From Pseudooceanicola nitratireducens (GTDB lineage: Bacteria; Pseudomonadota; Alphaproteobacteria; Rhodobacterales; Rhodobacteraceae): a stretch of 64,000 nucleotides of DNA. Where the stretch lies: contig NZ_FNZG01000001.1 of assembly GCF_900109195.1 (NCBI RefSeq), forward strand, positions 1,116,001-1,180,000. Direction: 5' to 3'. A model generated the notes under the pieces. The model worked only from the letters and a program-made list of their open reading frames with translations. It was not told the origin of the DNA and made no database searches. Shown here piece by piece: positions 1-64,000 of the stretch; position 1 is the stretch's first letter; the number at the start of each line of letters is the position of its first letter. A program made the translations under genes and the position numbers.

Positions 1-1
1 G

Positions 2-367
2 CTGGCAGGGCGGCCGGTTCAGATCCAGTTCACCCCGCATCTTCTGCCGGTGAACCGCGGGATCCTGTCCACGGGCTATGTCTCGGGCGATGCGCAGGCG
101 GTGCATGACACCTTTGCCAAGGCCTATGCGGATGAGCCCTTCATCCAGGTGCTGCCCTTTGGGCAGACGCCCTCGACCCATGATGTGCGGGGATCGAACT
201 TTGTGCATATCGGTGTGACGGGCGACCGGATCCAGGGCCGCGCGATCGTGGTGACCGCGCTGGACAACCTGTGCAAGGGATCCTCGGGGCAGGCGTTGCA
301 GAATGCCAACCTGATGCTGGGCCTGGGCGAAACCGAGGGGCTGATGATGGCCCCGCTTTTCCCGTGA
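2..367 (+). CDS. argC: N-acetyl-gamma-glutamyl-phosphate reductase, C-terminal part
   Basis: This is the 3' end of argC; the start and the catalytic cysteine lie before the window. ArgC makes N-acetylglutamate semialdehyde in arginine biosynthesis in the cytoplasm. The frame is open from base 2 and contains the family motif [13 protein letters not shown] and the ending [19 protein letters not shown], both typical of ArgC C-termini. A GTG at 50 lies inside this motif and is not a real start. The stop is 7 bases before the ccmE start, so the two genes are probably co-transcribed. Confidence 0.95.
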
Positions 368-374
368 GGACGCC

Positions 375-821
375 ATGAAAGGGCTGAAGAAACAACGCCG
401 TATCCAGATCATCGTCCTGGCCTTCGTGGCCCTGGCCGTGGCCACCGGACTGGTTGGCTATGCGATGAAGGACGGAATCAATTTCTTCCGCTCGCCCACC
501 CAGGTGGCCGAGGCCCCGCCGCCGCCGTCCGAGACCTTCCGCCTGGGCGGGTTGGTCGAAGAGGGGTCGCTGATCCGCGGCCAGGGTGAGGCGATCACCT
601 TTGCCGTGACCGATGGCAATGCCACCATCCCGGTGAGTTTCACCGGCATCCTTCCCGACCTTTTTGCCGAGAACCAGGGCATGATCGGTACGGGGCGCTT
701 TATCGACGGCACCTTTGTCGCCGATGAGATCCTGGCGAAACACGACGAGAGCTATATGCCGAAAGAGGTCGTGGAGGCGCTGAAGGAACAGGGCGAATGG
801 AAGCCCGAGGCGACCAACTGA
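375..821 (+). CDS. ccmE: Cytochrome c maturation heme chaperone CcmE
   Basis: A 148-residue membrane-anchored periplasmic heme chaperone that carries heme covalently and passes it to CcmF/CcmH. One N-terminal membrane segment (about residues 11-30) precedes the OB-fold domain. The family signature HDESY places the heme-binding histidine at residue 123 and the conserved tyrosine at 127. Length is normal for CcmE. It directly follows argC. The other maturation genes, ccmF and ccmH, resume only after two lysis-type genes, so the ccm cluster is interrupted here. Confidence 0.97.
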   Translation: MKGLKKQRRIQIIVLAFVALAVATGLVGYAMKDGINFFRSPTQVAEAPPPPSETFRLGGLVEEGSLIRGQGEAITFAVTDGNATIPVSFTGILPDLFAENQGMIGTGRFIDGTFVADEILAKHDESYMPKEVVEALKEQGEWKPEATN

Positions 822-950
822 CGTGATCTGCGCCTGCGGCGGGCGGGGGAAGGGGTGGCCCCGATTGGCTCTGCGCAGCGCCCCTGCGCGGGATTATGTA
901 GCCAGGGCGACGTGGGTGCATTTGTCTGACGGCATGGGGTGTGACTGACG

Positions 951-1020
951 GTGCAGGGGGGGGGGCTGCCCCCCTGCGACAAAGCTGAAGCTTTGACGCC
1001 ACCCCCCGGGATATTTTCGG
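951..1020. repeat. REP-like intergenic hairpin element
   Basis: The 304-base gap between ccmE and the endolysin contains no convincing gene. It holds two adjacent hairpins: a G-run/C-run pair at about 954-975, and a perfect 6-base stem, CAAAGC-TGAA-GCTTTG, at 980-995. A CCCCCCGGGATATTTTCGGC segment follows at about 1002-1020. The last segment resembles the GCCAAAAATACCGG stretch before rsmB (about 47550). This arrangement looks like the short intergenic repeats common in Rhodobacteraceae, which I recall rather than can verify here. Function is unknown; it may act as an mRNA end. Confidence 0.5.
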
Positions 1021-1125
1021 CAAGAGGATTTTGGGGGCGGGGCGCCGGCCCTGCGTGCGGTGCGGGAAGGGTTTGTTAGGGTGTCGGGGGGATCCTTGGA
1101 GCGTTGAGCAATCCGCGAGGGGCCC

Positions 1126-1737
1126 ATGCAGACGATCCGCCAGATGGCCGAGGCCATCGTCAGCCGCGAAGGCGGCTATGTAAATGATCCCGACGATCCC
1201 GGTGGTGCGACCAATTTTGGCGTCACCATCGGCACAATGCGTCAGCTGGGGCTGGACCTGGACGGTGATGGGGCTGTGGGGACATCTGATCTGCGCGCGC
1301 TAAGCCGCGACCGCGCGGTCGAGATCTATCTGGACCGCTATTTCCACGCGCCCCGGATTGCCGAACTGCCCGAGGTTCTTTGGGACACGGTCTTTGACAT
1401 GCAGGTCAATGCCGGGACTCATGCGGTGAAGATCCTTCAGCGGCTTCTGGGCGAGATGGGGCAGGCGATTGCCGTGGACGGGGTGATCGGACCCGAGACG
1501 ATCCGCGCGGCCGCGCTGGCGGCGGCGCAGGCGCCAGATCATCTGCGCGACGCCTATGGGATCGCGCGGAGGAATTATTACTTTGCCCTGGCGGATGCGC
1601 GGGTGAACAGCCGGAAGTACGCGCGCAGCCGCGCAGGTGGCAAGGGCGGCTGGATCCGCCGGGCGGAAGAGTTCATCGCGCCGCGTTATCACATGACAGA
1701 CCGAGAGTTCCGCAACAGGGTGGCAGCATGGGGATGA
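1126..1737 (+). CDS. GH108 N-acetylmuramidase (GTA-type endolysin)
   Basis: A 203-residue peptidoglycan hydrolase of glycoside hydrolase family 108. The N-terminal signature REGGYVNDPDDPGGATNFGVT puts the catalytic glutamate at residue 15. The C-terminal part (about residues 115-200, AVDGVIGPETIRAA) resembles the peptidoglycan-binding domain that accompanies this family. There is no signal peptide, so it would need the holin encoded next, whose start overlaps its stop. In Rhodobacter capsulatus an endolysin/holin pair of this type releases gene transfer agent particles and lies outside the capsid cluster. No capsid, tail or integrase genes are nearby, so a GTA lysis role is more likely than a prophage remnant. 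Confidence 0.9.
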   Translation: MQTIRQMAEAIVSREGGYVNDPDDPGGATNFGVTIGTMRQLGLDLDGDGAVGTSDLRALSRDRAVEIYLDRYFHAPRIAELPEVLWDTVFDMQVNAGTHAVKILQRLLGEMGQAIAVDGVIGPETIRAAALAAAQAPDHLRDAYGIARRNYYFALADARVNSRKYARSRAGGKGGWIRRAEEFIAPRYHMTDREFRNRVAAWG

Positions 1738-2306
1738 TCGGGCGCGCGCTGGATTTGGTCTTTGGCGGCGGGGCCGAGGGGCTTCGCCAAACCGCTGAAG
1801 TCTTTAGGGAAAACGCAGAAAATCGGGCTGTGCGTGATCAGGAGAGGATGGCGCAGGCGCTGGCGCAATACGGGGCCGAGTTCCGCGCGACACGCGGGAT
1901 CTTTGATCAGGTGATGGACGGGTTGAACCGGCTGCCGCGGCCGATGCTGGCTTTCGGATCGATCGGTCTGTTTTGCGCCGCCATGGTCGATCCGCTGTGG
2001 TTTGCCGAAAGGATGCAGGGTCTTGCGCTGGTGCCCGAGCCGCTTTGGTGGCTGATGGGCGCGGTGGTGAGTTTCTATTTCGGGGCACGTCATCAGCTGA
2101 AGGGGCAGGAGTTCCAGCGCGACATCGCGCGCAGCCTGGCCCGCGTTCCGGTGGTGATCGAGACGACCCGCGCCCTGCGCGATGCCGAAGGGGGCCGCAC
2201 CGACGAAAACCGCAACGACGAAGACCGGGGGGCCGAGATCGGCGGGAATGCCGCGCTGGAGGACTGGCGGGCGTCGCGCGGCGGCAACGGGGGGATGCGG
2301 CCCTGA
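1728..2306 (+). CDS. GTA-type holin (3-TM holin family)
   Basis: A 192-residue protein matching the pattern of the gene-transfer-agent holin family. It has an amphipathic charged N-terminus, a hydrophobic core (MLAFGSIGLFCAAMVDPLWF and LWWLMGAVVSFYFGARHQL, about residues 72-125) and a charged, disordered tail. It would open the inner membrane to the endolysin. ATG 1728 is chosen because an AGGG lies 7 bases upstream. ATG 1734, which gives an ATGA overlap with the endolysin stop, is the alternative. The overlap implies translational coupling of the lysis pair. Confidence 0.85.
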   Translation: MGMIGRALDLVFGGGAEGLRQTAEVFRENAENRAVRDQERMAQALAQYGAEFRATRGIFDQVMDGLNRLPRPMLAFGSIGLFCAAMVDPLWFAERMQGLALVPEPLWWLMGAVVSFYFGARHQLKGQEFQRDIARSLARVPVVIETTRALRDAEGGRTDENRNDEDRGAEIGGNAALEDWRASRGGNGGMRP

Positions 2307-2401
2307 CACCGCCCTGACATGCGACACCCCCGCGACAATGTGATCCGGCCCGGATGCGCGAAGTCGTTGGCGCAGCGCGGGGACAGGCCTATAACCGGGG
2401 C

Positions 2402-4363
2402 ATGGTTACTGAACTCGGTCACTTCGCCCTTATCCTCGCGCTCTTCGTGGCGCTGATCCAGACAATCGTTCCGCTTGTGGGGGCGCATAAGCGCTGGCCC
2501 GGCTGGATGGCCGTGGCCGAACCCGCGGCCAATGCGCAATTCCTGCTGGTGGCCTTTTCATTTGCGGCGCTGACCCATGCCTTCGTGACCTCGGATTTCA
2601 CGCTGCGGCTGGTGGTCGAGAATTCCCATTCCCTCAAGCCGATGCTCTACAAGGTCACGGGCGTCTGGGGGAACCACGAGGGGTCGATGCTGCTGTGGAT
2701 CCTGATCCTGGCGCTTTTCGGGGCCTCGGCCGCCTGGTTCGGAGGCGCGCTGCCTCCGGCGCTTCGGGCGCGGGTGCTGGCGGTGCAGGGCGGGATCGGC
2801 CTGGCCTTCCTGGCGTTTCTCCTGTTCACCTCGAACCCCTTCCTGCGTATGGCCATGCCGCCGCTGGACGGGCGCGACCTGAACCCTCTGCTGCAGGATC
2901 CCGGCCTGGCCTTCCATCCGCCCTTCCTTTACCTCGGCTACGTGGGGCTTTCGATGGCCTTCAGCTTTGCCGTGGCCGCCCTGATCGAGGGGCGCGTGGA
3001 CGCCGCCTGGGGCAGATGGGTGCGGCCCTGGACCCTGGCGGCCTGGATCTTCCTGACCATCGGCATCGCCCTGGGATCGTGGTGGGCCTATTACGAACTG
3101 GGCTGGGGCGGGTTCTGGTTCTGGGACCCGGTGGAAAACGCCTCGTTCATGCCCTGGCTGATCGCGGCGGCGCTGCTGCATTCCGCCATCGTGGTGGAAA
3201 AACGCGAAAGCCTGAAAAGCTGGACCATCCTTCTGGCCATCGTCGCCTTTGGCTTTTCGCTGATTGGTGCCTTCATTACGCGCTCGGGTATCATCACATC
3301 GGTGCATGCCTTCGCGACGGACCCGGAGCGCGGCGTCTTCCTTCTGGCGATCACGGCGCTGTTCATGGGCGGGGCGCTGACGCTGTTCGCGGCGCGGGCC
3401 GAGGTTCTGTCGTCCAAGGGTGTCTTCGCCATGCTCAGCCGCGAAAGCCTGCTGGTGCTGAACAACATCCTTCTGGCGGTCGCGGCCTTTGTGGTCTTTG
3501 TCGGCACCATCTGGCCGCTGGTCAGTGAACTGTTGTTCGACCGCAAGCTGTCCGTGGGTGAGCCGTTTTTCAACCTGGCCTTCACGCCCTTCTTCGTGGC
3601 CCTGGGCGCGGCGCTGCCCATTGGCGCGATGATGCCCTGGAAACGCGCCAAGGCGGGCCGGGTGCTGCGCAAGCTGCTGCCGGCGGCGGTGCTGGCGATT
3701 GCCGTTCTGGCGCTGGTCTATGCGCTTCAGACCGGGCGGTCGGCGCTTGGGCCCGTGGGGCTGATGCTGGCGACCTGGCTGGTCGTCGGCGCGCTGACCG
3801 ATCTTTGGGCGCGCAAGGGCAACAGCCCCCTGTCGCGGCTGCTTCGGCTGCAACGGTCTGACTATGGCCGGGTCATCGCCCATGCCGGCCTTGGGGTCAC
3901 CATCGCCGGTATCGCCGGGCTGCTGGCCTGGCAAAGCGAAGACATCCGCGTCATGCAGGAAGGCGAGAGCCTGACCCTGGCGGGCTATGACATCACCCTG
4001 CAATCGGTCGAGCGCGTGCAGGGGCCCAACTATATCTCGACCACGGGTCAGGTGCTTCTGTCGAGGAACGGCCAAAACATCGCGACGCTGACGCCCGAGA
4101 AACGCTTCTACCCCGTGGCGCGCATGCCCACGACCGAGGCCGGGATCGACAATGGTTTCCTGCGCGACGTCTACGTGGTGATCGGCGATCCACAGGACGG
4201 CGGCGGCTGGGCCTTCCGGTCCTATGTCAAGCCTCTGGCCAACTGGATCTGGGGCGGGGCCATCCTCATGGCCCTGGGCGGGGCGTTTTCGCTGTCGGAC
4301 CGGCGCTATCGCGTGGCCGCAGGGGCGCGCAAGACCAACGTGCAGGGGGTGCCCGCGGAATGA
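2402..4363 (+). CDS. ccmF: Heme lyase subunit CcmF
   Basis: A 653-residue polytopic inner-membrane protein that, with CcmH, ligates heme to apocytochrome c (also called Ccl1 or CycK). The tryptophan-rich WWD heme-handling motif WGGFWFWDPVENASFMPW is at about residues 235-252, and transmembrane helices run through the whole length. ATG 2402 (MVTELGHFALIL) is preferred over the longer in-frame ATG 2354, because family members start at this point and a GGGG lies just upstream. The stop overlaps the ccmH start (ATGA), so the two are co-translated. Confidence 0.96.
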   Translation: MVTELGHFALILALFVALIQTIVPLVGAHKRWPGWMAVAEPAANAQFLLVAFSFAALTHAFVTSDFTLRLVVENSHSLKPMLYKVTGVWGNHEGSMLLWILILALFGASAAWFGGALPPALRARVLAVQGGIGLAFLAFLLFTSNPFLRMAMPPLDGRDLNPLLQDPGLAFHPPFLYLGYVGLSMAFSFAVAALIEGRVDAAWGRWVRPWTLAAWIFLTIGIALGSWWAYYELGWGGFWFWDPVENASFMPWLIAAALLHSAIVVEKRESLKSWTILLAIVAFGFSLIGAFITRSGIITSVHAFATDPERGVFLLAITALFMGGALTLFAARAEVLSSKGVFAMLSRESLLVLNNILLAVAAFVVFVGTIWPLVSELLFDRKLSVGEPFFNLAFTPFFVALGAALPIGAMMPWKRAKAGRVLRKLLPAAVLAIAVLALVYALQTGRSALGPVGLMLATWLVVGALTDLWARKGNSPLSRLLRLQRSDYGRVIAHAGLGVTIAGIAGLLAWQSEDIRVMQEGESLTLAGYDITLQSVERVQGPNYISTTGQVLLSRNGQNIATLTPEKRFYPVARMPTTEAGIDNGFLRDVYVVIGDPQDGGGWAFRSYVKPLANWIWGGAILMALGGAFSLSDRRYRVAAGARKTNVQGVPAE

Positions 4364-4839
4364 AGGACCTTTTGCGACAGATGGGGCGGGCCGCCGTTTT
4401 GGCCATTTTGCTTGGCATGACCCTGGCCCCGCAATCCGCCCTGGCCGTGCAGCCGGACGAAATCCTTGACGACCCGGTTCTGGAACAACGCGCGCGGGAC
4501 CTGTCCAAAGGCCTGCGCTGCCTGGTCTGCCGGAACGAGAACATCGACGACAGCAATGCCGAACTGGCCCGCGACCTGCGTCTTCTGGTGCGTGAACGGC
4601 TGGTGGCGGGCGATACCGACGACGAGGCGATCGATTTCATCACCGACCGCTACGGCGAATACGTCCTGCTGAACCCGCGCACCGGCGGGTCAAACTGGGT
4701 GCTTTGGGCGGCGGGGCCTGTGATGCTGATCACAGGTCTGGGTATCGGGCTGATCTACCTGCGCCGCCGGTCCCGCGCGACCGAAACCGCACTTAGCCAG
4801 GATGAAGAAGCCCGGTTGAAGGAAATTCTTGACCGCTGA
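4360..4839 (+). CDS. ccmH: Cytochrome c maturation thioreductase CcmH (CycL/Ccl2)
   Basis: A 159-residue periplasm-facing protein that reduces the apocytochrome CXXC and works with CcmF. A signal-like N-terminus (about residues 1-29) is followed by the LRCLVCRNENIDDSNAELA motif with the redox pair Cys54/Cys57. A single C-terminal anchor spans about residues 108-130. It lacks the TPR half found in enterobacterial fusions, as expected for the short CcmH form. It overlaps ccmF by four bases. No ccmG (DsbE) is present in the window. Confidence 0.95.
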   Translation: MKDLLRQMGRAAVLAILLGMTLAPQSALAVQPDEILDDPVLEQRARDLSKGLRCLVCRNENIDDSNAELARDLRLLVRERLVAGDTDDEAIDFITDRYGEYVLLNPRTGGSNWVLWAAGPVMLITGLGIGLIYLRRRSRATETALSQDEEARLKEILDR

Positions 4840-4902
4840 CGCAATGTTTCCCTTGCGCCCCTGCTGCCCAGACAGTGATCTACCGGCGAAGAGGAGACGC
4901 CC

Positions 4903-5682
4903 ATGACGGACTATCAAACCATCACCAGCGAGATCACTGGCGGCAAGGCCGTGATCCGCCTGAACCGCCCCGACAAGTACAACGCGCTGACCAGCCAGAT
5001 GCGGGCCGAGCTGACGGATGCCATCCGCACCGCCGAAGGCAAGGCGCGGGTGATCGTGCTGACGGGCAACGGCCCCGCCTTCTGTTCCGGCCAGGATCTG
5101 AGCGACGGCACCAATATCGCCGACCCGGACCTGGAACGCGTTCTGCGCGACGAATACCAGCCGCTGGTGCGCGCCATTGACGAGGCCCGCGTGCCGGTGA
5201 TCGCCGCCGTCAACGGCCCCGCCGCCGGGGCAGGCGCAAACATCGCCCTGGGCTGCGACGTCGTGATCGCCACCGAAAGCGCCTATTTCCTGCAGGCCTT
5301 CAGCCGCATCGGCCTGATCCCCGACGCCGGTGGCACCTATTGGCTGCCACGCTCGGTCGGTGGCCCCAAGGCCATGGGGGCCGCGCTGTTCGCCGACAAG
5401 ATCACCGCCCGCCAGGCCGACGACTGGGGCATGATTTGGGAAGCCGTGCCGGATACCGTTTTCGAGGCGACATGGAACGCGCGGGCCGACCACCTGGCCA
5501 ATGGCCCGACGGCGGCCTATGCGATGATCAAGCAGACCATCCGCCAGAACTGGGGCAACGACCTGACCGGCCAGCTGGACCTGGAAGGCAAGCTTCAGGG
5601 CAAGGCCGGCCAAAGCCGCGACTTCAAGGAAGGCGTCATGGCCTTTCTGGAAAAGCGCGCCCCCAAGTACGAAGGCCGCTGA
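4903..5682 (+). CDS. Enoyl-CoA hydratase/isomerase, PaaG-like
   Basis: A 259-residue crotonase-fold protein. The oxyanion-hole region reads PAFCSGQDL (about residues 57-65). The catalytic segment LIPDAGGTYWLPR (about 137-149) carries Asp in place of the usual hydratase Glu, as in PaaG, the 1,2-epoxyphenylacetyl-CoA isomerase. The Shine-Dalgarno GAAGAGGAG precedes ATG 4903. It sits alone, with no other phenylacetate (paa) genes nearby, so the substrate is uncertain and a general enoyl-CoA hydratase/isomerase role is possible. A terminator follows. Confidence 0.85.
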   Translation: MTDYQTITSEITGGKAVIRLNRPDKYNALTSQMRAELTDAIRTAEGKARVIVLTGNGPAFCSGQDLSDGTNIADPDLERVLRDEYQPLVRAIDEARVPVIAAVNGPAAGAGANIALGCDVVIATESAYFLQAFSRIGLIPDAGGTYWLPRSVGGPKAMGAALFADKITARQADDWGMIWEAVPDTVFEATWNARADHLANGPTAAYAMIKQTIRQNWGNDLTGQLDLEGKLQGKAGQSRDFKEGVMAFLEKRAPKYEGR

Positions 5683-5724
5683 CGCAGATACCCGAGTGTT
5701 TTAATCAAAATGGTTGAATTTAGG

Positions 5725-5757
5725 CTGTCTTTCCCATTGGAAAGGCAGTCTTTTTTT
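5725..5757 (+). terminator. Rho-independent terminator after the PaaG-like gene
   Basis: CTGTCTTTCC (5725-5734) pairs with GGAAAGGCAG (5739-5748), a 10-base stem with one G-T pair and a CATT loop, followed by a seven-T run. It ends the ccmF-ccmH-hydratase transcription unit. Confidence 0.85.
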
Positions 5758-5852
5758 CGTATTCGCCACAGTTTCGCCCTAGGCCTTACCAAAGACCGCC
5801 CGTTTATACCTGCATACACGTGTTTGCGTAAATCAATGGGCGGCTTTGGGCG

Positions 5853-7022
5853 ATGGCGACCAATGTCACAATCTCAACCCTCTATCTCGGGACCTTCGCG
5901 GATCTCGATACCTTCGAGGGTGACAACGACATGGAGAACCCGGGGGCCCTGATTGGCACCTACGGGTCCGTCGGCGCGCCGCTGTACAAGGACCGCACCG
6001 ATGTCGTCACCAACAGCCCCCTGGACGGCTTTGGCAGCGACACGAATGACGCGCTGACGGCGGATCATTCCGACACCGGCACCCCGGACACGATCAGTTA
6101 CGACCTGGGCGGCGGGCCGGTGGTCAGCCAGGTCGACAGCATGGCGCTGGTCACGGGCACGGTCACCTTCGCCGACGGCGCGACCCTGACCGACAATTTC
6201 GTGGTCTTCCAGGATCAGACCGGCGCGCTGTTCCTGACGATCTACGACAGCCAGGCGACGCTGGACGACAAGGGGGTCACCAGTTTCTCGATCAGCAGCG
6301 TCAACAGCACGGGCTATGACGGGCTTTCCCAGACCACGCGCGATGAGCTGAACTTTGTCGCCTGTTTCACCGATGACGCGATGATCCTGACGCCGCAGGG
6401 CATGGTGCCGATCACCGCGCTGAAGACCGGCGACATGGTGATGACCCGTGACCACGGGCCCCAGCCGATCCGCTGGATCGGCGGCACCACGATCCCCCGC
6501 GCCACGCTTGAGGCGCGGCCGCAGCTGCGCCCCTTTCGGATCAAGGCCGATTGCTTCGGGCCGGGCATGCCGTTGCGCGACATCACTCTGTCGCCGCAGC
6601 ACCGGGTACTGATCGGCGGCCCCCTGATGCGCAACATGTTCGACCAGTCCGAGATGCTGATCGCCGTGAAGCACCTGGAGAAGCTCCGCCGCGTGCAGCA
6701 GCCCCGGGTGAAGGGCGACGTGACCTATCGCCATATCCTGTTTGACCGGCACGAGGTGATCTATGCCAACGGCCTGCAGACCGAGAGCCTGTTGATCGGG
6801 GACGAGGCGCGCCGCAAGCTGCCCCGCGCCCTGCTGGAGGAAATCGACACGCTGGTGCCGCAGATTTCGCAAAGCCCGGCCGCGCAGCCGCCCGCACGGG
6901 TGCTGGCACGCGGGCATCAGGCGCGCCTGCTGACCGAACGGCTGCGCCGCCGCCGCGCCCATGGGCGCAGTCATGACGGCAGCGCCATCGCGCCCTCGGC
7001 CCCCGGTGTTGCGGGCGAATGA
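5853..7022 (+). CDS. Hint-domain protein
   Basis: A 389-residue protein with two parts. The N-terminal half (about residues 1-165) is rich in Asp, Gly and Thr, like secreted calcium-binding proteins. A Hint (hedgehog/intein) domain begins at CFTDDAMILTPQG, with the putative self-splicing Cys at residue 171, and runs through ALKTGDMVMTRDHGPQPIRWIG to LSPQHRVLIGG (His250). The C-terminal tail is basic and disordered. Such proteins are frequent in Rhodobacteraceae; self-cleavage and export are inferred only. No signal peptide or strong Shine-Dalgarno is visible, so the start could lie a little upstream or downstream. Confidence 0.8.
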   Translation: MATNVTISTLYLGTFADLDTFEGDNDMENPGALIGTYGSVGAPLYKDRTDVVTNSPLDGFGSDTNDALTADHSDTGTPDTISYDLGGGPVVSQVDSMALVTGTVTFADGATLTDNFVVFQDQTGALFLTIYDSQATLDDKGVTSFSISSVNSTGYDGLSQTTRDELNFVACFTDDAMILTPQGMVPITALKTGDMVMTRDHGPQPIRWIGGTTIPRATLEARPQLRPFRIKADCFGPGMPLRDITLSPQHRVLIGGPLMRNMFDQSEMLIAVKHLEKLRRVQQPRVKGDVTYRHILFDRHEVIYANGLQTESLLIGDEARRKLPRALLEEIDTLVPQISQSPAAQPPARVLARGHQARLLTERLRRRRAHGRSHDGSAIAPSAPGVAGE

Positions 7023-7078
7023 CCCTGTGAACCTGCGGTCGCGCCGCCCCCTTCTTTCCTGACATCCGCGCAAAGAAA

Positions 7079-7107
7079 AACCGCCGGGGCAGGGCCCGGC
7101 GGTTTCA
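7079..7107. terminator. Bidirectional terminator between the Hint-domain gene and gltA
   Basis: CCGCCGGG (7081-7088) pairs with CCCGGCGG (7095-7102). A-run and T-run flanks on either side let it work for the two convergent genes. Confidence 0.85.
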
Positions 7108-7123
7108 TCAGTCTGATCAGACC

Positions 7124-8419
7124 TTAGCGCTTTTCGACGTCGACATAGTCGCGCTGCGTCGCGCCGGTATAAAGCTGACGCGGACGGCCGATCTTCATCG
7201 CCGGATCTTCGATCATCTCTTTCCACTGCGAAATCCAGCCGACGGTGCGCGACAGCGCGAAGATCGGCGTGAACATCGAAGTCGGGAAGCCCATGGCTTC
7301 AAGGATGATGCCCGAATAGAAGTCCACGTTCGGGAACAGCTTCTTCTCGGCAAAGTAGGGATCGGCCAGGGCCTGCTGTTCCAGTTCCTTCGCGGTGGCG
7401 AGGATCGGGTTGTTTTCCACACCCAGCAGGTCCAGCACTTCGTCCGCGGATTGCTTCATCACCGTCGCGCGGGGATCGAAGTTCTTGTAGACGCGGTGGC
7501 CAAAGCCCATCAGGCGGAACGGATCGTTCTTGTCCTTGGCGCGGGCGATAAATTCGGGAATGCGATCGGGCGTGCCGATTTCCTTCAGCATCTCCAGGCA
7601 GGCCTGGTTTGCGCCGCCATGGGACGGACCCCAGAGACAGGCGATACCGGCAGCGATACAGGCAAACGGGTTCGCCCCCGAAGAGGACGCCAGACGCACG
7701 GTCGAGGTCGAGGCGTTCTGTTCATGGTCCGCATGCAGCGTGAAGATCCGGTCCATCGCGCGGCTCAGGATCGGGTCGACCTGGTAATCCTCGGCCGGGA
7801 CGCTGAAGCACATGCGCAGGAAGTTGGACGCATAGTCCAGATCGTTGCGCGGGTACACGAAGGGCTGACCCACGGTGTACTTGTAGGCCATGGCGGCGAT
7901 CGTCGGCATCTTGGCGATCAGGCGGATCGTCGCGACCTCACGCTGCCAGGGATCCGAGATGTCGGTGCTGTCGTGGTAGAAGGCGGACATCGCGCCGACC
8001 ACGCCCACCATGATCGCCATCGGGTGCGCATCGCGGCGGAACCCGGTGAAGAAGCGGTGCATCTGTTCGTGCACCATGGTGTGATTGGTCACGCGGCTTT
8101 CGAAGTCTTCCAGCTGTGCGGCGGACGGCAGTTCACCGTAAAGCAGCAGGTAGCAGACTTCGAGGAAATGCGACTGGCCGGCCAGCTGGTCGATCGGGTA
8201 GCCCCGGTGCAGCAGCACGCCCGCTTCGCCGTCGATATAGGTGATCGTGCTTTCGCAGGACGCGGTCGAGGTGAAGCCCGGGTCATAGGTGAACACGTCG
8301 GCCTGACCATAGAGCTTGCGGATGTCCAGGACATCGGGGCCCGCGCTTGGTGACAGGATCGGCAATTCATAGGTCTGCCCCTTAAGGTTCAGCGTTGCCG
8401 TTTTGTTCGTATCTGTCAT
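7124..8419 (-). CDS. gltA: Citrate synthase (type II)
   Basis: A 431-residue enzyme that condenses oxaloacetate and acetyl-CoA in the TCA cycle. Active-site motifs are [12 protein letters not shown] (His at about 267), [14 protein letters not shown] (His at about 308) and FPNVDFYSG (Asp at about 365), matching the hexameric bacterial type in spacing and length. It lies 86 bases downstream of gltX on the same strand, so it may have its own promoter or be read through. Confidence 0.98.
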
Positions 8420-8505
8420 ACTCTTCCCTTCCTCTTGTCGCGCACGAACCAGTGCCGCACGCCCCTTCTATGGCTTCCGGGTAACCGGAACGTTACGGTC
8501 GCTGC

Positions 8506-9906
8506 CTAGCCGGCAGCATCCCCGATCCGGGCACAGGATTCCTCCTGTCCAAGGACCGTCATCATGTCAAAAACACTGGGTGTCGCGGCGCGTCCGGCAA
8601 GGGCTGCGCGCAGGGGACCGGCCAATTGCCCGAACTTCACTCCGCGGTCTTCGGCAAAGCTGTTCAATAGGGCCTCCAAATCCTGACGCGTCCACGTAGC
8701 ATTTTGCAGGTGCGGCGTCAAATCCGACAGCATGGCCCGGGCGTCTTCACCCAGGTTCTTGGCCGCTTTCTCTTCTACCTCGATCGGCCGTTCGACCAGG
8801 CAGAAGTGAGCCTTTTCAAGAAGTTGGGGTAGGGTCTTGGCCGAGGTTTTCAGGAACGGCAAGGCCTGCGAAATTTTGTATTCCGTTGTATGCAAAAGCG
8901 GAGTTTGACCGGTCGCAGCCATGAAATCCTTCAGCTCGTTCAGCAGCGCAGCATCCTCGGCCGCGGCCATGTGCTGACCACAGATATTCTCAAGCTTCTT
9001 GAAGTCCAGACGCGCCGGGGATTTGCCGATCCCCTTCAGGTCGAACCACTCCTTCGCCTGGGCGTCGGTGAAGAATTCGTCGTCGCCGTGGCTCCAGCCC
9101 AGGCGGGTCAGGTAATTGCGCATGCCGGCGGCGATATAGCCCATGTCGCGGTATTCCTCGACACCCAGGGCCCCGTGGCGCTTGGACAGCTTCTTGCCGT
9201 CGGGGCCGTGGATCAGCGGGATATGCGCATAGGTCGGCACCGGCCAGCCCATGGCCTCGATGATGGCCATCTGGCGCGCGGCATTGTTCAGGTGGTCATC
9301 GCCCCGGATCACATGGGTCACGCCCATGTCGTGATCGTCGACCACAACCGCCAGCATATAGACCGGCGTCCCGTCCGAGCGCAGCAGCACAAGGTCGTCC
9401 AGCTGGTCGTTGCGGATGCGCACGTCGCCCTGCACCTCGTCCCGGATCACCGTCTCGCCATCGCGCGGGGCCTTCAGGCGCACCACATAGGGCGCATCGG
9501 GATGGGTCGCGGGATCGGCATCGCGCCAGGGCGATTGATACAGGGTCGAACGCCCCTCGGCCCGGGCGGCGTCGCGGAACTCCTGGATCTCGTCCTGGGT
9601 GGCGAAGCACTTGTAGGCCTTCCCGGCCTCAAGCAGCTGCAGCGCCACTTCGCGATGGCGGTCGGCACCGTCGAACTGGGACACCGCTTCGCCGTCGTAG
9701 TCCAGACCCAGCCAGTCCATCCCGGCCAGGATCGCCGCCGTCGCCTCCGGGGTCGAGCGTTCGCGGTCCGTGTCTTCGATCCGCAGCAGGAACTTGCCGC
9801 CGCGACCCCGGGCATAGAGCCAGTTGAAAAGCGCGGTACGGGCCCCGCCGATGTGAAGAAAGCCGGTCGGAGACGGCGCGAAACGGGTGACGACCTGCGT
9901 GTTCAC
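8506..9906 (-). CDS. gltX: Glutamyl-tRNA synthetase
   Basis: A 466-residue class I aminoacyl-tRNA synthetase. The HIGH-type motif [17 protein letters not shown] is at about residues 11-27 and the KMSKS-type motif KKLSKRHGA at about 240. The frame is open far upstream, but GTG at 9906 is taken as the start because homologues begin a few residues before [10 protein letters not shown] modest AAAGG lies upstream. Alphaproteobacteria often carry two gltX paralogues, and the tRNA specificity of this copy cannot be decided from sequence. It is divergent from comEC. Confidence 0.94.
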
Positions 9907-9992
9907 GGGGGGAGTAACCTTTCGTTTACCGAGATGGCGCAAGCTGCGCCTGAAGTTGAGCGATCTGTATCTGGCCGCAACGGGGGTGACAA

Positions 9993-12062
9993 GTGCCGCG
10001 GGGGCTTCTGCACCTGGTGAACCGGGCGGCCAGCGGGGCCGCGATGATCGTGCTGAACCAGCGCGGGGCCTTGTTTCCTTGGGCTCCGGTCCTGCTGGCA
10101 CTTGGCATTGCCAACTATTTTGCTTGCGCCACGGAACCCCGGGGCGGGCAGGTGGCGCTGGCCTGTGCGGGGGCTCTGGCGGCGGGCGTCCTGGCGGTGC
10201 GGTCGGGGGCCTTGGCGGGGCCGATGCTTTGGGCCGTGGCGCTGGTGCTGGCGGGCTTCTGCCTTGGGGCGCTGCGCGCGCAGGTGGTCGCCGCCCCGGT
10301 GCTGGGCTGGCGATACTACGGGCCGGTGCAGGGGCGCATCGTGATGATCGACCGCTCCGGCTCGGACGCGGTGCGGCTGACGCTGGACCGGGTGCTTCTG
10401 CCGGATGTCGACCCCGCCCGCACGCCCGACCGCGTTCGCCTGTCGCTGCATGGGGAACAGGGTGCAATGACCCCGCTGCCCGGGCTGACCGTCCAGGCCA
10501 CCGCGCATCTGTCGCCCCCCGGCGGCGCGGTCGAACCGGGCGGTTTCGATTTCCAGCGCCACACCTGGTTCGCCGGTCTGGGGGCCATCGGCTATACCCG
10601 CGTGCCGGTGATGGCCCATGCCCCGCCCGAACGGGGGGCGACGCTGGTCTTCGCCGCCCGCATGGCCCTGTCGGACCGCATCCGCGCCGTGCTGCCAGGC
10701 GACACCGGGGCCTTTGCCGCCGCCATCACCGCCGGCGACCGATCCGCGCTGAGCCAGGAGGTGACCGAGACCCTGCGCCGCACCAACCTGGCGCATCTTC
10801 TGGCGATCTCGGGGCTGCACATGGGGCTGGTCACCGGCTTTGTCTTTGCCGCCCTGCGACTGGGGGGCGCGTTGTGGCGGCACGCGGCGCTGAACTGGCC
10901 GGTGCGGTCCATTGCGGCGGGGGCGGCCATCGCGGCGGGGGCGGTCTACCTGGCGCTTTCGGGGGCGGCCATCGCCACGGAACGCGCCTTTGTCATGGCC
11001 TGCGTCGCCTTCCTGGCGCTGATCGCGGGGCGCCGGGCGATTTCCCTGCGCGCCCTTGCCCTGGCGGCGCTGGTGGTGCTGATCCTCCGCCCCGAGGCGC
11101 TTTTGTCCCCTGGCTTCCAGATGTCCTTTGCCGCGACCACGGCGCTGGTGGCGGCCTTCGGTGCGCTGCGGGGGCGGGGCGGCGCCTGGCCACGCTGGAC
11201 CCGGCCGGTGGTGGCGCTGCTTGTGTCCTCAAGCGTGGCGGGCTTTGCCACGGCCCCGGTCGGGGCGGCGCATTTCAACACATTCGCGCATTACGGGCTG
11301 GTGGCGAACTTGGTCGCTATGCCGGTCATGGGGCTCTTCGTGATGCCGGCCGCGGTGCTGGCGGTGCTGCTGATGCCCCTAGGGGCCGAGGCCGTCCCCC
11401 TGACGCTCATGGGGCTGGGGCTGGACTGGATCCTGCTGGTGGCGCGAAGCGTCGCTGCATGGGATGGCGCGGTCGGCAGGGTGATCGCACCTGGGCCGCT
11501 GGTATTGCCGCTTTATGCGCTAGGCGGGCTTTGGGTCATCCTGTGGCAGGGGCACTTGCGCTGGCTGGGTTTGGTGCCCCTGGTCCTGGCCGCCTGGCTC
11601 TGGTCCGGGGCGACACGGCCGCAGGTGCTGATCGAAGAGGGCGGGCAATTGGTCGGGGTCATGACGCCCTCGGGCCGCGCGCTAAGCCGGGGGCGCGGCG
11701 CCGGGTTCCCGGCCGAGGTCTGGCTGGAGAATGACGGATCCGCCCTGGATCAGGACGCGGCCTTTGCCCTCTGGCCGCCCGATCTGCCGATCCGGCATCT
11801 GACGGGCAAGAAGGCCGCCGCCGCGCTGACCTGTTCCGAGGGCGAGATCGTGGTGCTGAACCACGATCCCCCGGGCCGTCCCCCCTGCAGGGTCTTCTCG
11901 CCGAAGACCCTGCGCGACACCGGGGCGCTTGCGTTGACCCTTGCGCCGCGAGGCCTTGAAATCACGTCGGCCCGCGCAATGGCGGGCCGACGGTTGTGGA
12001 ATGATAAAGACATCCGCGTCAGCCATATCTGGCGCTGGCCGGTCCAAGGTGCGGATCAATAG
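9993..12062 (+). CDS. comEC: ComEC/Rec2 DNA-uptake channel protein
   Basis: A 689-residue polytopic protein that forms the inner-membrane channel for single-stranded DNA in natural transformation. Hydrophobic segments start near residue 25. The competence-domain signature [12 protein letters not shown] follows a soluble OB-like region (about residues 105-195), with roughly ten helices after it. The C-terminal region corresponds to the metallo-beta-lactamase part but shows no HXHXDH metal motif, as often in alphaproteobacteria. The GTG start at 9993 has GGGGGTG upstream. Its last 7 bases overlap the end of lexA on the other strand. Confidence 0.9.
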
Positions 12063-12757
12063 GTGCGGATCAGCCCGACCAGCCGGCCCTGCACCTTCAC
12101 CCGGTTGTCGGGCAGCACGCGGGTCTCATAGGCGGGGTTGGCCGCCACCAGCTCGATCTGGCCGGAGCGGCGGAAAAAGCGTTTCAACGTCGCCTCCTGG
12201 TCGTCGACCAGCGCCACCACGATGTCGCCATTGTCGGCCGAGGTGGTTTCGCGCACCACAACCACGTCGCCGTCGTTGATGCCCGCGTCGATCATGGAAT
12301 CCCCGCGCACTTCCAGCGCGAAATGGCTGCCCGAACCGGACAGCATCGACCCCGGCACCGCCACGTGATGCGACACCTGGTTGATTGCCTCGATCGGCAC
12401 GCCGGCGGCGATCCGGCCCATCACGGGAAGCTCCAGCGCATGCACGGCCTCGACCGCCATCGTGTCGCCAAGGGGTTGTTTTGCCGTGCTCTGACCGCCT
12501 TCGATGACCTTCGGGGCAAAGCCGCTGGCCTCTCCTCCCAGGCTTTCGGGCAGCTTCACGATTTCGATCGCCCGGGCCCGATGCGCCAGGCGGCGGATGA
12601 AGCCGCGTTCCTCTAGCGCCGTGATCAGCCGGTGGATCCCGGATTTCGACCGCAGATCAAGCGCCTCTTTCATCTCGTCGAAGGAGGGCGGGACGCCATC
12701 GCGCTGCACGCGTTTGTGGATGAATTCCAGCAGGTCGAGTTGTTTCTTCGTCAGCAC
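12056..12757 (-). CDS. lexA: SOS repressor LexA
   Basis: A 233-residue repressor of the DNA-damage response. A winged-helix DNA-binding domain covers about residues 1-65. A long linker leads to the self-cleavage site AAG (Ala118-Gly119) and the S24 catalytic dyad Ser154 (RGDSM) and Lys192 (ATLKRFF). A GTTC-N7-GTTC operator lies 36 bases upstream, so it should repress itself. It follows moeA on the same strand after a 160-base gap that carries this promoter. Its end overlaps comEC. Confidence 0.98.
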
Positions 12758-12792
12758 GGCACTACTCCCTCGCGCGGCTTTTGTTGCCGTTT

Positions 12793-12807
12793 GTTCTATA
12801 CGTGTTC
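12793..12807 (-). promoter_or_regulatory. SOS box (LexA operator) of lexA
   Basis: GTTC TATACGT GTTC is an exact match to the alphaproteobacterial LexA operator GTTC-N7-GTTC. It sits 36 bases before the lexA start codon, as expected for autoregulation. Confidence 0.88.
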
Positions 12808-12917
12808 ACGTTTTGTGTCAACTGCGGGGGTGCCTGGGCCGGTTTCGCCGGGGCGACGTCGGATCGGGGGCTGTCGTCAAAGGCACCGCCCGGACCCCGC
12901 CGTGCAGGCGCAGGCGG

Positions 12918-14102
12918 TCAAAGCGGCAGATAGTCGACCGCATCCCCGGCTTTGGCCGCAGGCGCATGGGGCGGGCGCACCAGAAGCGCGCCGGACCCGG
13001 ACAGGACGGACAGAAGGGCGCTGTCCTGGCGGGCGTCGGCCAGGATGCCTTCGGGCGTGATGTGGGCGCGCATATAGTGTTCGCGCGGGCCATTCGCGGC
13101 GACATCCGCAGCCAGGACACCGCGCAGACGCGGGGCGGGGGCGGCCCCAAGCCCAAGCATGTGCCGCAGCACCGGCACGACAAACAGATGGCCGCAGACC
13201 ATGGCCGAGACCGGGTTGCCCGGCAGCCCGATCATCACCGCATCGCCCAGTCGCCCCGCCATCAGCGGTTTGCCCGGCCGCATGGCGACCTTGTAGAAGG
13301 ATTGCTCCATCCCGATGCCCTGCGCGGCGCGGGCCACCAGGTCGTGATCCCCGACCGACGCGCCGCCAATGGTCACGATCAGATCCGCCGGGGCAGGGCC
13401 GTCCTGTGTCAGGGCAAAAATCGTCTCGAGGCTGTCGATCCGGTCGCGGGCGATCGGAAGCAGCCGCACCTCGGCCCCGGCGGCAATGAACAGCGCCTGA
13501 AGACCGTAGGAGTTCGAGGCCACGATCTGATCCGGGCCCGGCGTCTCTCCGGGTTGGACAAGCTCATCCCCGGTGGCGATCACGGCCACGCGGGGGCGGC
13601 GGGTGACGGGCACCTGCGGAATGTTCATCGCGGCCATCAGCGCCACATCGGACGGAGAGATCAGGCGCGGGGCTTCAATCCGATCGCCGATGCGGAAATC
13701 CCCGCCGGCGGGGCGGATGTTGGTGCCCTCGCCATAGTCGCCGGTCACGGTAATGCGCGTGGCCTCTCGGGTCACGTCTTCCTGGATGACGACCCGATCA
13801 GCGCCCTGCGGGACCGGCGCGCCGGTGAAAATCCGCACTGCCTGACTGGGGCCGACCTGACCCGTGAACCCCGAACCGGCGGCGGCTTCCCCGATGACGT
13901 CGAACACGGCACCAGGCGACAGATCCGCGCCCCGCACCGCGTAGCCATCCATGGCCGATGCCGCGAAGGGCGGCTGGTCACGCCGCGCGGTGATCGCCTG
14001 GGCCAGAACCCGACCCGAGGCGCGGATCAGCGGAACATCCTCCGCCGGCAGCGGAGAGGACAGCGCAAAAAGCCGATCCAGCGCCTCGGTGACCGAGATC
14101 AT
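12918..14102 (-). CDS. moeA: Molybdopterin molybdenumtransferase MoeA
   Basis: A 394-residue enzyme that inserts molybdate into adenylated molybdopterin, the last step of molybdenum cofactor synthesis. The N-terminal signature [18 protein letters not shown] (about residues 44-61) and the ligase motif [13 protein letters not shown] are clear. The start overlaps the moaC stop (ATGA), so the pair is coupled. It is the last gene of a trpD-ung-trpC-moaC-moeA run before lexA. Confidence 0.97.
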
Positions 14103-14605
14103 GCGGGCTCTCCCCCTCTAGGGCTCGCGTCGGGGGCGGCTTCGTAACGGCCGGACTTGCCGCCGTCCTTCAGCAGGACCCGCAGCCCGCCGATCTCCAT
14201 CGCCTTGTCCACGGCCTTGCACATGTCATAGACGGTCAGCGCCGCGGTCGAGGCGGCACTCAGCGCCTCCATCTCGACGCCGGTCTTGCCGGTGGTCTTG
14301 ACGCTGGCTTCGATCCGCACGCCGGGCAGGGCGGCATCGGGCACCAGATCGACCGTCACCTTGGTGATCGGCAGCGGGTGACACAGCGGGATCAGGTCCG
14401 ACGTCTTCTTGGCCCCCATGATCCCCGCCAGCCGCGCGATCCCCAACACGTCACCCTTCTTCGCGCTGCCGCTTTCGATCAGCGCCAGCGTGTCGGGCAA
14501 CATGCGGATATGGCATTCGGCCACGGCGATGCGATCGGTGTCGGGCTTGTCCGAGACGTCGACCATATGCGCCTGTCCGGCACCGTCGAAATGCGTCAGG
14601 CTCAT
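14099..14605 (-). CDS. moaC: Cyclic pyranopterin monophosphate synthase MoaC
   Basis: A 168-residue enzyme of molybdenum cofactor biosynthesis that acts after MoaA. The characteristic segments [33 protein letters not shown] (active site) and [24 protein letters not shown] are all present. It lies 48 bases after trpC and overlaps moeA by four bases, so it is probably co-transcribed with both. Confidence 0.98.
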
Positions 14606-14653
14606 GATCTTCCTCTCTGTTTCAGCGATGGTTCGAGGGGTTCAAAACCCCGC

Positions 14654-15478
14654 TTAAAGACCCGTGCCCTGGCCCATGCCGCCCGCCGGATTGGCTAGAA
14701 GGCTGCGCGTCGCCTGTTCCACGTCTTCCTGACGCATCAGGCTTTCGCCGATCAGGAAACAGCGCGCGCCATATTGCGCCATGTCGGCCAGATCCTCGGG
14801 CGTGAACAGCCCGCTTTCGGAAATCAGGATGCGATCCTCGGGCGCGCGGCGCGACAACTCGCGGGTGGTGTCCAGCGTCGTCTCGAAGGTCTTCAGGTTG
14901 CGGTTGTTGATGCCCAGAAGCGGCGATTTCAGCTGTGTCGCGCGCTCAAGCTCTTCGGCGTTGTGCACCTCGATCAGCACGTCCATGCCCCAGTCGAAGG
15001 CGGCGGCCTCAAGCTCGGCCGCCTGTCCGTCTTCCAGCGAGGCCATGATCAGCAGGATGCAATCCGCGCCAAGCGCCCGCGCCTCGGCCACCTGGTAGGG
15101 GTCGTACATGAAATCCTTGCGCAGCACCGGCAGGTCGCAGGCCCCGCGCGCCTGCACCAGGAAGTCTTTGGCACCCTGGAAGCTGGGGGTGTCGGTCAGC
15201 ACCGAAAGGCAGGTCGCCCCGCCCGCCGCATAGGCCGCCGCCAGCGTGGTCGGGTCAAAGTCTTCGCGGATCAACCCCTTGGAGGGAGAGGCTTTCTTGA
15301 CCTCGGCAATCAGCCCATAGCCGCCGCGCATGGCACGGTTCAGCGCCTCGCCAAAGGGGCGGACGGGATCGGCATCGCGGGCCTCGGCCTCGACCTCCGA
15401 CAGGGGCTTGGCCTCTTTGTCGGCGGCAATCTCTTCCAGCTTGTAGGCCTTGATGCGGTCCAGAACGGTTTCGGTCAT
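14654..15478 (-). CDS. trpC: Indole-3-glycerol phosphate synthase
   Basis: A 274-residue TIM-barrel enzyme of tryptophan synthesis. The phosphate and substrate loops [24 protein letters not shown] and [10 protein letters not shown], and the late barrel motif LISESGLF, are all visible. Its start overlaps the ung stop (15475-15478), which places a DNA-repair gene between trpD and trpC in one transcription unit. Confidence 0.98.
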
Positions 15479-16128
15479 GTGCTGCCTATCCAGTCGATCG
15501 GGGTGTCCCCTTGTGTCCTAAGCCAGTTGTTCACCGATGAAAATGGTCGGGAACCGAAAAATCCGCGCCGCGCCGACAGCGGTGAGGGATGGGCCGAGGC
15601 CAGGATCAGGTGGCCGTCCCCGGTGATGGCGTCGCGGAATTTCTGCGCATGACCGCCCCAGAGCACGAAGGCCCGGGGCCGGTCCGACAGCCGCGCCAGC
15701 ACCTGCCGGGTCAACGCGGACCACCCCAGTTTCGCATGCGCCCCGGCCTGACCGGCGGGCACGGAGAGCGAGGAATTCAGCAGAAGCACCCCCTGGCGGG
15801 CCCAGAACCGCAGGTCGCCATTGACCGGCGCGCCGCCCAGATCGTCCTGCATTTCCTTGTAGATATTGTTCAGCGACCGGGGCAGGGGCCGCACGTCCGG
15901 TTCCACCGAAAAGGCCAGCCCATGGGCGTGGCCGGGGGTCGGATAGGGATCCTGACCCAGGATCACCACGCGGCAGGCCTCGGGCGGGCACAGGTCCAGC
16001 GCGGCAAGCCGCTGTTCCGCAGGGGGCAGGATGTCCGGCCCGGTCAGCTGCGCGGCAATCGCCGGGTAGGCATCGGAAAAGAACGGCAGATCGGCCCAGG
16101 GGCCGGGGATCGGCGGCAGGCCCGGCAC
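15475..16128 (-). CDS. ung: Uracil-DNA glycosylase (family 1)
   Basis: A 217-residue enzyme that removes uracil from DNA. The catalytic water-activating loop [17 protein letters not shown] gives Asp60, and the DNA-intercalation loop [18 protein letters not shown] is intact. The start is GTG 16128, three bases after the trpD stop, with AAGG from the end of trpD as Shine-Dalgarno. It overlaps trpC by four bases. Placement inside a tryptophan operon is unusual in function but tight in organisation. Confidence 0.96.
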
Positions 16129-16130
16129 GA

Positions 16131-17159
16131 TCAGACCTTGCCTTTGCCCTTGGTGATCGCCGCCAGCCCTTCGACCTTGCGCAGCGCGGCCCCGCTGTCG
16201 ATGCTTTCGCGCGCCATCTCGACACCCGTCCGCAGGTCAGAAGCCTTGCCCGAGACCACCAGCGCGGCGGCGGCATTCAGCAGCACCGCGTCGCGATAGG
16301 CCGAGGCCTCGCCCGCCAGCAGCGCCCGGAAGGCGCGGGCGTTTTCTTCCGGGGATCCGCCCAGGATCGCCTCGAACGGATGCACGGGCAGGCCGGCGTC
16401 CTCGGGGTGCAATTCAACCTCGCGGATGGTGCTGTCTTCCTCCAGCGCCGCCACCCAGGAGACGCCGCAGATCGTCAGCTCGTCCGTGCCGTCCGAACCA
16501 TGCACCAGCCACGCCCGGTCCGACCCGAGCGCGGCAAGCGTTTCCGCCATCGGCCGGATCAGATCACGCGAAAACGCCCCGGTCAGCTGACGCTTGACCC
16601 CGGCGGGGTTGGTCAGCGGCCCGAGAATGTTGAACATCGTGCGGGTGCCAAGTTCCTGCCTGGCAGGCATGACGTGACGGATCGCCGGATGATGCATCGG
16701 CGCCATCATGAAGCCGATGCCGACGGTATCCAGCGCCTCTTGCACCACCTCGGGGCCGACCATGACCTCGATCCCCATATGGCTCAGCGCATCCGCCGCG
16801 CCGGATTTCGACGACAGGTTGCGGTTGCCGTGCTTGGCCACGACCACGCCCGCGCCCGCCACCACAAAGGCCGTCGCGGTGGAAATGTTCAGTGTGCCCT
16901 TGCCGTCGCCGCCGGTGCCGACGATGTCCATTGCGCCGTCGGGCGCGGTGACCGGGTTGCACTTGGCGCGCATGACGCGGGCGGCGGCGGCGTATTCCTC
17001 GACCGTTTCGCCGCGGGTGCGCAGCGCCATCAGCAGCCCGCCGATCTGTGCCGGGGTGGCCTGACCTTCGAACAGAAGGTCAAAGGCGGTCTCGGCCTCG
17101 TCGCGTGTCAGCGCCCGCTCGGGGGCGGCCGCGATCATCGGTTTCAGCGCATCGCTCAT
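16131..17159 (-). CDS. trpD: Anthranilate phosphoribosyltransferase
   Basis: A 342-residue enzyme that joins anthranilate to PRPP. The motifs [17 protein letters not shown] (PRPP loop), [15 protein letters not shown] and [11 protein letters not shown] are family-specific. The Shine-Dalgarno GGAAGGA precedes ATG 17159. It is the first gene of the minus-strand unit; neither trpE nor trpG is immediately upstream, so the anthranilate synthase genes must be elsewhere. Confidence 0.98.
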
Positions 17160-17632
17160 TTTTTGGTCCTTCCGCCGTCAAGTCCCGTTCAAACCGCCGC
17201 TTGGGGCGGCTTTTGCCGCCTATTCGTGGCCAAGGGGCGGTCCCGGGTCAACTGCCTCCGCCATGCCAGCCGAACGGGCCTCTGGCAAGGGGCGGTTTAC
17301 GTGGTATCATGTCTGCGGGCGTGCGCAAATCGCTTTGCCGACCGGGGGTTATCCCTGCGGGTTCGGGGCTGCATTGGGGCCGCATGGAGGCGGCGGGGAC
17401 CGCCCGCAAGGCAGGCGGCGCTGGCTTGCGCCCGCAGCAGGGCGGCCCTAGATGGGGCGCGGCCAATAATGACCGGGCCCGGACCGAGGAAAGGACCGGG
17501 AGCAGGCGGTGCAAAAGATGGGCCCGGGGCAGGGCCCGAAGGGGCACGGGTGCGGGGCAGGGATCCCAGGTGCGCGGGTCCCGGCAGGGGACAGGACAAG
17601 ACCGGCCCGGCCGGCAGAAGGAGAGCAGAGAC
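17160..17632. other. Intergenic region between trpD and the deacetylase gene
   Basis: A 473-base divergent intergenic stretch. The trpD side carries its ribosome binding site and presumably its promoter, with a short hairpin (CCGCC at 17194 with GGCGG at 17205). The rest is strongly G-rich on the plus strand with many GGGCCC-like blocks. A frame is open through it into the deacetylase, but its composition (Arg/Gly-rich) and the lack of motifs argue against coding. I see no RNA gene. Confidence 0.5.
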
Positions 17633-19456
17633 GTGCTACGCGGTATCATCCAGGGGGGGATCTGGGGCTTGGCCCTGGCGCTCGCCATCGGCGCGATCCT
17701 GTCGCTGTCCATTCCCTTGCACCGGTCCGGCCCGCCGACCGCCACGCTGCCCCTGGTGCCCGAGGGCGCGGCCTTTGACGATGCCCGCGCCGATCTGCCC
17801 GTCCGCCTTCCGACCCCGATCGAGGCCCCGGTCAGCCCCGAAGGGCGCGCCGTGACCCAGCCGCAGGGCCCCACGCCCGAAGACACCGCCGCGCTGGACG
17901 CCGATACCCGCACCGGGGGCGAAACGCCCGAACTGGCCGCCCCGGTCGCACCGCTGGCCGAGGCCCCGGATGCCGCGCCTTCCTCCGATGTGGCCGCCCC
18001 TACGCCGATCGCGCCGGTGTTGCCCAGCCCGCAGGCCATGACGCCCGAGGCCCCGGCAGGCGACACGCTTGCCCTGGTCGACCGCGAAACGCCACAGCCG
18101 CCCCGCGCGGCGCCCGATGCGGCGATCACCGGCTTTCCTTCGGCCGATCTGGACGACATGACGGTGACGCCCGCGCCCGACGCGCCGCCCGCCACCGCCC
18201 GCACCCCCGAGGCGCTGCCGCAGACCCCCGCCGACCCGGCGGTTCCCCCGGTGTCCACGGGGCCGGTGTCCACGGGGGATGTCCCTGCGGACAAGGCGCA
18301 GGACACGGGCGAAGAGAGCGCGCCTGCCGCGCTGGATGAGCCCGCCGGTATGGAGCAGCCCACAGAAGAGGCCAGTGCAGAGGCCAGTGATAAATCCGGC
18401 GCTGAAGCCCCTGCGGAACCAAAGGTGTCTGAGACCGCGCCCATTGAGGCCCCCAGCCCAAAGGCGATGACCGAAGCCGCCCCCGCCGACGCAGAGACCG
18501 CGGCACCGACAGCCCCCCCTTCGGCCAGCGCTGATCCTGCGCCACAACCAACTGCCCCGGACACGACGACCGAAGCCGCGCCCGCACGCCCCCGTCTGCC
18601 CACCACCGAAACGCCGATTGAACCCCAGACGGAAACCCCGGCCGAGGATCCCGTGGCCAGAAGCCTGCCCGGCACCCCCGGCATTCGCATCATCGACCGC
18701 ACCGATCCCGCGCCCGAGGCCCCCGAGGTCGCCTTGACAGAGCCCACCCCGGATCCCGCCCCGGCGACGGATACCGCCCCGATCGATCGCTTCGCCGCGC
18801 CCTTCGACAACCCCGAGGGCAAGCCCATCCTGTCGATCGTCATGATCGACGATGGCACTGCCGGCATCCCGCTGCCCGACAGTTTCCCCTATCCGCTGTC
18901 CATCGCGGTGCCGGTCAGCCGCCCCGACGCGCCCGAGGCCATGCGCCGCTATCGCAACGAAGGGCACGAGGTCCTGGCCCTGGTCGACCTGCCCCGGGGC
19001 GCGACCCCGCAGGATCTTTCCGTTGCCGCGCAGGACTGGCTGGCGCGCATGGACCAGGTCGTCGCGGTGATGGAGGCCCCCTCCGCAGAGGGCACCTCGG
19101 CCCTGCAGGCGGGGCGTGCGATCGGGGAACAGCTGGCCTCGATCCTCGAGACCTCGGGTCATGGGGTGCTGCTTTATCCCCAGGGGCTCGACACCACCCG
19201 CAAGCTGGCCAGCCGCAAGGGCGTGCCAGCCGCGACTATCTTCCGCGACCTTGATGCCGAAGGGCAGAATGCATCCGTCATCCGGCGGTTCCTGGACAAT
19301 TCCGCCTTCAAGGCCGGGGTCGAGGGCAGCGTGATCCTGGTCACCCGCCTGCGCCCTGACACGATCGAGGCGCTGCTGATCTGGGGGCTGGCCGACCGCG
19401 CCAGCCGCGTGGCCCTGGCCCCGGTGTCGCATGCGCTGAAGGCCGCCGCCCCCTGA
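17633..19456 (+). CDS. Divergent polysaccharide deacetylase family protein
   Basis: A 607-residue protein. A single N-terminal membrane helix (about residues 5-28) is followed by roughly 350 residues of Pro/Ala/Thr/Glu-rich low-complexity sequence. The C-terminal domain (about residues 390-605, from KPILSIVMIDDG) resembles the YibQ-type divergent polysaccharide deacetylases. It is probably inner-membrane anchored with the domain in the periplasm. GTG 17633 is chosen because AAGGAG lies 9 bases upstream and the membrane helix begins there; a longer open frame reaches back to 17048. The linker may span the cell-wall layer. Confidence 0.8.
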   Translation: MLRGIIQGGIWGLALALAIGAILSLSIPLHRSGPPTATLPLVPEGAAFDDARADLPVRLPTPIEAPVSPEGRAVTQPQGPTPEDTAALDADTRTGGETPELAAPVAPLAEAPDAAPSSDVAAPTPIAPVLPSPQAMTPEAPAGDTLALVDRETPQPPRAAPDAAITGFPSADLDDMTVTPAPDAPPATARTPEALPQTPADPAVPPVSTGPVSTGDVPADKAQDTGEESAPAALDEPAGMEQPTEEASAEASDKSGAEAPAEPKVSETAPIEAPSPKAMTEAAPADAETAAPTAPPSASADPAPQPTAPDTTTEAAPARPRLPTTETPIEPQTETPAEDPVARSLPGTPGIRIIDRTDPAPEAPEVALTEPTPDPAPATDTAPIDRFAAPFDNPEGKPILSIVMIDDGTAGIPLPDSFPYPLSIAVPVSRPDAPEAMRRYRNEGHEVLALVDLPRGATPQDLSVAAQDWLARMDQVVAVMEAPSAEGTSALQAGRAIGEQLASILETSGHGVLLYPQGLDTTRKLASRKGVPAATIFRDLDAEGQNASVIRRFLDNSAFKAGVEGSVILVTRLRPDTIEALLIWGLADRASRVALAPVSHALKAAAP

Positions 19457-19614
19457 TCTGCACAGGCCTGGCCCCCGGGCACGAACGGGACGCCTTCGCC
19501 CCAGATCGGGGCGCAGGGCCGCACATGCGCCAATGGGGCGGGCCTGCGGCCGTTCGCCCGAGATTCCCCCCTTTTCCCCATCCGGCATCCATGTAATAGG
19601 GAAGCGCCAAGTGA

Positions 19615-21084
<1,470 letters not shown>

Positions 21085-21108
21085 TCCCGACAGGTTTCTC
21101 GTCATGAC

Positions 21109-21146
21109 AAAGGCGGCGGCGATCCTGGATCGCTGCCGCCTTTTGC
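21109..21146 (+). terminator. Terminator of guaB
   Basis: A 16-base stem with one G-T pair (AAAGGCGGCGGCGATC with GATCGCTGCCGCCTTT) around a short loop, then TTTTG. It also separates guaB from the convergent IclR gene. Confidence 0.9.
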
Positions 21147-21178
21147 TTGCCTATACCTGTCCCGCACAAGCGAAACAC

Positions 21179-21970
21179 CTAGGCCGAGGGTTGGGTCGGC
21201 ACCGACTTTTCGGCGCAATAGGCCATCAGCATCTTCAACTCGGGCGAGCCGGGCATCCGCGTCTCGGGCGCAACCCCGATCAAAGAGATCACGGCCTGCG
21301 CTTCGTCCTGCCAGTCAAGGATGGGCGCGGCGATGGCCACAAGGCCGGGCACGAACTGACCGTCGACCGAGGTATAGCCATCCGCGCGCGCCTTGGTTGT
21401 CAGCTCTCTCAGTCCTGCGCGGGTGGCGGGGACATCGGGCAGAAGCGACGGGTTGCGCGCGGCGCGGCGCAATTCCTGTTCACGGATCCGGTCGATGGCA
21501 CCGTCGGGGGCCCAGGCCAGAAACGCCCGGCCGGTGGCCGAATTCAACAGCGGCAGCGTTGTTCCCAACCCCATGGAGGTCACCGCAGGCGATGCCCCGC
21601 GTTCCCATCTGACGACCGTCGCGCCGTCATTCCCCCAGACCGACAGAAGCACCGTCATGCCGGACCGCCGCGCCAGATCCGGCAGATCTTCGGCCGCATG
21701 GTTGACGAAATCATGCCGCGCCAGGGCGGCAAGACCCAGGTGGATCGCCTCTTTGCCCAGGTCATACAGGCCCGAACGGCCGTGCTGCTGCGCCAGTCCC
21801 GCCGCCACAAAAGAGGCGAGGTAGCGATGCACCTTGCTTTTGGGCATGCCGCTGGCGCGTGCGATATCCGACAGCGACTGTGCCCCGTCGGCCCGCGCCA
21901 TCTGTGCCAGCACCCCAAGTGCCGCATCCAGCGATTTCAGCCCCGGGCCGCTACTTTCTGCATCAGCCAT
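21179..21970 (-). CDS. IclR-family transcriptional regulator
   Basis: A 263-residue regulator. An N-terminal winged helix-turn-helix (about residues 10-70, SLSDIARASGMPKSKVHRYLASF) precedes an IclR effector-binding domain (about 80-255). ATG 21968-21970 has GAGGAGGG upstream; a longer open frame exists but reads through the thioesterase gene. It overlaps the thioesterase stop by 8 bases. It is divergent from the aromatic catabolic operon starting at 22459 and is the likely regulator of it, probably responding to an aromatic acid or its CoA ester. Confidence 0.9.
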   Translation of the reverse strand: MADAESSGPGLKSLDAALGVLAQMARADGAQSLSDIARASGMPKSKVHRYLASFVAAGLAQQHGRSGLYDLGKEAIHLGLAALARHDFVNHAAEDLPDLARRSGMTVLLSVWGNDGATVVRWERGASPAVTSMGLGTTLPLLNSATGRAFLAWAPDGAIDRIREQELRRAARNPSLLPDVPATRAGLRELTTKARADGYTSVDGQFVPGLVAIAAPILDWQDEAQAVISLIGVAPETRMPGSPELKMLMAYCAEKSVPTQPSA

Positions 21971-22370
21971 CTGTGCCCTCCTCGAGAATCTTCCGCACCG
22001 CATCCATGGGGGCTGCAAATACACCGCGCTCACCGGTCTTGAAAAGGCAGCGCACCTCGGTTGCCTCGAAGGCCAGCCGGGATCCGACGTGGCCGGTGTA
22101 GCGAATCGTAACCGACCGCGGGCCCCATTTTTCGATCTCAAGCGTGACGCGCAGCAGGTCCCCGTCGGTGAGAGGAGAGCGGAATTGCGCATCCGCACTG
22201 GCCAGCCCCAGCCCCTTCGCATCCAGTTTTTCACACAAAATTGCGTGGCCTTCGAAATTTTTTAGAAGGTCGTGAAAGGTGGCGTCAATCCAGCGGAAGG
22301 TGTTGGGATAAAATGAAATACCGGCTGGATCACAGTCTCCGAAACGGACGTTAAAGCTGGATTCATGCAT
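21963..22370 (-). CDS. Hotdog thioesterase of the 4-hydroxybenzoyl-CoA thioesterase type
   Basis: A 135-residue hotdog-fold thioesterase. The motif VRFGDCDPAGISFYPNTFRW closely matches 4-hydroxybenzoyl-CoA thioesterase, with the catalytic Asp at residue 14. ATG 22370 is chosen because this motif sits right after it. Given the adjacent aryl-CoA ligase and CoA-thioester hydroxylase, the inferred job is to release gentisate from gentisyl-CoA. It is translated with the IclR gene (8-base overlap), divergently from the main operon. Confidence 0.88.
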   Translation of the reverse strand: MHESSFNVRFGDCDPAGISFYPNTFRWIDATFHDLLKNFEGHAILCEKLDAKGLGLASADAQFRSPLTDGDLLRVTLEIEKWGPRSVTIRYTGHVGSRLAFEATEVRCLFKTGERGVFAAPMDAVRKILEEGTDG

Positions 22371-22414
22371 TTCGATTGTTCCAAATAGTGATTGTGTTTG
22401 CGTAATGATGAACG

Positions 22415-22429
22415 TTAAGTGTGCCTTAA
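22415..22429. promoter_or_regulatory. Inverted repeat in the divergent catabolic promoter
   Basis: TTAAG-TGTGC-CTTAA is a 15-base inverted repeat placed 30 bases before the FAD hydroxylase start, in the 88-base gap between the two divergent units. It could be the IclR operator. It also reads as TTAA-N7-TTAA, the CtrA consensus, so its assignment is open. Confidence 0.5.
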
Positions 22430-22458
22430 GCAAGCGTGGAGACACTGGGGGAGGAACC

Positions 22459-23601
22459 ATGGGACAGCTCGCGACAGTCGACATTCTGGGTGGGGGTCCG
22501 GCTGGGCTCTATACAGCGATCCTGCTGCGTCGGCGGATGCCACATGTGAACGTCCGCGTGACCGAGCAGAACCCCGAAGGCGCGACCTTTGGCTTTGGCG
22601 TCGTCTTCTCGGATCAGGCGTTGGAATTCCTGCGCGCCGACGATCCCGAGACCCATGACCTGATCCTCCCGCATATGGAGCGGTGGCGGAACATGACGCT
22701 GAACCTGCCGGGCGACAGTGTCACGCTGGATGGGGTGGGTTTCACCGCCATCGGGCGGCTTGAACTGATCGAGATCCTCAAGGACCGGGCCCGCGGCCTG
22801 GGCGTCGACATCCGCTTTGCCACCCAGATCGCGGATCTGAGCCAGTTGGATGGTGACCTGATCGTTGGTGCGGATGGTCTGAATTCGCTGGTCCGGCGCA
22901 GTCTGGAGGCTCAGTTCGCCCCGAAGATGGAGTTCTTCGACAACCACTTCGCCTGGTTCGGGGCCACGGTGCCCTTCGATACGCTGACCCAGACGTTCAT
23001 CAAGACGCAGCACGGTCCGATGAACGCGCACCATTACCGGTTCGCGCCCGACCGCTCGACCTTTATCGTTGAATGCGAGGATGCGACCTACAAAGCCTGG
23101 GGCTTTGACGGCATGGACGAGGACGAGAGCGCGCGCCTGTGCAGCGACCTATTCGCCGATGTGCTGAAAGGCACGCAGTTGATCACCAACAAATCGATGT
23201 GGCGGCAGTTTCCCCGGCTGTGGTGCGAGACCTGGGTGTCGGGGCGCTATGCGCTTCTGGGGGATGCGGTCCATACGGCGCATTTCTCGATCGGGTCGGG
23301 AACACGCCTGGCGCTGGAGGATGCCATCGCCCTGGTCGATGCCCTGGCGGAATTCGACGATGTGGACGCGGCGCTTGCAGCCTATCAGGATCGCCGCCCG
23401 CCGATCGCCCACAAGATTGTGCGCGCCGCCAATACCTCGGCCAGCTGGTACGACGGTTTTGGGGCCAAGATGCACTTGGAACCGCTTGATTTCGCGCATG
23501 ACTACCTGATGCGCTCGGGTCGGATGACGGAAGACAGGCTGCGCCAGATCGCGCCGGGCTTTGCCGCCCGATACGAGGCCGAAAAGGCCGCTGTCGGCTG
23601 A
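22459..23601 (+). CDS. FAD-dependent aryl-CoA hydroxylase, salicylyl-CoA 5-hydroxylase-like
   Basis: A 380-residue flavoprotein monooxygenase. The N-terminal Rossmann motif is DILGGGPAGLY (residues 8-18) and the second FAD motif ALLGDAVHTAHFSIGSG has its GD at residues 268-269. Length and pattern fit the single-domain flavoproteins that hydroxylate aryl-CoA thioesters: SdgC-type salicylyl-CoA 5-hydroxylase and the N-terminal half of anthraniloyl-CoA monooxygenase. ATG 22459 follows GGGGGAGGAACC. It is the first gene of the operon, followed by an aryl-CoA ligase and, further on, gentisate dioxygenase, which favours 5-hydroxylation of salicylyl-CoA to gentisyl-CoA. Confidence 0.85.
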   Translation: MGQLATVDILGGGPAGLYTAILLRRRMPHVNVRVTEQNPEGATFGFGVVFSDQALEFLRADDPETHDLILPHMERWRNMTLNLPGDSVTLDGVGFTAIGRLELIEILKDRARGLGVDIRFATQIADLSQLDGDLIVGADGLNSLVRRSLEAQFAPKMEFFDNHFAWFGATVPFDTLTQTFIKTQHGPMNAHHYRFAPDRSTFIVECEDATYKAWGFDGMDEDESARLCSDLFADVLKGTQLITNKSMWRQFPRLWCETWVSGRYALLGDAVHTAHFSIGSGTRLALEDAIALVDALAEFDDVDAALAAYQDRRPPIAHKIVRAANTSASWYDGFGAKMHLEPLDFAHDYLMRSGRMTEDRLRQIAPGFAARYEAEKAAVG

Positions 23602-23667
23602 AGGGCCATCCGCCCGCATGGCGGATCACCTGAAATGAACTGGCCTGAAATGGACTGGGAGGATTCA

Positions 23668-25302
23668 ATGTCGGTAAACACGGCACAGGTTTTTGCGACC
23701 TCGATCAAGGACCCGGTCGGGGATGATGTCCCCGGCGCAGCCGAGATCGGCTTTGATCGCGCGGCGCATGCCAATTGCTCGGACATCCTGTGGCAGAACC
23801 TGTCACGCAACCCAAATGCGCTGGCCGTCACCGGCCCTCAGGGCAACCTGACCTATGCCGAGCTGATCGCCCAGGCCGCTAAATGGGGCCAGGCATTCAC
23901 GGCCCTCGGGCTGGCGCGGGGCGAAAGGATCGCCTTTTTCCTTGATGATACGCCGGCCTTTCCCGCGGCCTTCTTCGGGGCGGTGCGTGCGGGCTTTGTC
24001 CCGGTGCTGCTGAACACCCAGACCCCGGCCGAGGTGCTAAATTATTTTCTGGTCGACAGTGGCGCGCGCTATGCGCTGGTGGATGCCGATGCCTCGGGGA
24101 TCTTCACCGGGGCGACGGTTGCGGGCACCGCCCTGACCACCACGATCGTGGTCAATGGCGCGCCTGTGCAGGATGGCCATGTCGCGGCTGCGGATATCCT
24201 GGCCGACCGCCCCGACACGCTGGACTGCGCCGACACGGGCCCGGACGACATGGCCTTCTGGATGTATTCCTCGGGCTCGACCGGGCGGCCGAAGGGGATC
24301 GTCCACCTGCACCATGACGCGGGCTATATTCAGGACAGCTTTGGCGCGAAGGTGCTGAAGCTGACGCCGCAGGACATCTGCTATTCCGTGCCAAAGGCCT
24401 ATTTCGCCTATGGGTTCGGCAATTCCATGGTCTTTCCCTTTGCCGTTGGGGCCGCAGTTCTGCTGATGCCGGGCCAGCCGCGTCCCGAGGTGGTGCTGGA
24501 TGCCATCGAAGCCTACCGGCCCACGGTACTGTTCGGGCTGCCGACGCTGTACACCGCCGTCGCCAAATCCGATGGTGTGACGTCCCGCGATCTGTCGTCG
24601 ATCCGGCAATCGATGTCCGCCGCAGAAACGCTGTCGGCAGACATCTATTCGGCCTGGAAGGATCTTGTGGGTCACGGTCCGACCGAGGGGCTCGGCTCGA
24701 CCGAGATGTTGCACATCTACCTGTCGAACATGTTGGACGATCACCGGATCGGAGCCGCCGGCGCACGCGTTCCCGGGTATGAGATCCGGTTGGAAACGCC
24801 CGAAGGCCAGACCGCCAAATCGGGGGAAGAGGGCGTGATGTTCGTGCGCGGCCATTCCTCGGCTCCGACCTATTGGAACCGGCCCGACAAGACCGCCGAC
24901 ACGATGCGCAGAGACTGGATCTATACCGGGGACCGTTTCATCGAGCGGGACGGATTTTATTACTTCCAGGGCCGCGCCGACGACCTTGTGAAGGTCTCCG
25001 GGCAATGGGTCTGGCCGCTCGAGGTCGAACGCTGCCTGAACGAACACGCGGATGTCTACGAATGCTGCGTTCTGGCCGAACAGCAGGCCGATCGGCGCAC
25101 CGTGCTGCGCGCCGTTGTGGCGCTGCGTGACGGGGCCGAGGCGGGCGCGCCGCAGGTCAAGCTGCTGCGCGACTACGTCAAATCCGTCCTGACCCCCTAC
25201 AAATCGCCCAAGCTGGTCGAATTCGTTGCCGAACTGCCCAAGACCGGCACCGGCAAGATCGACCGCCAGGCGCTGATCCGGCCCGTCGCGGCCGCCGAAT
25301 AA
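23668..25302 (+). CDS. Aryl-CoA ligase (benzoate-CoA ligase family), probable salicylyl-CoA synthetase
   Basis: A 544-residue acyl-adenylate-forming enzyme. The P-loop YSSGSTGRPKG spans residues 200-210. The hinge motif GRADDLVKVSGQWVWPLEVE and the catalytic Lys530 in TGTGKIDRQ are intact, so both adenylation and thioesterification are expected. The overall pattern is that of benzoate/hydroxybenzoate-CoA ligases. ATG 23668 is chosen (GGGAGG upstream) over ATG 23635. It lies 66 bases after the hydroxylase gene. The substrate is inferred as salicylate from the pathway; benzoate or anthranilate cannot be excluded. Confidence 0.87.
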   Translation: MSVNTAQVFATSIKDPVGDDVPGAAEIGFDRAAHANCSDILWQNLSRNPNALAVTGPQGNLTYAELIAQAAKWGQAFTALGLARGERIAFFLDDTPAFPAAFFGAVRAGFVPVLLNTQTPAEVLNYFLVDSGARYALVDADASGIFTGATVAGTALTTTIVVNGAPVQDGHVAAADILADRPDTLDCADTGPDDMAFWMYSSGSTGRPKGIVHLHHDAGYIQDSFGAKVLKLTPQDICYSVPKAYFAYGFGNSMVFPFAVGAAVLLMPGQPRPEVVLDAIEAYRPTVLFGLPTLYTAVAKSDGVTSRDLSSIRQSMSAAETLSADIYSAWKDLVGHGPTEGLGSTEMLHIYLSNMLDDHRIGAAGARVPGYEIRLETPEGQTAKSGEEGVMFVRGHSSAPTYWNRPDKTADTMRRDWIYTGDRFIERDGFYYFQGRADDLVKVSGQWVWPLEVERCLNEHADVYECCVLAEQQADRRTVLRAVVALRDGAEAGAPQVKLLRDYVKSVLTPYKSPKLVEFVAELPKTGTGKIDRQALIRPVAAAE

Positions 25303-25338
25303 GTCACTGAATTGAGGATGCATAAGGGAGGAACCACA

Positions 25339-26316
25339 ATGGCATTCATCAAGATCAACACCCGGGGCGCACTGGCCGCCGCCGCGCTGACCCTCATCGG
25401 CGGCATGGCATCGGCGCAGGTCTCGTCCTTTTCGACCCCGCCGCAGGGATCGGTTTGGAACACCATGGCCACGGTGATTTCCGGGCAGGCCCGTGAAAGC
25501 GGCGGCGGGCGCTTCGTCGTGCAGCCCTATGGCGGCAATGCCCAGATGATGCAGGCGGTGAACGACAAGCTGGCCGAATTCTCGCTGAACGACGTCAATG
25601 ACGTCATCACGGCGGTCAGCGGCACCGGCGAATACACCATGTCCATGCCCGAATTGCGCGTGGTGGCTCGGATCAACCCCTTCCCGGTCGGGCTGTATGT
25701 CAAGGAAAGCAGCGGCATGACCTCGGTCGCGGATCTGGCGGGCAAAAGCGTGCCGTCGGGCTGGGATGCCTTCCCGATTGCGCGGGCGCATATCTCGGCG
25801 ATCCTGGCGGCGGGCGGACTGACCTGGGACGACGTCAAACAGGTGCCTGTGCCGGAACTGATCCGGGGCTCTGACGACATGGCGTCTGGACGGGTCGACA
25901 GCGCGTTCTTCGCCCTCGGCGGTCCCAAGGTGGCCGAGGTGGATGCCTCGGTCGGGGGCGTGCGCTTTCTGACGGTCGAGGCCAATGACGACACCCTGGC
26001 CGCGATCCAGAAGGTGCGGCCGGCCTTCTATTTTGCCGATATCGAACCGGCCCCGGTCCGCGTCGGCGTGAAGGAACCTATGGCCTTTGTGACCTGGGAC
26101 AATGTGCTGGTCGCCGGGGCGCATGTCTCGGACGATCAGGTCAAGGCGCTGATGGCGGTGATCTTCGATCAGCGTGATGCCATCGCAGGGGCCTATCCGC
26201 CGCTTGGCGCGATCAATCTTGAGACCGCCTACAAGGCCTATCCCGGTGTCGATTATCACCCCGGTGCCATCGCCTTTTTCGAAGAGCGCGGCGTGACCAT
26301 GGCCCCGGCCAACTAA
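25339..26316 (+). CDS. TAXI-family TRAP solute-binding protein
   Basis: A 325-residue periplasmic receptor. A Sec signal peptide ends at ASA-Q (cleavage after residue 26). The mature part has the TAXI pattern: VWNTMATVISGQARE, GGNAQMMQAVNDKLAEFSLNDV, and a late GAYPPLGAINLETAYKAYPGVDYHPGA segment. ATG 25339 has AAGGGAGGA upstream. It pairs with the fused TRAP permease downstream and, by context, captures the aromatic acid or its ester for the gentisate route. Confidence 0.88.
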   Translation: MAFIKINTRGALAAAALTLIGGMASAQVSSFSTPPQGSVWNTMATVISGQARESGGGRFVVQPYGGNAQMMQAVNDKLAEFSLNDVNDVITAVSGTGEYTMSMPELRVVARINPFPVGLYVKESSGMTSVADLAGKSVPSGWDAFPIARAHISAILAAGGLTWDDVKQVPVPELIRGSDDMASGRVDSAFFALGGPKVAEVDASVGGVRFLTVEANDDTLAAIQKVRPAFYFADIEPAPVRVGVKEPMAFVTWDNVLVAGAHVSDDQVKALMAVIFDQRDAIAGAYPPLGAINLETAYKAYPGVDYHPGAIAFFEERGVTMAPAN

Positions 26317-26387
26317 GGCCCCGCGCCTGACACTGAAGGGGGCGGGCCCGCAGGCCCCCCCCGCACATTCGCCCAGGAGGAGCCAAG

Positions 26388-28331
26388 GTGAGCGAAGTGA
26401 GCGATATCGGACCCCAGGGACCCCGACCCAGCCCCGTTGTGGCCGGTCTGGCCGGTCTGCTGACGATTGCGGCCGTGGTGCAGGCGGCGGATCTGCCGTC
26501 CCGTCTGGGCTATTCCTATTATACAGAACAATTCCTGGCGCTGGTGCTGGGCCTTAGCCTTGCTCTGGTTTTCCTGATGCCGCGCCGCGACTGGGATCAG
26601 CCCGGCGGCATTGCCGCCCCGCGCCTGATCGACTGGGCGCTGTCCGGCCTGGGACTGATCCTTGGGCTTTACATCATGGTCTTCTATCCCAGCCTGGTCG
26701 GCCGGGCGATGTCACTGCCCTGGGACGCGCTGATCGTCGGGGGCGCGATGTTCCTTCTGGTGCTTGAGGGGCTGCGCCGCACCGTTGGCTGGACGCTGGT
26801 CATCGTTGTTCTGGTGATCGTCGGCTACGGGCTGATCGGCCACCTTGTCCCCGGTGCCTTGCAGACCCGAGAGGTCGCGGCCCCGCGCATGGCCGTCTAC
26901 CTTGCCTTCGATCCAAACGGCGTTCTGGGCCTGACCCTTGGGGTCGCGGCCACTGTGGTCGTCGCTTTTGTCTTCTTTGGTCAGCTCCTGCTGCGCTCGG
27001 GCGGGGCGGATTTCTTCAACGATATCGCCATGGCCTCCATGGGGCACCGGCGCGGCGGCGCGGCCAAGATCTCGATCGTGGCTTCGGGGCTTTTCGGCTC
27101 GATCTCGGGGGTGGTGGTGTCGAACATCGTGGCCACCGGGGTCGTCACCATCCGGCTGATGATCCAATCGGGCTTCCGGCGCACCACCGCCGCCGCGGTC
27201 GAGGCCGTCGCATCGACCGGGGGGCAGATCGCGCCGCCCGTCATGGGGGCCGTGGCCTTCCTGATGGCCGACATCCTGCAACGGCCCTACAGCGAAATCG
27301 TCGTGGCCGCCATCGTGCCTGCGCTGCTGTACTACGTGGCGCTGTTCGTGCAGGCCGACCTGCAGGCTGCCAAGCAAAACATCGTGCCGCTGGACACGTC
27401 GGACATGCCCGCCACCGGGCCGGTCCTGCGCCGGGGCTGGGTCTTTATCCTGCCCTTCGCGGCAATCATCATCGCGCTTTTCTGGATGAACCAGCGGGCC
27501 GAGACGGCCGCGCTTTGGGGTGGGGCTGGGGCGCTCTTTATCGGGCTGTTCCTGGGCTACGGCAAAACCCGCATGGCGCTGCGCGATCTCTGGGATGCTG
27601 CTGTCGAAACTGGCCGCTCCATCACCGAGATCATCATGATCTCGGCCGCCGCAGGCTTCATCATCGGTGTGCTCAATGTGACCGGACTGGGCTTTGCCGC
27701 CACCTTTGCGCTGGTCGATCTGGGGCAGGGCAGCCTGTTCCTGCTTCTGCTGATCTCGGCGCTGGTCTGTCTGGTGCTGGGCATGGGCATGCCGACGGTC
27801 GGGGTCTACCTTCTACTGGCCGTGCTGATCGCGCCGTCACTGGTCGAAACCGGGGTCGAGCCGATCGCCGCGCATCTGTTCATCTTCTACCTCGGCATGA
27901 TGTCCATGGTGACGCCGCCCATTGGCATCGGGGCGTTCTTCGCTGCGTCCATCGCCAAGGCCGGCCCGATGTCCACCGCCTGGGAAGCGATGCGCTTTGG
28001 CTGGACGGCCTATATCGTGCCCTTCCTCTTCGTCTTTTCGCCGGCGCTTTTGCTGATCGGCGAACCGGGCGACATCGCGCTTGCGGTCTCGACCGCTGTG
28101 ATCGGGGTCTACGCGGTCTCGGCGGCCTTCGTCGGCTGGCTGCGGGGCCCGATCGCCACGCCGCTGCGCCTGGCCACAGGCGCTGCCGGCGTCGCCCTGA
28201 TGCTGCCGCCCGGCGTGGGCGGTGCGCATACCCTGTGGATCAACGGTGCGGGTTTCCTTCTGCTGGCCGCGCTCTGGCTGATGGCCGGGACCCGTCCGTC
28301 GCCCGCCGCCGCCCCCGTTTCCGACACCTGA
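26388..28331 (+). CDS. TRAP transporter permease, fused 4TM/12TM
   Basis: A 647-residue membrane protein joining the small (DctQ) and large (DctM) TRAP subunits, the usual form for TAXI systems. About four N-terminal helices (residues 15-160) precede the DctM core with motifs such as GLFGSISGVVVSNIVATG and LVLGMGMPTVGVYLLLA. It uses the ion gradient to move substrate delivered by the binding protein. GTG 26388 is preceded by CAGGAGGAG. It sits between transport and ring-cleavage genes of the same operon. Confidence 0.92.
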   Translation: MSEVSDIGPQGPRPSPVVAGLAGLLTIAAVVQAADLPSRLGYSYYTEQFLALVLGLSLALVFLMPRRDWDQPGGIAAPRLIDWALSGLGLILGLYIMVFYPSLVGRAMSLPWDALIVGGAMFLLVLEGLRRTVGWTLVIVVLVIVGYGLIGHLVPGALQTREVAAPRMAVYLAFDPNGVLGLTLGVAATVVVAFVFFGQLLLRSGGADFFNDIAMASMGHRRGGAAKISIVASGLFGSISGVVVSNIVATGVVTIRLMIQSGFRRTTAAAVEAVASTGGQIAPPVMGAVAFLMADILQRPYSEIVVAAIVPALLYYVALFVQADLQAAKQNIVPLDTSDMPATGPVLRRGWVFILPFAAIIIALFWMNQRAETAALWGGAGALFIGLFLGYGKTRMALRDLWDAAVETGRSITEIIMISAAAGFIIGVLNVTGLGFAATFALVDLGQGSLFLLLLISALVCLVLGMGMPTVGVYLLLAVLIAPSLVETGVEPIAAHLFIFYLGMMSMVTPPIGIGAFFAASIAKAGPMSTAWEAMRFGWTAYIVPFLFVFSPALLLIGEPGDIALAVSTAVIGVYAVSAAFVGWLRGPIATPLRLATGAAGVALMLPPGVGGAHTLWINGAGFLLLAALWLMAGTRPSPAAAPVSDT

Positions 28332-28355
28332 ACGACCAAAGACAAAGGATATCCC

Positions 28356-29051
28356 ATGAGTTTCGTCATCGACCCGCCCAAACAGGCCAGCGTTGCTGTC
28401 GCAGGGACGGACGCCCGTTTCCCTGTCCGCCGCATCTTCTGTGTGGGCCGCAACTATGCCGCCCATGCGGTCGAGATGGGCAAGGACCCAGAGCGCGATC
28501 CGCCCTTCTTCTTCACTAAACCCGCCGATGCCGTTGTCGAAAGCGGTGAAACGGTTGTCTATCCGCCCGAAACCGGGAACTTCCACTACGAGGCCGAGCT
28601 GATCGTCGCCATCGGCACCGGCGGCACCGCCATCACCGAGGACAAGGCGCTGGAACACGTCTGGGGCTATGCCGTCGGCAATGATCTGACCCGCCGGGAT
28701 CTGCAGCTGCAGGCCCGCGAACAGGGGCGTCCCTGGGACTGGGGTAAGGCCTTTGACCGCTCGGCCGTGATCGGCCCGGTGCATCCGGCATCTGAGGTCG
28801 GCCATGTGGCTTCGGGGGCGATCACCCTGTCGGTCAATGGAGAGACCCGGCAGAACAGCGACCTGGCCAAGCTGATCTGGTCCGTCCCCGAGATCATTTC
28901 GATCCTGTCCCAGTCTATCGCGCTGGCCCCCGGTGACTTGATCATGACCGGCACCCCCGAGGGAGTCGGCCCGCTGGTTCCCGGCGACACCTGCGTGGTC
29001 GAGATCGCGGGACTTGGCCGGATCGAGACACCGATCGCCCCGCGCGACTGA
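28356..29051 (+). CDS. FAH-family hydrolase, probable fumarylpyruvate hydrolase
   Basis: A 231-residue fumarylacetoacetate hydrolase-family enzyme. The core motif RIFCVGRNYAAHAVEMG is followed by the metal ligands Glu79 and Glu81 (HYEAELIVAIG) and Asp110 (GYAVGNDLTRRDLQ). In gentisate pathways the NagK-type member of this family splits fumarylpyruvate into fumarate and pyruvate. The neighbouring maleylpyruvate isomerase and gentisate dioxygenase fit that step. It starts 24 bases after the permease. Confidence 0.88.
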   Translation: MSFVIDPPKQASVAVAGTDARFPVRRIFCVGRNYAAHAVEMGKDPERDPPFFFTKPADAVVESGETVVYPPETGNFHYEAELIVAIGTGGTAITEDKALEHVWGYAVGNDLTRRDLQLQAREQGRPWDWGKAFDRSAVIGPVHPASEVGHVASGAITLSVNGETRQNSDLAKLIWSVPEIISILSQSIALAPGDLIMTGTPEGVGPLVPGDTCVVEIAGLGRIETPIAPRD

Positions 29052-29153
29052 CCCCATTCAGGCAGCACACCGCCCCCGGGCAAGCCAGACAGGCCAGCTG
29101 GGGCCGGTGTCAACAAGGCCATAGTCAAAGGCCACACTATAAGGGAGGACACC

Positions 29154-29876
29154 ATGAAATTCGTATTGGTACACGGAGCGGCCCACACGGGTGCCCATTT
29201 TGACAAGGTCGCAGAGATCCTGCGCACAGAGGGGCATCAGGTCTGGTGCCCGACGACCAAGGGCAACCGGGCGGGCGATGACCCGACCAAGGTCACGCTC
29301 GACGATGCCATCGGCTCGGTCGTGGATCTGTTCGAGGAGGAAGAGATCGACGATGCGGTGCTGCTGGGGCACAGCTGGGGCGGCATGGTCATCACCGGCG
29401 TCGCGGACCGTCTGGCACCGGGCCGGATCCGCCGTCTGGTCTACTACAGCGCCTTCGTGCCCAACAACGGCGAAAGCCTGATGGATATGGTGCCGCCCCA
29501 TTACGCCGCCATGTTCCAGGAGATGGGCGATGCGAGCGGCACCGTCGGCTTCCCGTTCCCGATCTTCCGCGAAGCCTTTATGAACGATGCCTCTTTGGAA
29601 GACTGTCAGCACCATTTCGACACGCTGGTTCCGCAGCCCTTCCGCACCATGGCCGACAAGATAGTCCTGTCGACCGATCCCGCGGCAATGCAGATCGGCA
29701 AAAGCTTTCTTCTGATGAATGAAGATATCTCTCAGCCCGCGTCCTACCCCTGGCACCCCCGCCTGTCGGAAAAGCTGGGCCTGTATCGCTTGGTCGCCAT
29801 GCCGGGCAGCCATTCGACCTTTGCCACCAACCCCGAGGGGCTGGCGCAGAAGATCGTCGAAGCAGGGCGGGACTAA
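29154..29876 (+). CDS. Alpha/beta hydrolase, SABP2/hydroxynitrile lyase-like
   Basis: A 240-residue alpha/beta hydrolase. An N-terminal FVLVHGAAHTG oxyanion strand, the nucleophile elbow GHSWGGM (Ser74) and a late PGSHST (His220) give the catalytic set. The compact form, beginning directly with MKFVLVHG, recalls plant methyl salicylate esterase SABP2 and related bacterial esterases. In this operon the simplest role is hydrolysis of a salicylate ester to feed the ligase, but that is inference. AAGGGAGGA precedes the ATG. It ends 6 bases before the isomerase gene. Confidence 0.75.
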   Translation: MKFVLVHGAAHTGAHFDKVAEILRTEGHQVWCPTTKGNRAGDDPTKVTLDDAIGSVVDLFEEEEIDDAVLLGHSWGGMVITGVADRLAPGRIRRLVYYSAFVPNNGESLMDMVPPHYAAMFQEMGDASGTVGFPFPIFREAFMNDASLEDCQHHFDTLVPQPFRTMADKIVLSTDPAAMQIGKSFLLMNEDISQPASYPWHPRLSEKLGLYRLVAMPGSHSTFATNPEGLAQKIVEAGRD

Positions 29877-29882
29877 GACGAC

Positions 29883-30530
29883 ATGGATCTCCGGCTGCAC
29901 AATTTCTTCCGCTCTTCCACCTCGACCCGCGTGCGGGCGGCGCTGAACCTCAAGGGGCTGCCCTATGAGTATGTTCCTTACGTCCTGCGCGACGGGGAAA
30001 CCCGCACGCCGGCCTATCTGGGGCGCAATCCCCAAGGGCTTGTGCCGACGCTTGAACGGGGGGACGGCGTGAACCTGACCCAGTCGCTGGCCATCATCGA
30101 ATGGCTGGACGAGGTGCAGCCGGAACCGCCGCTTTTGCCGCGCGATCCCGACGACCGGGCCTGGGTCCGGTCGCTGTCCTACATGATCGCCTGCGAAATC
30201 CACCCCCTGAACAACCTGCGCGTTCTGTTCCGCCTGTGTGATCAGTTCGGGGCCGATGACGAAGCCCAGAAAGAGTGGTTTACCCATTGGGTCAGCCTGA
30301 CCTTCGACGCCCTCGAAGACGCACTGGCCAAGGATCCGCGCAGCGGGCGCTGCTGTTTCGGGGACACGCCGACCATGGCTGACGTCTGCCTGTATGCGCA
30401 GGTCTGGAACAACCGGCGCTTTGCGATCCCGCTGGATCGCTGGCCGACGATCCGCACCATTTTTGAACATCTCGAAACGCTTCCCGCCTTTGCAAAGGCC
30501 GCGCCGCCGCGCCAGCCCGACGCCGCCTGA
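29883..30530 (+). CDS. Maleylpyruvate isomerase, glutathione S-transferase (zeta) type
   Basis: A 215-residue GST-fold enzyme. The zeta-class active-site loop FFRSSTSTRVRAALN has Ser11-Ser12-Thr13 for glutathione thiolate stabilisation, and NPQGLVPTLE and LTQSLAIIEWLDE contribute the glutathione site. By homology with NagL/MaiA it isomerises maleylpyruvate (or maleylacetoacetate) to the fumaryl form. Between a fumarylpyruvate hydrolase and gentisate dioxygenase, maleylpyruvate is the likely substrate. It starts 6 bases after the alpha/beta hydrolase. Confidence 0.9.
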   Translation: MDLRLHNFFRSSTSTRVRAALNLKGLPYEYVPYVLRDGETRTPAYLGRNPQGLVPTLERGDGVNLTQSLAIIEWLDEVQPEPPLLPRDPDDRAWVRSLSYMIACEIHPLNNLRVLFRLCDQFGADDEAQKEWFTHWVSLTFDALEDALAKDPRSGRCCFGDTPTMADVCLYAQVWNNRRFAIPLDRWPTIRTIFEHLETLPAFAKAAPPRQPDAA

Positions 30531-30564
30531 CCCCACCACCCGGCCCGCATCTGAAAGGACTACC

Positions 30565-31668
30565 ATGAACGAGCAGCTGACCCACGACACCGTCGCGCAT
30601 TCCATGCAACCCAACGATACGCCCGAACTTCGCGCGCTATACGACAGCTTTGACAAGCTCTCGATCATGCCGCTCTGGACGCAGCTGGGCGATCTGATGC
30701 CGGTACATCCCAAGTCCAAGGCAGTGCCCTATCTGTGGCGCTGGTCCGACCTGCTTCCGCTGGCCGAAAAGGCCGGCGAACTGGTGCCCGTGGGGCGCGG
30801 CGGCGAACGTCGGGCGCTTGGTCTGGCCAATCCGGGCCTTGCGCCGAATGCCTATATCTCACCGACGCTCTGGGCGGCGATCCAATACCTTGGCCCACGC
30901 GAAACCGCGCCTGAACACCGCCATTCCCAGAACGCCTTCCGCTTTGTGATCGAAGGAGAAGGCGTCTGGACCGTCGTCAACGGCGATCCGGTGCGCATGT
31001 CGCGCGGCGACCTCTTGCTGACCCCGGGCTGGCATTTCCACGGCCACCACAACGACACCGATCATCCCATGGCCTGGATCGACGGGCTGGACATCCCCTT
31101 CAGTCAGCAGATGGACGTGGGCTTTTTCGAGTTCGGATCGGACCGGGTAACCGATTATGCAACGCCGAATTATTCGCGCGGGGAACGGCTGTGGTGCCAT
31201 CCCGGCCTGCGGCCCCTGTCGCAGCTGCAGGACACCGTGTCTTCGCCGATCGGGGCCTATCGTTGGGAATATACCGACCGCGCCCTGACCGAACAGCTGC
31301 TGCTTGAGGACGAAGGCGTGCCCGCCACCGCAGGCCAAGGGCATGCCGCCATCCGCTATACCAACCCGACCACCGGCGGCGATGTCATGTCGACGATCCG
31401 CTGCGAATTCCACCGTCTGCGCGCCGGGGTCGAGACACCCCTGACCCATGAAGTCGGATCCTCGGTCTTCCAGGTCTTCGAAGGCGAGGGCAGCGTGGTT
31501 CTGAACGGCGAGACCCGCAAGCTTTCCAAAGGGGACATGTTCGTGGTGCCTTCGTGGATTTCGTGGCAGCTGCAGGCCGAGACGCAGTTCGACATCTTCC
31601 GTTTCAGCGATGCCCCGATCATGGAGAGGCTGAACTTCATGCGCCGCAAGACCTCGGACCCCGCATGA
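30565..31668 (+). CDS. Gentisate 1,2-dioxygenase
   Basis: A 367-residue bicupin Fe(II) ring-cleavage enzyme. The N-terminal cupin gives metal ligands His118 and His120 (PEHRHSQNAFRFVIEGEG) and His159 (GWHFHGHH), with the 2- and 39-residue spacing of known gentisate dioxygenases. The second cupin (LTHEVGSSVFQVFEGEGSVV) lacks this triad. ATG 30565 has AAAGGA upstream; the open frame extends back into the isomerase gene. Salicylate 1,2-dioxygenases are close relatives, but the CoA-ligase and hydroxylase upstream make gentisate the natural substrate. Its stop overlaps the next start (ATGA). Confidence 0.93.
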   Translation: MNEQLTHDTVAHSMQPNDTPELRALYDSFDKLSIMPLWTQLGDLMPVHPKSKAVPYLWRWSDLLPLAEKAGELVPVGRGGERRALGLANPGLAPNAYISPTLWAAIQYLGPRETAPEHRHSQNAFRFVIEGEGVWTVVNGDPVRMSRGDLLLTPGWHFHGHHNDTDHPMAWIDGLDIPFSQQMDVGFFEFGSDRVTDYATPNYSRGERLWCHPGLRPLSQLQDTVSSPIGAYRWEYTDRALTEQLLLEDEGVPATAGQGHAAIRYTNPTTGGDVMSTIRCEFHRLRAGVETPLTHEVGSSVFQVFEGEGSVVLNGETRKLSKGDMFVVPSWISWQLQAETQFDIFRFSDAPIMERLNFMRRKTSDPA

Positions 31669-32186
31669 GCGATACGGCAGCACAGCAGGCCCTGAGGGCG
31701 CGACAGGGGGCGGGGGCCCGTTACGATGCGCCTTCGGCCCCGGCGGGGGATCTTTTGCTGGCGCGTAGGGGCACAGCCTATTTCGCCCGCCTTTTGAACG
31801 GTCTGCGGGATGAGGACCTGACCCCGCAGCGGCGGCAGGTCATTGCCCGCGTCAGCCTTCAGGCCCGCGCCATGGCCCTTGCGGTCAAGCATCTGCGCGC
31901 CCCCCTGAACGAGGAAGAAACCGACTGGCACCCGGATCCCGAGATGACCGTGACCCTGCCGGCCCATGCGCTGCGTTATCTGTTCGACCACGCCCAGATC
32001 CATCTGAACGTGGAGTGGCGGGACACGCGGGACGCGGATTGGGACGGCACGGTGGTTTTTCCCGGTTGGATCGATGCCCCGGCGCGGCAGGTGCCGCTGA
32101 TCCGGGCCCGCGCGATCTGGCACGCCGCGCTGGAGCTTGGGGCAGGGGGCAAGGCCCAGGACCTGCCCGAGGGCTTGGAGCCCTAG
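31665..32186 (+). CDS. MDMPI/DinB-like protein, degenerate maleylpyruvate isomerase homologue
   Basis: A 173-residue protein I relate to the mycothiol-dependent maleylpyruvate isomerase N-terminal family. Support comes from its order of features: a four-helix start (RGTAYFARLLNGL, ARVSLQARAMAL), a W-x-G middle (WDGTVVFPG) and the ending VPLIRARAIWHAALELGAGGKAQDLPEGL. The zinc ligands of that family (His in the helix-2 HVxxH segment, and Glu and His in the RxREVxxHxxDL segment) are replaced: Gln/Arg at the first site and Ala/Ala at the second. A metal-dependent isomerase reaction is therefore doubtful. It is coupled to gentisate dioxygenase by an ATGA overlap. Confidence 0.6.
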   Translation: MSDTAAQQALRARQGAGARYDAPSAPAGDLLLARRGTAYFARLLNGLRDEDLTPQRRQVIARVSLQARAMALAVKHLRAPLNEEETDWHPDPEMTVTLPAHALRYLFDHAQIHLNVEWRDTRDADWDGTVVFPGWIDAPARQVPLIRARAIWHAALELGAGGKAQDLPEGLEP

Positions 32187-32205
32187 GCCAAGGTCTCAGC
32201 AAAGA

Positions 32206-32237
32206 AAACGGCCGCCCCGATCAGGGCGGCCGTTTCG
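32206..32237. terminator. Terminator closing the gentisate operon
   Basis: AAACGGCCGCCC (32206-32217) pairs perfectly with GGGCGGCCGTTT (32224-32235) around a 6-base loop. The A and T flanks make it usable for both the catabolic operon and the convergent ABC operon. Confidence 0.92.
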
Positions 32238-32256
32238 CATGCGGGGTCTGCGCGGA

Positions 32257-33948
32257 TCAGTCCGACAGCTGTGCCAGGCGCGGCATCAGGTTCAGAAGTT
32301 CGCGGGTATAGGGATGTTCGGGCGCGGAAAACAGCGCCTCGGTCTCCTGGACCTCGACCATTTTGCCACGCTGCATCACCCCGACCCGGTCGCACATCTG
32401 GCGCACCACCGGCAGGTCGTGGCTGATGAACAGCATGGTCAGGCCCAGGTGTTCCTGCAGGTCCTTCAGGATGTTCAGGATCTGCGCCTGGATCGACACG
32501 TCCAGCGCCGAAGTCGGTTCGTCGCAGATCAGGAAGCGTGGCTGCGTCGCCAGCGCCCGCGCGATCGAGATCCGCTGCCGCTGCCCGCCCGAGAACTCAT
32601 GCGGGTACTTGCGATAGGCATCGCTGGCCAGGCCGACCTTGTCCAGAAGCTCTCGCACGCGGGCCTCGACCTGGTTGCGGGGCAGGATCTTGTGGTGCAA
32701 CAGCGGCTCGGCCACGATGTCGCCGACCTTCATCCGGGGATTGAGGCTGGAAAACGGATCCTGGAAGATCATCTGGATCTGCCGGCGATACCAGGCCTGG
32801 CCTTCGCGATCCAGCCGGGTCACGTCCTTGCCGTCGAACATCACCTTGCCGCCGTCCACCGGCAGCAGCGTGGCGATCATCCGTGCCACCGTCGACTTGC
32901 CCGATCCGCTTTCCCCGACGATGCCAAAGACCTCGCCGTCGTGGATGTCGAAGCTGACCTCGTCCACGGCGGTGAAATAGGTCTGGCGCGACGGGATGAT
33001 CGAGGATTTCTCGACAAAGCGCTTGGTCAGCCCCTGCACCGACAGGATCTTGCCCGAGGACGAGGCCTGGGTCTTGGGCCAGTTGCGGGCCAGATCCTCG
33101 ACCTTGAAGACCGTCTCGCGGCCGCCATAACTGACCTGCGGGAAGCGGTACTGCTTTTCATGCGGGCGCGGCACGGCCGAGATCAGCGACTTGGTGTATT
33201 CATGCGTCGGGGCACCCAGGATCTGATCCGTCGTGCCGCTTTCCACCACCTTGCCGGAATACATCACCGTCACCTGTTCGGTGGTATCGGCGATCACGCC
33301 CATGTCGTGAGTGACAAGGATCACGCCGATCTGCCGTTCGCGGGCCAGCTTCTTGATCAGGTCCAGAACCTGCGCCTGGATCGACACGTCCAGCGCCGTG
33401 GTCGGTTCATCCGCCACGATCACCGAAGGTTCCGAACACAGCGCCAGCGCGATCACCACGCGCTGCCGCATGCCGCCCGAAAACTGGTGCGGATACTGGT
33501 TGAACCGCTCGGGCGGGTTGGGGATCGACACCGCCTCAAGCAGTTCCAGCGCGCGGGCCTTGGCCTGGGCCTGGGTGAAGCCCAGGTGCAGCTGGATCGT
33601 CTCGACCAGCTGTTCGCCGATGGTGAACAGCGGATTGAGCGAGGTCAGCGGATCCTGGAAGATCATGCCGATCTCTTTGCCGCGGATGCGGCGCTTTTCC
33701 TCGGGGTCGAGCGCATCGATGCGGCGGCCGTTCAGCCAGATTTCGCCCTGCGAGATATGCGCCGGCGGATCAAGCAAGCCGATCACCGCGTTGCCGGTCA
33801 TTGATTTGCCGGCCCCGCTTTCGCCCACCACGCCACGGATTTCGCCGGGCCGGATGTCATAGCTGACGTTTTCGACCGGCTTGAAGATGCCGTGCCGCGT
33901 GGGAATTTCGACCGTGAGGTTGCGAATGGAAAGGATCGGTTCGGTCAT
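32257..33948 (-). CDS. Peptide-type ABC transporter, fused DppD-DppF ATPase
   Basis: A 563-residue protein with two complete nucleotide-binding domains. Domain 1 (about residues 5-250) has Walker A GESGAGKS, signature FSGGMRQR and Walker B VIVADEP. Domain 2 (about 300-555) has GESGSGKS, FSGGQRQR and FLICDEP. This is the DppD/DppF pair joined in one chain. It powers import of peptides or similar solutes through the two permeases. Its start overlaps the DppC-type permease stop (ATGA). Confidence 0.93.
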   Translation of the reverse strand: MTEPILSIRNLTVEIPTRHGIFKPVENVSYDIRPGEIRGVVGESGAGKSMTGNAVIGLLDPPAHISQGEIWLNGRRIDALDPEEKRRIRGKEIGMIFQDPLTSLNPLFTIGEQLVETIQLHLGFTQAQAKARALELLEAVSIPNPPERFNQYPHQFSGGMRQRVVIALALCSEPSVIVADEPTTALDVSIQAQVLDLIKKLARERQIGVILVTHDMGVIADTTEQVTVMYSGKVVESGTTDQILGAPTHEYTKSLISAVPRPHEKQYRFPQVSYGGRETVFKVEDLARNWPKTQASSSGKILSVQGLTKRFVEKSSIIPSRQTYFTAVDEVSFDIHDGEVFGIVGESGSGKSTVARMIATLLPVDGGKVMFDGKDVTRLDREGQAWYRRQIQMIFQDPFSSLNPRMKVGDIVAEPLLHHKILPRNQVEARVRELLDKVGLASDAYRKYPHEFSGGQRQRISIARALATQPRFLICDEPTSALDVSIQAQILNILKDLQEHLGLTMLFISHDLPVVRQMCDRVGVMQRGKMVEVQETEALFSAPEHPYTRELLNLMPRLAQLSD

Positions 33949-34886
33949 TTCAGCCTCGGGTTCAATGCGTCACGCAGCCAGTCGCCCATCAGGTTGACGC
34001 TAAGCGCCAGCGCCAGAAGCGTGCAGGCCGGGAAGAAGAGGATCCACCATTCGCCCGAGAACAGGAACTGCTGGCCAATGCGGATCAGCGTCCCAAGCGA
34101 GGGCTGGGTGGGCGGTGCGCCGACACCAAGGAAGCTCAGCGTGGCCTCGGCGATGATGGCCAGCGCCAGCGAGATGGTGGCGATCACCAGAACGGGCGAC
34201 AGCACGTTCGGCAGGATGTGGCGCAGCATGATGGCCAGCGGCGGACGTCCGATCAGCCGGGCGGCGGCGACGTAGTCCTTGCTTTTCTCGACCAGGGTGG
34301 CACCGCGGACGACGCGGGCGAATTGCACCCAGTCCGACAGGCCGATGGCCAGGATCAGCACCCAGATCGCCATCTGGTCGCGGTATTCCACCGGCGTGAT
34401 GCCCTTGGCGATGCCAAAGACCAGCATGGCCACAAGGATCGACGGGAAGGTCAGCTGCACATCGGCGGCGCGCATGATGATCGTGTCGGTCCAGCCCCCG
34501 GCATAGCCCGCCAGAAGGCCCAGGATCACGCCCAGCACCAGCGCGAACAGCACCGCCGCGACGCCCACGAACAGCGAAATCCGCATGCCGTAAAGGATGG
34601 TCGAGAAAACATCGCGCCCCTGGTCATCCGTGCCCATGATGAAGCTGTCGCCGGTAAAGGCGTTGTCGGTCATGGGCGGCGTGAAGCCGTTCATCAGGTT
34701 CAGGCTGGACGGATCGAAGGGGTTCGTCGTCGCGACCAGCGGCGCGAAGACCGCCGCCAGGATCAGCAGGATCGACACGAAGGCCGAGATCATCGCCACC
34801 GGAGAGGTCCGGAAGGCGTAGTACAGGTCACTGTCCAGCGCGCGGCGTAGACGAGAGGGGGATTTGGTCATGGTTTGGTCACTCAT
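33945..34886 (-). CDS. ABC transporter permease, DppC type
   Basis: A 313-residue inner-membrane permease. A cytoplasmic N-terminus and one helix (about residues 30-50) precede the periplasmic segment with the DppC hallmark MGTDDQGRDVFS. The BPD_transp core ends with the EAA loop around DYVAAARLIG. ATG 34886 shares its A with the DppB-type stop (TGATG), so a longer reading frame is not needed. Translation is coupled to both neighbours. Confidence 0.92.
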   Translation of the reverse strand: MSDQTMTKSPSRLRRALDSDLYYAFRTSPVAMISAFVSILLILAAVFAPLVATTNPFDPSSLNLMNGFTPPMTDNAFTGDSFIMGTDDQGRDVFSTILYGMRISLFVGVAAVLFALVLGVILGLLAGYAGGWTDTIIMRAADVQLTFPSILVAMLVFGIAKGITPVEYRDQMAIWVLILAIGLSDWVQFARVVRGATLVEKSKDYVAAARLIGRPPLAIMLRHILPNVLSPVLVIATISLALAIIAEATLSFLGVGAPPTQPSLGTLIRIGQQFLFSGEWWILFFPACTLLALALSVNLMGDWLRDALNPRLK

Positions 34887-35854
34887 CAGCCGCTCACCCG
34901 CATGCGAGGATCGATAAAGGCGTAAAGGATGTCGACGATCAGGTTGATCACCACGAACATCACCGAAATCAGCATTAGGTAGGCAGCCATCACGGGGATG
35001 TCGACGAACTGGATCGCGTTGATGAACAGCAGTCCCATGCCGGGCCACTGGAACACCGTTTCGGTGATGATCGCGAAGGCGATGATCGCGCCCAGTTGCA
35101 GGCCGATGATCGTGATCACCGGAACCATGGTGTTCTTCAGCGCGTGGCGGAAATTGATCACCCGGTCGGACAGGCCACGGGCACGGGCAAAACGGATGTA
35201 ATCCTGCCGCAGCACCTCAAGCATCTCGGACCGCACCAGCCGCATGATCAGCGTCATCTGGTAAAGACCCAGGGTGATTGCCGGAAGGATCAGCGACTTC
35301 AGCCCGCTTTCGGTCAGCAGGCCGGTGGTCCACCAGCCCAGGCGCACTGTCTCGCCCCTCCCGAAGGATGGCAGCCAGCCCAGTTCGACCGAGAAGATGT
35401 AGATCAGCAGGATGCCGATCAGGAAGGTGGGCAGCGATACCCCGACAAGCGAGGCGGACATGATGAAGTTCGCCAGGAACCCGTTTCGTCGGATCGCGGT
35501 ATAGACCCCGAAGGCGATGCCAAGCGCGATGGCGATCAGCGCCGAGACGGCCGCCAGTTCAAGCGTCGCGGGCGCGCGTTCAAGGATGATTTCGGACACT
35601 TCACGCCCCTGCCGGTAGCTGACGCCAAAGTTGCCCTGGGCCGCTTCTTGCAGGAACTTGTAGTATTGCACCGGGAAGGGCTGATCGAGTCCCAGCTGCG
35701 TGCGCAGCCGGTCGATATCCGCCTGGGTCCGTTCCTGGCCAAGCATGTTGTCGATCGGATCGCCGACAAAGCGGAACATCGAAAAGGCGACAAGGCCGAC
35801 GACAAGCAGCACCAGCGCAGATTGACCGATACGTTTGAGGATAAAGGAGAGCAT
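34886..35854 (-). CDS. ABC transporter permease, DppB type
   Basis: A 322-residue permease with the DppB start MLSFILKRIGQSALVLLVVG, a periplasmic domain containing DPIDNMLGQERTQADIDRL, six predicted helices and the EAA loop DYIRFARARGLSDR. It forms the membrane pore with the DppC-type partner, whose start codon overlaps its stop. It follows the binding-protein gene after a 132-base gap. Confidence 0.92.
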   Translation of the reverse strand: MLSFILKRIGQSALVLLVVGLVAFSMFRFVGDPIDNMLGQERTQADIDRLRTQLGLDQPFPVQYYKFLQEAAQGNFGVSYRQGREVSEIILERAPATLELAAVSALIAIALGIAFGVYTAIRRNGFLANFIMSASLVGVSLPTFLIGILLIYIFSVELGWLPSFGRGETVRLGWWTTGLLTESGLKSLILPAITLGLYQMTLIMRLVRSEMLEVLRQDYIRFARARGLSDRVINFRHALKNTMVPVITIIGLQLGAIIAFAIITETVFQWPGMGLLFINAIQFVDIPVMAAYLMLISVMFVVINLIVDILYAFIDPRMRVSG

Positions 35855-35899
35855 AACCGTGTGATAACCCTGTCCGCGAGTGGTTGAATGCGGGCGTCA

Positions 35900-35947
35900 G
35901 GGGCCCTGGAAGCTTTGTCGCAAAGCGTCGGGTCGGGGCCCTGGAAG
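35900..35947. repeat. Short direct repeat between binding-protein and permease genes
   Basis: GGGGCCCTGGAAG occurs at 35900-35912 and again at 35935-35947, with CTTTGTCGCAAAG, a small inverted repeat, between them. It lies in the 132-base gap inside the ABC operon. This could be a processing or attenuation element that keeps the binding-protein mRNA in excess, as is common for ABC systems. Confidence 0.4.
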
Positions 35948-35986
35948 GGGGCCGCCCCGCGGGGATGCGGGACGGCCCGGACGCGA

Positions 35987-37567
35987 TTACTTCATGGTGA
36001 AGTATTTGACTTTCGGCTGGTCCTCGGGGTCGACGGTGATGCCAACGCCTTCTGCCATGGACCAGTTCAGCACCTGGTGGTGGATCGGGATGTACAGCTG
36101 TTCATCCTGCACCACGCGCCAGATCGCGGCGATATCCGCGTTCCGGGCGTCCAGGTCGGTGTTCGACTTCAGCGTCGCGATCTTTGCGTCGATCTCGTCG
36201 TTGTCAAAGCCGGTGCCGTTCCAGGTGCCGATGTCGCTTTCGCGGCCGTGCACCAGGAAGTTGAAGATGTATTCCGAGTCATAGGTCGGAACGCCCCAGC
36301 CCAGCATGTAGAAGTCGGTCTTGCTGTCGGTGATCAGCGGGAAGTGCTGCGCCTTGGGTTGCGCGTTCAGGTTCACCTTGACCCCGATCTGACCCAGCAT
36401 GCCGACGGCCGCCTGACAGATCGCTTCGTCGTTGATGTAGCGGTCGTTCGGGCAGTCCAGACGGATCGAGAACCCGTCGCCATAACCGGCTTCAGCCATC
36501 AGCGCCTTGGCACCTTCGACGTCGGTGGTGCTTTCGGCGTCCATCTCGGCGGTCCAGCCGTTCACGAAGGGCGGGGAAATCATGCCCGCGGGCTCGGACT
36601 GGCCGCGCATCACGACCTGCTTGATCGCATCGCGGTTGATCGCCATCGACATCGCCTTGCGGACGCGCACGTCTGCCAGCGGGTTCTTGCCTTCGACGTT
36701 GTCCGCCTCGATGTCATCCGCGCCCATGTTCAGGCCGAAGAAGATCACGCGGTTCTGCGGGGCCTGCTTGACCACCAGGCCTTCGGCCTGATCGACGCGG
36801 CTGATGTCCTGCACCGGCATGTCCTGAAGGAAGTTCACCTCGCCCGAGAGCAGGGCGGCGACGCGGGTCGCGGCGTTCTGGATCGGGGTGTAGATGATTT
36901 CGCTGACTTCCATCGGGAACTGGTCACGTCCCCAGTAGGCTTCGTTCCGGGTCATGACGGTTTTCACGTCAGGCTCGCGGCTGGTCAGAACGTAGGGGCC
37001 GGTGCCGTTGGCGTTGGTGGTCGCAAAGGTGATCTCTCCACCTTCGAAATCCTGCACGTTCACGGTGTTGTTCGCCTCGGTCCAGCCCTTGTCCATGATG
37101 AACAGGTTGGTCAGGTTCGACGGCAGGATCGGGTTCGGACCGTCGGTCACGAATTCCACGGTCAGATCGTCGACCGCGCGCACTTCCTTGATCGAGCCGA
37201 TCAGTTCCTTCATGTCCGAGTTCGGCTGCATCGCACGTTCGAACGAGAAGACGACATCCTCGGCGGTGAAGTCTTCGCCACCGTGGAATTTCACGCCTTC
37301 GCGCAGTTTGAAGACCCAGACGGTCGGGTCATCGGCCTTGGGGGCCCATTCGGTCGCCAGCGCGGGTTCGAAGGCGCCGGTGACGTCACGGATCACCAGC
37401 GGTTCGTACATCTGGTGACGGATGGTGTGGGTCGGACCTTCGTTCTGCGAATGCGGATCCAGCGTCAGCGCATCGCCCGAACGGGCCCATCGCAGCGTTT
37501 CGGCGTTTACCAGCGCCGTGGTCGACATAAGCGCCGCAGCTGCCAGTAGTCCTGTCATCGTCTTCAT
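35987..37567 (-). CDS. ABC transporter substrate-binding protein, DppA/OppA family (SBP_bac_5)
   Basis: A 526-residue periplasmic receptor. The signal peptide is cleaved after VNA (residue 22). The mature protein shows the family block LRWARSGDALTLDPHSQNEGPT, then YEPLVIRD and KLREGVKFHGGEDFTAEDVVFSFERA. Ligand is likely a peptide or related solute. ATG 37567 with AGGGAGAA upstream is used; the frame is open further back through an untranslated leader rich in A and C. It is the first transporter gene and is followed by permeases and ATPase. Confidence 0.92.
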   Translation of the reverse strand: MKTMTGLLAAAALMSTTALVNAETLRWARSGDALTLDPHSQNEGPTHTIRHQMYEPLVIRDVTGAFEPALATEWAPKADDPTVWVFKLREGVKFHGGEDFTAEDVVFSFERAMQPNSDMKELIGSIKEVRAVDDLTVEFVTDGPNPILPSNLTNLFIMDKGWTEANNTVNVQDFEGGEITFATTNANGTGPYVLTSREPDVKTVMTRNEAYWGRDQFPMEVSEIIYTPIQNAATRVAALLSGEVNFLQDMPVQDISRVDQAEGLVVKQAPQNRVIFFGLNMGADDIEADNVEGKNPLADVRVRKAMSMAINRDAIKQVVMRGQSEPAGMISPPFVNGWTAEMDAESTTDVEGAKALMAEAGYGDGFSIRLDCPNDRYINDEAICQAAVGMLGQIGVKVNLNAQPKAQHFPLITDSKTDFYMLGWGVPTYDSEYIFNFLVHGRESDIGTWNGTGFDNDEIDAKIATLKSNTDLDARNADIAAIWRVVQDEQLYIPIHHQVLNWSMAEGVGITVDPEDQPKVKYFTMK

Positions 37568-37572
37568 GGAAT

Positions 37573-37622
37573 TCTCCCTGTTGGACTTGGTTGGTGTTGA
37601 TTTGGTCTTGGTCTGATTTGGA
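37573..37622 (-). promoter_or_regulatory. CA-rich untranslated leader of the binding-protein gene
   Basis: Read on the minus strand, the 50 bases before the ribosome binding site consist largely of CCAA and ACCAA units. Unstructured CA-rich leaders of dpp/opp genes are targets of small RNAs such as GcvB in enterobacteria. Whether an equivalent exists here is unknown. Confidence 0.35.
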
Positions 37623-37747
37623 AGGCGGCAATCCTTGGCTGCCGCGTCCCCTTGTGGCTTTTGCCCCGGCCTTAGGCCGCGTGGGCCCAAGCCGGGCAGC
37701 CTTGTCGCGGCTGCCGCGAAACATCCCAGTTCGCTTCCGTCTGATGA

Positions 37748-37763
37748 TGGTCCACATGGACCA
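37748..37763. promoter_or_regulatory. Perfect inverted repeat upstream of the ABC transporter operon
   Basis: TGGTCCA-CA-TGGACCA is a 16-base inverted repeat in the gap between the XRE-cupin gene and the binding-protein gene, about 180 bases before the latter's start. It is a candidate operator or promoter element for the transporter. Confidence 0.45.
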
Positions 37764-37789
37764 CCGAAGTGGGCACCTGCGCCATCATA

Positions 37790-38446
37790 TCATTGCTCTT
37801 GGGAATTCGGGTGATCCGATTGCACCGCAACCGGGGCCTGATGCAGCGGGGGGATGGCCGATGGCTTGTCGCCAAAGACATCCACGGTCCCGCACCACAG
37901 GAAGGACGCCGCCTGATCCCCGTGGTTCCACGAAGAATGCGTCCGGTGACTGTCGAAATGGATGGAATCGCCGGGGCCCAGCACATGGCGGTCGCCCTCG
38001 ATCTCGATCGTGATGGTCCCCGAGAGCATGTAGAACAGCTCTTCTCCGGGGTGGCTGATGGGTTCGTAGCGGTGGCCCGGAGGCTCGTGCACGATCAGCG
38101 CATTCAGCTGGGAATGGTTGAACCGGGTCGACAGCCGCTCATAGCTCAGCTCGTCCTCGGCGATGGCAAAGGTCTGGCGCGCGGCGCGCAGGGTCTGGCC
38201 GGTGCTGGCCTGCGGCTGGTCCAGCAGCGCCGAAAGCGGAATCTCCAGGATCCCCGCGATCGAGGTCAGCGATCCAAGCGACGGGGCAGAGATGCCGCGC
38301 TCGACCTGGCTGATGAAGCCCACGGACAGCCCGGCCTGATCGGCCACGGACTGCATCGACAGGCCAAGCTCTTTCCGGCGCTGGCGCAGCGCGTCGCCCA
38401 GGGGCGGTCTCTCCGTTGTCGGAATGGTGTCCTGTCGTTTTAGCAC
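37790..38446 (-). CDS. XRE-family regulator with cupin sensor domain
   Basis: A 218-residue regulator. The helix-turn-helix covers about residues 16-72 (LRQRRKELGLSMQSVADQAGLSVGFISQVERG) and a cupin_2 effector domain about 118-185 (HPGEELFYMLSGTITIEIEGD, GPGDSIHFDSHRTH). This architecture is common for regulators beside amino-acid or peptide catabolic genes. The start is GTG 38446 with no clear Shine-Dalgarno, and it overlaps a palindrome that may be its own operator, so leaderless translation is possible. It lies between an M24 peptidase and the peptide ABC operon on the same strand. Confidence 0.88.
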   Translation of the reverse strand: MLKRQDTIPTTERPPLGDALRQRRKELGLSMQSVADQAGLSVGFISQVERGISAPSLGSLTSIAGILEIPLSALLDQPQASTGQTLRAARQTFAIAEDELSYERLSTRFNHSQLNALIVHEPPGHRYEPISHPGEELFYMLSGTITIEIEGDRHVLGPGDSIHFDSHRTHSSWNHGDQAASFLWCGTVDVFGDKPSAIPPLHQAPVAVQSDHPNSQEQ

Positions 38447-38453
38447 GAGTAAA
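38439..38453. promoter_or_regulatory. Palindrome at the start of the XRE-cupin regulator
   Basis: TTTAGCACGAGTAAA is an imperfect palindrome overlapping the GTG start of the regulator. It resembles TTTAGCAGAGCTAAA in front of the M24 peptidase gene (39750), with 11 of 15 bases alike. Both may be operators for this regulator. Confidence 0.45.
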
Positions 38454-38594
38454 CGGTAAGGCTGCTTTTACCAGATGGTCAAGACTTTTGCAGTCAGGCT
38501 AAAGATGATGACGTCGGGTCGGCCAAGGGTTCGGCCTGTGATTGGGCCGGATGACCGGCGCGGCGTCAGGCTTGGGCGGGGCAGGGATGGCGGT

Positions 38595-39677
38595 TCAGGC
38601 GATCACCTTCAGGTCTCGCGGCAGGTCCGACAGGATCTCGGGGCCGTCGGCGCGCAGAATCACGATGTCCTCCAGCCGGATGCCAAACCGGCCGGGCAGG
38701 TAGATCCCCGGTTCGATCGAAAAGACCATGCCTTCGTCCAGGATCGTGTCAGACGCACCGGTGATATAGGGCGGTTCATGCACCTCGCTGCCCAGGCCGT
38801 GGCCGGTGCGGTGCAGGAAGGCTTCGGCATAGCCCGCGTCCGCGATCACCTGGCGCGCGGCCAGGTCGACATGGCTGGCGGGAACGCCGGGGCGGGCGGC
38901 GGCCAGGGCGGCCTGCACGGCCTCTTCCACCACCGCATGCACCGACAGGTAGTCTTCGGACGGGCTGCCCAGCACCGCCATCCGCGTGATGTCCGAGGAA
39001 TAGCCCGCAATGCGCCCGCCGATGTCCATCACGACGCTGTCGCCCGTGGCCAGCGCGCTGTCCCCGGTCTGGTGATGCGGCATGGCGCCATTGGCCCCGG
39101 TGCCGACGATGGCAAACAGCGGCTGCGCACCCGATGCGGCAAAGCTGTCACGGACCACCTGCGCAACCGCCGTTTCCGTCATACCGGGCGTCATCGCGGC
39201 CCAGGCCGCCTGCATGGCACGGTCGGCGGCCAGGGCATTCTGTTTCAGCAGCTTGTATTCGCCCGCCTCCTTGCGCATCCGCAGCGCCCCGATGGTGCTT
39301 GCGGTGAAGCGACGGGTGGCGCGGGGCAGGCGGTCGGTGACCAGTGCGGCGTGATCGGCGCGCATGCATTCGTCCAGAACCACCACGCCCGCGTCGCCCG
39401 CATCCAGATCGGACAGCAGCTGATCCAGCGCCGCATCCGGGCCTTCGGTGTCGGTCCAGGTCACAAAGGGCAGGTCGGTGCCGCGCCGGGCGCTTTCTGC
39501 TTCCAGCGCGGGCATGACGAACCCGGCCCCCGTCAGGGACACGCCCAGCAGCAGGGGGCGTTCATCGCCATGCGGGGCCAGGCCGGTCAGCCACAGCATA
39601 TGCGCGCCGGGGGCAAGGACCACCAGATCCACCGCCTCGCGTTTCATCTGGTCACGCAGACGATCTAGACGGGTCAT
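38595..39677 (-). CDS. M24 family metallopeptidase (Xaa-Pro aminopeptidase/creatinase fold)
   Basis: A 360-residue pita-bread metallopeptidase. A creatinase-type N-terminal domain covers about residues 1-130. The dinuclear metal ligands are visible in MDIGG (Asp), SDITRM (Asp), TGHGLGSEVHEPP (His), SIEPGIY (Glu) and IRLEDIV (Glu). It probably cleaves X-Pro peptides in the cytoplasm, which would suit a locus that also imports peptides. Creatinase-like relatives with other substrates exist, so the substrate is open. A palindrome lies 73 bases upstream. Confidence 0.9.
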   Translation of the reverse strand: MTRLDRLRDQMKREAVDLVVLAPGAHMLWLTGLAPHGDERPLLLGVSLTGAGFVMPALEAESARRGTDLPFVTWTDTEGPDAALDQLLSDLDAGDAGVVVLDECMRADHAALVTDRLPRATRRFTASTIGALRMRKEAGEYKLLKQNALAADRAMQAAWAAMTPGMTETAVAQVVRDSFAASGAQPLFAIVGTGANGAMPHHQTGDSALATGDSVVMDIGGRIAGYSSDITRMAVLGSPSEDYLSVHAVVEEAVQAALAAARPGVPASHVDLAARQVIADAGYAEAFLHRTGHGLGSEVHEPPYITGASDTILDEGMVFSIEPGIYLPGRFGIRLEDIVILRADGPEILSDLPRDLKVIA

Positions 39678-39749
39678 GGCGGCTCCTTCCGGGAATTCTA
39701 TAGTCCGGGTGAAAATGAGCCGCGTATCCGGCGAAGGTCAAGGCAAAAT

Positions 39750-39764
39750 TTTAGCAGAGCTAAA
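39750..39764. promoter_or_regulatory. Palindrome upstream of the M24 peptidase
   Basis: TTTAGC-AGA-GCTAAA is a perfect inverted repeat 73 bases before the peptidase start. It is similar to the palindrome at the XRE-cupin gene and is therefore a candidate shared operator. Confidence 0.5.
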
Positions 39765-39779
39765 GTCGGGGCGCGGATA

Positions 39780-40583
39780 TCAGGCCGCGCCCGCCCGGTC
39801 CGCGGCCCCCGCCTGTGGCGCAAGCAGCGGAAGGATCACGGGAATATCGCTTCCCGGCTGGGTGCCAAAGCTCATCCGGCAACCATAGGCGGGCTCCAGC
39901 ACCTCGGGCCGGATGGTCTGCGCCACCGACCCCGAGGCCAGCACCGCACCGTCGCGCAGGACAACCACATGATCGGCGAACATGGCCGTCAGGTTGAGGT
40001 CATGCATGATGGCAATCACGCCGCCGCCGCCCAGGGCAAAGTCCCGCGCGATCTGCATCACCTGCACCTGGTGCGCGATATCCAGCGCCGAGACGGGTTC
40101 ATCCAGGAACAGCCAGCGCGCGCCGCCATGCCAGACCGGCGTGCCGATCTGGGTCAGGACGCGGGCCAGCTGAACCCGCTGTTTCTGCCCGCCGGACAGG
40201 TCCTGGTAAAAGCGCGCCGCCAGGTCCAGCAGCCCGACCTGCGCCAGCGCATGCCGCACCGGGCGGGGATCGCGACGGTCCAGAAGCCCCAGGCTGACGA
40301 CCTCTTGCACCGTGAAGGGGAAGGACAGGGCGGACGCCTGGGGCAGCACCCCGCGCAGCCGCGCCAGCGCATCCGGGGTCAGGCGGGCCACGTCCTGCCC
40401 CTCCAGTTCGATCCGCCCGTCATAGGGGATCTCTCCGGTCAGGGCCTTCATCAGCGTCGTCTTGCCCGATCCGTTCGGGCCGACGATGCAGGTCACCTCT
40501 CCGGCGCGTGCGGTCAGGTCGACACCGTGCAGGATCTGCGTGCGCCCCAGCCGGACGCGGACATCTGTGGCAAGCACGCTCAT
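39780..40583 (-). CDS. hmuV: Heme ABC importer ATPase HmuV
   Basis: A 267-residue ATPase that powers heme import through HmuU. Walker A GPNGSGKTT is at about residues 32-40, the signature LSGGQKQRVQLARVL at about 130-145, and the Walker B region is FLDEP. ATG 40583 overlaps the hmuU stop (ATGA). The heme context comes from hmuS, hmuT and the TonB receptor upstream. It is the last gene of the hmuSTUV unit. Confidence 0.93.
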   Translation of the reverse strand: MSVLATDVRVRLGRTQILHGVDLTARAGEVTCIVGPNGSGKTTLMKALTGEIPYDGRIELEGQDVARLTPDALARLRGVLPQASALSFPFTVQEVVSLGLLDRRDPRPVRHALAQVGLLDLAARFYQDLSGGQKQRVQLARVLTQIGTPVWHGGARWLFLDEPVSALDIAHQVQVMQIARDFALGGGGVIAIMHDLNLTAMFADHVVVLRDGAVLASGSVAQTIRPEVLEPAYGCRMSFGTQPGSDIPVILPLLAPQAGAADRAGAA

Positions 40584-41650
40584 AGGTCCAGCACCCCGCG
40601 CTGACGGAACAGGATCCACAGGAAGACCGGCGCGCCCAGAACAGCGGTAACGATCCCGATGGGAAGCTCGGAGGGGGCCACTATGGTGCGCGACACGATA
40701 TCCGCCAGCAGCAGCAGCGACGCGCCCAGCAGGGCCGAGTTCACCAGCAGCTGGCGATGATCCGGCCCCGAGGCCAGGCGCAGCAGATGCGGCACCACGA
40801 TGCCGACAAAGCCGATGCCGCCCGACATGGCCACGGCCGCCCCGGTGGCCGCCGCGACGGACAGGATGGCGATATTCTTGACCCGCTGGACATGCACGCC
40901 CAGGTGAAAGGCCGCGGATTCCCCAAGCGTCAGCGCGTTCAGCCCCCGCGCCAGGAAGGGCGCGGCGATCAGCGCGGGCAGCATGATCGGCAGCCCGGTC
41001 AGCACCTTGGACCAGGTCGCCCCGGCCAGCGATCCCAGCCCCCAGAAGGTCAGATCCCGCAGCTGCGTGTCATCGGCCATGTAGACCAGGATGCCCGATA
41101 CCGCGCCCGCAAGCGCCCCCAAGGCGATCCCCGCCAGCAGCATCACCGCGACCGAGGTCCGTCCCGCCCGTGTCGCCACCCGATACAGCAGCAGGGTCGA
41201 GCCCCAGCCGCCCAGGAAGGCCGCGACCGGCACCACGTAATAGCCCAGCTGATCGGCCAGCGCGGCGGGCAGCAGCCCCGCCAGCACGATGGCCGCGATG
41301 GCCCCCAGCCCGGCCCCCGCGCCGACACCGACGATGCCCGGATCGGCCAGCGGGTTGCGGAACAGCCCCTGCATCAGCGCCCCGGAAACCGCCAGTGACG
41401 CGCCCACGCCCATGCCCAGCAGGGTGCGCGGCGCGCGGATCTGCCATAGGACCACCCGGTCGGTCAGGCTGATTTCTTCGCCGCGCAGCAACGCGCCAAG
41501 CGTCGACCACAAAGAGGTCCCCGCGGCCCCGATGGCCAGGCTCATCAGGACGGCGATGATCAGCAGCAGCGACAGCAGCAGGGTAACCGCGCGGGCCCGT
41601 GCGGCGCGGTCGCCGTCACGGGCAGCAAAGGACAGATCCAGCGCAACCAT
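40580..41650 (-). CDS. hmuU: Heme ABC importer permease HmuU
   Basis: A 356-residue FecCD-family permease with about nine to ten helices. The typical LWQIRAPRTLLGMGVGASLAVSGALMQGLFRNPLADPGIVGVGAGAG block is present, as is the late GFVGIVVPHLLRLASGPDHR segment. ATG 41650, four bases after the hmuT stop and preceded by AAGGGTAAGG, is preferred to ATG 41674, which lies inside hmuT. It forms the inner-membrane heme channel with HmuV. Confidence 0.93.
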   Translation of the reverse strand: MVALDLSFAARDGDRAARARAVTLLLSLLLIIAVLMSLAIGAAGTSLWSTLGALLRGEEISLTDRVVLWQIRAPRTLLGMGVGASLAVSGALMQGLFRNPLADPGIVGVGAGAGLGAIAAIVLAGLLPAALADQLGYYVVPVAAFLGGWGSTLLLYRVATRAGRTSVAVMLLAGIALGALAGAVSGILVYMADDTQLRDLTFWGLGSLAGATWSKVLTGLPIMLPALIAAPFLARGLNALTLGESAAFHLGVHVQRVKNIAILSVAAATGAAVAMSGGIGFVGIVVPHLLRLASGPDHRQLLVNSALLGASLLLLADIVSRTIVAPSELPIGIVTAVLGAPVFLWILFRQRGVLDL

Positions 41651-41654
41651 TGCC

Positions 41655-42542
41655 TTACCCTTCGGCGTCGCCATGGCCGGCGTTCAGGGCCGCCGCAAGA
41701 TCGCGCAGCGCATCGGGCGTGCGCACCGAAAAGCCCAGCAGGTACATGCCATCCATGCGCACCACCGCCCGCGACTTGGCCGCCGGGGTGGTCGAGATCG
41801 CCGGGTTGGCAAACAGCTGATCGTTCGCTGCTGCATGATCGCCCTGACGGTCCATCATCAGGATCACATCGGGGGCGGCCTGGGCCACGGCCTCGTCCGT
41901 CAGGGGTTTGTAGCCGCTGAACGAGGTCACGGCATTCTGCGCCCCGACCAGCCGGATCATGCCAGCCGCCGCCGTATCCGTGCCCGAGGCCAGGATACGC
42001 CCGCCCTGCATCGACAGGATGAACAACACCCGCTTGTCTTTGACATCGACGCTGTCCAGCGCGGCCCGCATGTCCGCGCCGACGGTTTCGGCCAGGGCCT
42101 CGGCCTTCTCAGGGACCTCAAGCGCCGCGCCGACGGCACGGATCTTGGCCAGGATCGCTTCGGCGGTGAAGCCGTCGGGCACTTCGGCAAAGGGAATGTC
42201 GGCCTGGCGCAACAGATCAACGGATTCCGGGGGACCTGCGCCCTCTTCGGTCAGGATCAGATCGGGCGACACCGACAGCACGCCCTCGGGCGACAACGCG
42301 CGGATATAGCCGACGTCGGGCAGATCCAGCACAGCCGCCGGGTGGTTCGAGGTCGTGTCGCGTGCCACAAGGCGATCCTCTTCGCCCAGGGCATAGACGA
42401 TTTCGGTGACCGATCCGCCAATCGACACCACGCGCGACGCCGGATCGGCCTGGGCCGGAAGCGCTGCGCCAAGTGCCGCCGCACAGAGCAGCGACGACAG
42501 GACCGGGCGAAGAAGCGGGCGAACGAGGGAACGGGCGATCAT
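41655..42542 (-). CDS. hmuT: Periplasmic heme-binding protein HmuT
   Basis: A 295-residue receptor of the heme ABC importer. A signal peptide of about 32 residues ends at PAQA. The mature protein begins RVVSIGGSVTEIVYALGEEDRLVARDTTS, the standard opening of heme/siderophore binding proteins. The segment DVGYIRALSPEGVLSVSPDLIL contains a tyrosine candidate for heme ligation. It overlaps hmuS by four bases and hands heme to HmuU. Confidence 0.92.
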   Translation of the reverse strand: MIARSLVRPLLRPVLSSLLCAAALGAALPAQADPASRVVSIGGSVTEIVYALGEEDRLVARDTTSNHPAAVLDLPDVGYIRALSPEGVLSVSPDLILTEEGAGPPESVDLLRQADIPFAEVPDGFTAEAILAKIRAVGAALEVPEKAEALAETVGADMRAALDSVDVKDKRVLFILSMQGGRILASGTDTAAAGMIRLVGAQNAVTSFSGYKPLTDEAVAQAAPDVILMMDRQGDHAAANDQLFANPAISTTPAAKSRAVVRMDGMYLLGFSVRTPDALRDLAAALNAGHGDAEG

Positions 42543-43609
42543 TCTGCGGCCTCCTGCGCGGTTGCGAAGCCCGCCACCAGGTCCATCCAGGCCCCGTTGT
42601 GATCCACATCCGCCGTGCGATGTCCGAAGATCTGGGTGATCAGCCCGCCCTTGGCATCAAAGGCCTCGACCGAGACCGCAGGCCCGCGGCGTGTCGGCTT
42701 GGTCACGACCCAGACCTCGGCCACGTGGTCGTTGCGCAGGTGCATGTCGAAACCGGGATCCAGGTAGTTCAGCCAGGGCCCCATGGGTTTCACCGCGCCA
42801 TAGCTGCCCGATTTGATCTGGATGCAGCCCTGGTTGCCGACAAAGATCATCGCCGGGGTGCCGGTGTCGCCCATGGCGGTCAGAAGCTGCCCGAAGGCGG
42901 CGGCGGGCAGGCGGCGTGCATAGGGCTCACCAGCCATGCGATAGGCCCCCAGACGGTTGATCCGCAGCTTGCGGGTCAGCATCAGGAACTGATGGGTGTC
43001 GGTCAGCGCGTCCCATTCGCTGCGCAGCTTTTCGACCTTGTCGGCATCGGTGATCGCGTCCTCGATTGCCTCGCGGGGGGCAGTGTCCAGCGTATCGGAC
43101 GTATTCCCGGTGGCCAGCTGATCGCGCAGCACCAGCCAGTCGGTCGGATCGGCATCCAGCGGCAGATAGACCTTGTGGATCGCATCGCCCGCGGCATCGA
43201 AGATCTGGAAGGACCGGCGCAGACCCTGCTTGGTCTCGGCCTCGACCGCGAAGCCGTGCACCCAGTGCTTGGGGAAGATGCGCAGGTCGATCTGGTCGCC
43301 CAGCACCAGCGCGGCGTGATCGCCGGCGCGGTAGCCGCCATAGGTGCCCGTGACCTCGGAAACGATGGAATCGTTGCGCGTCAGCGCCATCAGCGGACCC
43401 AGCTTTTCCAGCGCGGGCATCAGCCGGTCGGGGTGCGGGTCGATGCGCGTGACGCTGTGACCATCGTGCTGACCGGTGCGGGCGGCCAGCAGATGCGCTT
43501 CGCTCACGCCCAGCTGATCGGCCAGGTCGCGGGGGCGCAGGGTCGCGTCCTTTTGTGCCTGGCGCAGGGTGGCGGGGTCGGTCGATTGCGGAAGGGTGTT
43601 CACAGCCAT
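42539..43609 (-). CDS. hmuS: Heme-degrading/heme-carrier protein HmuS
   Basis: A 356-residue cytoplasmic protein of the HemS/HmuS/ChuS family, built as two similar halves (about residues 35-185 and 205-350). It accepts imported heme and in several bacteria degrades or passes it on. The motif FDMHLRNDHVAEVWVVTKP in the second half holds the histidine expected for heme binding. ATG 43609 with AAAGGA upstream is preferred to the longer frame. It heads the hmuSTUV operon, divergent from the receptor gene. Confidence 0.92.
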   Translation of the reverse strand: MAVNTLPQSTDPATLRQAQKDATLRPRDLADQLGVSEAHLLAARTGQHDGHSVTRIDPHPDRLMPALEKLGPLMALTRNDSIVSEVTGTYGGYRAGDHAALVLGDQIDLRIFPKHWVHGFAVEAETKQGLRRSFQIFDAAGDAIHKVYLPLDADPTDWLVLRDQLATGNTSDTLDTAPREAIEDAITDADKVEKLRSEWDALTDTHQFLMLTRKLRINRLGAYRMAGEPYARRLPAAAFGQLLTAMGDTGTPAMIFVGNQGCIQIKSGSYGAVKPMGPWLNYLDPGFDMHLRNDHVAEVWVVTKPTRRGPAVSVEAFDAKGGLITQIFGHRTADVDHNGAWMDLVAGFATAQEAAE

Positions 43610-43693
43610 GCGTGATCCTTTGGTGCTGACGAGTGTGGGGAGGATCAGCTGGCGCGCGGGCTGCGGCTGGCGGATGCGTGACAAAATCGCCAC

Positions 43694-43706
43694 GTCAATT
43701 CTTGAC
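43694..43706. promoter_or_regulatory. Palindrome in the divergent hmu promoter region
   Basis: GTCAA-TTC-TTGAC is a 13-base inverted repeat in the 214-base gap between hmuS and the receptor gene. Its right arm forms part of a TTGACA hexamer that could be a -35 element for the receptor. An iron- or heme-responsive repressor is expected for such a locus, but the site does not match the Irr or Fur consensus as I know them. Confidence 0.4.
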
Positions 43707-43823
43707 AGTTTTACTCGGACACCTTAGGCGACGCAAGAGCCGAGAGCGAAAGCCCGGTCACACTTTACAAAAATCGCCAGCCCCAGGCCAGCAAGACACC
43801 CACTCAAACTGGAAGGGGACCCC

Positions 43824-45830
43824 ATGCCCGTGCAATCCCTGCGCGCGCTGCTGATGTGCAGTGCCGCCGGCCTGATCGCTATGCCTGCCCTGGCGCAGGA
43901 GACCGTCGATCTCGCCCCTATCACCGTCAACAGCAAACGTGCCGTTCAGGTTGACGAAAGCACCTCGGAAACCGTTGTGGACGAAGAGGAAATCAAGGAC
44001 CGTCAGGCCGCCACCATCGCCGAACTGGTCGACAGCGTGCCCGGCGTGAACCTGATCAACGGCGGATCGCCCGTAGGATCGGGGATCAACATCCGCGGCT
44101 TTGGCGCAACCGGCACCTATGGCACCGACCAGAAGGTCGGCATCCAGGTCGGCGGCGCGAAAAAGGGCAGCGAAGAACTGTATCGCATCGGCACCCAGCT
44201 TTACACGGACCCCACGCTGTATCGTGAGGCCGTGGTCAAGCGCGGCATGGGCGGCACCTTCGAATATGGCTCGGGCAACTTTGGCGGGCTTCTTCTGCTG
44301 GAACCGATCCACGCCAGCGACCTGACCAAGGGCGAAGACGGTTTCCGCCTGCGTCAGACGCTGGAATATTCCTCGAACGGGGATGGGCTGGTCAGTTCGA
44401 CCATCGGCGCGTTCCAGCAGGGCAACCTGGAGGTGTTGGGCAACTACACCTACCGTCACATGGGCATCACCAGCGACGGCGACGGGGTGGCGCGGTCTTC
44501 GTCCGGTTACGACCTGCCGTCCTGGCTGATCAACGGCCGCCTGACCTTTGGCGATGCGGATCAGCACAAGATCAGCCTGCTTCTGTCCGAAACCAGCACC
44601 GACGAACGCGACGTGCCCTATGACACTTTCGGCACCACCGGCGGCAGCTTTGGCAACGTCGACCGGCAGACCGAAGATCGCACCGCCGTGTTGCGCTATG
44701 ACTTCGATGCGCCCGACACCGAACTGGTCAACCTGCGGGTTGAACTGAGCTATTCCGACCAGAAGATCGATCAGGAATATGTCGCCGGAAGCTCGACCTG
44801 TGACGATCCCACCAACCCCTGTGGCTTTCCTGGCGGTTTCCCGGCCGGCGGCTTTGCCTCGGTTAATGCCGATCACCGCTATGAGACGACGGGCCTTCTG
44901 ATCAAGAACACCGCCTATCTCGACACCGGCATGATCGCGCATGAACTGCGCACCGGCATCGAATACACGCACCGCAAACGTCTGGATGCGAACTCGGCCC
45001 CCGGTGGCGTCGACAAGCGGCTGGCGCTTTTTGTGGTCGACGACATGTCGATGGGCAATTTCACCCTGTCGCCTGAACTGCGGTACGAGACGCAGGAAAT
45101 CGGTGGCAGCGGCTATGGCACCTACAACAACTCGGCCCTGATGGGCGGTGTCTCGGGCACGGTCGACCTGGGCGGCGGTTTCAAGCTTCTGGGCGGGGCC
45201 TGGTACAACGAGAACCTGCCGATCCTCGACGATCTGGGCACGCCCGCCTACATGACCCAGTCCGAAAAGGCGACCACGGCCGAGCTTGGGTTTTCCTATG
45301 ATGGCGGCAATGTCGTCGCGGCCGGCGACACGCTGGCGCTGAAGGTCGTGGCCTATCGCACCCACATGTGGGACGTGACCAGCTATACCACCCCGACGCG
45401 CGCGCCCTATGAAACGGTCGACATGAAGGGCGTCGAGCTTGAGGCCTCCTGGTCCCATACCTCGGGTCTGTATGTCGATTTCAACGCCAACATCTCACGC
45501 GGGACGGGCGCGGCAAGCGGCACGACCTATGATTGGTCGGGCATTCCCGCCGATACTGCGCAGATCTCGTTCGGCAAGAAATGGGGCGAGACCTTCGACC
45601 TCAGCTGGGAGGTCGTGGCCGCCGCGGACATGACCCGCGCCACCACCCCGACCAAGGGCTATGCGGTGCACAACCTGCGCGCCGTCTACCGCCCGCAGGA
45701 CGGTGCCCTCGACGGGACCGAGATCCGCGTGGGTGTCGAGAACCTGTTCGACCGCACCTACCGGCCGCACCTGGCGACCCGCAACGCCAATGGCCGCACG
45801 CTGAAGGTGTCCCTGGCCAAGACTTTCTGA
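43824..45830 (+). CDS. hmuR: TonB-dependent outer-membrane heme receptor HmuR
   Basis: A 668-residue receptor. A signal peptide ends at ALA-Q (residue 24). The plug domain follows, with TVVDEEEIKDRQAATIAELVDSVPGVNLI and INIRGFG. The beta-barrel ends in VGVENLFDRTYRPHLATRNANGRTLKVSLAKTF, whose final phenylalanine is the usual outer-membrane signal. Divergent placement next to hmuSTUV assigns heme as ligand. Uptake is TonB-driven; no tonB-exbBD genes are in the window. Confidence 0.93.
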   Translation: MPVQSLRALLMCSAAGLIAMPALAQETVDLAPITVNSKRAVQVDESTSETVVDEEEIKDRQAATIAELVDSVPGVNLINGGSPVGSGINIRGFGATGTYGTDQKVGIQVGGAKKGSEELYRIGTQLYTDPTLYREAVVKRGMGGTFEYGSGNFGGLLLLEPIHASDLTKGEDGFRLRQTLEYSSNGDGLVSSTIGAFQQGNLEVLGNYTYRHMGITSDGDGVARSSSGYDLPSWLINGRLTFGDADQHKISLLLSETSTDERDVPYDTFGTTGGSFGNVDRQTEDRTAVLRYDFDAPDTELVNLRVELSYSDQKIDQEYVAGSSTCDDPTNPCGFPGGFPAGGFASVNADHRYETTGLLIKNTAYLDTGMIAHELRTGIEYTHRKRLDANSAPGGVDKRLALFVVDDMSMGNFTLSPELRYETQEIGGSGYGTYNNSALMGGVSGTVDLGGGFKLLGGAWYNENLPILDDLGTPAYMTQSEKATTAELGFSYDGGNVVAAGDTLALKVVAYRTHMWDVTSYTTPTRAPYETVDMKGVELEASWSHTSGLYVDFNANISRGTGAASGTTYDWSGIPADTAQISFGKKWGETFDLSWEVVAAADMTRATTPTKGYAVHNLRAVYRPQDGALDGTEIRVGVENLFDRTYRPHLATRNANGRTLKVSLAKTF

Positions 45831-45851
45831 TCAAAAGAGCATCGAGCAGGG

Positions 45852-45887
45852 AAAGGGGGCGTGGGATTATTCCTGCGCCCCTTTTTT
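45852..45887 (+). terminator. Terminator of the heme receptor gene
   Basis: AAAGGGGGCG (45852-45861) pairs with CGCCCCTTTT (45876-45885), with one G-T pair, around a 14-base loop, followed by T residues. Confidence 0.8.
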
Positions 45888-46032
45888 GCGCTCGCCCCCG
45901 GGGCCTAAATGCCCCGGGCCATGTCCCCGCTGCATGGCTGCCGACCGTTTGGATTTTTTGTCGAATTCCGGCGACGGAAGTGCCCCGTTTCTGCGTTCCA
46001 GTCTTGAAAGCCAGTCAAGAAAGGGGCCGCCG

Positions 46033-46542
46033 ATGTCCGCCACCGCATCCCATTTTCCCGATACCACCGCGCCAGAAGGCTACAGCCGCCTGCAGAAGGT
46101 CCTGCACTGGGCCGTCGTCGGGCTGTTGCTGCTGCAATATTTCGTCTTTGATCGCATGGGCCGCATGTTCCACACCCTGATGGACAGCGGCGTGACCACC
46201 TGGACCGTGACCTCGGTCGCGCATGTGGTGATCGGTGTCGCGGTGCTTCTGCTGGTCATCGCGCGTCTGGGGCTGCGCGCCCGCCACGGCGTCCCCGACG
46301 CCCCGCAGGAAGAACCCGAGCCCTTCCGCATCGCCGCCAAGCTGGCCCATTGGGGCATCTACGGTCTGCTGGTGCTGATCCCCCTGACCGGGCTTGCCGC
46401 CTGGTTCGGCCGCGTCGGCCCCGCCGCCGGCGGGCACGAGCTGATGACGACCGCGCTGCTTTGGCTGGTCGTTGCGCATGTGGGTGCGGTTCTGGTGCAC
46501 CAGTTCTGGTGGAAGACCAACCTGATCAAGCGGATGACCTGA
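46033..46542 (+). CDS. Cytochrome b561 family protein
   Basis: A 169-residue four-helix membrane cytochrome of the prokaryotic b561 family. Histidines in LHWAVVG, AHVVIG, AHWGIYG and AHVGAVLVHQF, one per helix, fit ligation of two b-type hemes. It likely moves electrons from quinol. ATG 46033 with AAGAAAGGGG upstream is used. It follows the heme receptor after a terminator, so a link with heme uptake is possible but not shown. It converges on glk. Confidence 0.87.
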   Translation: MSATASHFPDTTAPEGYSRLQKVLHWAVVGLLLLQYFVFDRMGRMFHTLMDSGVTTWTVTSVAHVVIGVAVLLLVIARLGLRARHGVPDAPQEEPEPFRIAAKLAHWGIYGLLVLIPLTGLAAWFGRVGPAAGGHELMTTALLWLVVAHVGAVLVHQFWWKTNLIKRMT

Positions 46543-46575
46543 TCCCGGCGTCGCGCGTGGTTGGCGATACGCCGG

Positions 46576-47451
46576 CTAGTCGCGGGGCAGGGCCGCGCGA
46601 CAGCCGATCAGCGCCACGTCCGGCGCGTCCAGGATCGCCACGGGCACATGGCGCAGGAAGGGATAGCGATAGTCCGCGCCGTTCAGGGCTCCGATCAGCT
46701 GGCGGGTCGTGTCCTGTGGCCCCGTGGCCGGGAACAACGCCGCCGCCACGCCGCCGCACAGGTGCACCCCGTCCAGCGGCAGCGTCCCGGTGATCAGCAC
46801 CTGCAGCATCCGCGCCAAGGCCCGGGTCATCACGCCCTGCGGATCGGTGACCTGGTTGCCCAGCCAGGACAGGCCGCGCCCGCTGAACAGATCGTCCAGC
46901 ATCGCGGGCGGGGTCAGCCCCTCGGCCTCAAGCACCTGGGCCACGGGACGGGGCAGGGCGGTCATGCCCCATTCGGCCGCCGGGCTGACGGGACGCCCCG
47001 CCACATGCAGCCCAAGGCCTGCGTTGAACCCGGTGCCCAGGTTCACCACCAGCCATTGCCCGTTGCCCGGCTGATCCGCCTTTGGCCCGCGCAGGATGCG
47101 GGCATCGCCCGGCCCCAGGTCGGGCACCGCCAGCACATGCGCCGCAAGGTCGTTCATCAGGCGGACTGGCCCGCCGATCCGCGCCTGCAGCTCGGCCTGA
47201 TCCAGCTGCCAGTCCCGGTTGGCCAGCGCCACCCGGCCGCCCCGCACCGGCCCCGCCGCCGCGATCACCGCCTGATCGACCGGGCCGAACTGCCCAAGAA
47301 CATGGTCGAACAGCGCCCGCGTGTCGGGGAAATCGTCGTTTCGGATCAACAGGCTGTCCCTGATCGCGCTGTCGGACCCCGCGCCCGGATCCACCCGCGC
47401 AAAGCGGCTGTTGGTGCCGCCGATATCGCCCAGCAATGCCGCTGCCTTCAT
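46576..47451 (-). CDS. glk: Glucokinase
   Basis: A 291-residue sugar kinase of the bacterial Glk type. The phosphate-1 loop LLGDIGGTNSRFA sits at about residues 6-18, a catalytic-region MNDLAAHVLAVPDL follows, and NLGTGFNAGLGL gives the phosphate-2 region. ATG 47451 is set just before the ATP loop; ATG 47493 is a longer alternative. It would phosphorylate glucose for the Entner-Doudoroff route usual in this group. A short inverted repeat lies between it and the convergent b561 gene. Confidence 0.87.
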   Translation of the reverse strand: MKAAALLGDIGGTNSRFARVDPGAGSDSAIRDSLLIRNDDFPDTRALFDHVLGQFGPVDQAVIAAAGPVRGGRVALANRDWQLDQAELQARIGGPVRLMNDLAAHVLAVPDLGPGDARILRGPKADQPGNGQWLVVNLGTGFNAGLGLHVAGRPVSPAAEWGMTALPRPVAQVLEAEGLTPPAMLDDLFSGRGLSWLGNQVTDPQGVMTRALARMLQVLITGTLPLDGVHLCGGVAAALFPATGPQDTTRQLIGALNGADYRYPFLRHVPVAILDAPDVALIGCRAALPRD

Positions 47452-47571
47452 CCTGTCCCCGTCGCCTGATGTTCCCCGGATCCGGCCCTTCATATCGTTC
47501 CACGCCCCAAGAGGAAGGCTTTTCCTTGCGCCCCGCCCGCTGTATGCCCGCCAAAAATACCGGAGCCGCCC

Positions 47572-48747
47572 ATGACCCCCGACGCCCGCATCGCCACCGC
47601 AGCCGAGCTGCTGGACAGTATCCTTGATGGCCAGCCGGCCGAGCAGGTTCTGACCGGCTGGGCGCGGCGCAGCCGCTTTGCGGGCTCCAAGGATCGGGCG
47701 GCGATCCGCGATCATGTGTTCGACGCCTTGCGCTGTCGCCGGTCCTATGCGCTGCTTGGTGGCGGGATGACCGGGCGCGGCCTGATGTTCGGCCAGCTTC
47801 TGGCGCAGGGTCGGGCCCCGGAAGAGGCCTTTACCGGACAGGGCCATGCCCCCGCACAGCTGACCGAGGACGAGACCGCCGCGCTGCGCCGCGATGTCGA
47901 GGCCGCCCTGGCCGAGGCCCCCGCGCCCGTGGCGGGCGACATGCCCGACTGGATCTGGCCCCTGCTGACCGAGGCCCTGGGCGCCGATGCCGCCAGGGCC
48001 GCCGCGCTACTGCGCCAGCGTGCGCCCGTGTTCCTGCGGGTGAACACCGCCCGCGGCGATCTGGAAACGGCCAGGGCCTCTCTTCTGCGTGACGGAATCG
48101 AGACGCAGGAACATCCCCTGTCTCCGACCGCGCTCGAGGTCACTTCGGGCGCGCGTCAGGTCGCCCGCAGCACCGCATATGAAACCGGCCTGGTCGAGCT
48201 TCAGGATGCCGCAAGCCAGGCCCTGTCCGATGCCTTGCCTTTACGCAACGGCATGACAATTCTGGATTATTGCGCCGGTGGCGGGGGCAAGACCCTGGCC
48301 ATGGCGGCCCATGTCCAGGCCCGGATCACGGCCCATGACGCCAATCCCGGCCGCCTGTCCGATCTGCCCGCCCGCGCCGCCCGCGCCGGTGTGGATGTGG
48401 CCATCGCCCGTCAGCCTAAGGGGCCCTTTGATCTGGTGCTTTGCGATGTGCCCTGTTCCGGCAGCGGGGCCTGGCGCCGGTCCCCCGAAGGGAAATGGGC
48501 GCTGACGACGGACGCTCTGGCCGATCTGAACCGCACCCAGGACGAGATCCTGCAAAAGGCCGCCGCCCTGACGGCGCAGGACGGTGTGCTGGCCTATGCC
48601 ACCTGTTCGCTGTTCCGGGCCGAGAACGAGGATCGGATCGCCAAATTCCTTTCTGAAACAAAGGGCTGGGTTTTGGACTTCGATCGCCGCTGGCTGCCCC
48701 AGATGGGCGGCGACGGGTTTTACCTGGCCTGCCTGCGGCGGGGCTGA
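47572..48747 (+). CDS. RsmB/NOP-type RNA (cytosine-5) methyltransferase
   Basis: A 391-residue SAM-dependent methyltransferase. The SAM motif ILDYCAGGGGKTLAMAAH is at about residues 228-245. The catalytic proline-cysteine motif CDVPCSGSGAWRR and the second cysteine motif YATCSLFRAENE identify the m5C RNA methyltransferase (Fmu/RsmB) family. The N-terminal NusB-like region is short, so the target may be 16S rRNA or another RNA. The start region contains a GCCAAAAATACCGG stretch that resembles the intergenic element near 1010. Confidence 0.88.
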   Translation: MTPDARIATAAELLDSILDGQPAEQVLTGWARRSRFAGSKDRAAIRDHVFDALRCRRSYALLGGGMTGRGLMFGQLLAQGRAPEEAFTGQGHAPAQLTEDETAALRRDVEAALAEAPAPVAGDMPDWIWPLLTEALGADAARAAALLRQRAPVFLRVNTARGDLETARASLLRDGIETQEHPLSPTALEVTSGARQVARSTAYETGLVELQDAASQALSDALPLRNGMTILDYCAGGGGKTLAMAAHVQARITAHDANPGRLSDLPARAARAGVDVAIARQPKGPFDLVLCDVPCSGSGAWRRSPEGKWALTTDALADLNRTQDEILQKAAALTAQDGVLAYATCSLFRAENEDRIAKFLSETKGWVLDFDRRWLPQMGGDGFYLACLRRG

Positions 48748-48779
48748 CGCCTCGGTTTCGACGACAGGTCCGACGGGCG

Positions 48780-48795
48780 TTAATTAAATCTTAAC
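48780..48795 (+). promoter_or_regulatory. CtrA-type binding site upstream of cckA
   Basis: TTAA TTAAATC TTAAC is an exact match to the TTAA-N7-TTAAC consensus for the response regulator CtrA. It lies about 45 bases before the cckA start. Since CckA controls CtrA phosphorylation, the site suggests feedback. Confidence 0.7.
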
Positions 48796-48839
48796 CATTC
48801 CCCTGCAAACTCGCATGCACTTTGGCACAGGGGACAGGT

Positions 48840-51245
48840 TTGGATCACTATGTGAGCGGTGCGCCTGCGTCGCGTCGGCGTCGGTCGCGCCCGTCGGCGC
48901 GCCGGATCAATGCTTTGCGCAGGGCTTCACGCCCGCGCTGGTCCCTGCGTCCGTCGCGGGCCGGGGCCACTGTTCCGCGCCACACCATTTCCATCACCTT
49001 GTTTTTGGTCGCCCTTCCGCTTCTTGCCGCAGGAATCCTCGCGGCAGAGCTTTCGCTGCCCCCGCCTTTGGTCCTGGTGCTTTCCGCAGCGGCAGCCACG
49101 CTATTTGCCATCGCCACGGCAGTTGGGGTCTGGTCCATGGTCGAACGCCGCCCCCGCCTGCGCGGCGAAGAGGCTTCGACCAGCGCCGCCCTTGAGCTGA
49201 TTCCCGACCCTGCTGTCGTCACCAATCCCGATCTTCTGGTTCAGTCCGGCAACACCCGCGCGCGCAATCTGCTGGGTCATACCCTGCCGCGCTGGCTTAG
49301 CAGTTCGACAATGATCGCGAAATCGGATCGGGCGGGGCTGCGCGACATGTCGGACCGTGCGCTTGGGCGTCGAAGCCCGATTTCGCGTTGCCTGACCATA
49401 GACGGTGCGCCGCACGAGGTCACGGCGCACCCTCTGTCGCGGCGGTCGATCCTATGGCACCTTACCCCGCTTGGCCAGGGGCCTGATCCCGCGATCGAAG
49501 CTGTGCTGCCCGTGGTCACGCTGGACAATAACAACAAACTGATATCATGGAACAATCGGGCGGCGGTGCTGCTTGGAACCGAACCCGCCAAGCAGGCCGC
49601 GATCTTTGCCGATCTGCCCCGCCATGCCGCCGGTTTGACACTGTGCCTGGGCAGTGGCCGAAGTCACGGCACCGTCATGCTTTCTCCCTTGCCGGGGGGC
49701 ACGCAGGCAAAAAGGCGTATCGCTTTGGTTCCCTTGACCAATCCCCGCTACGCCGGGGCCGAAGATGCGAATTGGGATGGGTTCGAAAACCTTCCTGTAC
49801 CGCTACTCTGGCTGGATCCGGGCGGCATCGTGCAAAAGGCCAATCGCAGCGCGGTACAGCTCGTCGGCGACGATTGCCTCCCTGGTGCGCGGCTTGGTGA
49901 TCTGACCGAGGGGCTGGGCCGTCCGCTTCAGGACTGGCTGGACGAGGCGATCCATGGAGCCAAGGGCGGCAGCCCGGAATTCCTGCGTGTCACCGGAGCC
50001 GAACACGAGGTTTTTGTCCAAGTCCTCCTGAAACCCTACACGATCGGAGAGGAGACGACGTTGCTGGCCGTCCTCAACGACGCGACCGAGCTGAAGACGC
50101 TGGAAGCCCAGTTCGTACAAAGCCAGAAGATGCATGCTATCGGCCAGCTTGCTGGCGGGGTTGCGCATGATTTCAACAACTTGCTGACCGCGATTTCCGG
50201 TCACTGCGATCTGCTTCTGCTGCGCCATGACCAGGGCGATACGGAATATGCCGACCTCATGCAGATCAACCAGAACGCCAACCGCGCGGCCGCCCTAGTC
50301 AATCAGCTGTTGGCCTTTTCGCGCAAGCAGACCCTGCGCCCGGAAGAGATTGACCTACGCGACACGATTTCGGATCTGACACATCTGCTGAACCGGCTGG
50401 TCGGTGAAAAGATCACCCTGTCTTTCAGCCATGATCCAGTCTTGAACGCTATCCGTGCCGACAAACGTCAGCTGGACCAAGTGCTTATGAACCTCGTGGT
50501 GAACGCACGCGACGCCATCCGCGGCATCGGCGAAATCCGCATCATTACCGAAAGCCTGCACTTCGACACTGCGCAGACGCGCGATCAGGCCAGCGTGCCG
50601 CCGGGCGACTATGTTTCGGTCAAGGTGATCGACACCGGATGCGGCATCCCTCCGGACAAGCTGACCAAGGTGTTCGAACCCTTCTACACAACCAAGCGGG
50701 TCGGAGAGGGCACTGGCCTTGGCCTGTCAACGGTTTACGGGATCATCAAGCAGACCGGAGGCTATATTTTCGCAGACAGCACAGTGGGGGAGGGCACCTG
50801 CTTCACCCTGTTGTTCCGTGCCTCGAAGGACGCGGGTAAGTCATTGAACCAAAGAGCTGATCCGGCGCCGCAGGCCCGGCACGCCGATGGTGTCGTCCTG
50901 CTGGTCGAGGACGAGGCCCCGGTCCGGTCCTTCGCGGCCCGCGCCCTGCGGTTGCGCGGCTACACGGTGCTGGAGGCCGAGTGCGGCGAAGACGCGCTTG
51001 CCCTGCTTGAGGATGTCGAAACCCGGGTCGACATCTTCGTGACGGACGTTGTCATGCCGGGCATGGACGGGCCAACATGGGTGAGCGAGGCGCTGAAAAC
51101 CCATGGCGATGTCCGCGTGATCTTCATGTCAGGCTATGCCGAGGAGCATTTCGGCGACGACCAGGCCCGCATTCCCAATTCGATCTTCCTTCCCAAACCC
51201 TTCTCGCTGGCCGAACTGACCCAGACGGTTCAGGGCGTACCTTAG
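48840..51245 (+). CDS. cckA: Hybrid sensor histidine kinase CckA
   Basis: An approximately 801-residue kinase. Two N-terminal helices (about residues 55-105) and PAS-like regions precede the dimerisation box QSQKMHAIGQLAGGVAHDFNNLL (phospho-His at about 443). The ATPase motifs DNLVVNARDAI-like (LMNLVVNARDAI), DTGCGIPP and GTGLGLSTVYG follow, then a C-terminal receiver (VLLVEDEAPVRSFAARALRLRGY, FVTDVVMPGMDG). It feeds ChpT and CtrA. The start is uncertain: TTG 48840 has AGGGG five bases upstream, while TTG 48822 is longer and GTG 48852 shorter. Its stop overlaps the convergent sulfotransferase end. Confidence 0.93.
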   Translation: MDHYVSGAPASRRRRSRPSARRINALRRASRPRWSLRPSRAGATVPRHTISITLFLVALPLLAAGILAAELSLPPPLVLVLSAAAATLFAIATAVGVWSMVERRPRLRGEEASTSAALELIPDPAVVTNPDLLVQSGNTRARNLLGHTLPRWLSSSTMIAKSDRAGLRDMSDRALGRRSPISRCLTIDGAPHEVTAHPLSRRSILWHLTPLGQGPDPAIEAVLPVVTLDNNNKLISWNNRAAVLLGTEPAKQAAIFADLPRHAAGLTLCLGSGRSHGTVMLSPLPGGTQAKRRIALVPLTNPRYAGAEDANWDGFENLPVPLLWLDPGGIVQKANRSAVQLVGDDCLPGARLGDLTEGLGRPLQDWLDEAIHGAKGGSPEFLRVTGAEHEVFVQVLLKPYTIGEETTLLAVLNDATELKTLEAQFVQSQKMHAIGQLAGGVAHDFNNLLTAISGHCDLLLLRHDQGDTEYADLMQINQNANRAAALVNQLLAFSRKQTLRPEEIDLRDTISDLTHLLNRLVGEKITLSFSHDPVLNAIRADKRQLDQVLMNLVVNARDAIRGIGEIRIITESLHFDTAQTRDQASVPPGDYVSVKVIDTGCGIPPDKLTKVFEPFYTTKRVGEGTGLGLSTVYGIIKQTGGYIFADSTVGEGTCFTLLFRASKDAGKSLNQRADPAPQARHADGVVLLVEDEAPVRSFAARALRLRGYTVLEAECGEDALALLEDVETRVDIFVTDVVMPGMDGPTWVSEALKTHGDVRVIFMSGYAEEHFGDDQARIPNSIFLPKPFSLAELTQTVQGVP

Positions 51246-51835
51246 ATCGATTGATAAAGCGTGAACTCGGCCGCACATTTCCGGCGCAGCTTGGCCTCGG
51301 TGGCCTCTGACAGCTCTAACGGCATCTGGGGAGAGACGTTTTCACGGGTCAGCCCGATTCTCTGCTGCAGCCGATCCTCGAGAAAGGCGTGTAGGGCGGG
51401 CTGGTCCTCATAGCGGAAGAACCGGGTCACGCAGGTGCCATTCCCGGCGGGTTCGACGAATTTCGACTGGGCCCCCACGTTGGCAAAATCCGGCCGGTCG
51501 CCGCGGCAATAGGCATCGACGAAATCATCAAAGCTTACGTTGTAAGTGTTGTTCGGTCGGTCCTGCATGAAAGGCCGCCTGCGATAGCGATACCAACTGC
51601 CAAGCCAGCTGATCGGTTCGCGGATCGTCGCAATGATTTCAACCTCTTCGCCGATGAACTTGTCGACCATCGGGCGGAAGAACCGATTGTAGCGAAAGAC
51701 TGGTGCATGCTTCAGTTCGGGCGGGTCGTTCACCACGATATCCGCGACCGGGGCCAGGGCCTTTTCCCAGGCGGTCGTGCCCGTCTTGGGCACCGACAGG
51801 AACACCAGGCGAGCCTTGGCGAATATCAGCATCAT
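51242..51835 (-). CDS. Sulfotransferase family protein
   Basis: A 197-residue protein with the PAPS-binding motifs of sulfotransferases. The 5'-phosphosulfate loop FLSVPKTGTTAWEKAL is at about residues 12-27 and the 3'-phosphate motif IREPISWLGSWYRYR at about 72-86. The acceptor is unknown; small members like this often act on polysaccharides. ATG 51835 follows GGAGGAC closely, and the next codon is also ATG (51832) with better spacing. It ends within the stop region of cckA and is divergent from recA. Confidence 0.82.
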   Translation of the reverse strand: MMLIFAKARLVFLSVPKTGTTAWEKALAPVADIVVNDPPELKHAPVFRYNRFFRPMVDKFIGEEVEIIATIREPISWLGSWYRYRRRPFMQDRPNNTYNVSFDDFVDAYCRGDRPDFANVGAQSKFVEPAGNGTCVTRFFRYEDQPALHAFLEDRLQQRIGLTRENVSPQMPLELSEATEAKLRRKCAAEFTLYQSI

Positions 51836-51907
51836 GTCCTCCGAACATCTTCATTCTTCCTTAATCACTTCGGTGAAAACTGTCAGCGGGAAAGATTTTT
51901 CTTGAAA

Positions 51908-51946
51908 TGTTCTCATTTTGATCTCATATGAGAACAAGAGGCGAAC
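51908..51946 (-). promoter_or_regulatory. recA SOS box with associated palindrome
   Basis: GAAC AAGAGGC GAAC (51932-51946) is an exact SOS box read on the minus strand, 53 bases before recA. It overlaps a perfect inverted repeat, TGTTCTCAT (51908-51916) with ATGAGAACA (51928-51936). A possible promoter, TTGAAA (51903) and ATATGA (51926) with a 17-base spacer, covers the same stretch, so LexA binding would block it. Confidence 0.8.
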
Positions 51947-51998
51947 AAAGGCGGTCATTGCCGCCGTTTATCGGGTATGAAATAAGGGGCTGAACCAG

Positions 51999-53075
<1,077 letters not shown>

Positions 53076-53093
53076 TCCCGGCATCTGATGAAC

Positions 53094-53129
53094 AAAGCCC
53101 GGTGCGCCCGAAGCGCGCCGGGCTTTTCT
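53094..53129 (+). terminator. Terminator of recA
   Basis: AAAGCCCGGTGCGC (53094-53107) pairs with GCGCGCCGGGCTTT (53113-53126), 14 bases with one G-T pair, then TTCTTTT. Confidence 0.92.
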
Positions 53130-53157
53130 TTTGCGCGGTCCCGTGATTGTTTGCCCT

Positions 53158-53394
53158 ATGGCACATGAAAATCAGGTTCTTCAGTCGGTTAACCTGGAGG
53201 GAGAGACGATCTGCGTCGACATCTTCCGCCGCCCCGACGGCAGCTATGGGTTCGACGAATTCCGCCGCGACCCAGAGGATGGGCGCGGCTGGTACAGCAT
53301 CGGATATTACGGTGATCAGCGGTACCCGAGTGAAGACGCCGCCCGCGCCGCCGCGCGTCAGGCCGTGGCCTGGTTCGCTGATCTGACCGCGTGA
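53158..53394 (+). CDS. Small conserved hypothetical protein
   Basis: A 78-residue protein starting MAHENQVLQSVNLEGETICVDIFRRPDGSYGFDEFRRD. I do not recognise a named family. Its pattern (aromatic-rich, a GWYSIGYYGDQRY middle and an Ala-rich end) reads as a real folded protein, and its codon use matches the neighbours. ATG 53158 is taken as start; an upstream TTG at 53131 is in frame and neither has a clear Shine-Dalgarno. It sits between the recA terminator and alaS. Confidence 0.6.
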   Translation: MAHENQVLQSVNLEGETICVDIFRRPDGSYGFDEFRRDPEDGRGWYSIGYYGDQRYPSEDAARAAARQAVAWFADLTA

Positions 53395-53551
53395 TCCCGC
53401 CCGCACCAATGGGAACCGGGAAACCGGGGCAGGGCGCAGACGAAAATCCGACCCAAAGCCCGGCCTGTCCCCCCCGCAAATGCCTTTACCATATGACCGA
53501 CAAGGTTTATCCCCGCTCCAACCGGAATTCTGACCGAAAGCTCATCATCCC

Positions 53552-56242
<2,691 letters not shown>

Positions 56243-56243
56243 G

Positions 56244-56531
56244 ATGCCTGCACTCTGGATTGCCCACGTCACAGTGACCGACGCGGAAGCCTATGGAAAA
56301 TATGCCGAATTGGCCGGTCCTGCGATCGCCAAGCACGGCGGAACCTTTGTCGCGCGCGGCGGTCGTTTCGTGCAGCTGGAAGGCAAGGAGCGTCCGCGCA
56401 ATGTCGTGGCCCGCTTCCCCTCGGTCGAGGCAGCGGTGGATTGCTACAATTCGCCGGAATACCAAGAAGCGCTCGACCACGCCCGCGGCGCGAGCGAGCG
56501 GGAGCTGATGGTCGTCGAGACCTCGGAATAA
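56244..56531 (+). CDS. DUF1330 family protein
   Basis: A 95-residue ferredoxin-like (dimeric alpha-beta barrel) protein of the DUF1330 family, identified by the start MPALWIAHVTVTDAEAYGKYAELAGPAI and the ending FPSVEAAVDCYNSPEYQEALDHA. The function of the family is unknown. ATG 56244 uses GGGAGG inside the end of alaS, so translation is coupled to alaS. A terminator shared with the convergent VOC gene follows. Confidence 0.9.
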   Translation: MPALWIAHVTVTDAEAYGKYAELAGPAIAKHGGTFVARGGRFVQLEGKERPRNVVARFPSVEAAVDCYNSPEYQEALDHARGASERELMVVETSE

Positions 56532-56551
56532 ATTCCCCTTCACGGGGATCG

Positions 56552-56577
56552 AAAGGGCACCCCACGGGGTGCCCTTT
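56552..56577. terminator. Bidirectional terminator between the DUF1330 and VOC genes
   Basis: AAAGGGCACCC (56552-56562) pairs with GGGTGCCCTTT (56567-56577), an 11-base perfect stem with a four-base loop between convergent genes. Confidence 0.88.
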
Positions 56578-56582
56578 GCGTT

Positions 56583-57164
56583 TCAGTAAGGATTGCGCGG
56601 GGATCGGTCGCCCGACAGCGTTTGCTGGCGGCGGGTCACAAGCAGTTCAATTGCATCGGCCAGGTGCTCCTGGGCGATGTTGTAGTCACCGCGGTCGACG
56701 CGGATGCGATGCGCTTCGATCATCACATCGGCATGGGTGCAGCCGACGGGCGGTTCGAAGCGATAGCTAGCCAGTTCGATCAGCAACCCCATGGGATCCT
56801 TGAAGTAGATCGAATCCATGAACCCCCGGTCCTTGGGGCCGGAATGTTTGATCCCGCGTTCGTCCAGCCGTTTGACGGCCTGATCCCAGGTCGCTTTGGA
56901 CATGTTGAACGCCAGATGGTGCACGCATCCCGGGTCGGTCGGAGTGCGGCGTGGATCGGGCGTGCGTTTTTCATTGGTGAAAACGGTGATCAGCCGCCCG
57001 TCACCGGGATCGAAATACAGGTGCCCTTCGTCAGGGTTATCAAGATTCGGTTGATCAAAGATGAAGGGCATGCCCAGCACGCCTTCCCAGAAATCAATGC
57101 TAGTCTGCCGGTCGGCCCCGGTCAGGGTGATGTGATGAACCCCTTGGGTCTGCAGTTTACGCAT
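56583..57164 (-). CDS. VOC-family (glyoxalase/extradiol dioxygenase-like) protein
   Basis: A 193-residue vicinal-oxygen-chelate protein. Putative metal ligands are His in GVHHITL (about residue 10), His in CVHHLAF (about 75) and Glu in GLLIELASY (about 128), with the usual two-module spacing. Substrate is unknown; relatives are annotated as ring-cleaving dioxygenase-like proteins. ATG 57164 has GGAGGAC upstream. It is divergent from the GST-like gene, which also handles quinone-type compounds, so a shared stress role is possible. Confidence 0.83.
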   Translation of the reverse strand: MRKLQTQGVHHITLTGADRQTSIDFWEGVLGMPFIFDQPNLDNPDEGHLYFDPGDGRLITVFTNEKRTPDPRRTPTDPGCVHHLAFNMSKATWDQAVKRLDERGIKHSGPKDRGFMDSIYFKDPMGLLIELASYRFEPPVGCTHADVMIEAHRIRVDRGDYNIAQEHLADAIELLVTRRQQTLSGDRSPRNPY

Positions 57165-57305
57165 GTTGTCCTCCGTCGTTGATCCAAGAATAGGGCCATG
57201 GCGGTGAAAGGGAACGCCCGGCTGCGCACCATTTCTGTGTGCAAACGCGCAAATACATCGCGGAAAACTGGGGTATATGTGCGTCGAAGCTGTTTGGAGA
57301 TGACG

Positions 57306-58265
57306 ATGCTGGTGAATGGAACATGGTCCAAGGACTGGGACCCGGTGCAGAAATCCGACGAAAAGGGGCGTTTTGTGCGCCAGACCTCCAGCTTTCGCAG
57401 CTGGATCACCCCGGATGGCAGCGCCGGTCCAACTGGGGACGCGGGGTTCAAGGCCGAACCCGGGCGCTATCGCCTGTACGTGGCCTTCATCTGCCCCTGG
57501 GCCTCGCGCACGCTGATGGCGCGCAAGCTGAAGGGGCTGGACCAGATGATTGCCGTCACTGTCGTGAACCCGACACTGACCGATCAGGGCTGGGCCTTTG
57601 GCGGCTATCCCGGCGCGGACGACGATCCGCTGTTTGGGTCGGCCTATATGCACGAACTCTACACCCGTGCGGATCCGCAGTTCACCGGCCGCGCCACGGT
57701 TCCCGTGCTTTGGGACAAACAGACCAGCACCATCGTGAACAACGAAAGCGCCGACATTCTGCGCATGCTGGACACCGCCTTTGAACACCTCGTGCCCTCG
57801 GACCTGCGGCTGTATCCGACCGATCTGGGGCCCGAGATCGACGCGCTGAACGCCGATGTTTACCAGTCCTTCAACAATGGCGTGTACAAGGCGGGCTTCG
57901 CCACCACGCAAGAGGCCTATGACGAGGCGGTCACAGGCGTCTTCGACACGCTCGCCCGGTTAGAGGACCGGCTGACCGGGGATTACCTGTTCGGGGATCG
58001 CCTGACCGAAACGGATATACGCACCTTTGTCACGCTGATCCGCTTTGACGCGGCCTATCACGGGATCTTCAAGACCAACCGCCGCCAGATTGCCGATTAC
58101 CCGCGCCTGCAGGCCTATATGGAAAGGATCTATCACCTGCCCGGCGTGGCGGAGACGGTGAACATGGACCACATCACGCGCGGCTATTATTCGATCAAGG
58201 CCTTGAATCCGAACGGTATTCGCCCGACCGGTCCGGCGCATATCACCGCGCTGACCGGCGGGTGA
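57306..58265 (+). CDS. Glutathione S-transferase omega-like, glutathionyl-hydroquinone reductase type
   Basis: A 319-residue protein of the YqjG/ECM4 family, which reduces glutathionyl-hydroquinones. The thioredoxin-like N-terminal domain has the catalytic cysteine in YVAFICPWASRTLMARKLKG and the glutathione motif NNESADILRML. The C-terminal helical domain contains NNGVYKAGFATTQEAYD, typical of the family. ATG 57306 (GGAG six bases upstream) is preferred to ATG 57300. Confidence 0.9.
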   Translation: MLVNGTWSKDWDPVQKSDEKGRFVRQTSSFRSWITPDGSAGPTGDAGFKAEPGRYRLYVAFICPWASRTLMARKLKGLDQMIAVTVVNPTLTDQGWAFGGYPGADDDPLFGSAYMHELYTRADPQFTGRATVPVLWDKQTSTIVNNESADILRMLDTAFEHLVPSDLRLYPTDLGPEIDALNADVYQSFNNGVYKAGFATTQEAYDEAVTGVFDTLARLEDRLTGDYLFGDRLTETDIRTFVTLIRFDAAYHGIFKTNRRQIADYPRLQAYMERIYHLPGVAETVNMDHITRGYYSIKALNPNGIRPTGPAHITALTGG

Positions 58266-58278
58266 CCCATAAACGAAG

Positions 58279-58303
58279 ACGGGGGGCTCAGCGCCCCCCG
58301 TTT
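58279..58303. terminator. Terminator between the GST-like gene and typA
   Basis: ACGGGGGGC (58279-58287) pairs with GCCCCCCGT (58293-58301) around TCAGC, followed by TTT. It serves two convergent genes. Confidence 0.85.
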
Positions 58304-58311
58304 CAATTCAA

Positions 58312-60129
<1,818 letters not shown>

Positions 60130-60197
60130 AGGGCGTCCTTGAGGTGGTTTGCGCCCGCCTACAATGCAAATGCAGAAAAGGCAAATGCTGAAACGCG

Positions 60198-61049
60198 TCA
60201 GGCAAGGGCGCGCACCCCCGGCGGGATCAGCAGTGTAGGGCCCAGAGGCCTGGCCCGCGCCCCGCAGCCCAGCTTGAACCGGGCAAGGGATCTGCCGCGA
60301 TCCGTGTCGAGGCTTCCAAGGTCGATACGTCGGATGCCCCGGTCGCGAAAGCCCGTCATGGCGTACCACATCAAGAGGTTATGGGCGTGGGTCCTGCGCC
60401 CCTCTGCCCCCGTCCAGCCGATAGCATAGGTGGCGACAGCACCATGGATCAGGAACAGCATGAAGGCGAGAGTTTCGCCGTTCAGACGCGCCTGGATGAG
60501 GCAAGTCTGGTCTTTGGTAGTTTCCGCGTAGGCGGCAAGAAAACCCAAGGGATAAGAAGAATAGCCGCGTTTTGTCCTTTGTGTCTGTTCCAGGTGGATG
60601 AGGGGGGCGTGACGCGCGTATTCCAAGGGACTTTCCCGGACGGTCAGCGGGCCGTCCAGTGCCCGTCGCAATCGGTTGCGCCATTTGCCGTGCATGCCAC
60701 GCCAGAGGTCGTCTGCGCCGGGACCGGACAGGGTCAGTTCGGCAACATGCTGCGGCGTCAGGATCGGCAGGCCATTGCGAAGAGAGGGGCTGAGGCCCGA
60801 GGGGTTGCATTCCTCGGGGATGATGATCCGGAAATGCCTGCGGGGCAGGTTGCGAAGCGCGGATCGTCGCGCGCCCCTCAGGTCCGCGCGGGGGGTATAG
60901 CAGATCGCCGTAGGACCAAACCGCCGCCGCAACATCAGGATCGGCGGCCCTTCGCCGGCGTCTATGTCCGTCACATCGCGGCCAAGGTGCCGCAGTGCTG
61001 CCGCGTAGCCGGGCGATTGTTGCAAGGGAAGAAGGTCAGGATCATACAT
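60198..61049 (-). CDS. FemAB/GNAT-type acyltransferase-like protein
   Basis: A 283-residue protein with the layout of FemAB/BioF2-like acyltransferases. An N-terminal half with LLPLQQSPGYAAALRHLGRDV precedes KWRNRLRRALDGPLTVRESP (about residues 130-150). The C-terminal GNAT-like part ends HNLLMWYAMTGFRDRGIRRIDLGSLDTDRGRSLARFKLGCGAR. Such proteins transfer aminoacyl or acyl groups, for example in peptidoglycan cross-bridges or surface polysaccharides; the substrate here is unknown. ATG 61049 is chosen over TTG 61070. It lies 68 bases upstream of typA on the same strand. Confidence 0.72.
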   Translation of the reverse strand: MYDPDLLPLQQSPGYAAALRHLGRDVTDIDAGEGPPILMLRRRFGPTAICYTPRADLRGARRSALRNLPRRHFRIIIPEECNPSGLSPSLRNGLPILTPQHVAELTLSGPGADDLWRGMHGKWRNRLRRALDGPLTVRESPLEYARHAPLIHLEQTQRTKRGYSSYPLGFLAAYAETTKDQTCLIQARLNGETLAFMLFLIHGAVATYAIGWTGAEGRRTHAHNLLMWYAMTGFRDRGIRRIDLGSLDTDRGRSLARFKLGCGARARPLGPTLLIPPGVRALA

Positions 61050-61156
61050 CGTTCCCGCAGTATCGCGCAAACCACTGAACAGATGATGAACGGCGCAGCG
61101 AATAAATTTCGTCGGCCATCAACGCTTTGTCAAGCATTGCCCTCTACCTTCGCCGC

Positions 61157-61291
61157 ATGAGAGATCCGCCGCCCTCGGAGTATCCAGCACCGCGCTTGAC
61201 CTGGCAGGGCGCGCTGCTGCTGGCGGTCGCGTTGTCCTGCCTTTGGAGTGTCGGGGTCGGAAGCGTTTGGGTTGTGATGGTGATCCTTTAG
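61157..61291 (+). CDS. Possible 44-residue single-pass membrane protein
   Basis: A short frame starting MRDPPPSEYPAPRLTW and continuing into a hydrophobic stretch of about 27 residues that ends at the stop TAG 61289-61291. The shape (short polar N-terminus, one C-terminal helix) is that of a small membrane protein and the codon use is GC-rich like real genes. There is no clear Shine-Dalgarno and no homologue I can name, so it may be chance. Confidence 0.35.
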   Translation: MRDPPPSEYPAPRLTWQGALLLAVALSCLWSVGVGSVWVVMVIL

Positions 61292-61686
61292 GGCTGGTCG
61301 TGCAGTTGGGCGGAACTGCGTCGGATGATCGGTTTGGGCGCGCAATGATTGGAATGCCGCGAGGAGAAGGGAGATGTGTGCGTCTGCGAAACAGAGCGTA
61401 AGTCTGCGATAGGTGCCTCAGGCAGAAGTTTTCGGAGGTTGGGGCAAAATGCGGCGATCATCGAAATTTGTGGGGCTGTCGTTCAAACGCCTTGGTTTGG
61501 AAACCGCGGTAACATCGTTCAAACCAACTTCGCAGTCACGTCGGGACAGGCTTGGCGCAAGTACGACAGGCTGGGCACATGCAAGTCAGGCTCTTCACGA
61601 GCAAGCATAGACGTTCAACACTAGCCAAACGCTCAGCACAAAGAACAACACTAGCCAGACGCTCACTACGAAGAAGCCCCTCGCAA
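61292..61686. other. Atypical intergenic region with a 30-base tandem repeat
   Basis: Nearly 400 bases before the ssb terminator, visibly richer in A and T than the rest of the window, with no convincing gene. It holds the ten-base direct repeat TCGTTCAAAC at 61479 and 61515, and a tandem repeat of two 30-base units (61616-61645 and 61646-61675, 26 of 30 bases identical, each starting CAACACTAGCC). It may be an RNA gene, remnant sequence or a transferred fragment. Confidence 0.55.
61616..61675. repeat. Two-copy 30-base tandem repeat
   Basis: Unit 1 occupies 61616-61645 and unit 2 61646-61675, directly adjacent with no spacer. They differ at four positions (13, 21, 22 and 25 of the unit). The absence of spacers rules out a CRISPR array. 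Confidence 0.85.
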
Positions 61687-61712
61687 AGAAAAGGCCGGGC
61701 AAAACCCGGCCT
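61687..61712 (-). terminator. Terminator of ssb
   Basis: On the minus strand AGGCCGGG-TTTTG-CCCGGCCT is followed by TTTCTTTG. It lies about 60 bases after the ssb stop. Confidence 0.88.
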
Positions 61713-61773
61713 CTTGATTAGCATCAGTCGCGGATCAGTGCCTTTTCAGCCCGAGGCCCCGCGAAACGTCCAA

Positions 61774-62295
61774 TCAGAACGGGATTTCGTCGTCCAGGTC
61801 GCGGCCACCGCCACCGCCACCACCCGAGCCGCCCGACGGGCCGCTGTCGTAGCCGCCGCCATAGCTGCCGCCGCGGTCGTCGTAGCCACCACCGGAGGAG
61901 GAGCCGCCACCGTAGCCGCCACCACCACCGCCGCCGCCTTCGCCGCGACCGTCAAGTAGGGTCAGCTCACCCCGGTAGGGGCGCAGCACGACCTCGGTCG
62001 AATAGCGATCCTGGCCGGACTGATCCTGCCATTTGCGGGTTTCCAGCTGGCCCTCGATATAGACCTTGGAGCCCTTGCGCAGATATTGCTCGGCGATACG
62101 GGCAAGCGGTTCCGAGAAGATCGCAACGGAATGCCATTCCGTACGCTCGCGCCGTTCACCGGTGTTGCGGTCTTTCCAGTTCTCGGACGTGGCGATCCGC
62201 AGGTTGCAGACCTTGCCGCCATTCTGGAACGAACGCACCTCTGGGTCGCGGCCCAGATTGCCTACCAGAATGACCTTATTGACAGAACCGGCCAT
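61774..62295 (-). CDS. ssb: Single-stranded DNA-binding protein
   Basis: A 173-residue SSB. The OB-fold (residues 1-112) starts [21 protein letters not shown] and includes [20 protein letters not shown] glycine-rich linker (about 118-165) leads to the acidic interaction tip [14 protein letters not shown] upstream can serve as ribosome binding site. No SOS box was seen in its promoter region, unlike lexA and recA. Confidence 0.98.
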
Positions 62296-62555
62296 CGCAG
62301 CCCCCCATGCTTGTTCCTCAGATTTCGACGGTTACACCAGAGTGGCGGGGAAGAGTAAAGTTTTCGCAAAAATCTATTTTGTATGTCCCAAGGGTAAGCG
62401 CACAAAACTGGCCACGCCGGGCCCGCCAACAGGCGGCAAGGCTTTGCCGATAAGGGGAATTTGCCAAAGTCGCCGGAAAAACGGGGTGGAAAAATCCGTA
62501 AAATTCTGCCTAATCTGCGGCCGGTAAAGCGAGAAACGGACCGAGGGACAGCAAT

Positions 62556-63173
62556 TTGGCACAGAGGAAAGCCTGGCGTGGCACCGCGCTGATCGCCGCG
62601 GCGCTTGGGGTTTGCGTGGTCCTTCCCGATCTTGCACAGGCCGAGATTCTGTCGTCACGCAACCGGGCCAAGCTGTTCGGCAGCCAGGTCGGCGTGCTCG
62701 ATAACCGGGCGTCCCAGCAATACAACAACTCGGTCCGGCTGCAGCCGACGCGGATCGTCACGCCCTCGAAATGGGGGGATGAGACGGTCAAGGCCTGGCG
62801 CGGTCGCTATCGCGGCCCGCATCTGTCCACCGCTCGCGCCGCCGCGCGCCGTCATGGCGTGCCCGAGGATCTGTTCCTGCGTCTCGTCCAGCAGGAAAGC
62901 GGCTGGAACGATCAGGCACGATCGCACAAGGGGGCCATCGGCCTGGCCCAGCTGATGCCCGCCACGGCGCGCAAGCTGGGGGTCGATCCGCATGATCCGC
63001 GCGAAAACCTGGAAGGTGGCGCGCGTTATCTGGCCGAGCAATATCGCAAGTTCAAATCCTGGCGTCTGGCGCTGGCCGCATATAACGCGGGCCCCGGCGC
63101 GGTCGAAAAATACAATGGCGTGCCGCCCTACAAGGAAACCACCAACTACGTCCGGATCATCTGGGGCAGCTAG
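62556..63173 (+). CDS. Lytic transglycosylase (SLT domain)
   Basis: A 205-residue exported peptidoglycan lytic transglycosylase. A signal peptide of about 29 residues (ending AQA) is followed by a linker and a C-terminal SLT domain. The catalytic glutamate is residue 114 in [14 protein letters not shown], followed by [18 protein letters not shown] and [17 protein letters not shown]. The start is TTG 62556 with GAGGGA eight bases upstream. It is divergent from ssb. Confidence 0.9.
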
Positions 63174-63345
63174 CCGCAGCTGCCCGCGATTGGGCGCGAT
63201 CTGGTCCAGTCCTGCCGCGTCCGACCCGACGTCACGGGAACCTTTTCGATCCGTCGCAAGTTGTCCGTCCAGAAACGCAAATGATGCGAATGCTTAATGT
63301 CGGACCCTCCCCATGGGGTGTCCGCTTGGGCGGAAAGGACTGACA

Positions 63346-63864
63346 ATGTTCAAGAAAACAATGACCGCAATGGGCATCGCCCTGATTGCCGCCACCCCCG
63401 CACTGGCCCTGGAAGGCCCGTTCCCGATCAAGGACATCGACGCGGATACGAATTTCCAGGCGATGGAGAACCCGAATGCGCTGGACCATTACCCGGACCT
63501 CGCCAATGACATCGAGAACGCCATCCGCGCCCGTGCCGATCTGGCCGATGAGGACGATTATCGCCCGCTGAACCTGGACATTCAGGTCACGGCGCTGCGT
63601 CTGAACGACAACCCGGTGCTGACCGACGATGGGGAATTCAACATCCTCGAAGGCATCGTGAACGTCTACGACGAGGCCAACCCGCAGCCGATCCGGACCG
63701 AGCCGATCATCCTGGAGGCGATGGAAGCCGAAGTGCCGTACCCGGCCTTCTCGCCGGACAATGACGATTTCTACAAGGCGATGGTCTATGCCTTTGCAGA
63801 CCGCGCCGTGTCGATCGCCGGTGAGATCACCGAGCTTCCGGACGAAGCCGAAATCCGCAACTGA
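63346..63864 (+). CDS. Periplasmic protein of unknown function
   Basis: A 172-residue protein with a signal peptide (MFKKTMTAMGIALIAATPALA, cleaved near residue 21) and an acidic mature part rich in Asp, Glu and Asn. I recognise no catalytic motif. AAAGGA precedes ATG 63346. A good terminator follows, so it is probably a single-gene unit. A secreted or periplasmic binding role is possible but unsupported. Confidence 0.75.
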   Translation: MFKKTMTAMGIALIAATPALALEGPFPIKDIDADTNFQAMENPNALDHYPDLANDIENAIRARADLADEDDYRPLNLDIQVTALRLNDNPVLTDDGEFNILEGIVNVYDEANPQPIRTEPIILEAMEAEVPYPAFSPDNDDFYKAMVYAFADRAVSIAGEITELPDEAEIRN

Positions 63865-63883
63865 TCCAAAGCCCTGGATCGCG

Positions 63884-63913
63884 AAAGGCCCCCGCCATGT
63901 CGGGGGCCTTTTT
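63884..63913. terminator. Terminator after the periplasmic protein gene
   Basis: AAAGGCCCCCG (63884-63894) pairs with CGGGGGCCTTT (63901-63911) around CCATGT, with a T run on the plus strand and an A run on the minus strand, so it can serve both convergent genes. Confidence 0.9.
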
Positions 63914-63935
63914 GCATGGGGCGTGCCGTCGGCGA

Positions 63936-64000
63936 TCAGCCCGAGGCCAGCTTGATCACCGGCTCCATCGCGGCCAGCTGTGCCTCGCTCAGGTGGCATT
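63936..64000 (-). CDS. C-terminal end of an unidentified gene
   Basis: The last 65 bases read on the minus strand give a frame ending CHLSEAQLAAMEPVIKLASG, with stop at 63936-63938. The amphipathic, protein-like end and the convergent terminator just beyond it suggest the true 3' end of a gene entering from the right. The fragment is too short to name. Confidence 0.4.
   Translation of the reverse strand, partial: CHLSEAQLAAMEPVIKLASG

Follow-up and report, generated by a model that had tools for sequence, protein, structure and literature searches.

A probable CoA-dependent salicylate catabolic operon with a TAXI-TRAP importer in Pseudooceanicola nitratireducens

In Rhizobium sp. X9, salicylate is reportedly converted to gentisate through CoA esters by the ligase, hydroxylase and thioesterase CehGHI. 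The title of the paper on this alphaproteobacterium describes its salicylate mechanism as CoA-mediated (Zhou et al. 2021). A salicylate route has also been described for Streptomyces sp. WA46 (Ishiyama et al. 2004, as cited in an excerpt of PMC13215587); that route is actinobacterial, unlike the one considered here, and is likened to it by description rather than by sequence. Alcaligenes aquatilis QD168 possesses a homologue of SdgC that is 40% identical to the Streptomyces protein, and an excerpt of PMC6460240 reports no growth of this strain on salicylate, which indicates that such annotations can mislead. Literature searches on salicylyl-CoA, salicyloyl-CoA and related names returned few relevant papers, and those for Rhizobium X9 and for ceh gene names returned only unrelated ones.

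The locus compared here with these systems lies in a window of 64,000 nucleotides (the whole stretch of DNA that was analysed) from P. nitratireducens. A sequence-only reading had described a divergent IclR regulator and 4HBT thioesterase followed by a catabolic operon in an alphaproteobacterium. Such a host is supported, the extent of the island (21179-32237) was confirmed, and family scans and profile comparison identified all eleven genes in the order and on the strands proposed:

21179..21970, minus strand, IclR-family regulator (PF09339 and PF01614, both above their cut-offs)
21963..22370, minus strand, hotdog thioesterase of the 4HBT family, CehI-like (putative gentisyl-CoA thioesterase)
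22377..22414, no strand, predicted IclR operator within the divergent promoter, made up of two imperfect palindromes spaced by about 21 bp
22459..23601, plus strand, FAD hydroxylase, CehH-like (putative salicylyl-CoA 5-hydroxylase; 76.6% identical to the cehH that RefSeq annotates on plasmids of Salipiger abyssi and Agrobacterium)
23668..25302, plus strand, aryl-CoA ligase, CehG-like (putative salicylate--CoA ligase)
25339..26316, plus strand, TAXI periplasmic binding protein of a TRAP importer (TIGR02122 above cut-off; PF16868)
26388..28331, plus strand, fused TRAP permease (TIGR02123, 537.1 bits, above cut-off)
28356..29051, plus strand, FAH-family hydrolase, probable fumarylpyruvate hydrolase of the NagK type (PF01557, 208.7 bits)
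29154..29876, plus strand, alpha/beta hydrolase, probably accessory; possible salicylate-ester esterase
29883..30530, plus strand, GST, probable maleylpyruvate isomerase of the NagL type
30565..31668, plus strand, ring-cleaving bicupin dioxygenase within the salicylate-dioxygenase clade; Ala106, as in the gentisate type
31665..32186, plus strand, MDMPI-like protein without the metal ligands

Starts were refined for the genes encoding IclR (21970), the thioesterase (22370), the hydroxylase (22459), the TAXI protein (25339), the dioxygenase (30565) and the MDMPI-like protein (31665). The ligase probably starts at 23668, where GGAGG lies upstream, within an open reading frame that opens at 23635. 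The IclR and thioesterase genes overlap by 8 bases.

The block is very probably a catabolic operon for salicylate that uses the CehGHI route, a pathway in which we infer every substrate. The TAXI-TRAP importer would bring in salicylate or a near relative, which the ligase would convert to salicylyl-CoA. The FAD enzyme would hydroxylate this ester para to the 2-hydroxyl group to give gentisyl-CoA, from which the thioesterase would release gentisate. The dioxygenase would then open the ring to form maleylpyruvate, the GST would convert maleylpyruvate to fumarylpyruvate, and the FAH hydrolase would yield fumarate and pyruvate. Control of both transcripts may lie with the divergent IclR protein, acting through the tandem palindromic operator, and the alpha/beta hydrolase is a likely accessory that perhaps frees salicylate from esters.

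The genes for the ligase, hydroxylase and thioesterase are clustered, and their closest annotated relatives in RefSeq are named CehG ligase, CehH salicylyl-CoA hydroxylase and CehI gentisyl-CoA thioesterase, which supports the proposed CoA-dependent route from salicylate to gentisate; membership in CehGHI follows the RefSeq naming of relatives rather than published CehGHI sequences. As in Rhizobium sp. X9, all three enzymes are present, and the RefSeq-named relatives are 77% (hydroxylase), 72% (ligase) and only 48% (thioesterase, to a relative in locus L007) identical. The best PDB matches of the thioesterase are the 4-hydroxybenzoyl-CoA thioesterases 5wh9 and 1bvq, and its GDCDPAGI motif is kept. 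The best NCBIfam match of the hydroxylase, NF006101, scores 380.6 bits, below the cut-off of 1078, with a model of 768 positions that is twice the length of the protein. In the window, the CehGHI-like genes share one block with the IclR gene, TAXI-TRAP and, as had been claimed, the lower pathway; the comparison with strain X9 is confined to the three enzymes. Novelty of the route for alphaproteobacteria is not supported, given the title of the 2021 paper on Rhizobium sp. X9 and the RefSeq names.

Nor is it supported that the block is unusual: comparable islands occur on plasmids. The 84 loci examined, some on short contigs, include 11 core islands, defined by a hydroxylase, a ligase and a dioxygenase of the salicylate-dioxygenase clade. 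Among these, IclR is encoded in 11, the FAH hydrolase and the MDMPI-like protein in 10 each, the thioesterase and GST in nine each, and TAXI plus TRAP in four. Plasmid islands of Pseudosulfitobacter, Phaeobacter, Nitratireductor and Sulfitobacter have the genes and order of the window, TAXI-TRAP included, but differ in that an alpha/beta hydrolase is not annotated; Pseudosulfitobacter plasmid p3 carries the same ten genes without it. The islands of Phaeobacter and Sulfitobacter have an extra universal stress protein. Recurrence of the gene order on replicons of other genera, which the sequence-only reading had proposed to look for, indicates that the arrangement is beyond chance.

It is conceivable that the same chemistry serves another acid, with 3-hydroxybenzoate being activated and then hydroxylated para to its hydroxyl group. 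The product, gentisyl-CoA, would be identical, and the 3-hydroxybenzoate-CoA ligase model gives the ligase 366 bits. This falls far short of the 1000 bits which that model requires, whereas the benzoate-CoA ligase family model TIGR02262 is passed (468.3 bits), and the nearest relatives carry salicylyl-CoA enzyme names, so this option seems improbable. Five ligase positions (BadA 226, 227, 228, 333 and 334), which we take to be functionally relevant, were dropped as a substrate discriminator because all are identical to benzoate-CoA ligase and do not single out salicylate. Just as improbable is that the true substrate is an ester or a substituted form of salicylate, released by the alpha/beta hydrolase and then degraded by the same route. 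The hydrolase gene lies inside the operon and its product has a weak match (E 5.2e-8, residues 3-106) to salicylic acid-binding protein 2 of plants, a methyl-salicylate esterase; the gene also occurs in Aureimonas L050. It is absent, however, from 10 of the 11 other core islands, and the best PDB match of the protein, 6tj2 (E 4.5e-46), has only a generic name.

A third option is that the dioxygenase is a salicylate 1,2-dioxygenase that cleaves salicylate directly, with the CoA genes serving another acid. The enzyme is a double-cupin protein that scores 262.5 bits with the NCBIfam gentisate equivalog TIGR02272, below the cut-off of 442.1. Matches to 2phd and 3nst reach 724-726 bits (724 to the Pseudaminobacter enzyme), compared with 202 to 2d40 and 184 to 3bu7, which are classical gentisate dioxygenases. 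By sequence, then, it belongs with salicylate 1,2-dioxygenase rather than with classical gentisate dioxygenase, which amends the earlier label; 2phd, the enzyme of Pseudaminobacter salicylatoxidans, is a close relative. Residue 106, however, is Ala rather than the Gly of the P. salicylatoxidans enzyme. The window enzyme also has Trp104 and the residue set of gentisate 1,2-dioxygenase, namely Asp174 together with His119, His121 and His160, which we take to be the iron ligands. Excerpts of PMC11109138 name 3NW4 as the P. salicylatoxidans salicylate 1,2-dioxygenase and report that its G106A variant oxidises only gentisate, and Trp104 and Asp174 are reported to bind the 5-hydroxyl group of gentisate (excerpt of PMC10306065). 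Ala106 is thus in keeping with the CoA route and counts against direct cleavage, which was rejected on this ground; the GST and FAH genes would also fit maleylpyruvate, and direct cleavage is left as highly improbable. Gly106 was rejected as a mark that sets salicylate dioxygenase apart from all gentisate dioxygenases because in the alignment classical enzymes with Tyr or Phe104 share it, so the argument is valid only inside the Trp104 clade. Ala occupies position 106 in all 31 pattern matches and Gly in none; the matches come from 31 genomes, that of the window among them, out of 390 in the order, and four identical ones may be another protein. A search at E 0.001 found one dioxygenase of this clade in the genome. 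A search confined to salicylate 1-hydroxylase, as distinct from the free-salicylate 5-hydroxylase NagGH, gave no score above cut-off there (best 114.8 against 446.35 bits).

In the lower part of the CoA-dependent salicylate route, the GST best matches the maleylpyruvate isomerases 2v6k and 2jl4 (E about 1e-58) and is of the maleylacetoacetate-isomerase type (TIGR01262 above cut-off). The last open reading frame matched none of the Pfam families even at E 10, and its single NCBIfam match is meaningless. Its family profile matches the Corynebacterium structure 2nsf at 6.9e-34, so the earlier label MDMPI-like is right by homology, but the metal site is absent: Arg, Ala and Ala replace what we take to be the MDMPI ligands His52, Glu144 and His148. 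Across 11 family members, one of which (L047) ends before the last two positions, these residues occur in three, one and three, respectively, and all together in none. A second working isomerase was rejected for this reason, leaving the GST as the likely isomerase.

The binding protein and fused permease, both above curated cut-offs, constitute a TAXI-TRAP transporter. In all 26 plasmid records, close relatives of the TAXI protein (at least 56% identity) sit in Ceh/salicylate or PAH/gentisate clusters. The importer is linked to the pathway genes, as proposed, and gene context suggests salicylate or gentisate as its cargo. To our knowledge, few TAXI cargoes have been established. In the literature found on TRAP with salicylate or gentisate, the relevant table, seen in excerpt, assigns the TAXI genes no function. 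PAH clusters of Sagittula MA-2, Actibacterium and Neorhizobium petrolearium contain the TAXI-TRAP-FAH-GST cassette as in the window; they differ in that their neighbours are PAH-type genes and that the annotation shows neither a CoA ligase nor a CehH-like gene within 9 kb on either side. Of the 84 loci, 14 encode ligase and hydroxylase in a single open frame, as does Nitratireductor, which ties the two steps together; Sulfitobacter has both fused and separate forms. The separate proteins of the window nest among the fused ones. One narrowly aimed literature search, beside those on salicylyl-CoA, found no fused ligase-hydroxylase. A combined proposal, about which we are slightly more doubtful than confident, is that TAXI-TRAP is a dedicated salicylate/gentisate importer moving between islands of the CoA route and of the PAH route in a cassette shared with the genes for fumarylpyruvate hydrolase and maleylpyruvate isomerase, and that the separate ligase and hydroxylase arose by splitting of a bifunctional protein.

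Most of the islands tested also have the tandem palindrome of the divergent promoter. With a matrix built from 14 other islands, the predicted operator ranks first of 127,926 window positions on both strands (19.6 bits, compared with 4.3 for the best site that does not overlap it). In 13 of 21 held-out loci the highest-scoring site is 67-94 bases upstream of the hydroxylase gene, and the scores there, 27.8-55.1 bits, exceed that of the window. The IclR gene, which is at the far end of the island in L050, probably encodes the protein that binds this motif. The same island promoter is present in contig C183 of a genome of the same family (G131) and in JACIYW010000027.1, "Rhodobacteraceae bacterium".

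The interpretation of the island is largely right and is not new; the route has been described in related bacteria, so the worth of the find lies mainly in good annotation. The block nevertheless yields testable predictions on the importer, the switch and the history of two enzymes, the operator predicted for the IclR regulator among them. The dioxygenase is a natural Ala106 relative that may serve as a control for what enables salicylate cleavage in salicylate dioxygenase, and the fused ligase-hydroxylase could be used to study how a CoA ester passes from one active site to the other. Assignment of the TAXI cargo would show what a group of TAXI importers carries.

The gene content, order and strands proposed in the sequence-only reading were confirmed by family scans, which place eleven genes at 21179-32186. 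The functions of these genes are putative, having been assigned by homology, and what the TAXI-TRAP system carries, what the IclR regulator responds to and what the alpha/beta hydrolase acts on are likewise inferred. The layout of the island and its upstream neighbor is as follows.

19636-21084: IMP-dehydrogenase-like gene, called guaB from sequence, upstream of the island
Within 21179-32186, leftward: IclR regulator and thioesterase
Within 21179-32186, rightward, in this order: hydroxylase, ligase, TAXI protein, TRAP permease, FAH hydrolase, alpha/beta hydrolase, GST, dioxygenase, MDMPI-like protein

A terminator-like hairpin was seen by eye at about 21110-21145, between the guaB-like gene and the island, and a peptide-type ABC importer lies downstream on the opposite strand. 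Upstream of the guaB-like gene is a long proline/alanine-rich open reading frame (17048-19456), the C-terminal part of which resembles, by eye only, a divergent polysaccharide deacetylase.

A 2021 paper reports a CoA route for salicylate in Rhizobium sp. X9. The window hydroxylase is 76.6% identical to the products of genes named cehH (salicylyl-CoA hydroxylase) by RefSeq on a Salipiger plasmid and an Agrobacterium plasmid, both of which are adjoined by cehG (salicylate-CoA ligase) and, in Agrobacterium, also by cehI (gentisyl-CoA thioesterase); the remaining close relatives carry generic names only. The window thioesterase retains the GDCDPAGI motif of the 4-hydroxybenzoyl-CoA thioesterase 1bvq, and a gentisyl-CoA thioesterase with the hotdog fold is described for the gentisate cluster of Bacillus halodurans (PMC516016). 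The genome of the window encodes a second flavoprotein relative (L002, G000:C16:573909-575033) with 40% identity and a 785-codon open frame; it probably belongs to the two-domain proteins that NF006101 describes, and is perhaps of the 2-aminobenzoyl-CoA type.

The solved structure nearest to the window GST is maleylpyruvate isomerase. The dioxygenase is far nearer to the salicylate 1,2-dioxygenase of Pseudaminobacter salicylatoxidans (724-726 bits to 2phd/3nst) than to the gentisate dioxygenases 2d40 (202 bits) and 3bu7 (184 bits). It possesses Trp104 and Asp174, with Ala at position 106, where according to PMC11109138, reporting Ferraroni et al. 2013, Gly allows several substrates and Ala gentisate only. 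Ala106 also occurs in all 13 other clade members, namely L097, L107 and the 11 core islands (those with hydroxylase, ligase and this dioxygenase) found among 84 loci, which comprise the best 80 of at least 579 relatives from one scan plus four plasmid loci. A search of 390 genomes of the order with a Gly-or-Ala pattern, which can overlook variants, matched 31 including that of the window, all with Ala, though four identical matches (WAAMQYLHP) may represent another protein. Because the residue reported as gentisate-specific is present throughout, the window dioxygenase should act on gentisate, a prediction which agrees with the product delivered by the CoA steps. In L097 (a Burkholderiales MAG) and L107 (a Pseudomonadota MAG), genes for Trp104/Ala106-clade dioxygenases and FAH proteins precede the hydroxylase relative in a different gene order.

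The label of MDMPI-like for the last gene was borne out by homology, as the family profile matches 2nsf. MDMPI_N was matched by 10 of 11 family members at E 0.1, and the window protein searched singly against Pfam gave no match. At the three positions which we take to be the metal ligands of MDMPI, the first of which is changed in the 2nsg sequence, the window protein has R, A and A, and it is therefore unlikely to be a working mycothiol isomerase. None of the 11 family members retains all three ligands, with the L047 sequence ending before the last two.

Hydroxylase and ligase share one open frame (908-1036 codons, stop to stop) in 14 of the 84 loci, themselves the best 80 of at least 579 relatives plus four plasmid loci, and the product is a probable bifunctional enzyme for salicylate activation and hydroxylation.

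L008:13253-15997, L041-L050, L052, L053 and L093: fused hydroxylase-ligase open frames
L175:6050-8800 (Nitratireductor): fused hydroxylase-ligase, a 2751-bp annotated gene

Trees were built from 40 hydroxylase rows hand-chosen from the 84 loci and from 28 ligase rows, both including the window; seven Bradyrhizobium rows were omitted from the ligase tree, and the separate Phaeobacter and Pseudosulfitobacter pairs are in neither. The window hydroxylase and ligase each nest among the fused proteins. A constraint grouping the fused rows was rejected with p-AU values, which presuppose that the group was named beforehand, of 0.004 (hydroxylase) and 4e-78 (ligase), or 0.006 and 0.0003 with Sulfitobacter removed. 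The hydroxylase evidence is the weaker, since well-supported branches alone force one change in that tree versus three in the ligase tree. Sulfitobacter CB2047 has a stand-alone hydroxylase plus a fused gene, which suggests a path of splitting in which a second hydroxylase gene is gained and the fused domain is then lost; repeated fusion is a possible alternative to splitting. The island on plasmid pRlX1 of Rhizobium ruizarguesonis (L009) is decayed: a stop codon interrupts its hydroxylase frame, and its ligase is in pieces with IS66-type genes lying between them.

The TAXI protein was matched in 37 plasmid records, 26 at 56-84% identity and 11 at about 36% or less; the one opened of the latter, at 36%, has an unrelated context. 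The annotated neighborhoods of nine of the 26 were opened and proved to be six Ceh islands and three PAH clusters, in which TAXI-TRAP genes are followed by FAH and GST genes. Match coordinates in all of the other 17 (16 Pseudosulfitobacter and Sinorhizobium sojae) place the CehH-like and TAXI genes about 1.8 kb apart on the same strand, as an intervening ligase gene would give. Since 17 of the 26 records are near-copies of one plasmid, the independent count is ten organisms. Among the best 80 relatives plus four plasmid loci, TAXI and TRAP genes occur in 4 of the 11 core islands, as well as in L006 (lacking a dioxygenase of this clade) and L075 (classical dioxygenase, another order), and the importer is thus common but optional. 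Sagittula MA-2, which carries the PAH-cluster version of the cassette, is said in PMC11705938, with data not shown there, to grow on salicylate and gentisate.

No hydroxylase relative above 42% identity at E 1e-60 was found in the 21 other genomes of the genus, and all 22 genomes carry the guaB-like gene. Synteny with G161 ends at the guaB-like gene within the 38 kb fetched beyond it, and returns about 4.4 kb past that gene in G158 (at window 47561) and about 10.9 kb past it in G152, versus 26.5 kb in the window. Because synteny breaks after the guaB-like gene in these three relatives from the genus, window 21085-47560 (about 26 kb) is variable DNA in the comparisons made, absent or different in each; besides the catabolic block and the peptide-type ABC importer it contains genes of the haem-uptake type.

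Promoter regions from 15 hand-picked relatives were aligned with that of the window, and a matrix for the predicted IclR operator was derived from 14 loci, excluding the window and L011 (a copy of L046). The window site ranks first among 127,926 positions at 19.6 bits, weaker than in all 13 of 21 unused loci where the top site lies 67-94 bases 5' of the hydroxylase gene (27.8-55.1 bits). In L050 (Aureimonas) the promoter site ranks second (28.3 versus 30.5 bits), L083 has a weak predicted site at -43, and the matrix scan found no site of note in the decayed L009 or in L051, L052, L056, L058 and L075. Shared ancestry adds to the conservation of the predicted operator. Beside the island on two Phaeobacter plasmids is a second strong site (L173:15819, 37.2 bits; L180:15819, 35.6 bits), about 120 bases 5' of an aldehyde dehydrogenase gene that heads a neighboring pair with a GMC oxidoreductase gene, an arrangement that would fit feeding of the pathway from salicylaldehyde or its alcohol.
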